Shown: positions 1-64,000 of the stretch, piece by piece | Position numbering within the stretch: the first letter of the stretch is position 1 | How the letters are laid out: every line of letters starts with the position of its first letter | NCBI GenBank assembly: GCA_028583405.1 | Contig: CM053252.1 | Span: forward strand, 32,555,562-32,619,561 | Length of the DNA: 64,000 bases | From: Pogonophryne albipinna | Lineage: Eukaryota > Chordata > Actinopteri > Perciformes > Artedidraconidae | Direction: 5' to 3' | The notes under the pieces: model-generated | Seen by the model: the letters and a program-made list of their open reading frames with translations, nothing else | What the model was told of the DNA's origin: nothing | Database searches by the model: none | Made by a program: the position numbers and the translations under genes

Positions 1-76
1 GTGAAACGTACGGAGCCCTGGAGGGTTCATAGAGAAAAATAAATAAAACGTGGCCACGTTTTACTTTCTCGTGCGC

Positions 77-258
77 ACGCTTTAATAACTCGTGCGCACG
101 CTTTGGTAACTCGTGCGCACGAGTTACTAAAGCGTGCGCACGAGTTATTAAAGCGTGCGCACGAGTTACTAAAGCGTGCGCACGAGTTACTAAAGCGTGC
201 GCACGAGTTATTAAAGCGTGCGCACGAGTTACTAAAGCGTGCGCACGAGTTAATAAAG
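77..258. repeat. Palindromic 21-bp minisatellite, left arm
   Basis: The unit CGTGCGCACGAGTTACTAAAG is repeated about eight times with A/G variation (TTACT or TTATT). Each unit contains the self-complementary core CGTGCGCACG. Unit orientation switches near 105-120 at a CTCGTGCGCACGAG palindrome, so the array itself can fold. Confidence 0.9.
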
Positions 259-270
259 CATTGCCTCGTT

Positions 271-456
<186 letters not shown>

Positions 457-1287
457 ATGGACATTTGTTTATGATAGTATCGTTCGTTCCGGTGCACTCC
501 GGCAGGACTATAGCACATCAAGATTAAGATTAAACGAATTTCTTTCACTTGGGAATACACATATAACTATGGAGAACCAGATTTGTGTAAATTACTGTTC
601 GTGGTCATTTTAAAACAAATGCCGGTGGTGTCGGACACACACAAACACACCGGACACGCACACACATCATGCGCCCCGGTGACAGGACATCTCCTTCATA
701 AAACGAGGGGGAATACTCTGGTAGTTCGATGTGTGTAGAGGTGTGTGTGGTTAAACGTAGCAGCCTCGATCTCTATTCAGCGGTTCTAATGAAGGGAAAC
801 GCAGTGAAGTAAACAGTAAAAGGCACAGCTCTTTGCAGCTGGTGCTGCTCTTCTCAGATTCTGCTGGGTTACACGTTACTGCCTCCAGTGCCCTGTACGA
901 CGAAGCCAGTTCAACAGACCCTGGATATGTTTGATTTACCCGGCTTAACTAACCCTAACAAACGCGATGTCGCTAAGCAGGTCCTACGAAGCTGGTTATC
1001 AACTCAGCAAATCAACCAGGGTTTCTCTGTCCGGCTGAGAGCGCGTTCACGTGAAAGGGACGGGGTTACCAACATTTGACCAATCACAAACATGGAGACG
1101 CGTGCTGACAGCGCAGCGTCATACTTCATGAATGAATAGTGTAAATAGCAAATCCTGCTTCGTAGTACAGGCCACTGGTGCCGCAGAGATTTCATAAAGT
1201 GAAGGAGGTTTTCCTTCTATAAAACAGCTGTGGGCAGCAGATACTGTGAGTCACGGACAGGAATCCCTCAATTTAAATAAAACGAGG

Positions 1288-1505
1288 CCACGCTTTAGTA
1301 ACTCGTGCGCACGCTTTAGTAACTCGTGCGCACGCTTTAGTAACTCGTGCGCACGCTTTAATAACTCGTGCGCACGCTTTAGTAACTCGTGCGCACGCTT
1401 TAGTAACTCGTGCGCACGCTTTAATAACTCGTGCGCACGCTTTAGTAACTCGTGCGCACGAGTTACCAAAGCGTGCGCACGAGTTACTAAAGCGTGCGCA
1501 CGAGA
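1288..1505. repeat. Palindromic 21-bp minisatellite, right arm
   Basis: About ten copies of the same 21-bp unit as in the left arm, in inverted orientation. There is the same orientation switch near 1449-1465 and the same flanking AAACGTGGCCACGTTTTA palindrome. Confidence 0.9.
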
Positions 1506-1565
1506 AAGTAAAACGTGGCCACGTTTTATTTATTTTTCTCTCAATGAACCCTCCAGGGCTCCGTA

Positions 1566-1911
1566 GAAACGCCACGTGTGAGGTTTAGATTATTTCCCTG
1601 TCTCAATCAAAATGGAACTGGATGAAATAAAAAGGCACATTTGTGTTAAATAAAAAGGGCGACCTGGAGCCAATCCTGCAATTTCCCCACAGGTGAAAGA
1701 GTTGACATGCTGAAAGCCCAACCCCTTCGGGGGGGTCTGGGGGGGATTCTCCCCCAGGAGATTTTTTGAAATACTAACATAAAATACACATTCTGGTACT
1801 CTCTTGAGAAGAAAAATAAATAAATCTATTACTACACGACATATTTAAAAAAAATGAATGCCATTTTAGTTTTTTGTTACTTTGTTCTGAGAGCTGAACC
1901 TGCTGCTCCTT
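1566..1911. other. Intergenic stretch without recognised features
   Basis: AT-rich sequence with a G/C-run hairpin-like stretch near 1718-1760 (CCCCTTCGGGGGGG). No open frame, splice-site pair or terminal repeats are convincing here. Confidence 0.5.
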
Positions 1912-3046
1912 GCCCCTTTCACACCAACGCGTTTTCAGCTCCGGCTCGGAGCTGGAGCTGAAAAGAGCCGGTTTTTCCTGTTCACACCGCAGTGGCGCCG
2001 CCTCTTAGCTCCGGAATCCGGTTCACTTCCAGCTCCAAAAAATTGTCGGTCTAGAGGCAAGAGCTTCGGAGCTAAGAGGTGGCGTCGATTACGTCTCTCT
2101 TACGTCGAGGCGTGCAGGAAACTAAACCCACCTCCCCTGAACATGGGTCGACTGTCATGCCTGCCTACAAGCAGTAGTGCTTATAAACACACTTTATAAA
2201 GTCAGGCAACACTAACCAGGCTGCGTGTGGTTCTGTTTATTTGTACCTTACTTTGACCATCCGTTCACTGTTATTGATCATTGTGGAGAGAGGCAGACGT
2301 TTTGTTTTGTATTATAGCAGCTATCGGATGGAATCAATACATGGGCTGCACAGGTTGTCGTGTCCGACTATCACAAGTAGAATCATAATAAAAATACGCC
2401 GATAAAATGTGCCTGTAGAAAACGGTTTATGCCACAATAGGATAGCAATAGCAAGTAGTCAGTTTAGCTTCGGTTGCTATGCTAACATCACCCATTTTAT
2501 ACCAGAGAAACTTTCATAACAGCGTTGTGATACCAAACAGCGTCAATTCAGACTGACACACATTCACTTAAGGGGAACTGGGGATATGTATCAGCTGCTT
2601 GTGTGAGTCGGACAGTGAATACTTTAGAGTGGCCGCTGCAGTGTGAGCTAACCGGGAGCTAACGGAGGAGAATAAACTCCCGTGGAAGAGCAGCCAACAC
2701 TGCAGCGGTCGGTAAATGCCGCAGAAACACATTAATAAACAATGAACCACGGCACTCTGGAGAAAAGCATAAGGTTGGAGAAGTCGTTATTTAATTTAAT
2801 CTGGCTTCGTGTGATTAAAAGCAACACGATCATCGACCCGACGCAGTTCCCCGTTGTTGTGAGCGCCATAATGCCGTTGGGGAGCAAATCAGCGATGTAA
2901 ACGGTGACGTCATGACGCAGCAGCGGCAGCACCAGTCGGGCTCTGGGCGGTGTGAACAGAGCGGGAGCAGAAAAGGGAAACCGGAGCTGAACCAGAAAAG
3001 CTCTAGCTCGGAGCTAGAAAGGGAAAAGCGCTGGTGTGAAAGCCGC
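1912..3046. mobile_element. 1.1-kb TIR element, copy A
   Basis: The left end CCCCTTTCACACCAACGC pairs with the right end GCGCTGGTGTGAAAGCCGC as an imperfect terminal inverted repeat. Just inside are GGAGCTGGAGCTGAAAAGAG and its complement-like GGAGCTGAACCAGAAAAGCT. A second, very similar copy lies at 20424-21479, which defines both borders independently. No transposase frame survives, so it is non-autonomous. The ends resemble the MITEs at 42490 and 44683, which also start with CGCTTTCACACC, so these may be one broader group. Superfamily not assigned. Confidence 0.8.
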
Positions 3047-3932
3047 AAACAGAGAGAAGAGGGAAGAGGCTGTGAATTACTTTACATTGTGGATAAGGGT
3101 GGATAGCCCCCATTGTTCTGTGTGTCAAAATGAAAGACAGCCCACACACCTATCAATCATCAAACCGTGGGGTCTTATTTCATTACGTGTTGATTTCTAT
3201 CAACACGTAATGTTGTATCGACGTATAGAGATGTACTACAGCAAAAGTATTCTCCGTCGGGACTTGCAACAACATCACGCCATTATCTTTATTCTGATTG
3301 ACCAGAAGACATTATCAAAGATGTTCTATTGAGAAGACGATCACTACCTGACAAAAGTTTTCAAAACCATTTCTAGTCTTCGGTCAGGGGTAGACATTAA
3401 GGGTAAAAATCTACTGGCCCTCCGGCCTTTGGCGTGAGAATAGTTTGGGCAGCGTGAGAGCGTGAGATTGAGAGTGAAAGCGTGTGTCACACGCCAGATG
3501 CGTGAGAGTTGGCAACCCTGATATGATATAAAAAACATTTTATTATGTCTTACATTGTAAGACATACAACATATCAGACATTATAATAAGAGTCACAAAT
3601 CATTAATCCTGCCTCTCATAGCATACTGTAGCCTATGTACTATGGAATCATGGTAAGTAGCCTATGTTGTAATTAAAAATGTAGGACTTGATGTTGTTTG
3701 TAAATGAACTAATGTGTTAGCCCTAAGTACTCACAGTAGTCATTTAGGTATTTTCAGGATTTCTCTTTATACCCAACAATCAGTAGTCTATTAACCGTAA
3801 AGCTTAGGTAAATTGTAAATTAATGCTAGAATTAACAGCCAGTTAGCATAGCATAAGACTGGAGCAGTGGGAAACAGTTGGCACTGGTCACTGGACATCT
3901 TTGGTCCAAACAAGCGGCAAACTCTGGGGCAG
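3047..3932. other. Intergenic stretch with a short hAT-end relic
   Basis: Mostly AT-rich unique sequence. At 3385-3520 a short segment opens CAGGGGTAGACATTAAGGGT, the same end as the hAT at 46607, and closes GTTGGCAACCCTG. It is therefore either a small deletion derivative or a chimera of two hAT ends. No 8-bp duplication is visible. No gene is seen. Confidence 0.5.
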
Positions 3933-3941
3933 AGCCGGGAC

Positions 3942-4640
3942 GCGTCTATCGTTATTCCAACCCAGTTTAGATTTAACCACGCCCACTTCCGCATTACGCA
4001 AGAACGTAGCTCTACGCGATAGCGCCATAGACTTCTTCTTCGGCAGTTATAGCGGTCGCGGTAAAGCAGGATATTGAATAGTTGTTTTTTATCGAAGAGT
4101 CCTGAGATTGTATACTGGTGTTTTCTCATCTATAAATAGCCTGTGTGTATTCTCAAATGTCGTTTTCAGGACAAACAAAAGACGTTTTAAATATCTTATC
4201 AGCTGGTGTAAGTGCAGAATATTGAATATAACCTTGACTATTACTGTGTACTTCATTTATCTGACAGCATTATTTAATGATACTATTTTATAAATGTATT
4301 CATATACACACACACTTATATGTACTCACACATGTATTTATTCATAAATATACACAGATGTATTCATTCATTTATACACACACAGCATTATTTAATGATA
4401 CTGTTTTATATATATATATATATATATACACACACATTTATTCATTTATAAACATATAAACACACACTTATATGTACTCACACATGTATTTATTCATGTA
4501 TACGAGGCAGTGATGTAACCATAGGGATGTACCGCCAGGTTGCTATAACTGCCGAAGAAGAAGTCTATGACGCTATCGCGTTACGTAATGCGGAAGTGGG
4601 CGTGGTTAAATCTAAACTGGGTTGGAATAACGATAGACGC
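3942..4640. mobile_element. Mutator-like TIR element, tandem unit 1
   Basis: Inverted ends of about 110 bp begin GCGTCTATCGTTATTCCAAC and end with the complement. The 9-bp sequence AGCCGGGAC lies immediately outside both ends (3933-3941 and 4641-4649), as expected for a target-site duplication. Long TIRs with a 9-bp duplication fit Mutator-like elements; this class call is inference. The interior holds AC/AT microsatellites and no transposase. Confidence 0.75.
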
Positions 4641-4649
4641 AGCCGGGAC

Positions 4650-5197
4650 GCGTCTATCGTTTTTCCAACCCAGTTTAGATTTAACCACGCCCACTTCCGC
4701 ATTACGCCAGGATCGACGTAGCTCTACGCGATAGCGTCATAGACTTCTTCTTCTGCAGTTATAACGGTTGCGGTAAAGCAGGATATTGAATAGTTGTTTT
4801 TTGTCTTTCCAAAGGATTTGTTAACTGGAAGTAAACGATCCTGTAATCAAAGCCATACCGAAGAGTCCTGAGATTGTATTACTGGTGTTTTATCATCTAT
4901 AAATAGCCTGTGTGTATCCTCAAATGTCGTTTTCAGGACAAACAAAAGACGTTTTAAATCTCTTATCAGCTGGTGTAAGTGCAAAATATTGAATATAACC
5001 TTGACTATTACTGTGTACTTCATTTATCTGACAGCATTATTTAATGATACTATTTTATATATATATATATATATATACACACATTTATTCATTTATAAAC
5101 ATATATATATATATAAACACACTTATATGTACTCACACATGTATTTATTCATTTATACACACACTCACATATATACACTTTATATTAATTCATTTGT

Positions 5198-5241
<44 letters not shown>

Positions 5242-5852
5242 AAAACCATATAATAAAAACTGTTGCAATAATAACATAACATGGTATGATCAATTCTACC
5301 CTTTTTGTTTTTGCTCCATTTCAATTAAAATATATTTTTCAAAATCAATATTGGTGGGGGCTCTTTTGCAAAGATAATCAATAACACCACCTGACAGTTG
5401 TTGCAGATTATACAGCATACTTGTTACTTACACACATGTGCGATGGTCCCAAAAAAGCCAAAATCTGCACTGTAAAAAAATATATACATTTATTGGGCAC
5501 TCTGAATAAGGGTTGACTGTAACATGACAAACAAAAAAACGAAACATTATATATGGGCTATATATACAGATGTTTGCTAATGTATCCCTCTTATATCCAT
5601 CAGGAATTAATATTAAATGATGAATTAACATTCCTCAGCACTGCATAAGTGTGGTCGTCAGTCATATTGACAAAGAAGGACTATTATATTTTATATTATG
5701 CGGCGTTTAAAAGGACGGTATTTCGCTTGTCAGATTCAGATTTCGCGGGTGTGCCGCGTCTATGACGCTATCGCGTAGAGCTACGTCGATCCTTGCGTAA
5801 TGCGGAAGTGGGCGTGGTTAAATCTAAACTGGGTTGGAAAAACGATAGACGC
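4650..5852. mobile_element. Mutator-like TIR element, tandem unit 2
   Basis: The same TIRs as unit 1 and a closely similar left interior (for example GTAAAGCAGGATATTGAATA in both). It is flanked by AGCCGGGAC at 4641-4649 and 5853-5861, so units 1 and 2 share the middle copy of the duplication. It is longer than unit 1 through extra AT and AC microsatellite and unique sequence at 5250-5700. No protein-coding frame is recognisable. Confidence 0.75.
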
Positions 5853-5861
5853 AGCCGGGAC

Positions 5862-6167
5862 GCCAATACTTTACACATACAACTTTACAGCAGAAATAAA
5901 CATGTTTACATCGTGGTTCAAAAAACCATATTCTCTGTATAGTTAGATTCCCCCTTCATGACTACTGTGTGGGGGGTGCATTTTTTCTCAACTCATCTGT
6001 TTAATTAATATTAAGCCTTAAAGTTATGCATATATTAGGGCGTGGTCACATTGAGTGACAGCTCTGTCAAGTGTCTGCTGCTGCTAGCTTCTTGTCTCTC
6101 TGCTAGCTGCTCCGTGAAGCTACAGGGACTCTGCCTGGTCAGTTCATCCAGGGAACACAACTTGAAG
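5862..6167. other. Spacer between TIR elements
   Basis: About 300 bp of unique sequence. Part of a short open frame overlaps the next element's arm and shows no family signature. Nothing functional is seen. Confidence 0.4.
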
Positions 6168-6702
6168 CCGGCTACGACGCTGAAGTTGGCTTCCGATTCA
6201 GAGCATCCGATTCGGCAGTTAAGGGGAAAGTTAAGGGACATTTAATTTACAGCGCTGAGCGAACAATCCTCCGTGTTTGAACCTCTTAAATCGCTGCATA
6301 GCCGATTTATTTGGACTGGATTATCCCAGAGAGTCTAAGGATTCTTTATAACCCAGTTTGAGATTTGTGAAACCTTTATTCTATTTGTGAAAATACAAAC
6401 AAGGGAGATTTCAGTGCTTTTTTTACATGTAGACCACATTAGACCAGGTCCTGATCTAAAACCACTGGACCTACACTCATCAAATCTGGACTGGATTATC
6501 CCAGAGGGTCTAAACATTCTTTATAACACAGTTTGAGATTTGTGAAACCTTAATTCTATTTGTGAAAATACAAAAAGTGAGATTTCAGTGCTTTTTTCGC
6601 ATCCTGGCCACATTAGACCAGGTCCTGATCTAAAACCACTAGACCTACACTCATCAAATCTGGACTGGATTATCCCACGGAGGCTAAAGATTCTTTATAA
6701 TA
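6168..6702 (+). repeat. Left inverted arm with subterminal tandem units
   Basis: An outer unique part to about 6320 is followed by roughly two copies of a 170-190-bp unit. The unit contains GGACTGGATTATCCCAGAG, TTTGAGATTTGTGAAACCTT and CATTAGACCAGGTCCTGATC. The right arm holds the same units reversed. Confidence 0.85.
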
Positions 6703-7554
6703 GTCAGGGGGTCAACACTGATATTGCAACTTAAGTAATCGCTTTTGGGTAGAAGCTGTAAACCTATCCAGTATTCATGTTTAACCCCTTGACATATGGC
6801 CTAGCTATGTTGACATTTTTGAAAATGATTTTTTTGGTCATTTAATCATTGTATCATTGTAAGTGGTAAAATCGGACCTTTTTTCACAATGCTGCCAAAT
6901 TAGTGACAATTTGCTCTGTAATTTCTAACAATTTTGTAATATTATCCCTCATTATATCTCCTGTGAAAGTATGATCTTAACTATTGATAAAAAAAAAATC
7001 AACCAATGGTAAAACAATATCATAGCCTACCACATGGGGTGCTGTGGGTTGATACAGCAAAACACAGCAGCAATGTCAGTGAAGCAAAAGAGTTATACAG
7101 TTCAAACTAATGGGTGGTATTTGAGATAATAAATAGTTTGAGTCTGATATTTTCGACTAAATAACAGTTACCTCCGGATTCGACCACCAAGTGTTGCCAA
7201 AAAAACAGGTATGCTAAACCTTTTTCCATCTACAAGCTAGCTAGCCCATCTGCTAGCTAGCTAGCAGCACAGATCATTCCATCTTTTCCATCTCAATTTT
7301 TCACTTCACCAACAGTCAAATTAAGGAGTACTGTGTGCACATGAGTTTTTGTGAGAATGTGTACTGGTAAAATAGCTATAGCATCTATTACACATGTATA
7401 TAGAACACTAGAAGTTTAAATCTGCTGGTTAGCTAGCCAGCTCCTGAGATAATGTATAGCTAAAGATGTTGCAGTGATCCACTTTTTAATTTCTCCTCAC
7501 AAGAATAGAGACTAGAGTAGTGATACTATGTATTTGCCTTTCAGATGAGCCAAT
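6703..7554 (+). other. 5' non-coding part of the Academ-like element
   Basis: AT-rich sequence without an open frame, leading to a CTTTCAG acceptor-like site at 7538-7544 just before the first usable ATG (7555). It contains GCTAGCTAGC-rich short repeats around 7230-7265. It is probably promoter, leader or intron of the transposase gene. Confidence 0.4.
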
Positions 7555-8272
7555 ATGGAGCCAGAGGGAGCTGGAGTGAGTAAAAGAAGAAGAATAGCAA
7601 ATGATATTAATTGGGAAAAAATGCTTTATTTGTCAACATGACTATGGGAAAAACAGGCAAGATAAACTACTAAGAAAAGCATCTGAGGATGGACTGAAAT
7701 GCATTAAACTTCGAGCAAGTGAACGAGTAAAATACAAAGATGTACAATATGTTGATACTCTAGATCGGATTCAGGAGTTCCTTGACACAAAAGCCGAAGA
7801 GGTCCAGTGGCACAAGACATGCTATGCTGATTTTACCCATGCCGTTGTCATTGATCGTCTTAAGCAGCGCTTTGAAAACACTAAGGACACACTGGAACCT
7901 GCAAGCCGCCCTCGTTCCACTAGAAGTTCAATTGCTCCAGTCATTTGGGAAAAATGCATTTTTTGTCAGGAGGATAAGTCTCAGGAAAACCTCCACACTA
8001 TTCAAGTCTTACGCACATCGGAAAATATTCTTCAGCTGGCTCAGCTAGACACAGTATTGAGATGCAGGCTTGCAGGAGTCAATGACTTGATTGCCGCAGA
8101 GGGCAAATATCATCTTATCTGCTACAGGGCATTCTCCAGGAAGTACCAAAGCACTACGCCAAGAGCAGACCCATATGCCATTTGCTTAGACAATGTGGCA
8201 GATGAGCTGAGAACTGGCCTTGCCAGGGGTGAAATATACTCTTTGAAAACTGTTTGGGAAAGATACTGTTAA
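7555..8272 (+). pseudogene. Transposase relic, N-terminal zinc-binding modules
   Basis: From the ATG at 7555 a basic leader (SKRRR) runs into an A-run at 7615-7621. One extra base there shifts the frame; the continuing frame begins around 7601. Two related cysteine/histidine modules follow. The first has KCFICQ and a WHKTCYADF motif, the second WEKCIFCQED and a HLICYRAF motif, i.e. paired CxxC and HxxxC elements likely to bind zinc. The frame ends at TAA 8270-8272, a second stop (TAG 8306-8308) follows in phase, and the reading resumes in the same frame at 8342. The protein would be the DNA-binding N-terminus of the transposase. It is not functional as read. Confidence 0.65.
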
Positions 8273-8311
8273 ATTATTGAAGACTTTAACTTGGAACCAG
8301 GAACATAGAAC

Positions 8312-9952
8312 AGTCATCATTTCAAGACTAAGCTTGACAAATTGCTTGAAGGGAAAGCATTATTTGTGCAATCATTGAGCCCAACGAAGCCCTTGATGAT
8401 ATTTCCTGAAATGACAGCTGAGGCTGCTCTCCAAAACCTAAAGAAAACAATGGATGATGAACAGGAATCCCAAGATGACACTAAAGGAATGAGAATGGCT
8501 AGTTGTGACGATGAGATACTGAGTTGGCTGTATTGGGTGTCATTAAAGATCAAGGCAGAAATCAGGGAGTCCCCAAGACATGATGTAATGGGAGGGATTG
8601 ATCAGCACCATGCAGAAGAAGTGGTGCCTGAGAGTTTGTACCTGCTGTTACGACTTCTATGCACTGATGATGACGACCAAGAAAATATGGATAAACAAAC
8701 CGTGAACACAAAACTACTCAGCATTGCTCAAGACATTGTGTTCCTGGCATCTGGTGGACAAAAACCAACACCAAAGCACATTGGAATTGGAGTTACAGTA
8801 CACCAAGCTACACGCTCAAAGGGCTTAGTGCAGTTACTTCATGCTGCTGGGCACAGTATAAGCTACGAATCAGTGCTGAGAACAGATACTGCTATAGCAA
8901 ACGAGGCTGTGAAACAATACTTTGACAATGGTAGAGTATTTATTCCACAAAACTTTGTCAATGCAAAGCTCCCTGGATACATCATGTATGCAAATGACAA
9001 CATCGACATTAATGAAGAAACCCTTGATGGGAAAGGAACCTTTCATGCCTCCCAGACTGCAGCTTTCAGACTAAATGAACCTCAAGAACAAATCCCCAAA
9101 GTGAAGCTGTTATCAGGTAGAGCAAAGTCACTCTCAATTCCACCAGGGATGTTTGAGCTCAAGGATGCTAAAATGGAATCACAGAAGCCCCCTCCAAAAT
9201 TCCATGGGCCAGTTACACCAGAAATGTATGATGCAGGCACGCAACTAACTAAGCAATCAAAGAACCAGGATCTTGCCTGGATTCTGTGCAGACAACAGAA
9301 CTCGGAAGTTGTTCTATCTTGGAGTGGATTCAACCAGCTTATGTCAAAATCAGATCACCAAAAAACAGTAGCTGGAATGATGCCTATCATAAATTCTCCA
9401 GCACATGACTATGACACAATCTGGACGGTGTTACAAAACTGCCACAAAATGACTACACAGCTGGGCCAAAGGTACACAGTCATAACCTTTGATGAGCAGC
9501 TCTACTGCAAAGCAAAGATGCTTCAGTGGCATCACCAAAAAGAGTGCGAGAATATTGTTATTGTCCTGGGTGGCTTTCATGTGCAAATGAACTTTTCAAA
9601 GGTCATTGGCCAGCATCTTGCTGATTCTGGACTGAGAGACATCCTTGAGGAAAGTGGTGTCTTTGGAAAGAACACAGCTGAAAACATCATGAAGGGAAAG
9701 GGATGGAACCGTGTAGCCCGTGCACACAAGCTAACCTTTGAAGCACTTTGGAGAATATTGTGGCCAAGCTTTCTGCAATGGATGGAAGATAATGACTGCA
9801 CAATCGACAACAGTTGCTTAGAGTTGGCAGATGCACTGTCTGGGCACATAGGAAGTGGAGAAATGGAAGCAGCTTCAGCATGCTATGAGGAACTTGTGCT
9901 GAAAGTTGGGGAGATTCACGATCTCCTTGTACAGTTTGACAAGGCCAAATGA
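8312..9952 (+). pseudogene. Transposase relic, central region
   Basis: A 530-residue open frame in phase with the preceding zinc modules. It starts without a convincing ATG because it is an internal part of the larger protein. I recognise no named domain, but the composition is that of a soluble, globular, helix-rich protein. The frame closes at a TGA (9950-9952); the homologous reading continues immediately afterwards in another frame (FWRQYMDLV... from about 9975), so a small indel lies near 9950. Its length and position between the zinc modules and the XPG-like part fit the very large single transposase of Academ-like elements. Confidence 0.6.
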
Positions 9953-9959
9953 AGACAAG

Positions 9960-10761
9960 CCAACCTTTACCTTCTGGAGACAGTACATGGACCTTGTGTC
10001 TATTCTCCTTGCGTTCACCCGGGCACTGAGATGTGGTGATTAGAACATGTACATGTCAGCCTTCAAGAGCATGATGCCTTGGTTTTCTGCGTATGATCAC
10101 ACCCATTACACAAGATGGGGTGCTGTGTTCATAGCAGACATGGAACAGCTGGCACAGACAGCACCAGAGGTCTACAAGGGCTTCCTAGATGGTGATTTTG
10201 TAGCCAAGGAGACCAAACACAGCTTCAACGAGGTGCCTTTCGACCTTCGCCTTGAACACATCAATAAAACGGGAAAGGTTGCTGGAGGATTGATAGGCAT
10301 CACTAGAAATGATCCAGAAAGAAACCGTTGGTCCATCACCTACAATGAACGTGCATCCTTGGCAGAGGATAACAGATCCCTGTTTGGACTGACACATGAT
10401 GACGACGATGATGAGGAGACGCACAAAGACTGCCTTCAATCAAGAATCAAGAGGGATAATCACGATGTCATTCAACTTGTTGATCAGTTCCAGAGATACA
10501 ACGTCTTCCAACAAGAGCATATGTATGATTTAGTGTCCCTGACAACTGGTGATGTTGCCTCAGAAGAGATACTGAATGACCTTACACATGCTGCAGAGTC
10601 TGGCAAAAAAACTATCACTGAGTTGGTGAAAAAACGACTGGGCACAACGAACACAGACTTCCACGCCAGTCTCACCAAGAGAAAACCGAAAACATTCTCA
10701 AGCCGATACAGCACAGATACCAAGCTTGAACAACTCAGATCCAAGTGTGTGAAGCCTGACA
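9960..10761 (+). pseudogene. Transposase relic, pre-nuclease region, cut by a LINE
   Basis: The frame runs from about 9975 through a stop TAG (10041-10043, apparently a mutated Trp codon) to the LINE junction near 10761. Patches such as YTRWGAVFIADMEQL, VPFDLRLEHINK and GLIGITRNDPERNRW look like the conserved core seen in large transposon proteins of fish and cnidarians; this is remembered pattern, not a search. The coding sequence breaks at KPDK and resumes after the LINE at DRDIFRR. Confidence 0.55.
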
Positions 10762-11811
10762 AGGCAAGGCAAGGCAAGTTTATTTATATAGCACTTTTCA
10801 ACACAAGGCAATTCAAAGTGCTTTACAAAAAAAATGAAAGACATTAAGAAAATGAAAGACATTAAGAAAATGGCATTTAAAATCAGTCATTAAAAGAAAA
10901 GCTAATAAAATAAACATTAAAAGAAAAAAATACATGGATAAAAGTTACAGTGATAAAAGTTACAGTGCAGTCTAAGATATGAATAGTTCAATTAAAAGCA
11001 GCGACAAAAAGAAAAGTTTTCAGCCTGGATTTAAAAGTAGTCAGAGTTGCAGCGGACCTGCAGGTTTCTGGGAGTTTGTTCCAGATATTTGGAGCATAAT
11101 AACTGAACGTTGCTTTTCCATGTTTAGTTCTGACTCTGGGGACAGAAAGTTGACCAGTCCCTGAAGACCTGAGAGATCTGGATGGTTCATAATTTAGCAG
11201 GAGGTCAGAAATGTATTTTGGGCCTAAACCATTCAGTGCTTTATAAACCAGCAGCAGTATTTTGAAATCTATTCTTTGACACACAGGAAGCCAGTGTAAA
11301 GACTTCAGAACAGGAGTGATGTGATCCACTTTCTTAGTGTTAGTGAGGACTCGAGCAGCAGCATTCTGAATCAGCTGCAGCTTTCTAATAGATTTTTTAG
11401 TGAGACCTGTGAAGACACCATTGCAGTAGTCGAGTCTACTGAAGATAAAAGCATCGACAAGTTTTTCCAAATCCTGCTGTGACATTAGTCTTTTAATCCT
11501 AGATATGTTCTTTAGGTGATAATAGGCTGATTTAGTAACTGTTTTAATGTGACTGTTGAAACTCAGATCAGAGTCCATGACTACACCTAGATTTCTGGCT
11601 TTATCTGTTGTTTTGAACATTGCAGACTGAAGCTCAGTGCTAACTTTTATACGCTCTGCCTTGGCTCCAAAAACCATTACCTCAGTTTTATCTTTGTTTA
11701 ATTGGAGAAAGTTCTGACACATCCAGTCATTGATTTGTTCAATGCACTTACTCAGTGTTTGAATTGGAGCATAGTCTCCTGGTGAAATTGTTACGTACAT
11801 TTGTGTGTCAT
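10762..11811 (-). mobile_element. L2-like LINE, 5'-truncated
   Basis: The minus-strand 3' end reads AAAGTGCTATATAAATAAAC followed by repeats of TTGCC, a tail typical of fish L2-group LINEs. It carries the C-terminal end of a reverse transcriptase and interrupts the Academ-like coding frame. A short near-duplication (GACAAG left, GACAGG right) may be the target site but is not perfect. 5' truncation is usual for LINE insertions. Confidence 0.8.
10988..11811 (-). pseudogene. LINE reverse transcriptase, C-terminal fragment
   Basis: The frame starts abruptly at a DDTQMYV motif, equivalent to the catalytic YADD box of LINE reverse transcriptases with the first two residues lost at the truncation point. 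It continues through the thumb and C-terminal region characteristic of L2/CR1 (NLGVVMDSDLSF, SRLDYCNGVFTGL, LQLIQNAAARVLT, LHWLPVCQRIDFK, WNKLPETCRSA). About 275 residues remain. The fingers, palm and endonuclease are missing, so it cannot be active. Confidence 0.85.
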
Positions 11812-12103
11812 CCGACAGGGATATTTTTCGCCGCATCATTGTATCCATGGAGAGTGGCAGAGAGGTCAACATGGATGAGCTTCTCCAAAAAGAACTGTGT
11901 GCAGTCCCCCTGTCACTTGCCACAACAGATTCAGTGCTCAGGCCTACAAACAAAGCTGACTTAGCCACCATACTACAAGCTGGTGCAAAGGAACAGAGCT
12001 CAGTCCATCTGTTATGAGAACATGCACCATCATTGATGGAATGGCCTTAGTAAGAGCCATGGGAAAACCTCACAATGCATAAACCTTCGGGGAATATGCA
12101 GAT
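11812..12103 (+). pseudogene. Transposase relic, between LINE and nuclease
   Basis: Coding resumes after the LINE with DRDIFRRIIVSMESGR, runs to about 12010, then needs a frame change to continue as RTCTIIDGMALVRAMGKP. A stop TAA sits at 12080-12082, followed by TFGEYADVF leading directly into the nuclease segment. These are the fourth and fifth inactivating changes in the reading. Confidence 0.55.
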
Positions 12104-12847
12104 GTGTTCACACAGAGAGTTGCATCTAATCTACATGGGAACGTCACCAGAGTGGATATAGTGTTTGATCGGTACCAACAAAACTCCATCAAGAGTGGAA
12201 CAAGAACAAAACGCAGCACTACTCAGCGAAAGGTTCGCACAATTGTGAGTAGAGATGTAAAGCTACCTGCTAACTGGAATAGCTTCATTGAAATGGATGA
12301 AAACAAAGCCAACCTTACCCATTTCCTATCAACTGAGCTTGAGAATCATGTGCAGCTTTATGATGAGGAAATTGTTATCAGTGGAGGGTTTGAGGATCCT
12401 GAAAAAGTCACGTCAGCAGCTGGGATTGATGTATCTCCCCTACAAGCTACACATGAAGAAGCAGATACACGCATACTACTACATGCAGCTGATGCAACAA
12501 TGAAAGGGTTTCAGAGGCTCATCATTCAGTGCCGAGACACAGATGTGTTGCTGCTACTACTTGTATTTGCAAACCAACTAAGCCAAGAAGTTTGGATGAA
12601 AGCAGGAACAGCTAAGAAACCACGCTACATCAAAGTCCATCAAATCACACTACCAAATGAGATGCTCGATGGTCTGTTGGCATTTCATGCCATCACTGGA
12701 TGTGATACTACGAGCCAGTTCACCAGAATTGGAAAAAGGACTGCATGGAAAGTGTTCCAGCAGTACCCGCATCTTCTCCACAACTTTGGTGAGGATGAAG
12801 TACCAAGTACCACTTCCCTATCCTTGGCAGAACAGTTTTGTATGTAA
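12104..12847 (+). pseudogene. Transposase relic, XPG-like nuclease domain
   Basis: The signatures follow the order of XPG/FEN-type nucleases. RVDIVFDRYQQNSIKSGTR resembles the N-region (vFDG...K...R). HEEADTRILLHA followed by CRDTDVLLLL resembles the I-region acidic cluster (EAEA...D.D). ITGCDTTSQFTRIGKRTAW matches the GCDY...GIG..TA helix-hairpin-helix motif. The candidate metal-binding acids are present in the sequence. The domain would cut DNA at element ends or flaps if intact, which is inference from the family. The frame is lost at a T-run (12836-12839), where one extra T diverts it to the stop at 12845-12847. Confidence 0.65.
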
Positions 12848-13415
12848 GCTCTATGACCTTAAGTCAACCAGCAACTCGATACAAGAAGTTCGCTGCGCTC
12901 TCTTTCGAAAACTTAAAGCCAATGTTGATACATTACCACCAACAGAAGATGCATTGTCAATGCACCTCAAGAGGGCCCACTACCAAACGAAGGTTTGGAA
13001 ACAGTCACTAGTGACACATCCACAACTGCCCTCACCAATCAATTGTGGTTGGCAGATGATGAATGGTATGCTGGTCCCCATGCTTCTTACCAAGGAACCT
13101 GTACAATCCACATGCGTACAGCTGACAGTGTGTGGATGCAAGGAAAGTGGAAGTCAGTGCAGTACCAGACAGTGTCTCTGTCGCAGAAGAGGACTGTATT
13201 GCAGTGGGGCGTGTGGATGTGCTCGTGCAGCGTGGTGCATGAACTCCAATGACATTCAAGAGACTAACGGTGAAGAAACCGATCTTGATCTGGATGTTGT
13301 GGTGCGGCCGCCAGAAAAAAGCACATCAACAACGAGATCTTCAGTGTGCGATGCTCAGCCCTCCACATCAGCACGTGTACTGAGGGCGCAGGGGCGTACA
13401 GATCGCCGTCTGTAA
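12840..13415 (+). pseudogene. Transposase relic, C-terminal CXC cysteine cluster
   Basis: After the frame change at 12836-12839 the reading continues FVCKLYDLKS to a natural-looking stop at 13413-13415. Near the end is a dense cysteine array with spacing C-x5-C-x-C-x6-C-x4-C-x-C-x6-C-x3-C-x-C-x5-C (about 13112-13241). It resembles the CXC (tesmin/TSO1-like) zinc-binding fold that binds DNA. A Cys-rich tail of this kind is part of what I recall for Academ transposases. An acidic stretch and PPEKS tail follow. Confidence 0.6.
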
Positions 13416-14186
13416 CCAGCAAACATTGGCCTGTCCTCATCCTCGTAGACACCAGGATTCTAGTGCCCCACACTGCCTTGACTATACCTCGTCTATAAAT
13501 TTCCCTCCCTCTTCCAAAGAAACACGCCTGTTGGCTTGAACATGCCTAACCCCTGAGTTGCTCTGGTTCCTTCCGACCCTAACACTGGATTCATTTTATT
13601 GTTTTAGTTTTTATTTAATGTTTTATGTAATATTTTGTATACATACAATGGTTCCATTACTGGGAAGATGATCCTCAGTAATCCACAAAAATATTTTGTC
13701 TTATCATGGTATCCAAGTGTATTGTCAAAATACAACATTAAAAAGTCAAAAAGCATTAGCACGAAAGGTCACCTCGAGAATCATATAGATTTCCGCTTGG
13801 ACATTACATTATTCAAAACTGTGTAGTATTGCACTGTATGAAATTACTGTGCTCTAACTTGGCAAAAGTACCTAGCATACATTGGAATCATGATTCCTAT
13901 ATTATTTGGGCTACTATCTCATGTTTCCAAGCTGATATTCACTCTAAAAACATGTTTTCTTTTAGGCGGAAATTGAATTTTTGACTTTTTTTCAATGGTC
14001 TAGCTCTATTTTCTCTGACACAGTAACATCCATTTACATTCTGACACTTCTGCAGCCATCCCACTGCTGTCACCTTTCTTTTGATACCAGGATTATCTAT
14101 ATGGCCCTTGTGATTGGGGAGATATTCTATATTTATTGTGGGCATGTCATTTCGAGCCTGCTGCAGCAACCTCAGCCTTCCACCTG
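13416..14186 (+). other. 3' non-coding part of the Academ-like element
   Basis: AT-rich sequence between the transposase stop and the right inverted arm, with no open frame of note. It would contain the terminator of the transposase gene; AATATTTTGT-rich stretches are present but no clear polyadenylation signal was singled out. Confidence 0.4.
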
Positions 14187-16466
14187 TGTTTGTATTTTCA
14201 CAAATAGAATAAAGGTTTCACAAATCTCAAACTGTGTTATAAAGAATCTTTAGACTCTCTGGGATAATCCAGTCCAGATTTGATGAGTGTAGGTCTAGTG
14301 GTTTTAGATCAGGACCTGGTCTAATGTGGTGAAGATGCGAAAAAAGCACTGAAATCTCCCTTGTTTGTATTTTCACAAATAGAATTAAGGTTTCACAAAT
14401 ATAAAACTGTGTTATAAACAGGGGTGCACATAACTTTTTTGCCCTGGTTCTCAAAGGAGCACCTGGAGATGTTGCTTGGTGCTCATCCTTAAAATGAAAT
14501 AAACCGTAACTTTTGAGGGGGTCTTGACTTTATTTGCCAGACACACGGCACTGAACACACAGGCAGAGGTGAACACAGAACACACATGCAGAGGTGAACA
14601 CAAGACAACATTAGCACGACCAGTAATCCTACAAGCTGTCATCACTACCCTCCTGACTGTTCTCCTCACTGTCTTCCTCTCTGTCTTCCTCACTGTTCTC
14701 CTGACTGTTCTCCTCACTGTCTTCCTCTCTGTCAGACATGGTAGCTGATGATGTAGGCCTACTACTTTCTCTCTGGTTGAGTCTGCGATTAGCTGCTTGC
14801 ATCCACAAGTCAACAGCTGGGTTTGGGTCGAAAGTCTCTGTTGTCATCTTAGAAAAGTGGATGTAATCAAATAAGTATGTGAACATAACCAATAACCTAC
14901 CATAGCCAATAACAAATGAATGTAACTTATTTTATTGTTGTTCATTCATATCTTATTTTACCTTAACATTTATTTATTTATGCATTTTTTTTTTATCTCC
15001 AGTTTTAAAGGATATTTTTGGTTACTGTCCTATAATATGCATTGGAATGATTTCAAACCTGTTTATCCCAATAATTATAAAGGAGTGCCTTGGAAATATG
15101 TGTTTACATAAATTGTGACCAAACAGTTTGAACTTAGACTAAAGTTAACTATCTAAACACTCAGAGTCCTTTACCTCACTGAGCTGTAGTCATCAGCCTC
15201 TCAGTCTGACTGGAGAGGATTCTCCCTCCACATTATTGTAGAAACATCTTCTTCTTATATCCGTTAAAGCAGCTAGCACCAGATTCTAATAACAACAGCG
15301 CCGGTACCGGTGCACCCACCCTCTCTCACTCGCATTTTGGCTGTGAGCTGAGGGCGCCAGATAAGCCAACATCCCCCATTTTCATCACTTACAGCGCCCA
15401 TCGTACAGGGCAAATGAAACGTGTAACCGGGATGAAAAGGGTGTTACATTTACTTAATTGTGAATATCGTTACATCAAGGCCGAAAATTAGGATGAGCAC
15501 CAACGGTCAAAAATGTTTTTTTCCCTCCCAGAGCTGCCAGCGCAGCGCCTCCCCAGATCTGGAGCCCTAGGCGAACATCTATTACGCCAGTGCTACGGGC
15601 CGGCCCTGAGTTCATATCATAGGTTCATATGTAACTCGCAAATATATTTCTCCCTCTCTCTCTCTCAATGTTGGTACGCAAATGCGCCTTTTTTCAAATG
15701 ACACGGTGCTCTTTTTTTGGCGGAGGTGCGCATGCGCACCTGCGCACCAGTTATGTGCAGTCCTGGTTATAAAGAATGTTTAGACCCTCTGGGATAATCC
15801 AGTCCAGATTTGATGAGTGTAGGTCTAGTGGTTTTAGATCAGGACCTGGTCTAATGTGGTCTACATGTAAAAAAAAGCACTGAAATCTCCCTTGTTTGTA
15901 TTGTCACAAATAGAATAAAGGTTTCACAAATCTCAAACTGGGTTATAAAGAATCTTTAGCCTCCGTGGGATAATCCAGTCCAGATTTGATGAGTGTAGGT
16001 CTAGTGGTTTTAGATCAGGACCTGGTCTAATGGTCAGGATGCGAAAAAAGCACTGAAATCTCACTTTTTGTATTTTCACAAATAGAATTAAGGTTTCACA
16101 AATCTCAAACTGTGTTATAAAGAATGTTTAGACCCTCTGGGATAATCCAGTCCAGATTTGAGGTCTAGTGGTTTTAGATCAGGACCTGGTCTAATGTGGT
16201 GAAGATGCGAAAAAAGCACTGAAATCTACCTTGTTTGTATTTTCACAAATAGAATAAAGGTTTCACAAATCTCAAACTGGGTTATAAAGAATCTTTAGAC
16301 TCTCTGGGATAATCCAGTCCAAATAAATCGGCTATGCAGCGATTTAAGAGGTTCAAACACGGAGGATTGTTCGCTCAGCGCTGTAAATTAAATGTCCCTT
16401 AACTTTCCCCTTAACTGCCGAATCGGATGCTCTGAATCGGAAGCCAACTTCAGTGTCGTAAGCCGG
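14187..16466 (-). repeat. Right inverted arm with expanded subterminal units
   Basis: The reverse of the left arm, with about four copies of the 170-190-bp unit (anchors GGGATAATCCAGTCCAGATT near 14261, 15790, 15968, 16139; a partial near 16309) against about two in the left arm. A hAT element sits inside the inner units. Confidence 0.85.
14419..15765 (-). mobile_element. hAT transposon with perfect 8-bp duplication
   Basis: The ends CAGGGGTGCACATAACT and AGTTATGTGCAGTCCTG are inverted repeats. GTTATAAA lies directly outside both (14411-14418 and 15766-15773), a perfect 8-bp target-site duplication as hAT elements make. The element is 1347 bp. A minus-strand frame at 14629-14892 contains TFDPNPAVDLWMQAANRR followed by an acidic Glu/Ser repeat tail. 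The first motif resembles the C-terminus of hAT transposases of the ZNF862/KIAA1586 type, so this is probably an internally deleted copy. A short tandem CTCACTGTCTTCCTCTCTGT repeat encodes the acidic tail. Confidence 0.88.
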
Positions 16467-16542
16467 TCGTGGTTGTTTGTTCTTCATGCTTATATATCGG
16501 ACTATTGTGACTCGCTCTGAGGTTGAAACAGACGGTGCATGA

Positions 16543-18045
16543 ATGCGGTTTTTGCGGTAAGTGAAATTCGAGTACTTATTGATGTGTTTATCATTTGAAT
16601 CAGCTACGTAATGAATGTTAAGGCTTGGGTTAGCGTGTAAGTGAGTGGTAGCTACATCGGTGCTAACGATGCTAATCGTAGCCTCCAAGTTAAAACCATA
16701 GACTGTATATAGGTTAAAACGAAATAGACAAGTGTTAAGCGTTAAGTGGGATAATACTGCAGAACAAACGGCTTCTAGAGAGATATTTTATTATGTAGGT
16801 ATCGCTAAGGTTAATTTAAATTGGCTATGCTCAAGTATGTAGACAAGCTCATGTTGAAGTAGTGTATGTGAAATCAACCTCACAATAAGATGTGTGTATA
16901 TTACAAATAATAATGTCAGAATTCAAGATGATTAGGTTAGATATTACAATATGGTTGGTTGAGCTGGAGTTCATTATTGAGCTTACACGTTAACGTCACA
17001 TTCATCTGAAGAACGAACCCAAACCTTGTTGTTTTTATTAATTGCATTACCAAATTGGTATCAAATAAACAGTAAGCATTGGTAACACAACTTCCAAAGT
17101 TACAGTAAAATAAAAAGGACCCTGACTCGGACAATACACAATCCAACATGTTCAACAGAAGAGAATCAGTTATATTGTTTGTACACATGGTACTTTACAT
17201 ATATATCTGTTTGTTTAAGGTGTCCAGGTGATGCAGACTGGCTGGACCAGAGAGTGAGAGACAGAACTGGACTCCTCACAGCAGTGAACTTCAGCACAGG
17301 TACAAAGACTCTATTTTTCATACTGTACAAAGAATCAAGAAAGATATTTGTTTAAATAAATGAAGTATTGACTTGAATACACTGATATACATTCCATTAA
17401 ACAATACTAAATACTAGATCACCTACACATCAGTTAAATTGATGGTTTTTGCAAAAGGTTACATTTAGATGTTAACAAGCAATATGATTGTGTGAAAATG
17501 AGACCTTGTGTCTCAATGAGATCTACACCTGTATACATAAAGGCTAAAGAAATATGGTTTTGTCAGCTTTCTAATTTAATGTATTGAAGGCAAAGATATT
17601 TAACACATAGTGAGAACTGCTACTATTTATCTCTCAATATTGTCTGAAAAAAACGTGGTAAAAGTGATTCTTTCAGTGAGACAACAGAGCAAGCTTCTAC
17701 AGTTGCACTACGTTTTGATGACAGTTAAATATTATTTTGATAATAACATATATTTCAATGTTGATGAGCTTCATACTGTTCATTCATAATCTGATCGTCT
17801 TTGTAGCTCACTGTTGAAATAAAAAAAATCATTACAATTACAAAAATAATTATATCTACAGCCCCTAAACACACAAACACACCACTTTCATAAATAACAC
17901 ACTTGTTCTGCAATAATATGTTTTATGTTTCTTGTCATTTTTGTCAGGAAAGGACATGCCTGAAAGACACAACATTTTCTCCTTCTCTGAGGGTCAAGAA
18001 GAACATCCAAGAGGAACATTAAAAGCTGATGTTATGAGATTTTAA
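16543..18045 (+). CDS. Candidate small spliced gene, 63 residues, three exons
   Basis: I do not recognise this protein. The reading comes from splice sites: ATG at 16543 with donor GCG|GTAAGT after 16556; an 80-nt exon 17220-17299 with acceptor TTGTTTAAG and donor CAG|GTACAA; and a last exon from 17948 (acceptor TTTTGTCAG) to TAA at 18043-18045. Phases join without a stop to give 63 residues beginning MRFLRCPGDADWLDQ and ending LKADVMRF. AATAAA at 18216-18221 gives a plausible polyadenylation site. No signal peptide, membrane segment or known motif is seen. Exon 1 starts only about 80 bp outside the Academ-like right arm, which could act as promoter. It may instead be a lncRNA with a chance open frame. 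Confidence 0.3.
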
Positions 18046-18448
18046 GACCAGTACAGGACATTCACTAAGAAACTACTTTTATTGTGAAAACACAGTCAGC
18101 TGATTGAATGCACCTATTTCCACATCTACACTCCATCAGCTGATTATTTCTATTTGCCTCGCTTTATGAGTTTCACATCACTTGTGCCTTGAACCGCAGA
18201 GTTTGCAATGTCACAAATAAATGGGGCCAATCTTCAGTCAGATCTGAATGTGTAATCTAACATTTTCAGTAAGAATAATGGACGAAAGGAGTGCAAATAC
18301 AAATACAATTTATTGAAATGTGAACCAAAACTTAATCAAACATGTTTTAAATAAAAAGCACATATGGACAGAAGGTGTAAACCTATTAAATGTATAAGTA
18401 AACACATTTAGTCAAATAAAGTGACAGACTAGGCCTGTGCAGTTGGTA

Positions 18449-19176
18449 TCAGCTGTGCCCAGCATGGGCTCCTCCATCAGGCCTGGTCCTCCTCGCAGAG
18501 GAAAGACCCTCAGTCCTCTCCAAACCAACAGACAGGACGTCCATCACACGAAGGTTTCTCCCTGAAGTCTCTGCAGCCCTCTGGACACCACGCTGTCTCA
18601 ATCCGTCCACACTGAATATGAGAGGGGGAAAATGAAAATAATAAATGCTTTGACAATAAGATATATAAAGTTGACTGTTGAGTTGCTCAGTATTTTTAGA
18701 TTGTCAATACTATTACTGTATAACTAATATCTCAGGTTCAGAGGCACATTCAAATAAAGATTGGTCTTTAAATACATGTTGTCTTTTGAATTGTTTGTCT
18801 AAAGTCAAGGATCTAGAACTGGTACTTAGTTTTAATGATACAGTCTGGTTATTATGCTGTTTGGAGGAGGCCTCACAGGTAAGAGCACTAACTAGCTACC
18901 ATCACATGTACCTTAACTTGACTTAAATGTATTAAACGTGTAATTAAGTGATATCAAAATATAAATAACTAATGTCATGCAAACATATTAATATTTGCTT
19001 GATTCCAGTGTTAAATTTAGCACAATTGCATACAAACGTTAAGGGGTTTTAAGATTCTGAAGTATTATGCTAAAAACTCAATAACTTAGATTATTATTTA
19101 TAGTTTTGCTGAATAGTTTCATGTCCGCTTACCTTAGAAACGTAAAATGCGACGGCAGTGTGCAGATGGGGAGCAT
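18449..19176 (-). CDS. Candidate small spliced gene, 68 residues, two exons, convergent
   Basis: Not recognised. The minus-strand ATG is at 19174-19176. Exon 1 ends at 19133 with donor CTAAG|GTAAGC, and exon 2 starts at 18611 after the acceptor CTCATATTCAG, preceded by a pyrimidine-rich tract. The joined frame is open for 68 residues (MLPICTLPSHFTFL... ending GGAHAGHS) and stops at 18449-18451. A polyadenylation signal AATAAA lies on the minus strand at 18309-18314. It points toward the + strand candidate, with the two polyadenylation signals about 90 bp apart. The start is close to a GC-rich stretch (19200-19300) beside a large foldback repeat that may supply the promoter. The protein is Arg-rich with no domain; a lncRNA is equally possible. 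Confidence 0.28.
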
Positions 19177-19290
19177 GTTAGCTTAGCTTGGTAGCTTCAG
19201 CTAGCTCTGGAACTTCCAGCTCGGTGGCAGCAGGTCCCGCCTCGGCTCCGCCTCTTTGCCCTTATTTGGAGCAGGCGGGAGTTGAACTCT

Positions 19291-19977
19291 GACGTCACTG
19301 TCGAGCCGTTAGTGGCCGACTCCGCCTGTCACTACCCGATCCGTGCCCCTGCCCGATCGGTACTGCACATGTTCGAGATGGTCGGCCATATTGGACAAGT
19401 CCGGACGGCAACCCAAGATGGACACTTGACACAGTGGCTTTTAGCAAAGCTCAAAAAGAAAAAACCGAGAGAGATGAGTTATTGTTATTACAACGTGACT
19501 TCACTGTTATTTAACAACTCTTTTTATTGGGTTCTTTTATTTGGGGTTAAGTACATTGTCAGAATAAGTGAGGAATGAATTTAACTTCTGTTAGACAGCC
19601 ATATGCCATTCATTTTTGCATACATTCACAGTAAATATGTATTCAGTATGATAGCTGTCTAACAGAAGTTAAATTCATTTCTCACTTATTCTGACAATGT
19701 ACTTAACCCCAAATAAAAGAACCCAATAAAAAGAGTTGTTAAATAATAGTGAAGTCACGTTGTAATAAAAATAACTCATCTCTCTCGAGTTTTCTTTTTG
19801 AGCTTTGCTAAAAGCCACTGTGTCAAGTGTCCATCTTGGGTTGCCGTCCGGAGTTGTCCAATATGGCGGACCATCTCGCACATGCGCAGTACCGATCGGG
19901 CAGGGGGACGGATCGGGTAGTGACACCGCCTACTAAGGGCTTCTCGGCAACTCTGCAGAATCCTATGGGTGACGTCA
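19291..19977. repeat. Foldback (inverted) repeat, about 690 bp
   Basis: Two arms of about 300 bp (roughly 19310-19604 and 19648-19955) are inverted copies around a short centre with its own palindrome (TAACTTCTGTTAGACAGC and its complement). Both outer ends carry GACGTCA (19291-19297, 19971-19977). The arms include GTGTCACTACCCGATCCGT-like and CCAAGATGGACACTTGACAC sequence. Open frames in the two arms encode nearly the same peptide only because the arms are copies. It is probably a foldback MITE; the RNA would form one long hairpin. Confidence 0.85.
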
Positions 19978-20423
19978 TGGACCCTACGTCCAGGGTCCAA
20001 AGCTAACAAATACCACCTGCCAGCACCTCAAAGCTCACTTATTAACATGTTGTATCTTGTTTTCTGTAAAAGTGTTAAGTTGTTGTCTCGATAGGTGATG
20101 TGACTGAGGTGACCTCACTGTAAACGACAAGAAGTCACGGCTCTCGTACAGGTACACTCTCAGATTATGCTAAACTAACTAGCCGTCTCCTGGCTGCACT
20201 GTAGCTTCATTTGAAACAAATAAAATAGTTGTATCAATCTTCTCATATCAACAATACAACATTTTTCTAAATACTTTTTTTTGTTGACAAAAAGAAAGTA
20301 TGTAGACAATTAACATAACATTTAAAGGAAGCCGTTTAAATGACAATATACAATTCAATGGTAAGCATTCATAATCCTGAGAGACTAACAACTGATTGCA
20401 AAGAATTGTGAGAGGCGCCTATT
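19978..20423. other. Intergenic stretch
   Basis: Unique AT-rich sequence with no open frame or repeat ends that I can support. Confidence 0.4.
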
Positions 20424-21479
20424 GCCCCTTTCACACCAACGCGTTTTCAGCTCCGGCTCGGAGCTGGAGCTGAAAAGAGCCGGTTTTTCCTGTTCACACC
20501 GCAGCGGCGCCGCCTCTTAGCTCCGGAATCCGGTTCACTTCCAGCTCCAAAAAATTGTCGGTCTAGAGGCAAGAGCTTCGGAGCTATGAGGTGGCGTCGC
20601 TTACGTCTCCCTTACGTCGAGGCGTGCAGGAAACTAAACCCACCTCCCCTGAACATGGGTCGACTGTCATGCCTGCCTACAAGCAGTAGTGCTTATAAAC
20701 ACACTTTATAACGTCAGGCAACACTAACCAGGCTGCGTGTGGTTCTGTTTATTTGTACCTTACTTTGACCATCCGTTCACTGTTATTGATCATTGTGGAG
20801 AGAGGCAGACGTTTTGTTTTGTATTATAGCAGCTATCGGATGGAATCAATACATGGGCTGCACAGGTTGTCGTGTCCGACTATCACAAGTAGAATCATAA
20901 TAAAAATACGCCGGTAAAATGTGCCTGTAGAAAACGGTTTATGCCACAATAGGATAGCAATAGCAAGTAGTCAGTTTAGCTTCGGTTGCTATGCTAACAT
21001 CACCCATTTTATACCAGAGAAACTTTCATAACAGCGTCAATTCAGACTGACACACATTCATTTAAGGGGAACTGGGGATATTTATCAGCTGCTTGTGTGA
21101 GCTAACCGGGAGAATAAACTCCCGTGGAAGAGCAGCCAACACTGCAGCGGTCGGTAAATGCCGCAGAAACACATTAATAAACAATGAACCACGGCACTCT
21201 GGAGAAAAGCATAATGTTGGAGAAGTCGTTATTTAATTTAATCTGGCTTCGTGTGATTAAAAGCAACACGATCATCGACCCGACGCAGTTCCCCGTTGTT
21301 GTGAGCGCCGTAACGCCGTTGGGGAGCAAATCAGCGATGTAAACGGTGACGTCATGACGCAGCAGCGGCAGCTCTGGGCGGTGTGAACAGAGCGGGAGCA
21401 GAAAAGGGAAACCGGAGCTGAACCAGAAAAGCTCTAGCTCGGAGCTAGAAAGGGAAAAAGGACTGGTGTGAAAGCCGCA
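20424..21479. mobile_element. 1.1-kb TIR element, copy B
   Basis: Near-identical to 1912-3046 over its whole length and in the same orientation, with the same ends (CCCCTTTCACACCAACGC and CTGGTGTGAAAGCCGC). It differs by a few substitutions and small deletions (for example, copy A has AGCGTTGTGATACCAAACAG where copy B is shorter, and CACCAGTCGGG is missing near 21372). The high similarity points to a recent amplification of the family. No transposase is present. Confidence 0.8.
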
Positions 21480-22381
21480 TATATGACTTGACTTGCTGTG
21501 AAAGACTTGAAACTTCTGTGAATCTATGTGATTTAATAACACAGATTTAGCTATTCTATCCTATTGTTTATACCTAAATGACGAACTTTTAAAAATATAT
21601 CTTTATGTAATGCACAATAATAATGTTAACAATGTTGCAAATATAAATATAAAAATAAAAGTATTATATTTATGATAGTTAGGCTATAGTAAAACTGCCA
21701 GTGTTCCAGATCTTTGTAATGAAACATGTCATTTAATCAGAACGCCTTTATTTGCCCCGCAGGGGGGAAATGTACGTTATTACAACAGCATGGTGCAGAT
21801 AAAGCAAGAGAATATAATTATTTATACAATTAAAAAAATATATATATTAATAGGAGATTACACCATGGTAAAACAATTATAATTTCATTTTTTTTGTAGA
21901 TGATCATATACAATTATAGAAGTAGCCGTTACTTTTTACACATTGCAATTACATTTAAAGAACGATAAAGTTTAAATTGCACTGAAGATTGTTATGAGTT
22001 ATGAGTGTGGTATTAATCTGTTATTGTTGTTATTAACATGAGAGGTGCGACATTCCCATTTTTTCCCCCACATAATGCCATTTACACGTTATTCGTATGA
22101 CAGTCACTATTTCAAATGTATTTTTGTAATGTTTATTTTCAAGGTCGACACTGTGTATTTCTCTTGTTTAAATGTGTCTCGATAAAAAAAGACAGTGATG
22201 AGCATCGGACTAACTGCCTTTGTGTGCACCATGTTGTGTATACGTAAAAGGCAACGTAAGGATGTTTTGAACAGAGGAGTCTAGTGGTTCCCGACATTCC
22301 TCTTGCTTGTGAATGCAGCATCACCGCCAGTAGAAGGAGCTCTTCAGTCCCACCTAATCCACGAGCCTGACATACACAAAC
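21480..22381 (+). promoter_or_regulatory. Region upstream of SORL1 exon 1
   Basis: AT-rich to about 22250, becoming less so toward the start codon. The transcription start and 5' UTR of SORL1 must lie near its 3' end, but I see no TATA box or Inr I would defend. The sequence holds no other gene. Confidence 0.4.
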
Positions 22382-22702
22382 ATGGCGATATCACAAGCAG
22401 GCAAGATGCAGTGCTCTCTTCGGTGCTCCTTTTATTTATTAGTCTTCTGGGTCGCTGGTATACATTCGTCGACCCTTCGTGTGCACCCACAGCAGCGCTA
22501 CATGCTGCCGCAAAACAGAGGGTTTTTCACTGTAGAAGCAAAAGAGGATTTACTGGACGGAGATGGAGGAGGCGCCGCTGCTTCAGAGCTGCCTCTGTCC
22601 GCTCGTAGTGCCGCTAAAGGCGGGTTGGACTCCGGCGCCTATCCGCAACATCGAAGCCGCCGGAGCCCTGGTGAATCGGCCATGCCAAAGGTGTACGGAC
22701 AG
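22382..22702 (+). CDS. sorl1: SORL1 exon 1: signal peptide, propeptide, start of mature protein
   Basis: First coding exon of the sortilin-related receptor (SorLA/LR11), a type I membrane receptor that sorts APP and lipoprotein-related cargo between Golgi and endosomes. It encodes 107 residues from ATG 22382. A hydrophobic core (SFYLLVFWVAGIHSS, about residues 15-30) is the signal peptide. RGFFTVEAKEDLL (46-58) matches the propeptide region of the family. RSRR at 91-94 is a furin site that would release the propeptide, and PKVYGQ begins the Vps10p domain. The donor ACAG|GTAATA follows in phase 0. A second in-frame ATG at residue 9 would still leave a full signal peptide, but the first is preferred because a longer basic leader is usual in the family. 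It joins to exon 2 after an intron of 19.6 kb. Confidence 0.9.
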
Positions 22703-24534
22703 GTAATATAGTGCATCTCGGTGCTATGCTACTAACGCTACTTTCCTAAATCTGCATCACCTCAGGCTGCCCTTAGCTGGCAAGGGTGTACTGAAGAAAT
22801 TACGCAAGCCCCACTGTGGTTTTCCTTATCTTTAGTCACATCACTGTGCACCTTATGCTAGCTCTGTTTGTGTTGACTGCTGTATGAAGAGAAAGTGCCC
22901 TGTTTAACCTCAAAGCAGCACACCCAGTGCACAGAGCAGTAACCATTGTTGAGTCAGTGCGGTTGTTGATAACGTTAACTACATAAAGTTACAGCTCACT
23001 AAACATGTATTATTTAATGTCAACTCTCAAACCTGGTTTCCCTTTCAGTTAATGGAAGCCTGTCTGAGGCAGTTCCTGAATGATGTACTTTTTTAGCTTC
23101 TACGTACTTTAAATGCAGAGTTTGAAGAAGTACTCATATATTGTACAAGTAGAGTGTAGGAATACTTTGTAAATTATACCCAAATACTGTAGTTGAGTGA
23201 ATGTACTTGGTTACTTTACAGCACTGCTACGTACATTAAATGAATGCAGAAGTTCCCAGAAAATCCTCTAGATTCTGAAATGTATTTGTGTTACAGGTGT
23301 GTCTGTCTGCTGAGAAACAAGGAGAACAAATATACTGCTTTTGTAATAAAAGATAATGCAGGCAGTTGCGCTAATGCTAGGTGAGAAACAAATGGTTCTG
23401 TTTGCTGAGGTTGAGTGTGGTGTTGGTTTATTGGTGTATGATTATTTGCTGTTGAGCGGTCATTAGTTTCATTCAGTCACTCATTACAAAGACAGTTCAT
23501 CCAGTAGTCTGACATCTTGGATTGTTGCAATCTCTTTGCCTTCCGGCATTATAATGTGATTGAACACACTCAGACGACACCATGCAAGAAGAAGTATAAT
23601 GAAGCATCTCAGAACAAACTGCAGCCGCCTCCATGAAACATTATTGCCTGACACAATATGTCAGAGCCAAGTGGAGAAAACAAATGAGAGTAAGGGCAGA
23701 GGCCTAAACTGGTCTGGTAACATGTTGGTTGGTTTGGTTACACCATAAACACAGGTGCATTTGTTAAAGGGAAACGTATCTCTGCCACATGCATTTGAGC
23801 ATCTCTACGATGACTATAAAGACGGCTTTTAACGATCAGGAGATTGTGTGATAATTTTTATTACTGAAGATTTTGAAGTGCTTTGATTGTTTGAGTCACT
23901 GATTCTGCAGGTTGTCTTATAGTAAATTAAGTATATTTGAGCCTGTTATAAACGGTTCAAACACGCTACACTGTATGAATATGAAACACTCCTTTCTGGA
24001 ACGTCTTGATGGCCATTTTTCACTCATGATTAATCGTATAACCCAGAAAATAATGTACAGATGGTTGAATCTATAATGGAATTACCATGGCTATATAAGG
24101 GCAAGGGAAGGACGATAATAACACAAGATAATAAATTGTGCAAAAAAGTGACACTGTCATGGAGGATTGGTCAGAGAAAACAGATTAAAAAGAAACAGTA
24201 TAGCTGCTAGTCATTCCATGTGTTTCTCTCCATCAGCAGCCTGGTGTCTCACACTGACCGCTGATCTGTGTCTGGTGACACCCACAATCCAAACACAGCA
24301 AACAGAGCAAATAGCCTCCAGGGACTCACATCAGGATCAGGTGTCGTTGCTGCTTGTGAAAGATGCGTCCGGCAGAAGCTGTTATTAAATGCTTAGCTTG
24401 TCAAGTGTCTGTCTCCCAGCCGGGTGTCCTTGTTGGTTTATAGCGGTATGACTGGACTTGTTAAGAATCTTGAGCAGGCGTCATAATTAGAGATAATGGG
24501 TTGCTCTGAGTGGGGTGAAGTTTGCATACTTAGA

Positions 24535-24732
24535 CCCTAGCCACATGGAGACGGTAACAAAAACGAACCGAATTCGATATTAAAAAAGTCTTCCGTCCAC
24601 ACGCAATCCGCACCAGAAACGTGTCCGTCCACACGAGCGCTGGAGACGTTGTAGTACATATGCCGGGCCTGTAAGTGGCGCTTCACTTCCGCCACAAAAT
24701 ACACCACGACCTGTATCGTCTCCGTGTGGCTG
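24535..24732. mobile_element. Small MITE
   Basis: About 200 bp bounded by AGCCACATGGAGACG and CGTCTCCGTGTGGCT, which are near-perfect inverted repeats. No coding sequence. The duplication is unclear and the superfamily unassigned. Confidence 0.55.
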
Positions 24733-25089
24733 CAGCGTTAATCATGCATTCATATATTTTTTAAATCCTCTGGAGCAGAGAGAGGAGCTGTGGATTATTG
24801 TTATTGATTAATGCATCAGTGTTTCTTAGGGTCAAAAACACTAAACTCACAACTTAAAATGAAAGCGTTTAGTTTATTTAATAAAAGAGCACATGACGAA
24901 AAGTGACAGTAGATATAGATTAGTTGCAATTTGTTAGTTTGCAATTATAAAAAAGAAAAACAATTATAATTTCTTTTTTTTAAAAACACCTTGAATTCCA
25001 GAGGGGGGCGCGGGGCTCCGTTGGCGGGGCGCAGCGCCCCTCCAAGACAATGGTAGGGGAAACACTGCATCTACAGTGGACACTGGAAA

Positions 25090-26950
25090 AGTACAGCTTA
25101 TCCGGAAGTGTTTTAAATAGTGATGTTGTAGTGAAAATGCATGTTTTGGAAGTAGTAGGCAAACAACTAGATACATTTGACCAGGATTATACTACACAAG
25201 TTGTATGAGAGTTTGTAAACGGATATTTGGACATAGTTTTCATCAAGAATTTCCAGCGGTGAATCAACCCCAGCAAAATGTGCGATTTATAATGTTAAAA
25301 AAATATGTAACTTTTTGCAGTGTCATTGTATCATCTTGTGTAGGTGATTTAAAAACACTTGTCCTCGTCAAAATTGCCGAAACCTTTACATCTTAATAAA
25401 GATGACTAACTGACTAAATGAGAATACTAAATGTCACCGCACCGACAGGAGTCTGCCTTTAGCTTAGCGCTCGGGACATGAATTCATGCTAACGTAGTAT
25501 AGTTCCTTAGCGTTTCACTTCTGGCAACTGAATTGAAGTTTCAGGAATTATAAAAGTAGTGTTAATATGTGGAGACTATTGTGCTCAACAAAAATCCAAT
25601 CAAAAAGTCCCATGGGTTTTTGATGAGGAAGCCCTTGCGATGCTTACTGACGGTCAGCCTACACAAATACGTCATCACTGCTATTAGCTAAAAGAATAGG
25701 AACAGTTTGAATAATTTAGTTAATTCAGCTGTTTTTATTTCTCAGTTTAACTGATCTTACATTCAGCTGTTTAGAAAATAAGCCTGGTTTGGAGCCAAAG
25801 CTTGCTGAACTGTCTACAGAAGAGGAGCATCCTACTGAGTCAAACAGCGTTAAAACCCCCTCATATCTGCTGTTCTTCCACCAGCTGTTGTTGTTGTTGT
25901 CAGTGTTTCTGCTATTTCTAGTCTCCTGATGTTACAATTATCCCTTTCAATCATCATGTTCTCACACTTCTGTGGAGTGTAAATAAACAGTAGGAAGCCA
26001 CGCAGTGACTATGCACAAATGTGTAGTGTTTGATGTGGTATGTTTAGAGATAGTTCTATCTTATTACATTCTCCAGAAACATTTGAGTCCAAAGATGCAA
26101 TTTCACGAGAAATCCCAAAAGCATTAATTACAGTGAACATCTGTTTTTGCTTTGATCTATTAAATATACATTTTTGTCCGACAAAAATCAAAAGCAAACA
26201 CAAATCTTTAAAGGCTACCACTCCGTTAAAGAGTGTGCGTGTATGTGTTTTTAAGGCCAGTGTAAAATCCAACTGAACGTCTTTAATAGAGTATTGACAT
26301 ATTTTTGTTAGCCAATCTGGAAGTTAGCATCCCAAGGGGTCCTTTGACAAAAGCAATGGGATTTCCCCATTGGATTTTGGTATATTGCAAGTCGTCCGTA
26401 AAAGTAATGTTTAACCGTAGGTGTTTTTAAATAGTGAGGTTTTGGTAAAAATGCCTGTATTTTAGAAGTAGTTAGCATGCGACTGGATACATTTGACCTG
26501 AATTATACAGCACAAGTTGTGTTAGTTTGTACATGGATGATAGGACATAGATTTGGTTTGCTCCTATTTACATCAATTCATTAAGGATTGTTCTCATTAC
26601 ATTACATTTAGCTGACGCTTTTATCCAAAGCAACTTACAATAAGTGCATTCGACCAAGAAGATACAAACTTGTTTTGTTGTTTCTTTTTTTACATTGAAG
26701 ACTTTGTGCTTGAAGTATTCCTTTAATAATGGAGACTTAGTTTGGATTCAACACAAATTGACCCTAGCGGTGAATCAACCCAAGCAAAAACTTAGGATGA
26801 GACTTCTAAATGATTAACCTTTAGCAGTCGTTGTTGTGTAGTTGATTTAAAACATTTGTCATCACCGCTTGGTTGTGTTGTATTAATAGAGTGGTATAGG
26901 AATACGTGCTCAACTGGGACATTGTTCAAATAAGCTCTGTGGCAACACAC
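25090..26950. repeat. Diverged intronic repeat pair
   Basis: Segments near 25100-25370 and 26440-26850 share long similar runs in the same order, for example GGATACATTTGACC/AGATACATTTGACC, TACACAAGTTGT and GCGGTGAATCAACCC. Further relatives of the flanking part (GCGGTTTACTTCTGGCGATT) occur near 40650. Family unknown; similarity judged by eye. Confidence 0.5.
26596..26675 (-). repeat. LINE 3'-end fragment
   Basis: CATTACATTACATTTAGCTG followed by ACGCTTTTATCCAAAGC matches the 3' tail of the LINE copy at 44728-45280. Only about 80 bp remain. Confidence 0.65.
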
Positions 26951-27339
26951 ATTTATGATACTCATCATCTTTTGTTCAGCAGGAACATATTCAAATGTTA
27001 ACACCACTTTTGGAAATGCAATCAAATGCAATTTAGACAATGTTTAGATAAATTTCAGAAGTTAAGTGGGTTAAGATAAATAATAGAACAGCTAGAACAT
27101 TTTGTTGGGTTCAGAAAGTGTCTTTCCTCTACTGTAATGCAGTCTTTAAAACCAGGAAAAGACAACAATTATATCCACAATCTCAGACGATATCCAAGAT
27201 GTTGCTTCAATATCGATGTATTGTCCAGCCCTACTTTAAATCACCTTTAGGTTGAGTAATGTTTATAGCAGCATCAACCTACCACGTGCTGAATCCCTAA
27301 CTAACACAAATAGTCTTTATAGACTTAAGGCTTGGGTTC

Positions 27340-27620
27340 AGGAAATAGAGTGGTCAATCATCAATGTGAGGTTTGGTAGTTTGATCCCCAGTCTCTGCGG
27401 TCAACACAACAAAGTGTCCTTGGGCAAAATACTAAACCCCAAATTGCTCCCTAAGGAGTGGCCAATGAATTGTGGGTGTAGGTTCATGTTTATAACTCCT
27501 GATGAGCTGTTGGGACTTTTTATAATAGCCTCTTTGTGCAGTCCATTTGACCATTTTACTCCTTCTGACACACTCCTTTTGACAGACCTTCTTAAAGCAT
27601 GCAGCACATCTTTACCCCTA
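27340..27620 (+). repeat. SINE-like interspersed repeat
   Basis: Contains GGTAGTTTGATCCCCAGTCT, which resembles a pol III B box (GGTTCGATCCC) followed by CAAAGTGTCCTTGGGCAAAA, a string I recall as very common in teleost genomes. The open frame across it is not thought to be a gene. Borders are approximate. Confidence 0.45.
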
Positions 27621-28278
27621 ACACTTGCGTGAAGATTCTGATTCTCAAAGCCTTCTTAAAATTCCTCCCCGACTCTCACTCTGAAATCCCAGAGTCTCGT
27701 CTGAAGGCACAACAGCCGACTTGAGTGTATGTACTGAATCGCAGCACTTAGTGCCAGTATGAAAACATATTCAGTAGTTTTTGTCTGCTTGAGTTTGTGC
27801 AGCTGTTGTCAAGACATTTCAAGCAGAGCAACTTTAACCCACTTCTCATTAAGCCTTGAAGAAGAACTTGAATATAATGTATCATTACCGGATCCTCCAC
27901 TTGATACAATAACAAAACCTTGAATCAACGTATTGTAAACATGTCAACAACACAAAAACACTAACCAATTTCCCTGCATTGTCATACAGACTTCCTCTTT
28001 CGTTGTCTCAATTCGTCAACATCTTCTTTTCTTCACTAAAAGCTACACTTACAAGAACCTAAATTGGGATGTTAGCTGTCACATTGTGAGGACAGTGTCT
28101 CATTTGTGCTTCCTGTTTGTAGATATGCTATATGCTAACAGCACAGGCTAACTTACACATGCAAACTGGAGAGTGCTCAGTGCCTGGTGAGTGTGCTGCG
28201 AGCCTCCATTGCCTGCCAGTCCTGCAGAGATGATGTCATTGTTTGAGGCTGGCTCTGATGCTCTCCTTGGCCACTAAG

Positions 28279-28413
<135 letters not shown>

Positions 28414-28756
28414 AATAATGGGGAGCTCAGAGCTGGGGAGGGTGGAGAGGCAGAGAGTAGGCTCAATGCCCAAGCGTATTGTTTCTCCGTTCTGCCTCTT
28501 GGTAGTGCCAGACACAGTTCCTAACTCCTCCACACCAATGGGATATCAAAGCTCCAGAAGGGTGGGAAAGAAAGAGAGGAATGCAGCTGATTATAAATAT
28601 ATAAAGTGGTTTCTGTATCTGATTTCAGGCCTGTGCGGCAAAAAACTCCCAATTTAAATCTAAAGTGTCATTTTCTTCCTTGTTATAAGATTCTTTCCAG
28701 ACAAATCAGAATCAGAAGATCTTTATTGTCATTACACTCATGTACAACAACATTTT

Positions 28757-30176
28757 ACAGGCTTCTATGCTGTTGAAATATGCCCTATTATGTTTTGGGG
28801 AGTTTTCCCCTCTCCTGTAGTGTGTTATTGAGTTTTTTGTGCATGTAAATGATACACAAAGATCCCAAAGTTCCCAAAATTGAGAGTGATTCAATTGACC
28901 TCCTTTGCAACATAGTGACATCACTATTGGTTTCTAAAGAATGTCACTCCAACACATTGTACCTGATAGGCTAAGACAGGGGTGGGGAACCTCCGGCCCC
29001 CGGGCCGTATACGGGCCGCGAGACCATTTGGTATGGCCCTCGAGGTAATTTATAAACACATGCAAAAAAGAAAAAAATTAAAGAAATCTAGACCGCAAAA
29101 TAATTAAACAAGCGAGTGCCTGTTTTTCCTGGCAACGGTCATGGTCCTTGAACACAACACGAGCCTAACGTGTCATCACGTGGTATATGTCTCGTCTGAC
29201 AGGGGTGCAATTCTGACGGAGAGCACCAGAACGCCACTCCGGGACTTCAACAAATTGCAGTACGCATAAGGAGCCGTACACATGCTGCAGTTTCTGCGTG
29301 GCTGTGTCTTAGTTGTAAGCCCAGTGGCGATCTGTTCATCTGTCATACTGATCATACAGTCAATAACTTTGTTGTTATTAGCATCAGGTTAGCTAGCTAT
29401 GCTAACGAATATAAGAAGCTTTTTCTCCAACCAGTGAGGTAAAGGCACATCTTTATATGATCATTATAGTTATCAAAAAACAAGAGAATAAAGTAAACAG
29501 GTACAAAATACTATATGACAGTAAAAAAAAGTTGTTATTAATAAAACAAGAATACAGTTTGAAAGGAGAGTGATTTGTAAAATATTCATAAAGAAAAATT
29601 AAATCTGCTTACAGTTCTGTTTCAAATGGGTGTTGAGAGATGTTTCCATAGATCTCTTCATTTTGCTCTCAAAGTGCACCAGATTGATGCTTTCAACTTC
29701 AATATATAATATAATTGAAAAAATCTTCCCGAGGGAGCATGCCCCCCTGGACCGCCCTAGAGGAGGTTAGGTCCCCCCACTTAAATCATGTCCACATGGA
29801 TAGGAAACGAAATACATTTGCACACATCTTGTGTCCATATCTTTCTGTTTGGTGGTCATGCCACAACCATGCACGTGAATGCATGCACGAGTCATGGCAA
29901 GATATCTGGATTAAGAGGTTGCTTTTTCTTTGCACAGCATGAAAGAAAGGCCAAATGAATGTGCTGTGATTTTTAAGCAGAGGTCAATAATTTGTACGGC
30001 CCTCGGAGGATGTTGAAAAAATGTAAATGGCCCTTGAGAGGAAAAAGGTTCCCCACCCCTGGGCTAAGGGGTGGACATCTCTAAGTGGTTGACGAAACAC
30101 AACAGTCGGCCAGCTAACCAATCAAAGCAGACTGGGCTCTGGTTTCAGACAGAGGGTGAAAAGAGGTGCTGCAGCA
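28757..30176. mobile_element. piggyBac-like MITE split by a hAT insertion
   Basis: 28757-28976 and 30062-30176 are the two parts of one MITE copy, judged by similarity to the copies at 46412, 61180 and 62716 (shared GTGCATGTAAATG, TGACATCACTAT, ATAGGCTAAG, CTCTGGTTTCAGACAGAGGG). The hAT 28977-30061 separates them at GGCTAAG. Confidence 0.65.
28977..30061. mobile_element. hAT transposon, non-autonomous
   Basis: Ends CAGGGGTGGGGAACCTCCGG and the complement of GGTTCCCCACCCCTG form inverted repeats of the Charlie-like hAT type. Flanks GGCTAAGA (28969-28976) and GGCTAAGG (30062-30069) match at 7 of 8 positions, as an aged duplication would. No transposase domain is recognised in the 1085 bp. Confidence 0.85.
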
Positions 30177-30191
30177 CTTTTTTTTTTTTAC

Positions 30192-31095
30192 TTTAAAGGT
30201 CCCATGTCATGGCCATTTCTACTGATCATAATTCCATTGTTGAGGTCTACTAGAATAGATTTACATTGTTCAATGTTCCAAAATCACATTGGTTTCTCAT
30301 ACAGCATCTCTGTATAGTATGTGTATTCACTCTCTGTCCTACACGGCTTGTTGGAGCTCCTGCCCCCCCCTCCCTGTGAGCCAAGTGTGCTCTGATTGGT
30401 CAGCTCGCCCACTCTGTTCTGATGAGTCCACCACCGTAACAGCGGAACATCAGTAATTATGTGTTACAATGGCGTTTGTTAGCAACTAGAAAATGACACC
30501 AGTAATGACAAACAGATGAGAATGCTGCGTGAGGTCTGGGTGCCGTGTTGGCGGCTTGCTGCTGCGCTTGCTGCTGCGCTTGCTGCTGCGCTTGCTGCTC
30601 CGCTTGCTGCTGCGCTTGCTGCTGCGCCTGCTGCTGCGCTTGCTGCTGCGCTTGCTGCTCCACCCGCTGCTCCACCCGCTGCTCCACCCGCTGCTCCGCC
30701 CTTTGAGTGGACAGTGTGAGCTGGATTACTGGTGTTGTTTCCTGGTTGCTGCGTTGGGTCTGCAAGACAGCGAGACATTGCGAAACTCAGCCTGAGAAAT
30801 CCGCGGAGCAGTGGCTGAGAAAAGATAAGTGTGTGTGTGGCTCCACGGATTGGTCCATTTGGACCTGGGCATGGTTACGTCACCATACTCAGGAAGAAAA
30901 AAATGGAAAACGAAAAATGGAAAACGAGGCATTCTGGGGCAGCATAGACAGGTCTTTTCTGTGTTAGAGTTTTACTCCCTACAGGGTGTACTTTGAGGGT
31001 TTGTGACTTTGCAGACCGTTTACATGCAGAAAAAGCTTCATAACACACAAGGGGACGGGTAATAACTGGAAAAGCATGACATGGGACCCTTAAAG
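30192..31095. mobile_element. piggyBac-like MITE, copy 1
   Basis: Ends TTTAAAGGTCCCATGTCATG and the complement of CATGACATGGGACCCTTAAA. TTAA lies at both borders, which suggests a TTAA duplication and hence a piggyBac origin (inference). An inverted, clearly related copy is at 63205-63998. It contains a 12-bp tandem repeat (30540-30705). Confidence 0.75.
30540..30705. repeat. 12-bp tandem repeat (GCTTGCTGCTGC-type)
   Basis: About thirteen imperfect units of CTTGCTGCTGCG with a terminal run of CACCCGCTGCTC. The Ala-, Gln- and Leu-rich open frames in several phases are a by-product. The related copy at 63205-63998 has no such array, so it expanded in this copy. Confidence 0.85.
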
Positions 31096-31116
31096 CATGT
31101 AAACACGACACGGTAG

Positions 31117-31729
31117 TAGGGCTGAACGATTAATCGATTTTAAATCGAAATCGCGATTTTAAATCGAAATCGCGATTTTAAATGATGCGATTATCAAATC
31201 GCAAAGCCTGCGATTTTTTTTACAATTTTTTTTTCTTTTTCTTGTGTGTCAGTCATCCACACCAATCAGAGGTGCTGTGCTCCACATGTACCAGCCATTG
31301 TTAATCAATCAGAAGCGGCCCATGATAGAAGGTGATAGACAGATTGATCCAATCACCTGCCAAGTGCTTTTGAAAGTGCCTGCCCTTTCCAAATGGCTTC
31401 CAATGGAGCTCTCCTAGATGGTTTGGTGAAACAAACCATCCGAGTCAGGTTATTAATGCTCCATCACATGTTTCTATTACAGGGTGAATCTTAAACTGAA
31501 GCTTGACTTTAAAGCAACCCAACGGAAGTGTCATGTAAGTTTAGTTCTTTCACTCGTAGCTCGGGCTGCGGGGGTGCTAGAGACGGGAGTACGTTGATAC
31601 GACCTTCCTAGCCGGAGTTATGGCCGCATTTCACAATAAACTTCCGTTGGGTCGCTTAAAAACAAATATCGCAATATTTGTCAGAAAAATCGCAATTAGA
31701 TTTTTTTTTTTCAAAATCGTGCAGCCCTA
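31117..31729. mobile_element. hAT-type non-autonomous element
   Basis: Ends TAGGGCTGAACGATTAATCG and complement of ATCGTGCAGCCCTA. Flanks CACGGTAG (31109-31116) and CATGGTAG (31730-31737) match at 7 of 8 positions. It is AT-rich with nested ATTTTAAATCGAAATCGCG repeats and no coding content. Confidence 0.8.
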
Positions 31730-31749
31730 CATGGTAGAAGCACAAAATA

Positions 31750-32600
31750 CAAATCAAAATCAAATCAAGTTTTATTTATATAGCACATTTATAAACGATT
31801 TTTGGTCGAGCCAAAGTGCTGTACATATAATAAAAATAGCCTACAATAGAGACACTTTACAGCAAATACAACAGCACAGATTGTTCAGAATATCAGTATG
31901 AGAAAAACGTCACCCTCTGTCCTTAGACCCTCACATCGTACAAGGAAAAACTTCCAGAGAAAACCCACAGTTTAAAGGGAAAAAATGGGAGAAACCTCAG
32001 GGAGAGCAACAGAGGAGGGATCCCTCTCCCAGGACGGACAGACGTGCAATAGATGCCGTGTGTAAATCGAAGAGATAATACATTTTACAGCATATAGACC
32101 GAATGTTAGGAAATGCATGTGTCTGTAATAAGAAGATGAATCCACGAGGATGTCAGCTACAATCCTGTGGAAGCCTTCAGTGAAGCAGCCTGGCGAGACC
32201 CAAGGCAGGACCGCAGAGACAGGTTCAGCCACGACCCGAAGTCCACGACTTAATCCAGAACTCAGGATAGAGGATCCAAGACACAGGACTACAGCAAGAG
32301 GATCAGCCTCGACTCCGGATCTCGGCGTAGATATAGATACAAAACAAGAAAAAAGATTTGTCTGGGTTAATCGGAACAAGAGAATACACAGACAGAGAGG
32401 GAAAAGGTCATTGGATAAAAGTTATTCTTGATAACCCTCTAGAAAGATCTCATGAACTTCCCCACTCAATCTATCAAGACCCGAGCAGTTCTATTAGATA
32501 TAGGATAAGAAACAGAGATAGGGAGCACAACAACCTATCTCTTTGTCAGATGCACAATCACTAATAATAATAACAGCACAAATATGACAATGGGCATAAT
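31750..32600. repeat. Interspersed repeat with LINE-like tail
   Basis: Begins with an (AAATC)n-like run and AAGTTTTATTTATATAGCAC, the L2-type tail reversed. It continues through AGAGCAACAGAGGAGGGATC and ACGGACAGACGTGCAATAGA, strings I recall as highly repeated in fish genomes. The TTCAGAATATCAGTATGA segment also appears in the insertion at 39743-39890. The family name is uncertain. Confidence 0.5.
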
Positions 32601-34647
32601 AGGAGACATTTCAAAATAAAAATAACTACATAAAAGTAGTGATGAAAGGACAAGAGAACTTCCCTGACAGAACAGGTTTAATTCACCCTGCTCGCACACT
32701 TCTTTGGGTTAAATAAGAATTTTAGCTCTTAATAAGAGTCATAGAATCAGAAATACTGCTACATATGCAATGACAATACACTGCGCTCATGTCCAGTGAT
32801 ATGTACTTACACTTAACTAGGGATGGACTTTCAATCTTATCACATTAGATTGGGCTATCGGCAGTAACTTTCACTTACACTACTAATCCTCTGACAAGAT
32901 GTGTCTGGCCTGCACTTGTCTAATCTGGATCACGCCTAGGCTTGATCATCCTTTGTATTAACAAACGCCCAATTGAACATGCCATTTGGTTCCATTCCAA
33001 ATATCTAATAGATATTGATGAGGCTTAGCATAACTGGGAAAGATGCTCTTTAACCCTTGCAGCTAGTGAAGACCAGAGGGCCTTTTATTTGGATCAAAGC
33101 ACTAATAAGGAATGCAGCCAGTGTCTCAGATGCATGTAATGGCTTGTTAGTGAAAGGGAAAGACTCACTCACTTGGGACAACAATAAGCGTGTAAACAGT
33201 TCAAAGTGATTGAAAACATTGTGATTCTTATTTATTTTAAGTCTTGGGCTGTTTGGAGAAATATATAGTTTTAGTCATACTTTATCTGATTTTCGACTGC
33301 TAATTATTTTTAGGCCACAGCTGATTTCTATTGGGTACAGCTACCATGGTAACAGGTATTGTTCTGGTATATTGGGAGGTGAGTTGAGGAGAAGCTTAAA
33401 CATCATACCATGCAGATTTTTCTTTAGCGAATATGTCCTTTCTAGAGAAAGAGTTCAACAGTTGATTGTGCATATTCTTTCTGGAACCCCTTAACTCCTT
33501 CCATAGGGCATATAATTTTTTTTTTCTTATGTGTTATATAAATGTCAGCATGCTGATATTTTGTAGGTTGTCCTTGCTGTTTTATTCCTGCCTCTTTTCT
33601 AATTTAAAATGAGTCCATAATTCTATTAACTCCAATAACTCGTACCATCAGATGAAATGACTGAATTTTTAACCTCATTACTTTATACTTAATCGACAAC
33701 AACAGACTCGAAGCCGACCAGCAGCAAGCCATTATCATCCAAAAATCAAATTGGCCACCTAAGCTCTCGCTAAGCAAGACGATGTTCCTGCAGTTATTCA
33801 AATCAAATGATTAGGCTATTTACGAGACGCAAAATGGGAAATATGTCAATTCTGATATGTTCACAGCCTATTTAGGAGTGATGGTTGGCAAAGGATCAGG
33901 GGTTTTATTACAAGAACCCACCCAAGCTGGGATGAGAGCTAATCCGCACTCATTCTTAAAATATTTTGTTCTCCTTCATTCACACGTACATGCCCCTGAA
34001 AATGATTAATTAAAATACACTCCTCTCCTTATGAAAGTAACACCAATGACAATTTGGTCTGACAAAAGCATATTGACCAACCAATCGACCAACTGACCAG
34101 AAGGTGTTAGCCCTAATAGACGCATACGTTATTGAATTTAAAAATACATGATTTTTTCTTCTTTTCCTCCTCCATATTTTTTAACATACAGTACCTTGTC
34201 GTTGTTTCTGTTATTTCTATTTCCATTTATTTGACATTCTATACTGTCATTACAGTGCATATTTTTGACATACTTTATATACCATGTTGTTTTATCAGAA
34301 ATTGTATAGACTTACAACGGGAAAGAGTTATCAGTAAACTGCAGATTTTACTCTACTTTCTTTACGTGAACCAACTTCCATGGAAGAACACATATTAGCC
34401 CGTATTTCAGTCATTAAAATAACCCTAACTAGTGGTTCCTGTTGGTGGTCTGTCTAGCATTGTGTCGAGAAAAAAAGAAGAATCTATGGAATAAAAAACA
34501 TGGCAACGCTTTGCTAACATGGCAACATATAAGGATATTTGGCGTTTGTAATAGCTTTGGCTCGGTCTGAACTTTTTGCGAGTGGTGGAGGCTTAAATGC
34601 TAGTGGGAGTTGGGTTTGCACTTCAGTCTTTTTTCTTTTGGTACCAG

Positions 34648-35318
34648 TAGGGATGCATATCGTTGACTTTTTTACGATACCGATACCACTGAACGATACG
34701 GATACTCAACCGATACATATCGTGATACTTTGAATATGTATCATCCCACAATTACTCCCATGAAGCGTTTTACGATATAGTTAACATGTCAAATGAATAT
34801 TAAATTCAATTGTGGGACTTCTTGGACCTTTTAGTACTGAACAAACAATGAAAAATACATAACAAATATGAAGAAAACCGATTATGGAATATCTTTTATA
34901 ACACCCGCCATCAGGTGTGCTGCGTGAATAGCACATCTTGTCAATGCAAACAGACCGTTATAATTAATGTTAAACCTGAGATTCGACTAGAGAACAAATA
35001 CATAATAGAATAATGGTCATGAGATCTCGGCATTGCACAAACAAACAAATCTCATCTTTAAAATCAACATTTGCCTTCACTTGTGAGAGAAAACAAATCC
35101 CATCACAGTTCATTTGTGGGACTTTTACCTTTCTAGTATTGAACAAACAATGAAAAATACATAAAATATGAAGAAAAACGATTATGCAATCTAATTTATA
35201 ACAATTTATAACACCCGCTATCATGGGCCATGGACTCACTTTTAATATTAAATAAAAAAAAAAAAATTGAATTAATTTTTTTTACAGTATTGAAACCGGA
35301 TACCGGTATGCATCCCTA
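34648..35318. mobile_element. hAT-type element with perfect duplication GGTACCAG
   Basis: Ends TAGGGATGCATATCG and the complement of CGGTATGCATCCCTA. GGTACCAG is directly repeated at 34640-34647 and 35319-35326, a perfect 8-bp duplication. The 671-bp element is non-coding and interrupts the ZBED-type transposase frame. Confidence 0.88.
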
Positions 35319-35326
35319 GGTACCAG

Positions 35327-35552
35327 TGATATTCACGTTCGGGTGATGCCTTTTCAAGTGAGTGTGCAAGTTTGATGTATTGCCAGCCGCGTAACCAATT
35401 TTAGTTGAACAATGCCGACAAACAGCTTTGGTTCGGTCCACCTGTCTTTGTCCGTCATCCTTGTACGTAACTGCGAAACCAAAATGTTCCCAAACCGGAG
35501 ACTTCAATGATGCTGGAGGATTGTCGAGCTCAACTTTATCTGCGTTCGCCAT
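35327..35552 (-). pseudogene. hAT transposase N-terminus with BED zinc finger
   Basis: Starts MANADKVELDNPPASL and contains a BED-type zinc finger: SPVWEHFGF near residues 18-26, VCRHC (C-x2-C) and LHTHLKRHH (H-x4-5-H) about residues 45-70. BED fingers bind the transposon ends. The frame runs into the nested hAT at HPNVNITGT and stops at the TAG that begins the insertion. On the other side of the insertion, past the duplication, the same frame resumes (34647 down to about 34545) with TKRKKTEVQTQLPLAFKPPP and ...SSDRAKAIT, typical of the region just after the BED finger in ZBED/hAT transposases. The catalytic hAT core is absent. Confidence 0.85.
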
Positions 35553-35849
35553 TTCGACAGTTCCTCAAATCACTGACTACATTTGAACGTATCCCTGTGA
35601 CCAGCTCTCATAGTATGCCTCTCGTCCAATGAAATGACTTGGTCGCTCTATGACGCGTTGAACCCAATGTGAGCAAATTACTCTGAATGCTGCGACGCAG
35701 CACTTGAGATTAAAAAAAAGTTGTTCACATTCTCATTTTTTTACGTTTAACGTTATATTCTTTCGGTACACTTCGGTACACACGTGTACCGAACCGAAGG
35801 GCCCGTATCGAATAATTTCGGTACGAGTACGTATACCGTTACACCCCTA

Positions 35850-38800
35850 AAATAGATATATTTTCATTGTCTTATTTCGTAACAGATATGATACGTATAA
35901 TACATACAATATGCTTATAGTAACTTGTTTTCACCAAATATTTCTAAATTGTATTTAGTAGTTGAGTAGGATATGCCAGTGCAGATACAAACCTCACTCT
36001 CCTCGTACTACAGAGGGAGTGGGGAACTGTGAAGATGGCAATTAACTCACTGTTCCGCTCTGTCGGCTATCAAGGTCTGACCAAAAAAGCGAGCCTTCAT
36101 GAAAAGAGAAAAATCTTTCCCCCTCTGAGTCTGCACTCTCGGACTTGTTACTTGGGTTTACTGAATCCCGTCTGCTCCGTCAGGTATGAAGGCTTTGCAC
36201 GAGACTCTTCTGGTGAGACAGAATGCATTATACATGTGAGAGAGACGGACAGAAACCGTGGCAGTACAGAAGCCTTGTCGGCTGTCTGCGCTTGTGCCCG
36301 ACTCACCCCCCTGCTCCCTCGAACCCCCCCCCCCCCCCCAACTCCCCAAGTGACCACAAAGCTGTCGCAGAAATTGATGGACGGGAGCAGATGAGAGACA
36401 CTTCTCCACCCCTTAAAGAGCCACCTCTGGTCTCTCCCCGCCATGTTGCAGTGCAGTGTGAGGGGAAAACAAACAGCACAGGCAATAGGAATAGTACATG
36501 TCCAATATTGACTTCCTATTGACCTGAAGCTGTCCATTTATTTTATTTGATTATTTATCAGGTTCTTAAATTAATATGCATAGATGGGAGGTGTCTCCCT
36601 TTAACGGTTACTAGGCAGCTTCTTTACCTTGTGTTTAGCAATGCTGCAAAAACTCCTGACCTTGCTAAGGCTTACCACCCTATATCTTGCCATTTTAACT
36701 GAACTTGTTTTGAGAAATCTTATTCTTATTTCAGGAATTCTTATTAAGTCTAATTATCTCACTGCACTGGCAGAATATCCCACTTGTTTCAAGTCTGTGT
36801 AAACAGACTTTTCTTCTTGTTCTTGTTTTAAGATGGACGTTATTTGCAGTGTCACATAGGTTGCAAAAGATAGCATTGCTATGTATTAAGGATATTGGTC
36901 AATAAATGATTAAACAGAACAGTACTTTGTAATGGAGATATTATCATCCCTAATATGCAGTTTAGTTTTTTTATTTCAAACCTCATTTTTATATTTTGTG
37001 GCCATTTAAAAAAAAAAGTTGCCATTCAATGTATTTACATTAGGTTATTACCTTTCTATGTATGCATTTTTTATTGATGGAGTCCTGCCATACCAGCGTG
37101 GGATGCAAATGACCACATGAACAAGACATTCAGAGGAAACAATAAATGCCTTTCACTTTAGAAGCTTTTCTTTTCCTGTATATTGACAGCTTTCCTGCAT
37201 TCAAATTAGACCGAATGCAACATTTTCTACAGCTTCTGTTTCACATTATAAGGGTTTACCTTGCAAACCAAAGGATAACTTTAATTCTGAGGCAGTACAA
37301 AAAAAATTATTGTATTTGTTACAGAAGTAAGCCCTGACTGCTTATGAAGTTATTGGCTGTCATTTCAAACAACAAGGCGGTGCATTCTGTCATTTCAGTC
37401 TCGTCCTCTCTAAACAGCTATGCAGGAACAGGTTTCTCAACCGCCACATGTCGGAGCGATTAACTGTTGAAGGTGTCTTTACTTTCATTTTGATGGTGTC
37501 ATTTTGATCCGAAAGCTGCATTCACGTGATACGCACTGCTTCATCTAATTGGTTGCGTGTTGAAAGGTCAGCGGTAACGAGGGGTAGCGCTTCTACGCGG
37601 CAATGCCAGCATAGAGAGGTTTCACCGCCTGTCACTCCGTGCATACAGATGTTATCAGGACTGACATCTTAACGATTGTTACTTTAGAGTAAACATGATA
37701 AACTTGACTGAAATATCTTGAAACATGATTTGCCCCTAGAGATAAACTCAACTTGTGGTAAACACTGTAGCTGTAAATGATGTTTTTACGAAGTGCATTT
37801 TGCATTTAAAGTTTAAATAGACCACAAATATGCTGTCAACCACTGGTCTCTTGGTTAGAATCTCAGTAAAAGGGCTGCTGTTGGTTTATGTGCAACCTTC
37901 TGGGCATCCGTGATATAAAAAAACCCTGGTGTTGCATTGTGTGCTTATGTGAGGAAGGTGAGGAAAAGGTCAGTTTAGCCCGAAGGAGAGCTACATTGAG
38001 ACTATAGCAATAAGCCAAACCACAAAGTCTGCTCTCTGCAGTACTATTAGCAGTTTATGGAGCTTGTAACAAAGAGGCTGTGTTGCATAACAAGATAAAA
38101 GGGAGATTTGATGGGATTGAATGTACCTCATTATGAGATATCCCTTGTTTACTGGCGTTGTGTTCATTGTGAATTGCTACCTGTGAACAGGACAGTGATC
38201 ATCTTTGAATTGGTCGGGATTTGCTGCAACCAGGGAAATTGTTTGTATTGTCCCTCGCCATCACAAAGTAGATTCAGCTGTGTCAGTCTACGAGGCCGCT
38301 GGCACCCTTTTGGACTGCGCAAACCCCGGCCAATGAGGCCTAAAATGCAAAGATTTACTGCTGCAACACCTCGGCTTGAAAGACAGCCCTGGCTTTTGCT
38401 GAGGTGGCCCTGTGGGAGGGAGGCTGATGACTAAAGAAAGAGCTGGAAAAGAAAGTTGTGGAAAATGGAAGAAGTTACACGAGGAAAAAATAGAATTTGT
38501 GTTTCTGGCGACGTACAGTCTACTCCTGCAGATTGCTAAAGGAAATATCCACTCTTTGTCTTTCAGTTTTTTTTATCATCATTCTCTGATGTTTCATGCT
38601 TTTCAAGAGCTTATTTATGATAAAACTTTTTTTTTTTTCACCCCCTTGACCAAAGCACAATAGAGTGGTGCAGGAATGCGTCCTTCAAGCCGGAAATCAG
38701 TTAGCACTTTCCCACTTCCAGTTCCCTCATCTCAAAGTCAAGTATCTTTGAATGTCTTTGTGGTAAGGTGCCGGAAATATGGTTTATGGACAACACAAGC

Positions 38801-39338
38801 TTAAGAGCTATACGAAATAAAATACTTCAGTAATTAATTACCCTACTGGTGAATGTCCGTCCGAAGCTTCTATGCGTAAAACGGCTGTTTCTAACAAGTG
38901 ACTGAATAAACGACTAAACGCCATCTTTCCGACACGAGTTCCCTTCGCCTAGTGTTGGGGACCGAGCCCCCAGAAAATGTCTGCAGTGGCCAAACGGTGG
39001 CACGACATGTTCTGTGTCAGTCAGTGTTCCCATTGACTTACATTTTGAAAGAGATGTCTGAAAATCAGCTGATATCTCTTTGAAACTTAATGAACTACCC
39101 ACTAAGACCACTTTTATAGCCCTTATTTTTAGACCGGCCGTGACGCTGCGGATTGGAGGCGGGGCTTAAGCAAAACGCAATTGCGTAAGCTCTATGGATC
39201 CAGATATAGGTACTTTTGTTCTCAATAGTCAGGCTATTTTGGCTTAATGCGCCACTGAGCAACTTTCATAGGAGTGATCGGGGTCATGCCTTCAACAGAC
39301 TGACTCTATACTGTTTTCTTTTTGCATTTGCAATCGAG
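35850..39338. other. SORL1 intron 1, mostly unique sequence
   Basis: Contains a poly-C run of about 15-17 bases at 36327-36343 and scattered repeat relatives near 38650-38700 and 38840-39200 (a CCGGCCGTGACGCTGCGGAT-type element end), none with certain borders. Several 60-130-codon open frames around 36030-36540 and 38110-38660 lack codon or family support. Confidence 0.4.
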
Positions 39339-39742
39339 ATTATTCAACCCCCATTGCACATGAGGTTTATTCGTTATATATATACAATTTCTCAGCTCAA
39401 AACAGTTAAATTAAACTAATATTATAAGGGTTTTTGTCAACATTTAACAGAAAATGCTACTTTAATGAGTACTGCAGTCTCAAAATATTCAACCCCTTCA
39501 TGACATTTTCTAAGATTTCCTGATACTTGACTGCATCCATCGTGCCCTCCACACGCTGCAGGTTTCCAGTGCCAGAGGCAGCAAAGCAGCCCCAGAGCAT
39601 CACTGAGCCAAGCCATGCTTCACTGTAAGCAGGGTGTTATTTTCAGCATATGCTTCATTCTTATTCCTCCAGACATACCGTTGATCCATAGGCCCGAAAC
39701 GTTCCAGTTTTGTTTCATCACTCCACAGAACACAATTCCAAT

Positions 39743-39746
39743 ATCT

Positions 39747-39796
<50 letters not shown>

Positions 39797-39890
39797 GTTT
39801 ATTTATATAGCCCAATATCACAAATGTTACATTCGTCTCAGTGGACTTCACAGTTTGTACAGAATATCAGTATGACAATACGACACCCTC
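39743..39890. repeat. (ATCA)n with LINE-tail-like sequence inserted in the Tc1 relic
   Basis: About thirteen ATCA units are followed by TGTTTATTTATATAGCCCAA and TACAGAATATCAGTATGACA. The latter is shared with the repeat at 31750. It looks like the 3' end of a retroelement with its microsatellite tail, inserted into the transposase sequence. Confidence 0.65.
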
Positions 39891-39949
39891 AATACTGTGG
39901 CATATTTATATGGGTTTGCGCATATTGGAGCCAACTTTTCTTGTGCTTT

Positions 39950-40282
39950 TCAGTCAGTAGTGGTGTATGTCTTGGAGTTGGGGCAAGGAGTTTTTAGTAT
40001 GTACCTTACTGTACAAACTGAAACCTCAGTGCCTGCTTCAACCCAGTCTTGCTGCAGGTGTTTTGCAGTCACCCAAGGGTTTTTGACCACTTGCGTCCTC
40101 AGGGATCTGGTGGCACGTCCAGCTAGTTTCGCCACTGCTCCTTTAACTTTGAACTTGCGACCTATGCTTTTAATAGTATCTATAGAAACATTCAGTGCTT
40201 TTGCTACCCTTTTGTATCCTTTTCCTTGTTTATGCAAGGCAAGGATATATTCTCTGAACCTTTTGGACAATGATTTTGCCAT
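39950..40282 (-). pseudogene. Tc1 transposase, N-terminal DNA-binding part
   Basis: MAKSLSKRFREYILALHKQG opens a helix-turn-helix (GYKRVAKALNVSIDTIKSIG) followed by the linker GAVAKLAGRATRSLRTQVV and a second helix-turn-helix with WVTAKHLQQDW, the paired-like arrangement of Tc1 transposases. A stop ends it at 39950-39952. Beyond the insert, minus-strand 39600-39735 still encodes LWSDETKLERFG, which includes the first catalytic Asp of the DDE triad, and YVWRNKNEAY. It then stops, so the catalytic domain is incomplete. Confidence 0.85.
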
Positions 40283-42310
40283 ATTTCTAACATGCAATCA
40301 AACGTCACTTTCAACAAACCCCTAGCCAGTCCAGGTATTTATGTGTTCAATCTCAAGCACACCTGGACTAATGAAGCCCTTGATTAGTTGCACCAGGTGT
40401 GCTTGAGACTGCAGTAGTCAATAAAAGTAGCATTTTCTGTTGAAAATGGATACAAACCCTTGTAATATTAGTTTCATTGGACTACTTAAACAGTTCTTGT
40501 GTAATTTTGTTTATTGCAAACAGCTGAGAAATGGTGTATTTTGCCTATAAACCTAATGTGCAATGGGGGTTGAATAATTTAGATTGAATTGTACATCCAT
40601 GGTGGTGACGCGCAGCCATTGGACCATAGTTTGTTTATAACATTACCATAGCGGTTTACTTCTGGCGATTGCATTTACACTTCAAAAATAATAAAGTGGT
40701 GTAACTGTGTGGAACATCTTGTTTAACAAACGTAAGTTCCACTGCGATGCAAACTTCCAGGTCGGCCTACAAAAATAAGTAATTACTGCACCATTCTATA
40801 TATGTCTTGTTGCTGCTTTTAATATTCTTTGGCCTCTGTGTAGTGATATTAGTGTCTCTGCCTTTTTCTTTTCAATGCTTTCCTCTTGGGATTATTGTTG
40901 AATAGGTGAAAAATAGTGGAGCCAAACCCTGATCTTAGCATCACACAAGCCCAGCAATGCATGCCCCACTGCCAGCAGCCGTTTAAATGTTTCAGGGTGA
41001 ATATTTTATTAAACTCCAGTTCCTCTTTGCTATCAAAATGCCAATGTTTAAACGGCACTGCCATCCACTTGGTTGTGGTGATAGTAGAAAATAGGATTCA
41101 GGACTGGGTCTAGGGTTGTGTTTGATCACATCTGACAGGGGTAGCAAAGATATTTGTTGTTTACTCCACACTGCGAGTCAGTAGGAAAGCGCAGAAAAAG
41201 CCTTTGAAGCAAAAAAGAGCCCTTTCAGAAGCCTGCCTCCTCGCAGATTCATCAATAAAAGATAAGGAGAGGAAAGCAGCGAGGAGATGAGATGGTGAGG
41301 CGGAGACAATAAAAAAGATGAGAGAGCCTATTTCTTTTTATTGATCCATGGGCCCGATGGGAGGGGCTCTTAGTTAGGAATTAGTATGTGTTGCAGCAAG
41401 ATAATGTTTCCCACCTTTTACATGAAAATAGACGTGCTGTACATACAAATAACAACAAACGAATAGTCATTTTTCTTATTATCAGCTAATCATACAAGAA
41501 GAACATAACAAACTATAAATTGATACTATTAACAAATAGTATCAGTAGCTCATTATTCTGTGCCATAGAGCTAGCAATTTCCCCATATACCCCCATGTTA
41601 AAATGCAAAACTTTACAGCAGAAATGTACATGTTCACAGTTTAAAAATAATTGTTTTGGTCTCTATAGCCAATCTATATCTATCTACAACTTTAGGTAGT
41701 TGTTTTTCTTATATAACCTAACCGTTTTCATTATGTGGATTAGCTAGGAATTAGACGCTGTTGTCACTACCAAGATGGGTCAAACGGTCAAATAACAAAA
41801 TCAAGGCTACAAGTAACACCTTTTGAAAAGTCACACATTTAACACATCATTCAAATAAAATAAAAAATATTTTTTTCATATTCATTATTTAATTAGTTTT
41901 TTATTTTGACAGTGTTCAAGCTCTACAGTGTGGGGGGGCCTCAGGACTTATTTAGCATAAATACCTTAATGAGTTCCCATAAAGCCTTGACAACTGATTC
42001 AGCTGCTGTTGGTCTTTATCTTCGACAGTGTAGCAGTGCGACAGTTGGCTTGTTAAAGAAAGAACAGTGTCTTTAGTTTGCCGATTGCCAAGCTTAACTT
42101 TTCTGTGATTCAAACTGCATGTTTAGCTGATGATGTCTGCATTTATTCTTGTGACTGTCGGCAGATCACGTGTATTTCTTATATTCATCTTTCTTCCCGG
42201 GTGCGAAACTAATTTACAAAAGCACAAAAGCACAGATTGCATACATCTCGAGAGTTTCTCAATCTGCTTGCCTTTGCCTTAAGGTACATTAACCTGTTTT
42301 TGTCCCGCAG

Positions 42311-42427
42311 GCCAACCTGAACGACTCCCATAACCAGATGGTGGTCCACTGGGCTGGAGAGAAGAGCAATGTGATCGTGGCTCTGGCTCGAGACAGCGCA
42401 GGAGCCACCGGGCCCAAAACCAGCTCT
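42311..42427 (+). CDS. sorl1: SORL1 exon 2: start of Vps10p propeller
   Basis: The 117-nt exon encodes 39 residues beginning [19 protein letters not shown], nearly identical to the known vertebrate SORL1 segment, then [10 protein letters not shown]. This is the first blade of the ten-bladed Vps10p beta-propeller in the lumenal domain that binds cargo and propeptide. Acceptor TTTTTGTCCCGCAG and donor TCT|GTGAGT, phase 0 at both sides. The last residues ([10 protein letters not shown]) are the variable end seen before VYVSYDYG. Confidence 0.93.
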
Positions 42428-42489
42428 GTGAGTACACCTGAACACAGCCCAGACACCAGATACTGGGAAACTAAAGCCAGCACATCCAT

Positions 42490-43178
42490 AGCCGCTTTCA
42501 CACCAAGTACTTAGCCGGTACTTGTTCCCCCCAAACTCTTTAGTCCCTCGAACTGTCCTAGTAGATCGCGTTCTCACCGGAATAAGTACTTTTAAGGATT
42601 CGGCAAATGAAGCCGCTGACGTCACTTCTTCTTCTTCTGTTTTGGGTTTACTGGCCGGCCGCAAACAACTTCACGGTGTATACTGCCACCCCCACCCGCT
42701 GTACATGAGGCGTTTGTTCATCTTCCTCAGACATTATGGAGTTGAATGAAGTTGTGGTTTTTGTGCTCATGTTATACAGCTTGGTAACTGAGTTATTTAA
42801 GCCAACTAGGGATATGACACAAATGCGGAGCCACCAGTCAAATGCAATAGCATTCGACTGGTGACAAGTTAGTCTCTCTCTCCGTTGGTGCGCTGGGCTA
42901 ATGCGAGCAAATAAAATGGCGGCTTTACAAAACTTTTCAGAGTTTTACGAGCCGCGGTTTGCAATTCGCCCAGCCAATCAGCAATTGTTAGCGTCGCCGG
43001 CACACCCACGAACCATTTCCTCCCCAGGAAGGTACTACCTCTCTAGCAGGCACTATCTGGGGGTGAAAAGGTTTGCGCGAACTAGGGACTAGGCCCAGAT
43101 CCTTTTTGGCGTGACACCAAATCTTCCCCCCCTATCGGCCTAGTTCGGGGGGAAAAGTACTCCGGTGTGAAAGCGCCT
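42490..43178. mobile_element. MITE of the CGCTTTCACACC group, copy 1
   Basis: Ends GCCGCTTTCACACCAAGTAC and complement of GTACTCCGGTGTGAAAGCGC. Direct-orientation relative of 44683-45913 (shared ATGAAGCCGCTGACGTCACTTC-type string, CCGCAAACAACTTCACGG). No transposase; superfamily unknown. Confidence 0.75.
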
Positions 43179-43337
43179 CATAACTTCAACCTTAACCCCC
43201 CTATCCAGCTGAACGCTAGTCGCTAATTTCCTCCTATAAACTAGCAACAGAAGGTGTGTGTGTAACATGTTTCTCATGTTCCGGTAATGTTTTTATTGCT
43301 GAGCCAAAGATTAAGTGCTCCATCTGCTACTGCCACG

Positions 43338-43395
43338 CACGCACGCACGCACGTACACACACACACACACACACACACACGTACACACGTACACA

Positions 43396-43455
<60 letters not shown>
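43338..43455. repeat. (CA)n microsatellite with GTAC interruptions
   Basis: ACGC, ACAC and ACGT tetranucleotide blocks lead into a pure (AC)n tract of about 27 repeats. Confidence 0.95.
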
Positions 43456-43456
<1 letters not shown>

Positions 43457-44188
43457 CATTTCTCTTCTTTATCAGTTTCTGTTTACCTTCCCTGCTGGGC
43501 CTCTCATCAGCTTTCAGAGCTTTCCTACAAAATACAAAGTTAAGAGACACAAACTCTCTTAAATGGTTTGCTTATGAGGGGTTTTAAGGCCAATTTGGTT
43601 TAAAACTGTTATCATGTATAGTACACGTCCATATTTCCCTCAAAGGTTCAAGAAACCTCAGAATTAAAGAACACAATGTTAGACGATCTGTTTTCACCAG
43701 CGTTAGGATATGTGCATCTGATAGCTACCAATCTGGCTGAAATAAACACAAGGAATACACACTACCCAGTGTGATCCAAAGTGTTGTGGTCATTCACAAT
43801 TATAAAAATGAATATTCAAAAAGTATTCCATGGTGTTTTCTGACAGAGAAAACGGATATTTGTTGTCCAGAGCTGACGATATTTCGACCGGACTTCTTTC
43901 TGTGGATTGATATGACTGCACATGGTCCCTTGATCCTCCTTTGCAACGGTCATGTTATCCTTAGCTATGTCTATTAACAACCTCGGAAATGTCTAAATTG
44001 ACTAATCAGAATTGAGTATTCAACCAAGCCGTGTAATACATTTGTAATAATATAGACGCCCTTGCATTTGAAAATTTGACAAATTCTGATATAAAATGAT
44101 TATCAAGATTCTCCAATCCAGAGTTTTGTTTTGGGCAGGTATCACAATGTCGTTGTTGATTACTCCCTCTCCTCCCTTTTGTCTTCAG

Positions 44189-44323
44189 GTCTATGTGTCC
44201 TATGACTACGGTACATCCTTCACACTCGTCTCAGACAAGTTCCAGCTTTCTGGGATCAAGGCCAAGGACGGCAGCAAGCAGGTCATCTCCCAGTTCTACC
44301 ACAGCCCCGCAGACAACAGGAGG
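44189..44323 (+). CDS. sorl1: SORL1 exon 3: Vps10p propeller
   Basis: 135 nt, 45 residues. It opens VYVSYDYGTSFTLVSDKF, which contains an Asp-box-like turn of a propeller blade, and closes ISQFYHSPADNRR, matching the conserved AQFYHSPADNKR of SORL1. Acceptor CTTTTGTCTTCAG, donor AGG|GTGAGT, phase 0 at both ends, so loss of this exon would keep the frame. It is flanked by two directly repeated MITE copies. Confidence 0.93.
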
Positions 44324-44727
44324 GTGAGTCACTGCTGCTGGGCAACCACAGCAATTGGGGCTGGGTCAAAATAAATGCATCCATTCTTCAATGTCATGAG
44401 TTCCCATTTGGGTTATAGGTAACGTCAAAGACAATCATTTTCCATCTTTTAACGATAAGATGAGATAAACCTTTATTTATCCATGCAGGGAAATTCAGGT
44501 ATGATAGGGGCGACAGCAATAGGAGCAACTCACAGAAGAAGAGATAATAACAAATGAAATGATTTAATAAATAAAATAACATGAAAGTAAAAGTACAAAT
44601 AAAAATAACAACATTATGAATAGGTAAAACAAGGAGCAGTTGAATTTGCATACTTACAGATTTTACAGTGATGGATACCCTTAGGCGCTTTCACACCAAG
44701 TATTTTGCCGTACTTAGTTCCCAGTAC

Positions 44728-45280
44728 ATTACATTATTACATTACATTACATTACATTGCATTTAGCTGACGCTTTTATCCAAAGCGACTTACAATAAGT
44801 GCATTCGACCAGGAAGACACAACCTTGAAGAAAACAGAATCATATAAGTACATCAGGTTTCATAGAGCCAAACATTTCAAGTGCTACTCAACTGGCTTTA
44901 GATAAGCCAGTCCTTTATTAGTATATAAGTGCTCTGTTAGCTGTTCTTTGTTAGTAATTCTATCGCTCGAAGTGGAGTCGAAAGAGATAAGTTTTCAGTC
45001 TGCGCCGGAAGATGTGCAAGCTTTCTGCTGTCCTGATTTCAATGGGGAGCTCATTCCACCATTTTGGAGCCAGGATAGCAAACCCACGTGTTTTTGCTGA
45101 TGGGAACTTGGGTCCCACTCGCAGTGAAGGTGCAGCGAGTCGTTTGGCTGATGCAGAGCGTAGTGCATGCGCTGGGGTGTACAGTTTAACCATGTCCTGG
45201 ATGTAGGAAGGGCCAGATCCATTCGCAGCATGGTATGCAAGTACCATTGTATTGAAGTGGATTCTAGCACTTACCGGAAG
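44728..45280 (-). mobile_element. L2/CR1-like LINE, 5'-truncated, with 7-bp duplication
   Basis: A minus-strand frame (44960-45247) encodes the C-terminal end of a LINE protein, with AYHAANGSGPSYIQDMV and WWNELPIEIRTAESLHIFRR, comparable to the same region in the LINE at 10762. The 3' end is TAAATGCAATGTAATGTAAT with a repeated ATGTA tail. CCAGTAC is duplicated at 44721-44727 and 45281-45287. A textbook truncated insertion. Confidence 0.82.
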
Positions 45281-45490
45281 CCAGTACTTAGTTCATCGGA
45301 ACTCTTTAGTTCCCGGAACTAAAGTTCAGATCGTGTTCACACCGGAATAAGTTCCTGGGGGAGGATTAGGCAAATGAAGCCGCTGACGTCACTTCTTCTG
45401 CTTTGGGTTTACTGGCAGGCCGCAAACAACTTCACGGCGTATACTGCCATCCGAAGTCCCCGGCCGGAAGTCCCCGGAGTTGGGGACTGG

Positions 45491-45533
45491 CTTCAGTAGA
45501 AGCTGCTGGGAGTCCCAGCAGCTTCTACTGAAG
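45491..45533. repeat. Perfect 21-bp-arm palindrome
   Basis: CTTCAGTAGAAGCTGCTGGGA, one G, then the exact reverse complement. It would extrude as a cruciform or form a tight hairpin in RNA. The one-base loop makes a microRNA unlikely. Confidence 0.95.
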
Positions 45534-46411
45534 TCTTCCGAGTAAATCGCCAGAACGCCGAGACCTCCTCATCTCCACCGCTCGCCTTGTTTTTTTTTGT
45601 GTTGCCATAAGTTAGTCTCTCTCCGTTGGTGCGCTGGGCTAATGCTAATGCTAATAATGCTAATGCCAGCATATACAATGGCGGCTTGACAAAACTTTAC
45701 CGAGTTTTACGGGGTGTGGTTTGCAATTTGCCCAGCCAATCAGAAATTGGAACCTTTTTCTCCCATGAAAGTACCTGCTCTCTAGCAGGGACTAAAAAGG
45801 GGGTAAAAGTTCTCATGAACTAAGTTCTAGTTCCAGATCTTTTTAGTGTGAACGCAAAATCCCAGGAGCTATTCGGAACTACAAGGGAAAAGTACTCCGG
45901 TGTGAAAGCGCCTCTTGTATTCCAGGGTACTGTTCATGCCTAATGAGTCACTATTAATATACCTCCTGCAGTCCCTTCCTCAACACAAACACATGATGTA
46001 CTACATTTAGAGGTATATGGATTTGTTTAGGCTCCTTTCAACATACACTTTTAGTTTTTGCAATTGAAGTTTGCACTGTTGGTTTGAACTCCTATATACT
46101 GTAGAGACATTCAAGGTTGATCAAGGCTGGGGTGTGTTTGAAACACACAATTGTTTGACACGTTCTGCAGCAAGTCTGAAGACTAAAGTATTTATAGCTG
46201 TGAATTGCCACACTTGAAATCGTGTCTAAAAGCCAGCAGCCATAAAGAGGGGCGAGACAACACAATTGCTCAATTGGGGATCATGACTTTTGGTCAACCT
46301 TTCCTTAAAGGCATTTATGGTTTGACAGTCCAATACGCACTTTGTTTAAAGCCCACTGCCTTAGGCAAGACAGGAGAACTGGAGAATATTAAACAAGTTT
46401 AATATTTACTT

Positions 46412-48560
46412 AAAGAGCACATATTATCTATTTTTCAGGTTCATATTTGTATTGTGTGTCTCTACTGTGACATGTCCCCGTGCTTTAATGTTCAAAAAGC
46501 TCTTTATTTTCTTCATACTGCCTGTGCTGCAGCACCTCTTTTCACCCTCTGTCTGAAACCAGAGCCCAGTCTGTTGTGATTGGTCAACCGCTTAGAAATG
46601 CCCCTCCAGGGGTAGACATTAAGGGTAAAAAGCCACTAGCCCTCCGGGCCGGTGGAATTGTATTATCACTGGCCCCACCATTGTAACCACTGGCCCGGAG
46701 CATTCGTCCAAAAAAAATCGACTAATAATGAAGAAAATGAACACATTTGTTGCAATAGTAATTTATGCACTAACTACATTACTACTTGTACTACAACGTT
46801 TGAACAATCAGTTCTTCCTCATTTTCGTCAATTGTTCATATTTGGTTTATTAAAATAATGATATTGTGGACATTGTTAAAAAATGTCTGCTATTATTATG
46901 AGTATTATTATTTGTATAATGCACTTTCTGCCTTCCTGTCATTAGGAGTTAGAAATGTAATGGCTATGTAATAGATTAGATTAGATCCTTCATTATCCTA
47001 AACTGCTGGGACATTTCTCTATAGCCAATACCTTTATATTTTCTACTCTTCACTTACTTGTCAGCATAGGTCGTCATTGATGTACAGAGCCACAGAAGAC
47101 CTTGTTTATATTGGCATCATATTGAGAGGTGCAGCCAGTGACGCGTCATAAAACCAGGAAGTAAGCTGCTGGTTCCCTCGACAAAAAGCAATGGGATTTC
47201 TCCACAGGGTTTTGGAAAATAGCCTAGCTGGAAATAAGGTCTGTGGAAAACAAACCTGTTTGATAAATGCACGTTTTGTTCAGCCGGATAATCTCCACAT
47301 GTCTACCCTACTTTTATAATTTTCGAATCATAAATCTAATCGATAGATTATAAAAGGGTTTTAGGACGCGTCACTGCACCACTTGAAGCCAACTCGATCA
47401 AGCTGGTTGAAACTTTCTCTCCCTCTTCTTCTCATGCTCCCTGTCACTCTCCTTTAACTCCTCCGGTGACTTTCTTTTGAAGATTGTTTTTGCCCGGCGC
47501 TTGGCCGGTTACCGCTGGTATTAAAAACATTTTGGCGAATGGTTAGGTGGCGCGACAGTCCGTAGTGAAGGAGCGTGCTCACGGGAGCCTGCTCGCGCTG
47601 CGCTCCGCAGCAAACAGCGGTTTGCTTTTCACCCAACAACGACAAGCGACTCACGAAACGCTATGTTGTAGCGTTAATAAACGAAACAATTTAACAAAAT
47701 TGCTAGTCAAAATACCAATACCACAGGATTTTTTTTTTTTTTAAACAATATTTTTAGTGGCCCGAGCGGGCAAGTGGAAAGTACGTTATGCTGGCCCGGG
47801 GTGTCTAAATAGTGCTTCCGGGCCAGCGGGCCATTTATAATGTCGAGCCCTGGCCTTCCCCTTAGCCTATCACGTTCAATGTGTTGAAGCGCTAGACAAT
47901 AGCAGCGTAAGTGTTTAATAGTGATTGTGGAAGCTATTCAGTATTTTTCACATTTATTTAATGTATTTATTTGTTATTTTTTGTTTTGTAGAATTTATTA
48001 ATTTACAGCCATATTATTTAAGTTAAGTTGTGTTCCAGCTAAAATGCTTTTATTTTGAAGGTGATGGGTCAATTTGGGCACACAGCTGGGTTTATTTAAG
48101 TGAATCAGGGCACAGCAGCAGGCAGTGGGCACCGGGAAGGTCTATGTTTTTTTTACCAGTATCAGGGCTGAGTTCAACAAACATTTCAACACCTTTTGCT
48201 GTATTGTTCTTGCCAAAGTGAAGCTAATAAATACCACAAAAACGTCGATGCCTTGTCTGGACAATGGACTCATTACCAACTCATGATCTGCGTAAGATCC
48301 ACTATACCTGGTGCCTCAGTGGCCTTTTGAAGTTTTATTGTTGTTGACAAATAGCCACTACAGTGATGTCATTATGTTACGGAAGAAAATAAAGGAGTCT
48401 AATGGAGGCGTTTCAGGCAGGGGGGGGGGGGGGGGAGTGTGTGGGAGAGAAACTCCCTCTGGAGGGAACTTTGAGTCTTTGCAGATCATTTACATGCACA
48501 AAAACCTGTTTAACACACTACAGGAAATGGAAAACCACTAAAAAGCATAATAGGTACCAT
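46412..48560. mobile_element. piggyBac-like MITE, interrupted
   Basis: 46412-46606 (TTAAAGAGCACATATTATCT, TTCAGGTTCATATTTGTATT, ACCTCTTTTCACCCTCTGTC), 47853-47890 and about 48365-48560 are consecutive parts of one MITE when compared with 61180-61510 and 62716-63063. A hAT (46607-47852) and an unassigned stretch (47895-48360) separate them. The right part has a 17-G run (48420-48436). Confidence 0.55.
46607..47852. mobile_element. hAT-type element
   Basis: Ends CAGGGGTAGACATTAAGGGT and complement of TAATGTCGAGCCCTG; GGCCC-rich subterminal repeats (ACTGGCCCGGAG, TGGCCCGAGCGGGC). Flanks TGCCCCTC and GCCTTCCC are only loosely alike, so the duplication has decayed or the border is off by a base. 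No transposase. Confidence 0.7.
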
Positions 48561-51500
48561 TTGTTCTTCGTAAATACTCCTTCATAATGAGCCACTGAAT
48601 GATCCGCATGGTTCTGATGCAGTCCTTCACCTTAAAAGCAATTTTATCTTAGCCTAAAGTGAAGCTTTAAAATGCGAGTAGTTTATGCAAATGAACCTCA
48701 TTCAAACCCCCTACACGCTGACAGGAAATGTGCGGGAAACCAAACATTGCCATATGCTCATACCACCACATTGAATCAGAATTAGGTTTATTGCCAAGTA
48801 GGTTTACACATACAGGGAATTTGCTTTGGTGTTAAGTTGCATACATAAACAATGTAAGAGGAAATAAGTCGTAAGAAAAGAGGCAATTCTAGAACAGTTA
48901 TAAAAAAGATATTTGAAAAAATACTGCAACATTAAAAATGCTAACACGACGCAATATAAATATACATTTCAGCGTGCGGCCCATGTTCTGGGAGTCCGCC
49001 CCCCGTTGGCAAAACAAATCTTTAAAAAAATACAATATATTAAAACTTTAAAGTGGAGAGCTGTCCAGATTTTAAAAGAGTGTCAAACAGAAATTAGCAA
49101 AATATTAATTAGGATGTGCATGGCTCACAGTATTAACACGAACAACATATGTTCACATGAAATACATATATATTAACAATGATAAGGTGGCCTGAAGACT
49201 TCCATTGTTCTTTGTTGGCAATTAATGATCATTAGAATTCTGTATCGTTATTACAGGATTTTATCTTTCACCAATTAGCTGCTGTGTTCCAGAAGAGCAG
49301 GGAACACAGCATTAAAGCCAAATCTCTGTGTTTGGATAACACACATGGCTTCACAGGCGTGACATTTGTCGGGCTCAGGTGGGTTCACTATGAAAGAGTA
49401 CAGCAAAGGGGGGGGGGGTAGTGAAGGAGAGGAAGTAAACAGATGAAGCGATGGTGCTGTACAAATATAGGTTACGCAGAAAGAACAAAGAGCAGGATCC
49501 CCAATGGGTCTGTGGATAATCTCAGAAAGCACCAGAAGTCCAAGAATCTAGTTTACAAAGCTTCACCATGTTTGGCCAGTTGTTCTTTGTATCAGTAAAG
49601 TGAGTCAGAAGCTGACCTGAAATGCACCTGATCACACAATAGTTTAGAAACTAAACTCTCTTTGTATTGGACATTGATCTCATCCATAATGTCAGTAGCT
49701 TGAATGACCAAATTCTGAAGACTTAGTGATTTTAAACATCACATGGGTGTTTCCTGACTATGATTCCATAGTATGCTATTGGATTGGTCATTAGCTTTAA
49801 CATTATGTGAAACATTGAAGTAATACTCTTATTTAACTTCTTTCCACGACGTGCTACATGAGAAGATCCTTATCATTTACATGTCTTTGTGATAGTTGAG
49901 GGAGGAAGTTATTAGCCTATCTTAGCATCAAAAGTCAAACTATGTGGCAAAAGCTACCCTGGTGCTCTTCAGAGATATAAATCATTCTATAAAGCTCACT
50001 TATGAACAGTTTGTTTTACACTTCTGTTATCAACAGTTTGAAGAATTGAGATAGGTGAAACAATGAGCTTTAAAGGTTATTTTGTTGTGCTAAGCTAAGC
50101 TAGCTCCAGCTCCATACTCACGTACACAAACATGACAGTTGTATCTTTCTTCTAATCTAACTCATACAGAAAGCAATATAGATTATTTCCTTAACTGTTT
50201 AACGATGTATTTGAGATAGCTTGTAGTGATAAGGGTGATAAGGGTAAGTCAAGTTTAATTCCAAGACCCTGCTGGTTGGATTGAAGCCAACATTGGTAGT
50301 ACTCAAAGAATAGCTCTCATATCTTCTCAATGCGCATAAATGGGTTCAATCAATGTATTCTAGGAAAGTTAAACATTCACACATTTGCAATTGCTCTGCA
50401 TTACAAAATGAACCAATCCCTGATAGAAATACTACTTTTAGAATATTTTAAATATAAATGTAGATTTAGTCACAACCTAGCTTAATATAGTCCTGTTAAT
50501 AGAACTTCTTAACAGAGGAAAGTTAATGTTTTTGAACTGCTTCCTAGTTATTACTCAGTATACTGCACCTCTGGGAACACTTGAACAGCCTCTATTCCCG
50601 GTGGGACTGAATTAGCAAAGCTCCCGGTACATTAGCGATCTGGCACCTCAGCTTTCCACCGCAACACTGCACTCAGACATCGATGGAGCACCTAAGAAAC
50701 ACTTAAGCACACTTTTGCTTCAGTAACTTGTGTCTTCTGAACTTAATGGAGCTTAATGGAGCAGTCTTACACTTTGACAGAGCTTTTCTCATATAAACCA
50801 AACAGGAATCACTGTGTAAATTCACAAGACTGATTTGAAAATGTTTAGTTTTGAATCTGTATATTGAGTGACACACTACCAATTTCACACACAAAGTTTG
50901 GCTTACTTGTCATGGTTACTACTATTCACATTGTAAAAATAACTCTGATAATGTCATAGTGGTCATCAGGGTTGGAGAAAACACATTCATAAAAGAAAGC
51001 TTAAGGTTGGCATTTCAAAGACATGGGTGTTAACCAGACGGGGAGGGTCTAAGAAAAACATGCTTTTGAGTTGAATAATGGGACATTTAGGATCCAATGT
51101 TTTTGCAGTTTATACTGTAATGCGCACTACAAATCAGGATATCAGAACCTAATGCAATACAAAATATATGTTTTGCGAGTTTTCCAGCATTTTAATTTTC
51201 AAACTATATAGCTAGGGCTATTAGCCACTTTTTTTTAAAGAACCCAAACATTCTGAGTTTTTTTATTTTAATAATGTCTGAATTACAGGCTTAGAATCGT
51301 CCTACCTAGAGGATATATTAATTGTAAGGTAGCAGTGTGCTGTTCCATGCCTACACATTATTGAGTGGCATTGAGAATACAATGACACAGCACATCAAAG
51401 CGAGCTGAGAACAGTAGGATTAGCACATTACCGTTACATAATCTAACTTTGTGAGTAAAAGGACAGGGGAATATGTGCTCATGGGGTTATACATCTTTCA

Positions 51501-51786
51501 GTATCTCTTAAATTAATATTTAGGCCACCATAATATTCTAAATCGTAAATTGAATCTGGATTCAGTTTATAGGGGTGCTTAGGATCTAGGATCTACTTTA
51601 ATCAGCTATGTAATAAAGGCAGTGTGGTATGAAAACAAGGGTTAGGGTTGAAATGCATATCAACTGATTTGACTTGGTGTGAAGGATTTCTGTAGCATTT
51701 TAAAATACATTTTGGGATGATGTGAATCAATTAAAGGTGGGTAAGTAAGTATGCACCTAGAAACATCCCCGAGGCACTATTACAGG

Positions 51787-52585
51787 TAGGGATGTCCCGA
51801 TCACATTTTTTTGCTCCCGATCCGATTCCGATCATTTGATTTTGACAATCTGCCGATACCGATTTTTCCCGATCCGATCTTTATGCAATGCATTAAGAGA
51901 AAAAAAAGGTAACACATAACGGCTGGTCATCCAACGCGATGAGTTCAGCTATCTTGGCTGTTATTTGTTTGGCCTTTTCACTGTTCTGGGGCAGTTTCTC
52001 TTTCCTTTTTAAAAGTCTCTGAAAGTGTCGGTTGTTTCAGTGCCGTTACCTGAGTGGCCGCTGTGTACTCGTCCTGTTGTTGTTAGTGTTTGTTTCTCAG
52101 GTGGCGTATTAGATTGGTCGTGTTGAACGTAGCTCTGTTCTTTCCACCACGCGGAACCTCCGCCTTGCAAACATTGCATCTGGCTGTTACACTGCCTTCG
52201 CTTTCAATTTTATAATACTTCCATACTCCTGACATTTTCTCTGTCCCGAGTCCCGAGTCACCAGCTGAACGTAGCCTCTCGTTAGCTTACTGCTAGACAC
52301 TGCGCGCCCACTCTGTTGCCAGCTTTGAGAGAAATAAGCAACCAGGTCTGAAAACAAGCCCAAAAGAAGCAACACATACATGATGTTGTGTCATTTCAAA
52401 CCAAAACTAAGGCCTCATGATGACTTTAAGACTTGAACATGGTCATTTTTGTTTTGTAACATTAAATAAATAATAAAAAAAAAATAAAAAAAAATCCCGA
52501 TCCCCGATTTTTTTTCTCCCGATCTTTTGAAAATCACGTGATCGGCTCCGATCCCCGTTCACGTGATCGGATCGGGACATCTCTA
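51787..52585 (-). mobile_element. hAT transposon with perfect duplication ATTACAGG
   Basis: Ends TAGGGATGTCCCGATC and complement of GATCGGGACATCTCTA, with GATCCGATTCCGATC-type subterminal repeats. ATTACAGG occurs at 51779-51786 and 52586-52593. The 799-bp copy keeps only the start of the transposase. Confidence 0.9.
51905..52235 (-). pseudogene. hAT transposase N-terminus with BED finger, internal deletion
   Basis: From ATG 52233-52235 the minus strand reads MSGVWKYYKIESEG, then ARCNVCKAEVPRGG (C-x2-C) and NLIRHLRNKH (H-x4-H), a complete BED zinc finger of 50 residues. A stop TAA (52083-52085), apparently a mutated Gln codon, is followed in frame by QQQDEYTAATQ and LKQPTLSETFKK. After a frame slip comes AKQITAKIAELIALDDQPL, the usual sequence downstream of the finger in ZBED/hAT proteins. 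The dimerisation and catalytic parts are gone. This reading is easily missed because it is short. Confidence 0.8.
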
Positions 52586-52827
52586 ATTACAGGAACTAAA
52601 TACGTCTTGATACGAAAGAGTATCAAGGCCAGGCAAAAGGTGGGGGTAAATGAGGATGTTTTTTGGGGAGATTTTGAATATATGAGTTGAAACGTTGAGA
52701 ATTAAGTCAAACTTTCAGTTTATTCACTAATGCGAGTAACTTGTGTTCCGTAGACTCATACTTTAATCTTGAAAGGTTTACCTTTATTAACAACATTTAG
52801 ACTTTGTTCTAAAAAAAAAAAAGTGCC

Positions 52828-53214
52828 TTAAAGGTGGGGTAGTTTGAGAAACCGGCTCGTGATACACTTTTTGTTATATTCCATGGAATGCTCTTAACAT
52901 CCCGATAGCAATGAATATCTTAAGTGCTTTGACAAAAAATCCATAAAAAAAACGTCATCTGTTGAAGCCGTGGCGCTGTAAAAAGCACGACCAATCATCT
53001 GAGCCGGCCCGGCTAAAGTAACTGGATGGCCTACCTGCATGTCAGCCTTCCATCTGTGCACAAACTTATCTCGTGCCCTCATTGGTCATGTGCGCGTTCG
53101 TGTGTGTTGGAGGAGGGGCTCTGTGAGGAAGTGGCAGATTTTTTGCGGCTGTGTATTTTCAAATGATAGCGCACTCGAGCTGGTTTCTCCAAAATGACAT
53201 ACCCCACCTTTAAG
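52828..53214. mobile_element. piggyBac-like MITE (AGGTGGGGTA ends)
   Basis: TTAAAGGTGGGGTA at the left and TACCCCACCTTTAA at the right: perfect inverted ends flanked by TTAA. 387 bp, no coding sequence. It lies just 155 bp before the exon 4 acceptor. Confidence 0.8.
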
Positions 53215-53369
53215 TTTAAGAGTCTTGTTTCTTACATGGAATAGATTCCCCCCACTCTTTCAAATGTTTAAGACTCTACACAATTCTGAGTACAAATAAT
53301 CCAAATTAGCAGAGATATAATGTTTAATGTCTTGTCGTGAGTTAAAGTTTGTATTCTCTTCTTCTTCAG

Positions 53370-53531
53370 TACCTTTTTGTGGACTCTACCAACAACTACC
53401 TGTGGAAGACCTTTGACTTCTGTAAGAGCGTGCAGGGCTTCTCTCTGCCCTTCAAACCCTCAGACCTGCTGCTCCACAGCAGATCCTTCAACCTGGTGCT
53501 CGGCTACGACAGCTCCCATCCAAACAAACAG
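53370..53531 (+). CDS. sorl1: SORL1 exon 4: Vps10p propeller
   Basis: 162 nt, 54 residues: [20 protein letters not shown] through [17 protein letters not shown] to [13 protein letters not shown]. It matches the family segment with conserved WxTFDFC, DLLLHS and SHPNKQ. Acceptor TTCTTCTTCAG, donor CAG|GTACCG, phase 0. Confidence 0.93.
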
Positions 53532-54107
53532 GTACCGACTCCACCCTGCATCTTATATGTGAATGACACAGGAAAATTCAGTATAAATCCAAATTCACGA
53601 GACCGCTTTAAAGGTGTGAAAGGTGCGCTGTCTTTCTGCATTTTATTCACTATTCTTCTATAGACTTTTTTCCAACTTCTATACTTACACTGTAAGCGCT
53701 TTGAGCACCAGGAAAAGCGCTTTATAAATATATTATAATATATATATATATATAATATATATATTATTATTATTATTATTATACCATCAGATGTTATTAT
53801 TTTATGTTAAAGCCAAAATCTTATATGAGAAACTTAACATTTAAAAATACAAATACCCTTTTCTAGTATACTTATGTAGTTACCAAGAGAAGAAACTATT
53901 GGCTGCGTAGATTTTTCCACGGAAGCTCTTTTTGGTTTCCTTGATTCAAGCACAATAGCAGAAACGGGGCTCTCCAGTGTTCTTCTTGTAACATGTGCAC
54001 GAGCCAAAACTAAAGAATGAGCATGACCTACATTTTTACAGTACACCATCCCCCTCTCCTCTTCCCCCCCCTCCCCCCTCCTCCTCCTCTCTCTTCCCCC
54101 CCGGTAG
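53532..54107 (+). other. sorl1: SORL1 intron 4
   Basis: 576 bp from GTACCG to GGTAG. Contains an (AT)n/(ATT)n tract at 53730-53785 and a long C/T tract (54050-54102) before the acceptor. Confidence 0.85.
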
Positions 54108-54175
54108 CTGTGGAAATCGGACGACTTTGGGGAGACATGGGTGTTGATCCAAGAACACGTGAAGACCTACTTTTG
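54108..54175 (+). CDS. sorl1: SORL1 exon 5: Asp-box blade
   Basis: 68 nt, 22 residues plus two bases: LWKSDDFGETWVLIQEHVK then TYF and the first two bases of a Trp codon. SDDFGETW is a classic Asp-box (S-x-D-x-G-x-T-W). The acceptor is an unusual CCCCGGTAG and the donor TTG|GTAAGA, phase 2. The next exon should start with G (completing Trp) and GxDPYxxP; I cannot find it before 64000. Confidence 0.92.
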
Positions 54176-55872
54176 GTAAGACAACCGCTGTCTCAGCTCA
54201 CAAGTGTGTATCCTGAATGTTAAAGAATGTCCCTAACTCTGTGCTGTTCTCAGTATACATGTATGGAGGAAAGGGGATATACAACCTTTCAGAAAATAAC
54301 AATTAAATCAGGATCTCTGAATAGGTATGTTTCCAGTCAGCATTAAATGACTAGCAAACTCTGTCTTAAGTGTGATAAATACTCACATTTTCTTTGTTAA
54401 ATTATGGTTGAATGGTCATTAAATAAGGATCCCAGTGAGCTGCTTAATGGCAGCACAAGGATTTTCACTTTTACAAAAATGCAGCAACTCATCACCCCAT
54501 TAATTATGAATCTAGGCTAAAAAACGATTTTGTTCAGATGTTAACCCTCAATTTTAATGTTAACATTTTTAGTTCAGTGGTTGGAGCTGGTGGCCTGTCT
54601 TTGACAGTTATTTTGCAAATCTAGGATCATTTTTATTTAGACACAATCTCCTATTAATGTCAAAAGCTCTGCCAAATTTGCAGTGATCCATCATCTTTTC
54701 AAAAAACGAAATAAAGGAATAACACATTTCCACCCATTCCGAGCTGCAGAAGATTGCATTTGTTCCATTTAAAAAGTTATTCAAAGGTGAGTTTAAGTGA
54801 CACAACCTTGAAAATACAATCGCGGACATATTTGATTAATTTGATGTCTGTTTCAATGTTGATCATATTCACTGTAAGTCTGTTTCTGGGAAGGGAAGTA
54901 AATGGTTTTATTGTTTGAGTTGCTCAACAGGCCCAGGGGCCTCATTTATAACGCCGTGCGTAGGATTCACGTGGGAAGGTTGCTTACGTAGTAGAAATCC
55001 AAAAAATAGGTACAGACATTTTCAGACATTTTCCGATTCACCAAACATTGCATACCGGCGAGGAAAGTGCGTACAGCACTTCCTACGCCGGTTTCCCTTT
55101 ATAAATCACAATCGACTCGAAATGCGGTGCAGCTTTTGCGGGCTTCACGTAACGCCCATATTTGCCTATAAATAGTCAAAGAAACGCCCATTCATTCATT
55201 TTCACTGACTTTATGAAGAAGATAGCAGGAAATGACGACAGAACAGCTAAAAAAGACATCTCACACCGTGTCAGATTTTGGTTATTTTGGGGAGGTGGAG
55301 ACAAATCATATTGTTGGTGGATGCAGTTTGAACCAGAGTAGCAGCATGGAGGTCGGATCGTCACCAAAATAAATAAATAAGTGGTTCGAAAAAGGTTCAT
55401 GACAAAAAATCCACTGCACTCTGTGCGTCTCAACCAACCAATCAACCTATAGAAATGCAAAACGGCGTCAGTTTAGACGTAATTCTGTCCTTCTGCTTAC
55501 CGCATCATTTATGAGAAAACATTTCATAACATTAACACAACATATTCGAGGTGGTTTTAAATAACATATCCGTATTTATTTATTTCTCCAAGTTATGTTT
55601 TTCTGTGCACTGAGGAGTCGCAAACAGGCGTTTGTTTAATCATTTTAAGATCAGCTTTAATCAATGTTTGAAAATGAATTCTTCATATGATAAATGAGAG
55701 GTAACATTTTATTTATGGTATTATTTCCACATATTTCTCTCCATTCTACCTTCTGCCAACGGTGTCGCAGTTTCTCGTCTCTCCAGTTTTTGTGCTTAGC
55801 ATGGGTTACAGTTTGCGTGGAGGACCGCACATTTTCCCGTCAAGTTAGTATTTTATAAATCGCAAACATTGG

Positions 55873-56266
55873 TGTGATGCCCCTGTGGGTTCATCAGTAG
55901 AGAGGAGGTGGCTGTGCTGTGGTGATTGGTGATTGCAGTAACTCAGGGCACCTGGGTCTGGTGTCCTGCAGCTATTTAACGCCTCTCTGCTCCTCTCTGT
56001 TCTCTCTATGCTTCTCCCTGCAGGCACACCGGTTTTGTTGAGTATGATAGGAGTTTATTCAGTTGCTTTACTTTGTGCACTTCAACACTCTCACACACAT
56101 ACATGTCCATACAATCCTCACCCTGCATTTACATTACTGATACCACTGACTTCCACACCTCATACTTTACTGGTTTTGACTTGTTTGTCTTAAATAAACA
56201 CCATTACCTACCCGTTGATATGTTGTGTCTCCTTTTTGTTGTGGCCTTTTGAGCCAGGTCGCAACA
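55873..56266 (+). repeat. 5' LTR
   Basis: Begins TGTGATGCCCC and ends GGTCGCAACA (TG...CA). GCTATTTAACG (about 55970) may serve as TATA box and TTAAATAAACA (about 56192) as polyadenylation signal. It differs from the 3' LTR at 56008 (A here, C at 59104). Confidence 0.95.
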
Positions 56267-56268
56267 AA

Positions 56269-56281
56269 TGGGGGCTCGTCC
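56269..56281 (+). promoter_or_regulatory. Primer-binding site, tRNA-Pro type
   Basis: TGGGGGCTCGTCC starts two bases after the 5' LTR and matches the 13 terminal positions expected for a tRNA-Pro primer. The match then ends (AACGGG follows). Confidence 0.7.
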
Positions 56282-56836
56282 AACGGGTTATTTGTTTAAA
56301 AAGTTTGTGTAGTGCTCAGAGCACATGGTGTCATTGAGCAGCTGATTCATTGTTGTGGTCCAGCTGTGTGCTGGCTTGTCGCTGCTATTTGGGGGACACA
56401 TCATGTCTTTTGGGTTTTAGGAGGCTGTAGTGTTTGACATGTCGTCAGGTTTTGTGTGCCAATCAGAAGGTAAGATGTTGCTGTTTGTTACGCTTTTGTA
56501 AAAGAGATTTTCCCCGCTAGGCTTAAGTGGCGTTTCCCCTTGGGTTGCGTCTGTTTTTTTGTTTGTTTTCATAGTGTTGTGGCGACGTGGTTAGTGTCAG
56601 CTGTTTTCGGACAGCTGTCTCGGGGGCACGTCCGCGTGAGTTCTTGGTGTTACATGCGTGCAGGTTGCTCCATAACTCCGCCGGGTTCCAGTGCGTAATT
56701 ACCCACCGCAAGCCACATGAAGACTAGGTGAGATTAGGAAGATTTTGTTTAGGCAGTTAGGGGGAAATTCTCTGTTGGGTTAATCTTATGCCCATGCGTG
56801 TTGGCAGGTTAATACTTTGCTTTCTGATTGGTTATT

Positions 56837-58996
56837 ATGACTTCTTTGTCAGCGTTTGTGGATGCGCCCTCAGTGTCTTTCTTAGATGATTGCCAGAAGG
56901 CGCAGTTGGTCGAAATAGCAGAGCACTATAACATTGCTGTTGTGGGGAGCAAGCGGAAACATGACATTAAAACTGTCATTGTGTCATCTTTGTTTGAGCA
57001 GGGGGTGTTGCAGAAGAGTGAGTCTGGTGCAGCAGGGTTCGTGCCGGTAGTGGTTCAGACAGCTGGTTTAACGTTCGAGCAGCAAAAGGAGCTTTTGGCC
57101 ATGCAGTTTGATCAGGAGAGATTGCAGTTGGAGTTGAGGTTGGAGCAGGAGAAGTTGCAGTTGGAGATAAGGGGTCAGCAGCAGGAGGTAGAGAAGCGTT
57201 TAGAGGTGGAGAAGGTGCTGGAGGTGGAAAAGATGAAATGTGAGGTGGAACATGCTAGATTACGGCTGATGGGAGAGGGCAAGTTTTCTCCAGGGGAGGA
57301 TGGTGGTGATAGGTCGGCATCAGGCAGTGGCGATATCATTTCTTACTTGCGATTAGTGCCAAAGTTCAATGAGCGTGACCCGGACATTTTTTTCACTCTA
57401 TTTGAACGCATAGCAGAGGCAAGAAACTGGTCAGATTCGGACAGAGTGCTGTTACTTCAGTGTGTACTCACTGGGCGAGCACAGGAAGCCTATTCAGCTG
57501 TTTGTGGCGAAAATGCTTTGGACTATGATAGAGTAAAATCAGCGGTGTTGAAGTCTTACGAACTGGTTCCTGAAGCGTATCGTCAAAGGTTCAGAAGTTG
57601 GGTCAAGGGAGATAAACAGACACATGTGGAGTTTATCCGTGATTTAACTTCTCATTTTCAGCGGTGGTGCGCGGCAGCAAAGGTTGCAAGTTTTGACGGT
57701 CTTTGTGAGCTCATTGTCTTGGAACAATTTAAAGACATTCTCCCTCAGCGTGTGGCCACTTATGTGAATGAACAGAAGCCTTCCACCGCGTTTAGAGCTG
57801 CTGAATTAGCGGACGATTTTGTGTTGACACATAAGGGCAGTTTTACTGAGAAGTATTCTAGGGGTGATTGGAAACGTGGAGAAGACAATGGCTATGCCCG
57901 CGGTGGTGCAAAGTTTTCACCAGGCTCCTCCCGTAGATTTGTAGGTCCAGGGCGATCCGAGGGCGCCAGAGTTGGCCAATGTCATTATTGCCGAGAAGAG
58001 GGTCATTGGAAGGAGCGGTGTCTGTTGCTGGAACCTGAGGGGAAGCCTCGTTCTTCATCACATGCTCCAGCCATGTGTTGTTCTGCCGTTTTGGTTAAAA
58101 AGCCGCAGGGTGTAAGATCGGGCATGGTGCCTGTTAAGAAGCTGGTTTGTGCCGACTTGGAGGTGGGTTCTGTTTTTGAGCCGTTCATAACGGAAGCCGT
58201 TGTATCAATGGTCGGTAGTGACAAGTATGTTCCGATTAAGGTGTTGCGTGACACAGCAGCTAGATACTCATTTATTGTTGAGTCCGTGTTGCCTTTTTCG
58301 TCAGAGACAGAAACAGGGGATTTTGTGCTGATGAGGGACATGGAGATGGGCTTGATTCCTGTGCAACGTCATACAGTAGTGCTGGATTGTGAGCTGGTAC
58401 GGGGAGTTGTGTCTATCGGCGTGCGTCCCGCGTTGCCACTTGATGGGGTACAGATGATTTTGGGCAACGATCTAGCTGGTAGTGCTGTGTGGGCGGGTGT
58501 GCCACCGCCTGTGGTGATTTCCAGGCCGTTGGCATCTGTAGAGCCAGATGAGAGCGGTTTGCAATTTCCAAGTGTGTCTCCAGTTTATACTGTTACGCGT
58601 GCGCAGAGCCGTAGGATGTCGACTGGCCTGCCTGTTTCGGAGTCTGGAAAATGTGGTCCAGCACGGTCCTTGGACTTTGAGATCGAGACAAAGAAGAAGG
58701 AGAAGAAAGAGAGGAAACCCTGCAAAGCGAACAAGAGGAGGCCGAAGAAGAGGAGGCCGAAGAAGAGGAGGCCGAAGGAGGTCGGCGCGCCCAAGAGGCC
58801 GATGAGCGCCTACATGCTGTGGCTCAACGCCAGCCAACCCAAGGAGGAGTGGGACAGTGGCGGAGGAGGAGCGTCCTCCAGTCCTAAGAAGGAAATTAAA
58901 AAAGCTGGAATTAAGAAGGATATTGGGTTGTCGTGGATCCCTTTGGGGCCCCGTCTTAAGGGGGGGGCTGTGATGCCCCTGTGGGTTCATCAGTAG
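56837..58996 (+). CDS. Gag-protease-like polyprotein fused to SSRP1 HMG-box fragment
   Basis: 719 residues from ATG 56837. An upstream in-frame TTG at 56828 is not a likely start. Order: a SAP-like helical N-terminus (about 15-58); Glu/Gln-rich coiled coil (80-145); Gag core of the SCAN-related Gmr1 type (about 165-335, with LLLQCVLTGRAQEAYSAV and YELVPEAYRQRFRSW); CCHC zinc knuckle CHYCREEGHWKERC (382-395) for RNA binding; and an aspartic-protease-like region with LRDTAARYSFI (about 470) and ILGNDLAG (541-548). The protease DTG motif reads DTA, so activity is doubtful. After VTRAQSRR, where reverse transcriptase should follow, residues 617-685 are Lys/Arg-rich repeats, then APKRPMSAYMLWLNAS and KEEWDSGGGGASSSPKKE, which I recognise as SSRP1. 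It ends inside the 3' LTR (MPLWVHQ). Confidence 0.88.
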   Translation: MTSLSAFVDAPSVSFLDDCQKAQLVEIAEHYNIAVVGSKRKHDIKTVIVSSLFEQGVLQKSESGAAGFVPVVVQTAGLTFEQQKELLAMQFDQERLQLELRLEQEKLQLEIRGQQQEVEKRLEVEKVLEVEKMKCEVEHARLRLMGEGKFSPGEDGGDRSASGSGDIISYLRLVPKFNERDPDIFFTLFERIAEARNWSDSDRVLLLQCVLTGRAQEAYSAVCGENALDYDRVKSAVLKSYELVPEAYRQRFRSWVKGDKQTHVEFIRDLTSHFQRWCAAAKVASFDGLCELIVLEQFKDILPQRVATYVNEQKPSTAFRAAELADDFVLTHKGSFTEKYSRGDWKRGEDNGYARGGAKFSPGSSRRFVGPGRSEGARVGQCHYCREEGHWKERCLLLEPEGKPRSSSHAPAMCCSAVLVKKPQGVRSGMVPVKKLVCADLEVGSVFEPFITEAVVSMVGSDKYVPIKVLRDTAARYSFIVESVLPFSSETETGDFVLMRDMEMGLIPVQRHTVVLDCELVRGVVSIGVRPALPLDGVQMILGNDLAGSAVWAGVPPPVVISRPLASVEPDESGLQFPSVSPVYTVTRAQSRRMSTGLPVSESGKCGPARSLDFEIETKKKEKKERKPCKANKRRPKKRRPKKRRPKEVGAPKRPMSAYMLWLNASQPKEEWDSGGGGASSSPKKEIKKAGIKKDIGLSWIPLGPRLKGGAVMPLWVHQ
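58676..58905 (+). other. ssrp1-like fragment: Captured SSRP1 segment
   Basis: This part is richer in G and C than the gag and encodes basic repeats (KKRRPKKRRPK) and the start of an HMG box, KRPMSAYMLWLNAS, typical of SSRP1, the FACT histone-chaperone subunit. KEEWD from the end of the box follows directly, with about forty central residues missing, then GGGGASSSPKKE, like the Ser/Gly-rich SSRP1 tail. The order without introns suggests an mRNA origin, with an internal deletion that removes helix 2 and most of helix 3. A functional HMG fold is therefore unlikely. Confidence 0.75.
58957..58968 (+). promoter_or_regulatory. Polypurine tract
   Basis: TAAGGGGGGGGC directly precedes the 3' LTR, where plus-strand DNA synthesis would be primed. 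Confidence 0.8.
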
Positions 58997-59362
58997 AGAG
59001 GAGGTGGCTGTGCTGTGGTGATTGGTGATTGCAGTAACTCAGGGCACCTGGGTCTGGTGTCCTGCAGCTATTTAACGCCTCTCTGCTCCTCTCTGTTCTC
59101 TCTCTGCTTCTCCCTGCAGGCACACCGGTTTTGTTGAGTATGATAGGAGTTTATTCAGTTGCTTTACTTTGTGCACTTCAACACTCTCACACACATACAT
59201 GTCCATACAATCCTCACCCTGCATTTACATTACTGATACCACTGACTTCCACACCTCATACTTTACTGGTTTTGACTTGTTTGTCTTAAATAAACACCAT
59301 TACCTACCCGTTGATATGTTGTGTCTCCTTTTTGTTGTGGCCTTTTGAGCCAGGTCGCAACA
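58969..59362 (+). repeat. 3' LTR
   Basis: 394 bp, identical to the 5' LTR except for one base. The gag-SSRP1 frame stops 28 bases inside it, and its ATTGG flank completes the duplication. Confidence 0.95.
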
Positions 59363-59925
59363 ATTGGGTAGAAACTGGCGTACACCATTTTTTGAGGGTA
59401 TATCCCTTTATAAATGAGGCCCCAGACCTTAAAGCTGACGTGGTTCATGTTCACTTCTTCAAATTCTTTCCGTCTGTGAGTGAGCTCCTACAGTGGCCCT
59501 AGTAATTATTCTCAAGGAAAATTGACGGATCAGCAAATGATCATTGATTGGAATTGACCTTTAATCTGAATTTAAATGTATTTGACATCTCCTTTTCAAA
59601 GCGAGTCTATCCACTTTAAACCAGTCAGAAGAGCATAGAAGGAACAAATAAAATTATAATAAAACAAAACAGCTGTTTCTTTTTGGACACGTTCATGTAG
59701 CAAAGCATTTCTCATAGTTACAAGCTGATTGAGAAAATATGATGTCACGTCCTTGTTATGTTTTTGCTTGACCAACCATGAAGAGACCCTTCAAAGTGAT
59801 CTGAAAAGAAGATGTGCTTTTTACAAGACATGATTCAGCCCTCCAGTTCATTTCCTGTAGGAGCAGCAGCAGCTGCACAGAAGTAAAGTAGAAACAAACT
59901 CTCTTCGCTTCGGCAGCAGAGGAGA

Positions 59926-60243
59926 TCAAAGGTGATCCATATCATCTTGGATCACAGTGAGAACCAGCCGCCCCTCCTCTGTAGGCTGTTTATATTTCAT
60001 CAGTGCATCAATATGAACATGAATGTCAAAGCCTAACATCAAGCGGTTATACTCTACATTGAAGCCCAGAAGTGATGGCTTCTCACCGTCACACCTCTCA
60101 TTAGCAGAAGTAGAGAGGGGTGTGAGAAATGTAACTGCAAAGCAAGTCGTGTGAATAATATCAGGAATTACATATTCAAGACTACTTGAAACACTAGCGA
60201 TGTCTTGGTCAGGTTTGTAGGCCTCCATCCAGATCGGAATCAT
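59926..60243 (-). CDS. Unrecognised 105-residue open frame, possible gene fragment
   Basis: I do not recognise it. It starts MIPIWMEAYKPDQDIAS and ends EEGRLVLTVIQDDMDHL. Composition is balanced, without repeats, and looks protein-like (YVIPDIIHTTCFAVTFL, LMLGFDIHVHIDALMKY) rather than AT-biased intron translation. No transmembrane helix is certain; one hydrophobic patch lies at residues 27-41. It is antisense to SORL1 in intron 5. A short telomere-like (CCCTAA)n lies 20 bases upstream. It may be an exon of a nested gene, a retrocopy fragment or part of an unlisted transposon. Confidence 0.3.
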   Translation of the reverse strand: MIPIWMEAYKPDQDIASVSSSLEYVIPDIIHTTCFAVTFLTPLSTSANERCDGEKPSLLGFNVEYNRLMLGFDIHVHIDALMKYKQPTEEGRLVLTVIQDDMDHL

Positions 60244-60261
60244 TTTAATATTTAGTATATG

Positions 60262-60280
60262 CCTAACCCTAACCCTAAAT
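60262..60280. repeat. Short telomere-like repeat
   Basis: CCTAACCCTAACCCTAAA: about three units of the vertebrate telomere hexamer inside the intron. Too short to be sure it is more than chance. Confidence 0.5.
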
Positions 60281-61179
60281 TAAATAAGATTAAACATTTA
60301 TTATTATAATATTGACCACTACGCTTTTTCAAAAGCTACAAGTTCAAAATACTGGAGGTCCTGGCTGAAAACACTAAATCTGACATATTTAAAAGATTGA
60401 TTTGATATGACTGAAGGTTTAATTGGAGAATATCTCCTGACTTTAAAGCTCGAGTCAGCGAGAGGCAAAATAGTGTCAGTCTGCTAGAGATGTTTGAACT
60501 GCAAAATCACCTGGTCAACTCGTGGTTGTTCAACAGTTTTACAAAGTGGATCTTCTTTTACCTCAGAAACATGCCCTTTAATCACGTTACTCACACAATA
60601 AATATATAATAAGCTGTTGTTGGTTGTAAGTCAATTGTATTCTGCGAAAGCTATGATTTAAAGCTAAAATGGTTGCCTCTCTTTCATATAAGATAAAAAG
60701 ACTTGTCAGTGTTGAAGCTCAGCCCATCTTTGCATTTTGACTATACCTTTGTGTCAGAACTCAGAGTCACTCAAAAATAACGTTTCATATTCAAACCAAA
60801 TGTTCACTTGTATATGCAAGGAGGAGTGAAGGAGAGCGGATAGGGACATTAAGATGAGGACATAACATTGTTGAGTTCAGAAAAGAAAGTATTTGAATTT
60901 TTATCAGCTGTATTTCAGCTGATATTGATTCATTAAATCATGCCAGGATCAGTGTGATGATGATCTAAAGATCCATTATAGCATTATTCGACCGGCTGTA
61001 GGAGCTGACTCATTTAAATGATTCAAGCACATCAATAAGAACATATTCATTTTGATCTTATACCAAGTCCATTTCACCCTGTCGGGTTGTGCTAAAAGAA
61101 CAAGGCTCAAATATTAGACACATTTTTATCAAGTAGTATTCATAATGTTTTTCATAAGTTTTTCGATTCTGTTCATACA

Positions 61180-61510
61180 TTTGACCTCCCACCCACTCTC
61201 CTGACTGATACGCCTCCTGACTCTTTGGTTACTTCTAGTGACATCACTATGTAACACTCACGCTTCTGTTGGCTATTGCTCAAACACATCGTACATAATA
61301 GGCTAAGGATCGCTAAGGGGTGGACCAATCACAACAGAGCCGGCCAGCTAACCAATCAGAGCAGACTGGGCTCTGGTTTCAGACAGAGGGTGAAAAGAGC
61401 TGCTGCAGCACAGGCAGTACGAGAAAAATAAAGAGTTTTTTGAACATTGAAGCACAGTAGAGGCACAACATATACATTTGAACCTGAAAATGAGCAGAAT
61501 TATATGAAAC
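61180..61510. mobile_element. piggyBac-like MITE fragment
   Basis: Shares TGACATCACTATG, TAATAGGCTAAGGATC, CTCTGGTTTCAGACAGAGGG, GCTGCTGCAGCACAGGCAGT and AACCTGAAAATGAGCAGAAT with the MITE copies at 28757 and 46412. Borders approximate. Confidence 0.6.
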
Positions 61511-62715
61511 GGGGAATGAAAGAACACTGACTTTATATAAAACTGAGATGAGAGACCACCAAAGACGGAGACTACCATATGCATTTGAATTCTTGCTCTT
61601 GGATTATATAATAAAATGCTGCTACATCAGGTGTTTATTTAAATGATTGATGTCTGTATTACATCTTTTATTCAGTTTATGTATGGCATCATATAGATAT
61701 TGCTCCAAATTGGCAGTTATATAGGTTCTCCCTACGCGTTAAGTGGAATAAATGGTACTTTTGGAAACATGACCACAAGTATTTTGCTTCATCCAATATT
61801 TATGCTCTGTTTAACGCTGTGAACATAAATGTAAGTAGTTATGTGCAAAATGTTAACATTAGCCTTGTACCTTATTTGTCCTCATGGTGCTGATAAAGAA
61901 ATTGTTAGATTTTTTTACGAAACGCCAAGAGTCATTTCAGTCAAACCTAGTTTGTCTGCTGTGTGAATGATTTGTAATACAACATCAGAAGACCAGTACC
62001 TCTGCCCACTGAACAAAAGGACGCCTCACTCTTACTGTATTTCAAAATAGTGGATTTTATAGTCTGCTTTAACCCAATTTGAAAAAAGCTATACTTTTTT
62101 TGTGGAAGTAGCCTTCCTTTTAGAGCCTTTCGTACTGCACTGTTGCCAACAGCAAGACAATGAAATCAAGGATTTCGTACCCTTTTCTATGCCAAACTCT
62201 TCAGCAGTCTTTTACTTTAAATGTAATAAAGCAGTTGGCTTACAAGGCCGTGCTTAAGATTTTGGCAAAAAGAAGACATTTCAAAACAGTACTGAACAAT
62301 AAAACAGACTGAGCTGATGGATGAGTTTTAGTTTGAATTAATATCACTAGCTTCCTTTCTATGCATTTTCTCCTGCCTGTGTGCTCGATGGAAGCACCTT
62401 CAGACAGATCACGGAAACAAAGTTTGCCTGCACACATCCACATCCACACCTCACTGTGATCATGTTCAGTGTATTGTAGATCTGAAAGGCCTTTGATACA
62501 GCAGAAACCTACCAGGAAATATATTTTGATATGAGATACAAACACTATGTCATTCCTTGAAAACAAAGCAAGATGTATTCAGGACAAACATTGTGGACTT
62601 TTAAGTAATTCAGTTTTGTTTGTTTGTAGTGAAAAAAAACTATGTTAACAGCCAATGCAAAATAACTTTATATTTTACAATATCCTCATTGCAATCACAG
62701 AAGTGTGGGTTGAAG

Positions 62716-63063
62716 TTAAAGTGTCCCTATAATGCTTTTTTGGGGGTTTCCCTTTCCTGTACTGTGTTATATAGGTTTTGTGCATGTAAATGGTCTGCAA
62801 AGGCTAAAATCCCAAAGTTACCTACAGAGGGAGTTTCTCTCCCTCACACCCTGCCTGAAACGCCTCGATTGAACTCCTTTGATTACTCCTGTAACGTAAT
62901 GACATCACTATGCAACTCTCTCAATTCTATTGGTTAGAGCTCTAACACTTTGTTCATGATAGGCTAAGGCCTAGATAAAACACTTTTTGAATATTAAACA
63001 TGTCACAGTAGAGGCAAACAATACAATATGAACATGAAAATGAGCATACTGGGGCCCCTTTAA
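62716..63063. mobile_element. piggyBac-like MITE, short copy
   Basis: Starts TTAAAGTGTCCCTATAATGC and ends GAGCATACTGGGGCCCCTTT then AA. Inside are TTTTGTGCATGTAAATGGTC and GACATCACTATGCAACTCTC as in the related copies. TTAA lies at both borders. Confidence 0.7.
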
Positions 63064-63204
63064 ATCCCTGAAAGGTTGTGTAATAGTGGCAGGTGAATTA
63101 TTAGCATTCAAAGGAATAGAGAAAAAACAAAAAATGTGAAAGCAGACAAAACCAGCTGGTGTAATAATGAGAACATTAAATATGGTTGTTTTGATTCGAT
63201 GCCC

Positions 63205-63998
63205 TTAAAGGTCCCATGTCATGCTTTTCCGGTTATTACCCGTCCCCTTGTGTGTTATGAAGGTTTTTATGCATGTAAATGGTGTGCAGAGTCAAAACCC
63301 TCAAAGTACACCATGTAGCGAGTAAACTCTAACACAGAAATTACCTCCCCAAAACGCCTCGTTGGAGATACGTCACTGTCCATTTGATGTCATGTCGTCC
63401 CCGGAACGAAATGGACCAATCCGTGGAGCCGTTACGTTACGTCCGCGGAGCCGTTACGTTAAGCCCCCGCTGATTGGTCCAAATTGACCAATCCACGGAC
63501 TTCTTCACACACTCAGTGCAGGCAGCTCTGCTGATTTCTCCTCCCTGGCTGCAGGCTGATAACAGACAGTTGGGATCGCGGCAAAATTCTCTCTGCAGAC
63601 CCATTCTCACAGCGTTTCTCAACCTTTTTCTTACTCAATATCAAGCCACACTTATTGTTTTTACTTCGGCTGTGACTTTGTGCGTGCTCAGGATGAGTTT
63701 GGCTGTGTATCGCTAAACAAGGAAATCACACCTCCACGGAGCTCAGCGCGATTCACAACGTCCCGACTGGTCCCGACCAATCGGAGCACACTGGGCTCAC
63801 AGGGAGGGGGGGGGGGCAAGAGCTGCAACGAGCCGTTTAGTGGAGAGAGTGAATACTGCTGAATACACATACTTTACAGAGATGCTGTATGCGAAACCAA
63901 TGTGAGTTTGAAAAATTGCACAGTATAATTCTATTCTAGTAGACCTCAACAATGGAATTATGATCAGTGGAAATGGCCATGACATGGGACCTTTAAAG
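63205..63998. mobile_element. piggyBac-like MITE, copy 2
   Basis: An inverted relative of 30192-31095 with the same TTAAAGGTCCCATGTCATG ends, running to two bases before the window end. It lacks the 12-bp tandem array of copy 1 and has its own GGAGCCGTTACGTTACGTCC duplication at 63425-63460. Confidence 0.78.
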
Positions 63999-64000
63999 GA

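What the first reader, a model, noticed from the sequence alone, without database searches (positions are those of the whole stretch)
55873..59362. LTR retrotransposon that replaced pol with a host SSRP1 fragment, still as one open frame
Seen: LTRs, duplication, primer site and polypurine tract frame a 719-residue reading of Gag, CCHC knuckle and protease-like region that runs without a stop into KRPMSAYMLWLNAS and KEEWDSGGGGASSS. Known: Gypsy elements continue into reverse transcriptase here, and SSRP1 (FACT subunit) has this HMG box. Inference: the element captured SSRP1 mRNA during reverse transcription and keeps a fusion protein, comparable in principle to gene-transducing plant elements such as Bs1. 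I know of no described fish Gypsy element of this kind. A Gag fused to a basic, chromatin-type tail might alter nuclear retention or integration targeting.
Basis: partly seen in the sequence, partly recalled or inferred. Interest (0 to 1): 0.88.

Follow-up and report, generated by a model that had tools for sequence, protein, structure and literature searches.

The report
Fish retrotransposon carrying captured SSRP1 mRNA
In an Antarctic-type fish genome, a jumping genetic element has swapped its own replication enzymes for a spliced piece of the host gene SSRP1 (a chromatin protein), reads it as one fused frame, and has recently copied itself many times.

Summary
Window 55873-59362 is an LTR element (394-bp LTRs differing at one base, 5-bp target duplication, primer site, polypurine tract) with one 719-codon frame: Gag with SCAN domain, CCHC knuckle, protease-like region, then SSRP1 sequence.

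The capture is visible in the DNA. The genome's own SSRP1a gene supplies the pieces in order, one 77/77 identical; three introns of the gene are absent, so the source was spliced mRNA. Some junctions show short shared words.

It is not a single oddity. Forty copies were scored in this genome (96-100% over 311 bases); 32 have both LTRs, 15 of these identical; 28 of 40 keep the fused frame open. Related fusions lie in Pogonophryne, Gymnodraco and Champsocephalus.

The HMG box is truncated and predicted disordered; the tail is a basic disordered stretch. Gag shows purifying selection; none is detectable on the tail. Best reading: a non-autonomous, trans-mobilised Gag-host fusion family. A tail function is possible but unproven.

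The parts
55868..55872 (.). 5' target-site duplication ATTGG
55873..56266 (+). 5' LTR, 394 bp
56269..56281 (+). primer binding site TGGGGGCTCGTCC (its likeness to the tRNA-Pro type is recalled, no call)
56837..58996 (+). single frame of 719 codons plus stop: Gag, protease-like region, SSRP1 tail; last 8 codons lie in the 3' LTR
57569..57835 (+). SCAN domain of Gag (residues 245-333), PF02023
57980..58021 (+). CCHC zinc knuckle CHYCREEGHWKERC
   Evidence: read by eye; not matched by Pfam in this copy, weak zf-CCHC matches in relatives
58175..58480 (+). protease-like region, no Pfam match; motif DTA where most relatives have DTG
   Evidence: limits by eye
58659..58693 (+). SSRP1 piece 1, RSLDFEIETK (SSRP1a residues 388-397)
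58694..58835 (+). SSRP1 piece 2: basic stretch and start of HMG box; 58759-58835 is 77/77 identical to the SSRP1a gene; crosses a spliced exon junction
58728..58780 (+). 15-bp tandem repeat coding RRPKK units, more units than in SSRP1a
58841..58918 (+). SSRP1 pieces 3 and 4, KEEWD and SGGGGASSSPKKEIKKAGIKK; cross two more spliced exon junctions
58918..58968 (+). return to parent sequence: 3' untranslated region just after the pol stop, ending in the polypurine tract (about 58958-58968)
58969..59362 (+). 3' LTR, one mismatch to the 5' LTR
59363..59367 (.). 3' target-site duplication ATTGG

Best explanation
A Gmr1-type Ty3/Gypsy element, while its RNA was being copied, switched template onto a co-packaged spliced SSRP1a mRNA and back (shown: host pieces, missing introns, junctions; inferred: the particle and the switch). 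This replaced integrase, reverse transcriptase and RNase H by a short SSRP1 piece that continues the Gag-protease frame. The result is a non-autonomous family that keeps LTRs, primer site, polypurine tract and an own Gag, uses the enzymes of autonomous relatives in the same genome (inferred), and has spread recently (shown by near-identical LTRs and copies). Its predicted product is a Gag-protease protein with a basic disordered SSRP1 tail. The tail is most likely a tolerated passenger, perhaps adding unspecific RNA or DNA binding (inferred).
For: Donor gene on contig 3 of the same genome; element pieces match its exons, and introns after KPRKE, after KEDKE and in the last codon of SSSPKK are absent (splice sites read by eye). 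Six-base word ACAAAG at the first internal join and GGA at the right join. In one search eight matches lie in frames of 1557-1622 codons and run past the junction, while ten fusion copies that I know stop matching at query residue 590-594; all five parent 3' pieces fetched rejoin 3' of the pol stop; 40 of 40 scored places match (319 candidates); of 40 copies 32 have two full LTRs; of these 28 have exact target duplications and 15 identical LTRs; 28 of 40 have an open frame of at least 715 codons. Gag variants are short of non-synonymous changes: 117 N to 75 S, 0.53 of neutral, p 2.9e-5.
Against: No transcript, protein or movement was observed. That enzymes come in trans is inference. Selection on Gag may partly reflect exchange with autonomous copies. 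J2 carries a five-base filler and the left junction at most about three shared bases, so not every join has clear microhomology. 12 of 40 copies have the frame broken, and of five further copies fetched by their 3' ends three (L058, L059, L060) have the tail in more than one frame.
Confidence: 0.9

Rival explanations
1. Two-step transduction as in acute transforming retroviruses: an element first lay in or beside SSRP1a, a read-through and spliced hybrid RNA was made, and a second template switch restored the 3' end.
For: Host pieces are spliced, and such hybrid RNAs would be spliced too.
Against: The left junction lies inside an SSRP1a exon, not at an exon start, which one splice would give; two switches onto free mRNA explain it more simply.
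Confidence: 0.1
2. The tail is an adaptive part: a basic chromatin or nucleic-acid binding tail that helped the family spread.
For: Frame open through the tail in 28 of 40 copies; 15-bp basic repeat expanded; 29 K/R to 9 D/E in 87 residues; 77/77 DNA identity with the gene.
Against: Tail variants 9 N to 3 S, 0.88 of neutral, p 0.74; tail differs more than Gag and protease from the Pogonophryne copy, 7 of 87 against 5 of 368, p 0.0026, though not from a Gymnodraco copy, 7 of 57 against 45 of 516, p 0.34; HMG box lacks most of its body and is predicted disordered; three of five further copies have the tail in more than one frame.
Confidence: 0.2
3. Assembly artefact or chance resemblance.
For: Lysine-rich stretches are of low complexity; one further copy (L015) may be an assembly duplicate of this locus.
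Against: Forty places in this genome, 28 with exact target duplications of 27 different words, and fusions in three named species.
Confidence: 0.01

Closest known systems
Gmr1-like Ty3/Gypsy elements of vertebrates
   Same: SCAN-type Gag, one gag-pol frame, LTR about 340-520 bp (passages of PMC4131045, PMC3424704 and PMC11117352); integrase before reverse transcriptase in two relatives
   Different: about 3.5 kb instead of about 6.1-6.5 kb; integrase, reverse transcriptase and RNase H replaced by SSRP1
Bs1 of maize
   Same: LTR element that carries host gene pieces in a chimeric frame (passages of PMC13317346; its lack of reverse transcriptase and other details are recalled)
   Different: plant element with three host genes; here one gene, in fish, many nearly identical recent copies
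LTR-mediated retroposition in animals (Tan and co-workers, as cited in PMC5408686)
   Same: template switch from an LTR element onto cellular mRNA at short shared words; reported for zebrafish, chicken and mosquito (passages of PMC5408686; the original paper was not seen)
   Different: there retrocopies of genes; here the chimera became a spreading element family with Gag fused to the host piece
Gag-host fusions of acute transforming retroviruses (recalled)
   Same: host mRNA piece fused behind Gag in place of pol, moved by a helper
   Different: germline retrotransposon, no known growth effect

Membership tests
Gmr1-like Ty3/Gypsy | SCAN-type Gag | tested here: met
   PF02023 E 7.5e-19
Gmr1-like Ty3/Gypsy | integrase encoded before reverse transcriptase | tested here: met
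   for relatives only (P0074 and P0055: SCAN, integrase core, RVT_1); the element itself has no pol
Gmr1-like Ty3/Gypsy | placement in the Gmr1 clade by reverse transcriptase tree | not tested
   element lacks reverse transcriptase; no tree of parents was built
Non-autonomous LTR retrotransposon | LTRs, primer site, polypurine tract, target duplication, no pol | tested here: met
Non-autonomous LTR retrotransposon | enzymes supplied in trans | not testable with these tools
   candidate partners with open frames of 1557-1622 codons exist in the genome
LTR-mediated capture of host mRNA (Bs1 kind) | host exons joined without introns | tested here: met
   three of three donor introns spanned are absent
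LTR-mediated capture of host mRNA (Bs1 kind) | short shared words at switch points | tested here: inconclusive
   six bases at J1, three at J3, weak at J5, filler at J2; no test against chance was made
HMG-box protein | complete HMG box | tested here: not met
   18 of 69 positions, below cut-off; disordered model

The most novel reading that the evidence does not exclude
The SSRP1 tail works as a chromatin or nucleic-acid tether on Gag particles or pre-integration complexes and drove the success of this family during the Antarctic notothenioid radiation.
Probability: 0.15. Interest if true: 0.88.

Novelty: new variant of a known kind. Interest (0 to 1): 0.68.

Why it matters
It is a many-copy case of a vertebrate LTR retrotransposon that captured a host chromatin-factor mRNA, kept it fused to Gag and then spread. 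With donor gene, parents and copies holding more or less of the host piece in one genome, the steps of capture, internal deletion and amplification can be read directly, and it offers a natural test of whether a Gag-bound host tail changes an element's behaviour.

Tried and rejected
Assembly join: rejected by recurrence. Ordinary gag tail: rejected, parents read integrase there. Viral contigs: no relative found. Exon skipping as cause of the first internal join: rejected, the left break lies inside an exon. A folded HMG domain: rejected. Selection on the tail: too few variants (12 in 63 codons, repeat array left out). Literature: seven searches on SSRP1, Gmr1, notothenioids or host-gene capture in fish and vertebrates and three on capture by LTR elements in general. 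In the rows shown I saw no title or abstract start that reports SSRP1 capture; only (7 papers; 2) listed all their hits, the others the top 10 to 20. Only open-licence papers are held, so absence from print is not shown. The family's 3' end was to be searched in the genome as DNA: not completed.

Full report
Observation. The element spans 55873-59362, flanked by ATTGG. LTRs of 394 bp differ at one base. One frame runs from the ATG at 56837 to a stop at 58994-58996, 719 residues; its last eight codons lie in the 3' LTR. Random sequences of like composition stay open this long in 0 of 2000 trials. Pfam finds a SCAN domain (E 7.5e-19) and only the first 18 of 69 positions of an HMG box, under the curated cut-off.

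Protein relatives. A search with the tail gave 40 proteins: 4 Gag fusions (P0002 Pogonophryne albipinna; P0003 and P0004 Gymnodraco acuticeps; P0019 unnamed) and 36 with SSRP1 domains. A search with the whole protein gave 460, of which 120 were listed, with the same four fusions; a word scan of all 157 proteins then held showed no further one. A search with the last 240 residues gave 22: two fusions, both from Champsocephalus esox (P0162, P0169), three SSRP1 and 17 others. Dissostichus eleginoides P0174 shows an unfused continuation at the left junction. P0003, P0004 and P0162 keep more SSRP1 than the window copy; P0019 lacks the HMG part; P0169 has part of the tail in another frame.

Donor. 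At nine aligned residues that differ between icefish (Pseudochaenichthys) and Eleginops SSRP1a and are present in the window copy, seven have the icefish state, none the Eleginops state and two neither. The capture is therefore probably from a cryonotothenioid after the split from Eleginops; that grouping is recalled.

DNA proof. The genome answered: 1.07 Gb, 861 contigs. SSRP1a lies on contig 3, about 26.389-26.399 Mb, in many exons. The element's pieces match it at 92% (38 nt), 97% (32 nt), 100% (77 nt), 93% (28 nt) and 85% (39 nt), in order. The gene has introns after KPRKE, after KEDKE and in the last codon of SSSPKK; the element reads across all three without them (by eye). The boundary KE|EWD was seen independently in four SSRP1 protein models. 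This is spliced mRNA.

Junctions. J1 joins two SSRP1 places that both read ACAAAG. The right junction (J3) shares GGA between SSRP1 and the parent, just 3' of the pol stop. The left junction (J5) shares at most about three bases. J2 has a five-base filler. No test of these words against chance was made. The window copy has lost a further 24 bases after J1 and a stretch after KEEWD, both in frame, relative to longer copies such as L057.

Parents. A search with P0042 scored 63 of 2668 candidates and gave 97 matches. Eight lie in open frames of 1557-1622 codons that continue past the junction; one further frame of 3946 is unexplained. Ten fusion copies known stop matching at query residue 590-594. 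In eight of nine parent-type loci the LTR matches in two blocks, 79-86% and 92-97%; in the ninth (L052) only 14 bases match. All five 3' pieces fetched match window 58918-58968.

Copies. Forty of 319 candidates were scored, and all forty, the window copy included, match over the whole 311-base query at 96-100%. Of the 40, 32 have two full LTRs; 28 of these have exact 5-bp duplications and four do not; LTR mismatches are 0 in 16 (one of them with ten gap columns, so 15 are identical), 1 in 10, 2 in 4 and 5 in 2; 28 of 40 keep a frame of at least 715 codons through the tail and 12 do not. One copy (L015) is a duplicate of the window locus, 99.95% over 4201 bp with the same flanks, so independent insertions among these number at most 39. 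The family has been active recently. Of five more divergent copies fetched by their 3' ends (five of twenty asked for), L057 and L061 have an open tail; L058, L059 and L060 have it in more than one frame.

Selection. Unique differences of 39 copies from the window copy (codons with gaps or three changes left out): Gag 117 N including 7 stops, 75 S (0.53 of neutral, p 2.9e-5); protease-like region 23 N, 16 S (0.54, p 0.07); tail 9 N, 3 S (0.88, p 0.74), repeat array left out. Copies are related, so the p values are rough. Against P0002 the tail differs more than Gag and protease (7 of 87 against 5 of 368, p 0.0026), against P0004 it does not (7 of 57 against 45 of 516, p 0.34). Gag is constrained; the tail is not shown to be.

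Structure. The tail model has mean pLDDT 58 and one helix of eight residues. The tail has 29 K/R and 9 D/E in 87 residues.

Known context. Template switching onto cellular mRNA by LTR elements is known in animals including zebrafish (PMC5408686, passages) and Bs1 is the classic plant case (PMC13317346, passages). The SCAN domain comes from Gmr1-like Gag (PMC3424704, passage). A notothenioid genome preprint (PMC13131655) has no word beginning with SSRP1, Gypsy or HMG in its main text. What seems new, within the searches named under Tried and rejected, is a vertebrate Gag-host fusion that became a recent, many-copy family.

Noticed in passing
58250-58258: Protease motif reads DTA instead of DTG; 7 of 36 proteins with a motif readable by my pattern have DTA, among them unfused relatives P0042 and P0046.
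   Followed up: partly
L015 (contig 11, about 126.5 kb before the window copy): A second copy with the same flanks and target duplication, 99.95% over 4201 bp: segmental duplication or an uncollapsed haplotype.
   Followed up: partly
L058, L059, L060: SSRP1-bearing copies with the tail in more than one frame; P0169 of Champsocephalus esox is alike.
   Followed up: partly
donor SSRP1a, L065 2735-2920: Glycine and alanine runs in SSRP1a of this genome; Pseudochaenichthys SSRP1a has an alanine run there, Eleginops and the element have none.
   Followed up: no
genome contig 188, 51167-52972: A gag relative lies in an open frame of 3946 codons, far longer than any other.
   Followed up: no
window 7601-13415: Several long frames, most on the + strand, without Pfam match, perhaps one degraded mobile element.
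   Followed up: no
window 27-560: Frame made largely of a TH repeat from a long dinucleotide microsatellite.
   Followed up: no
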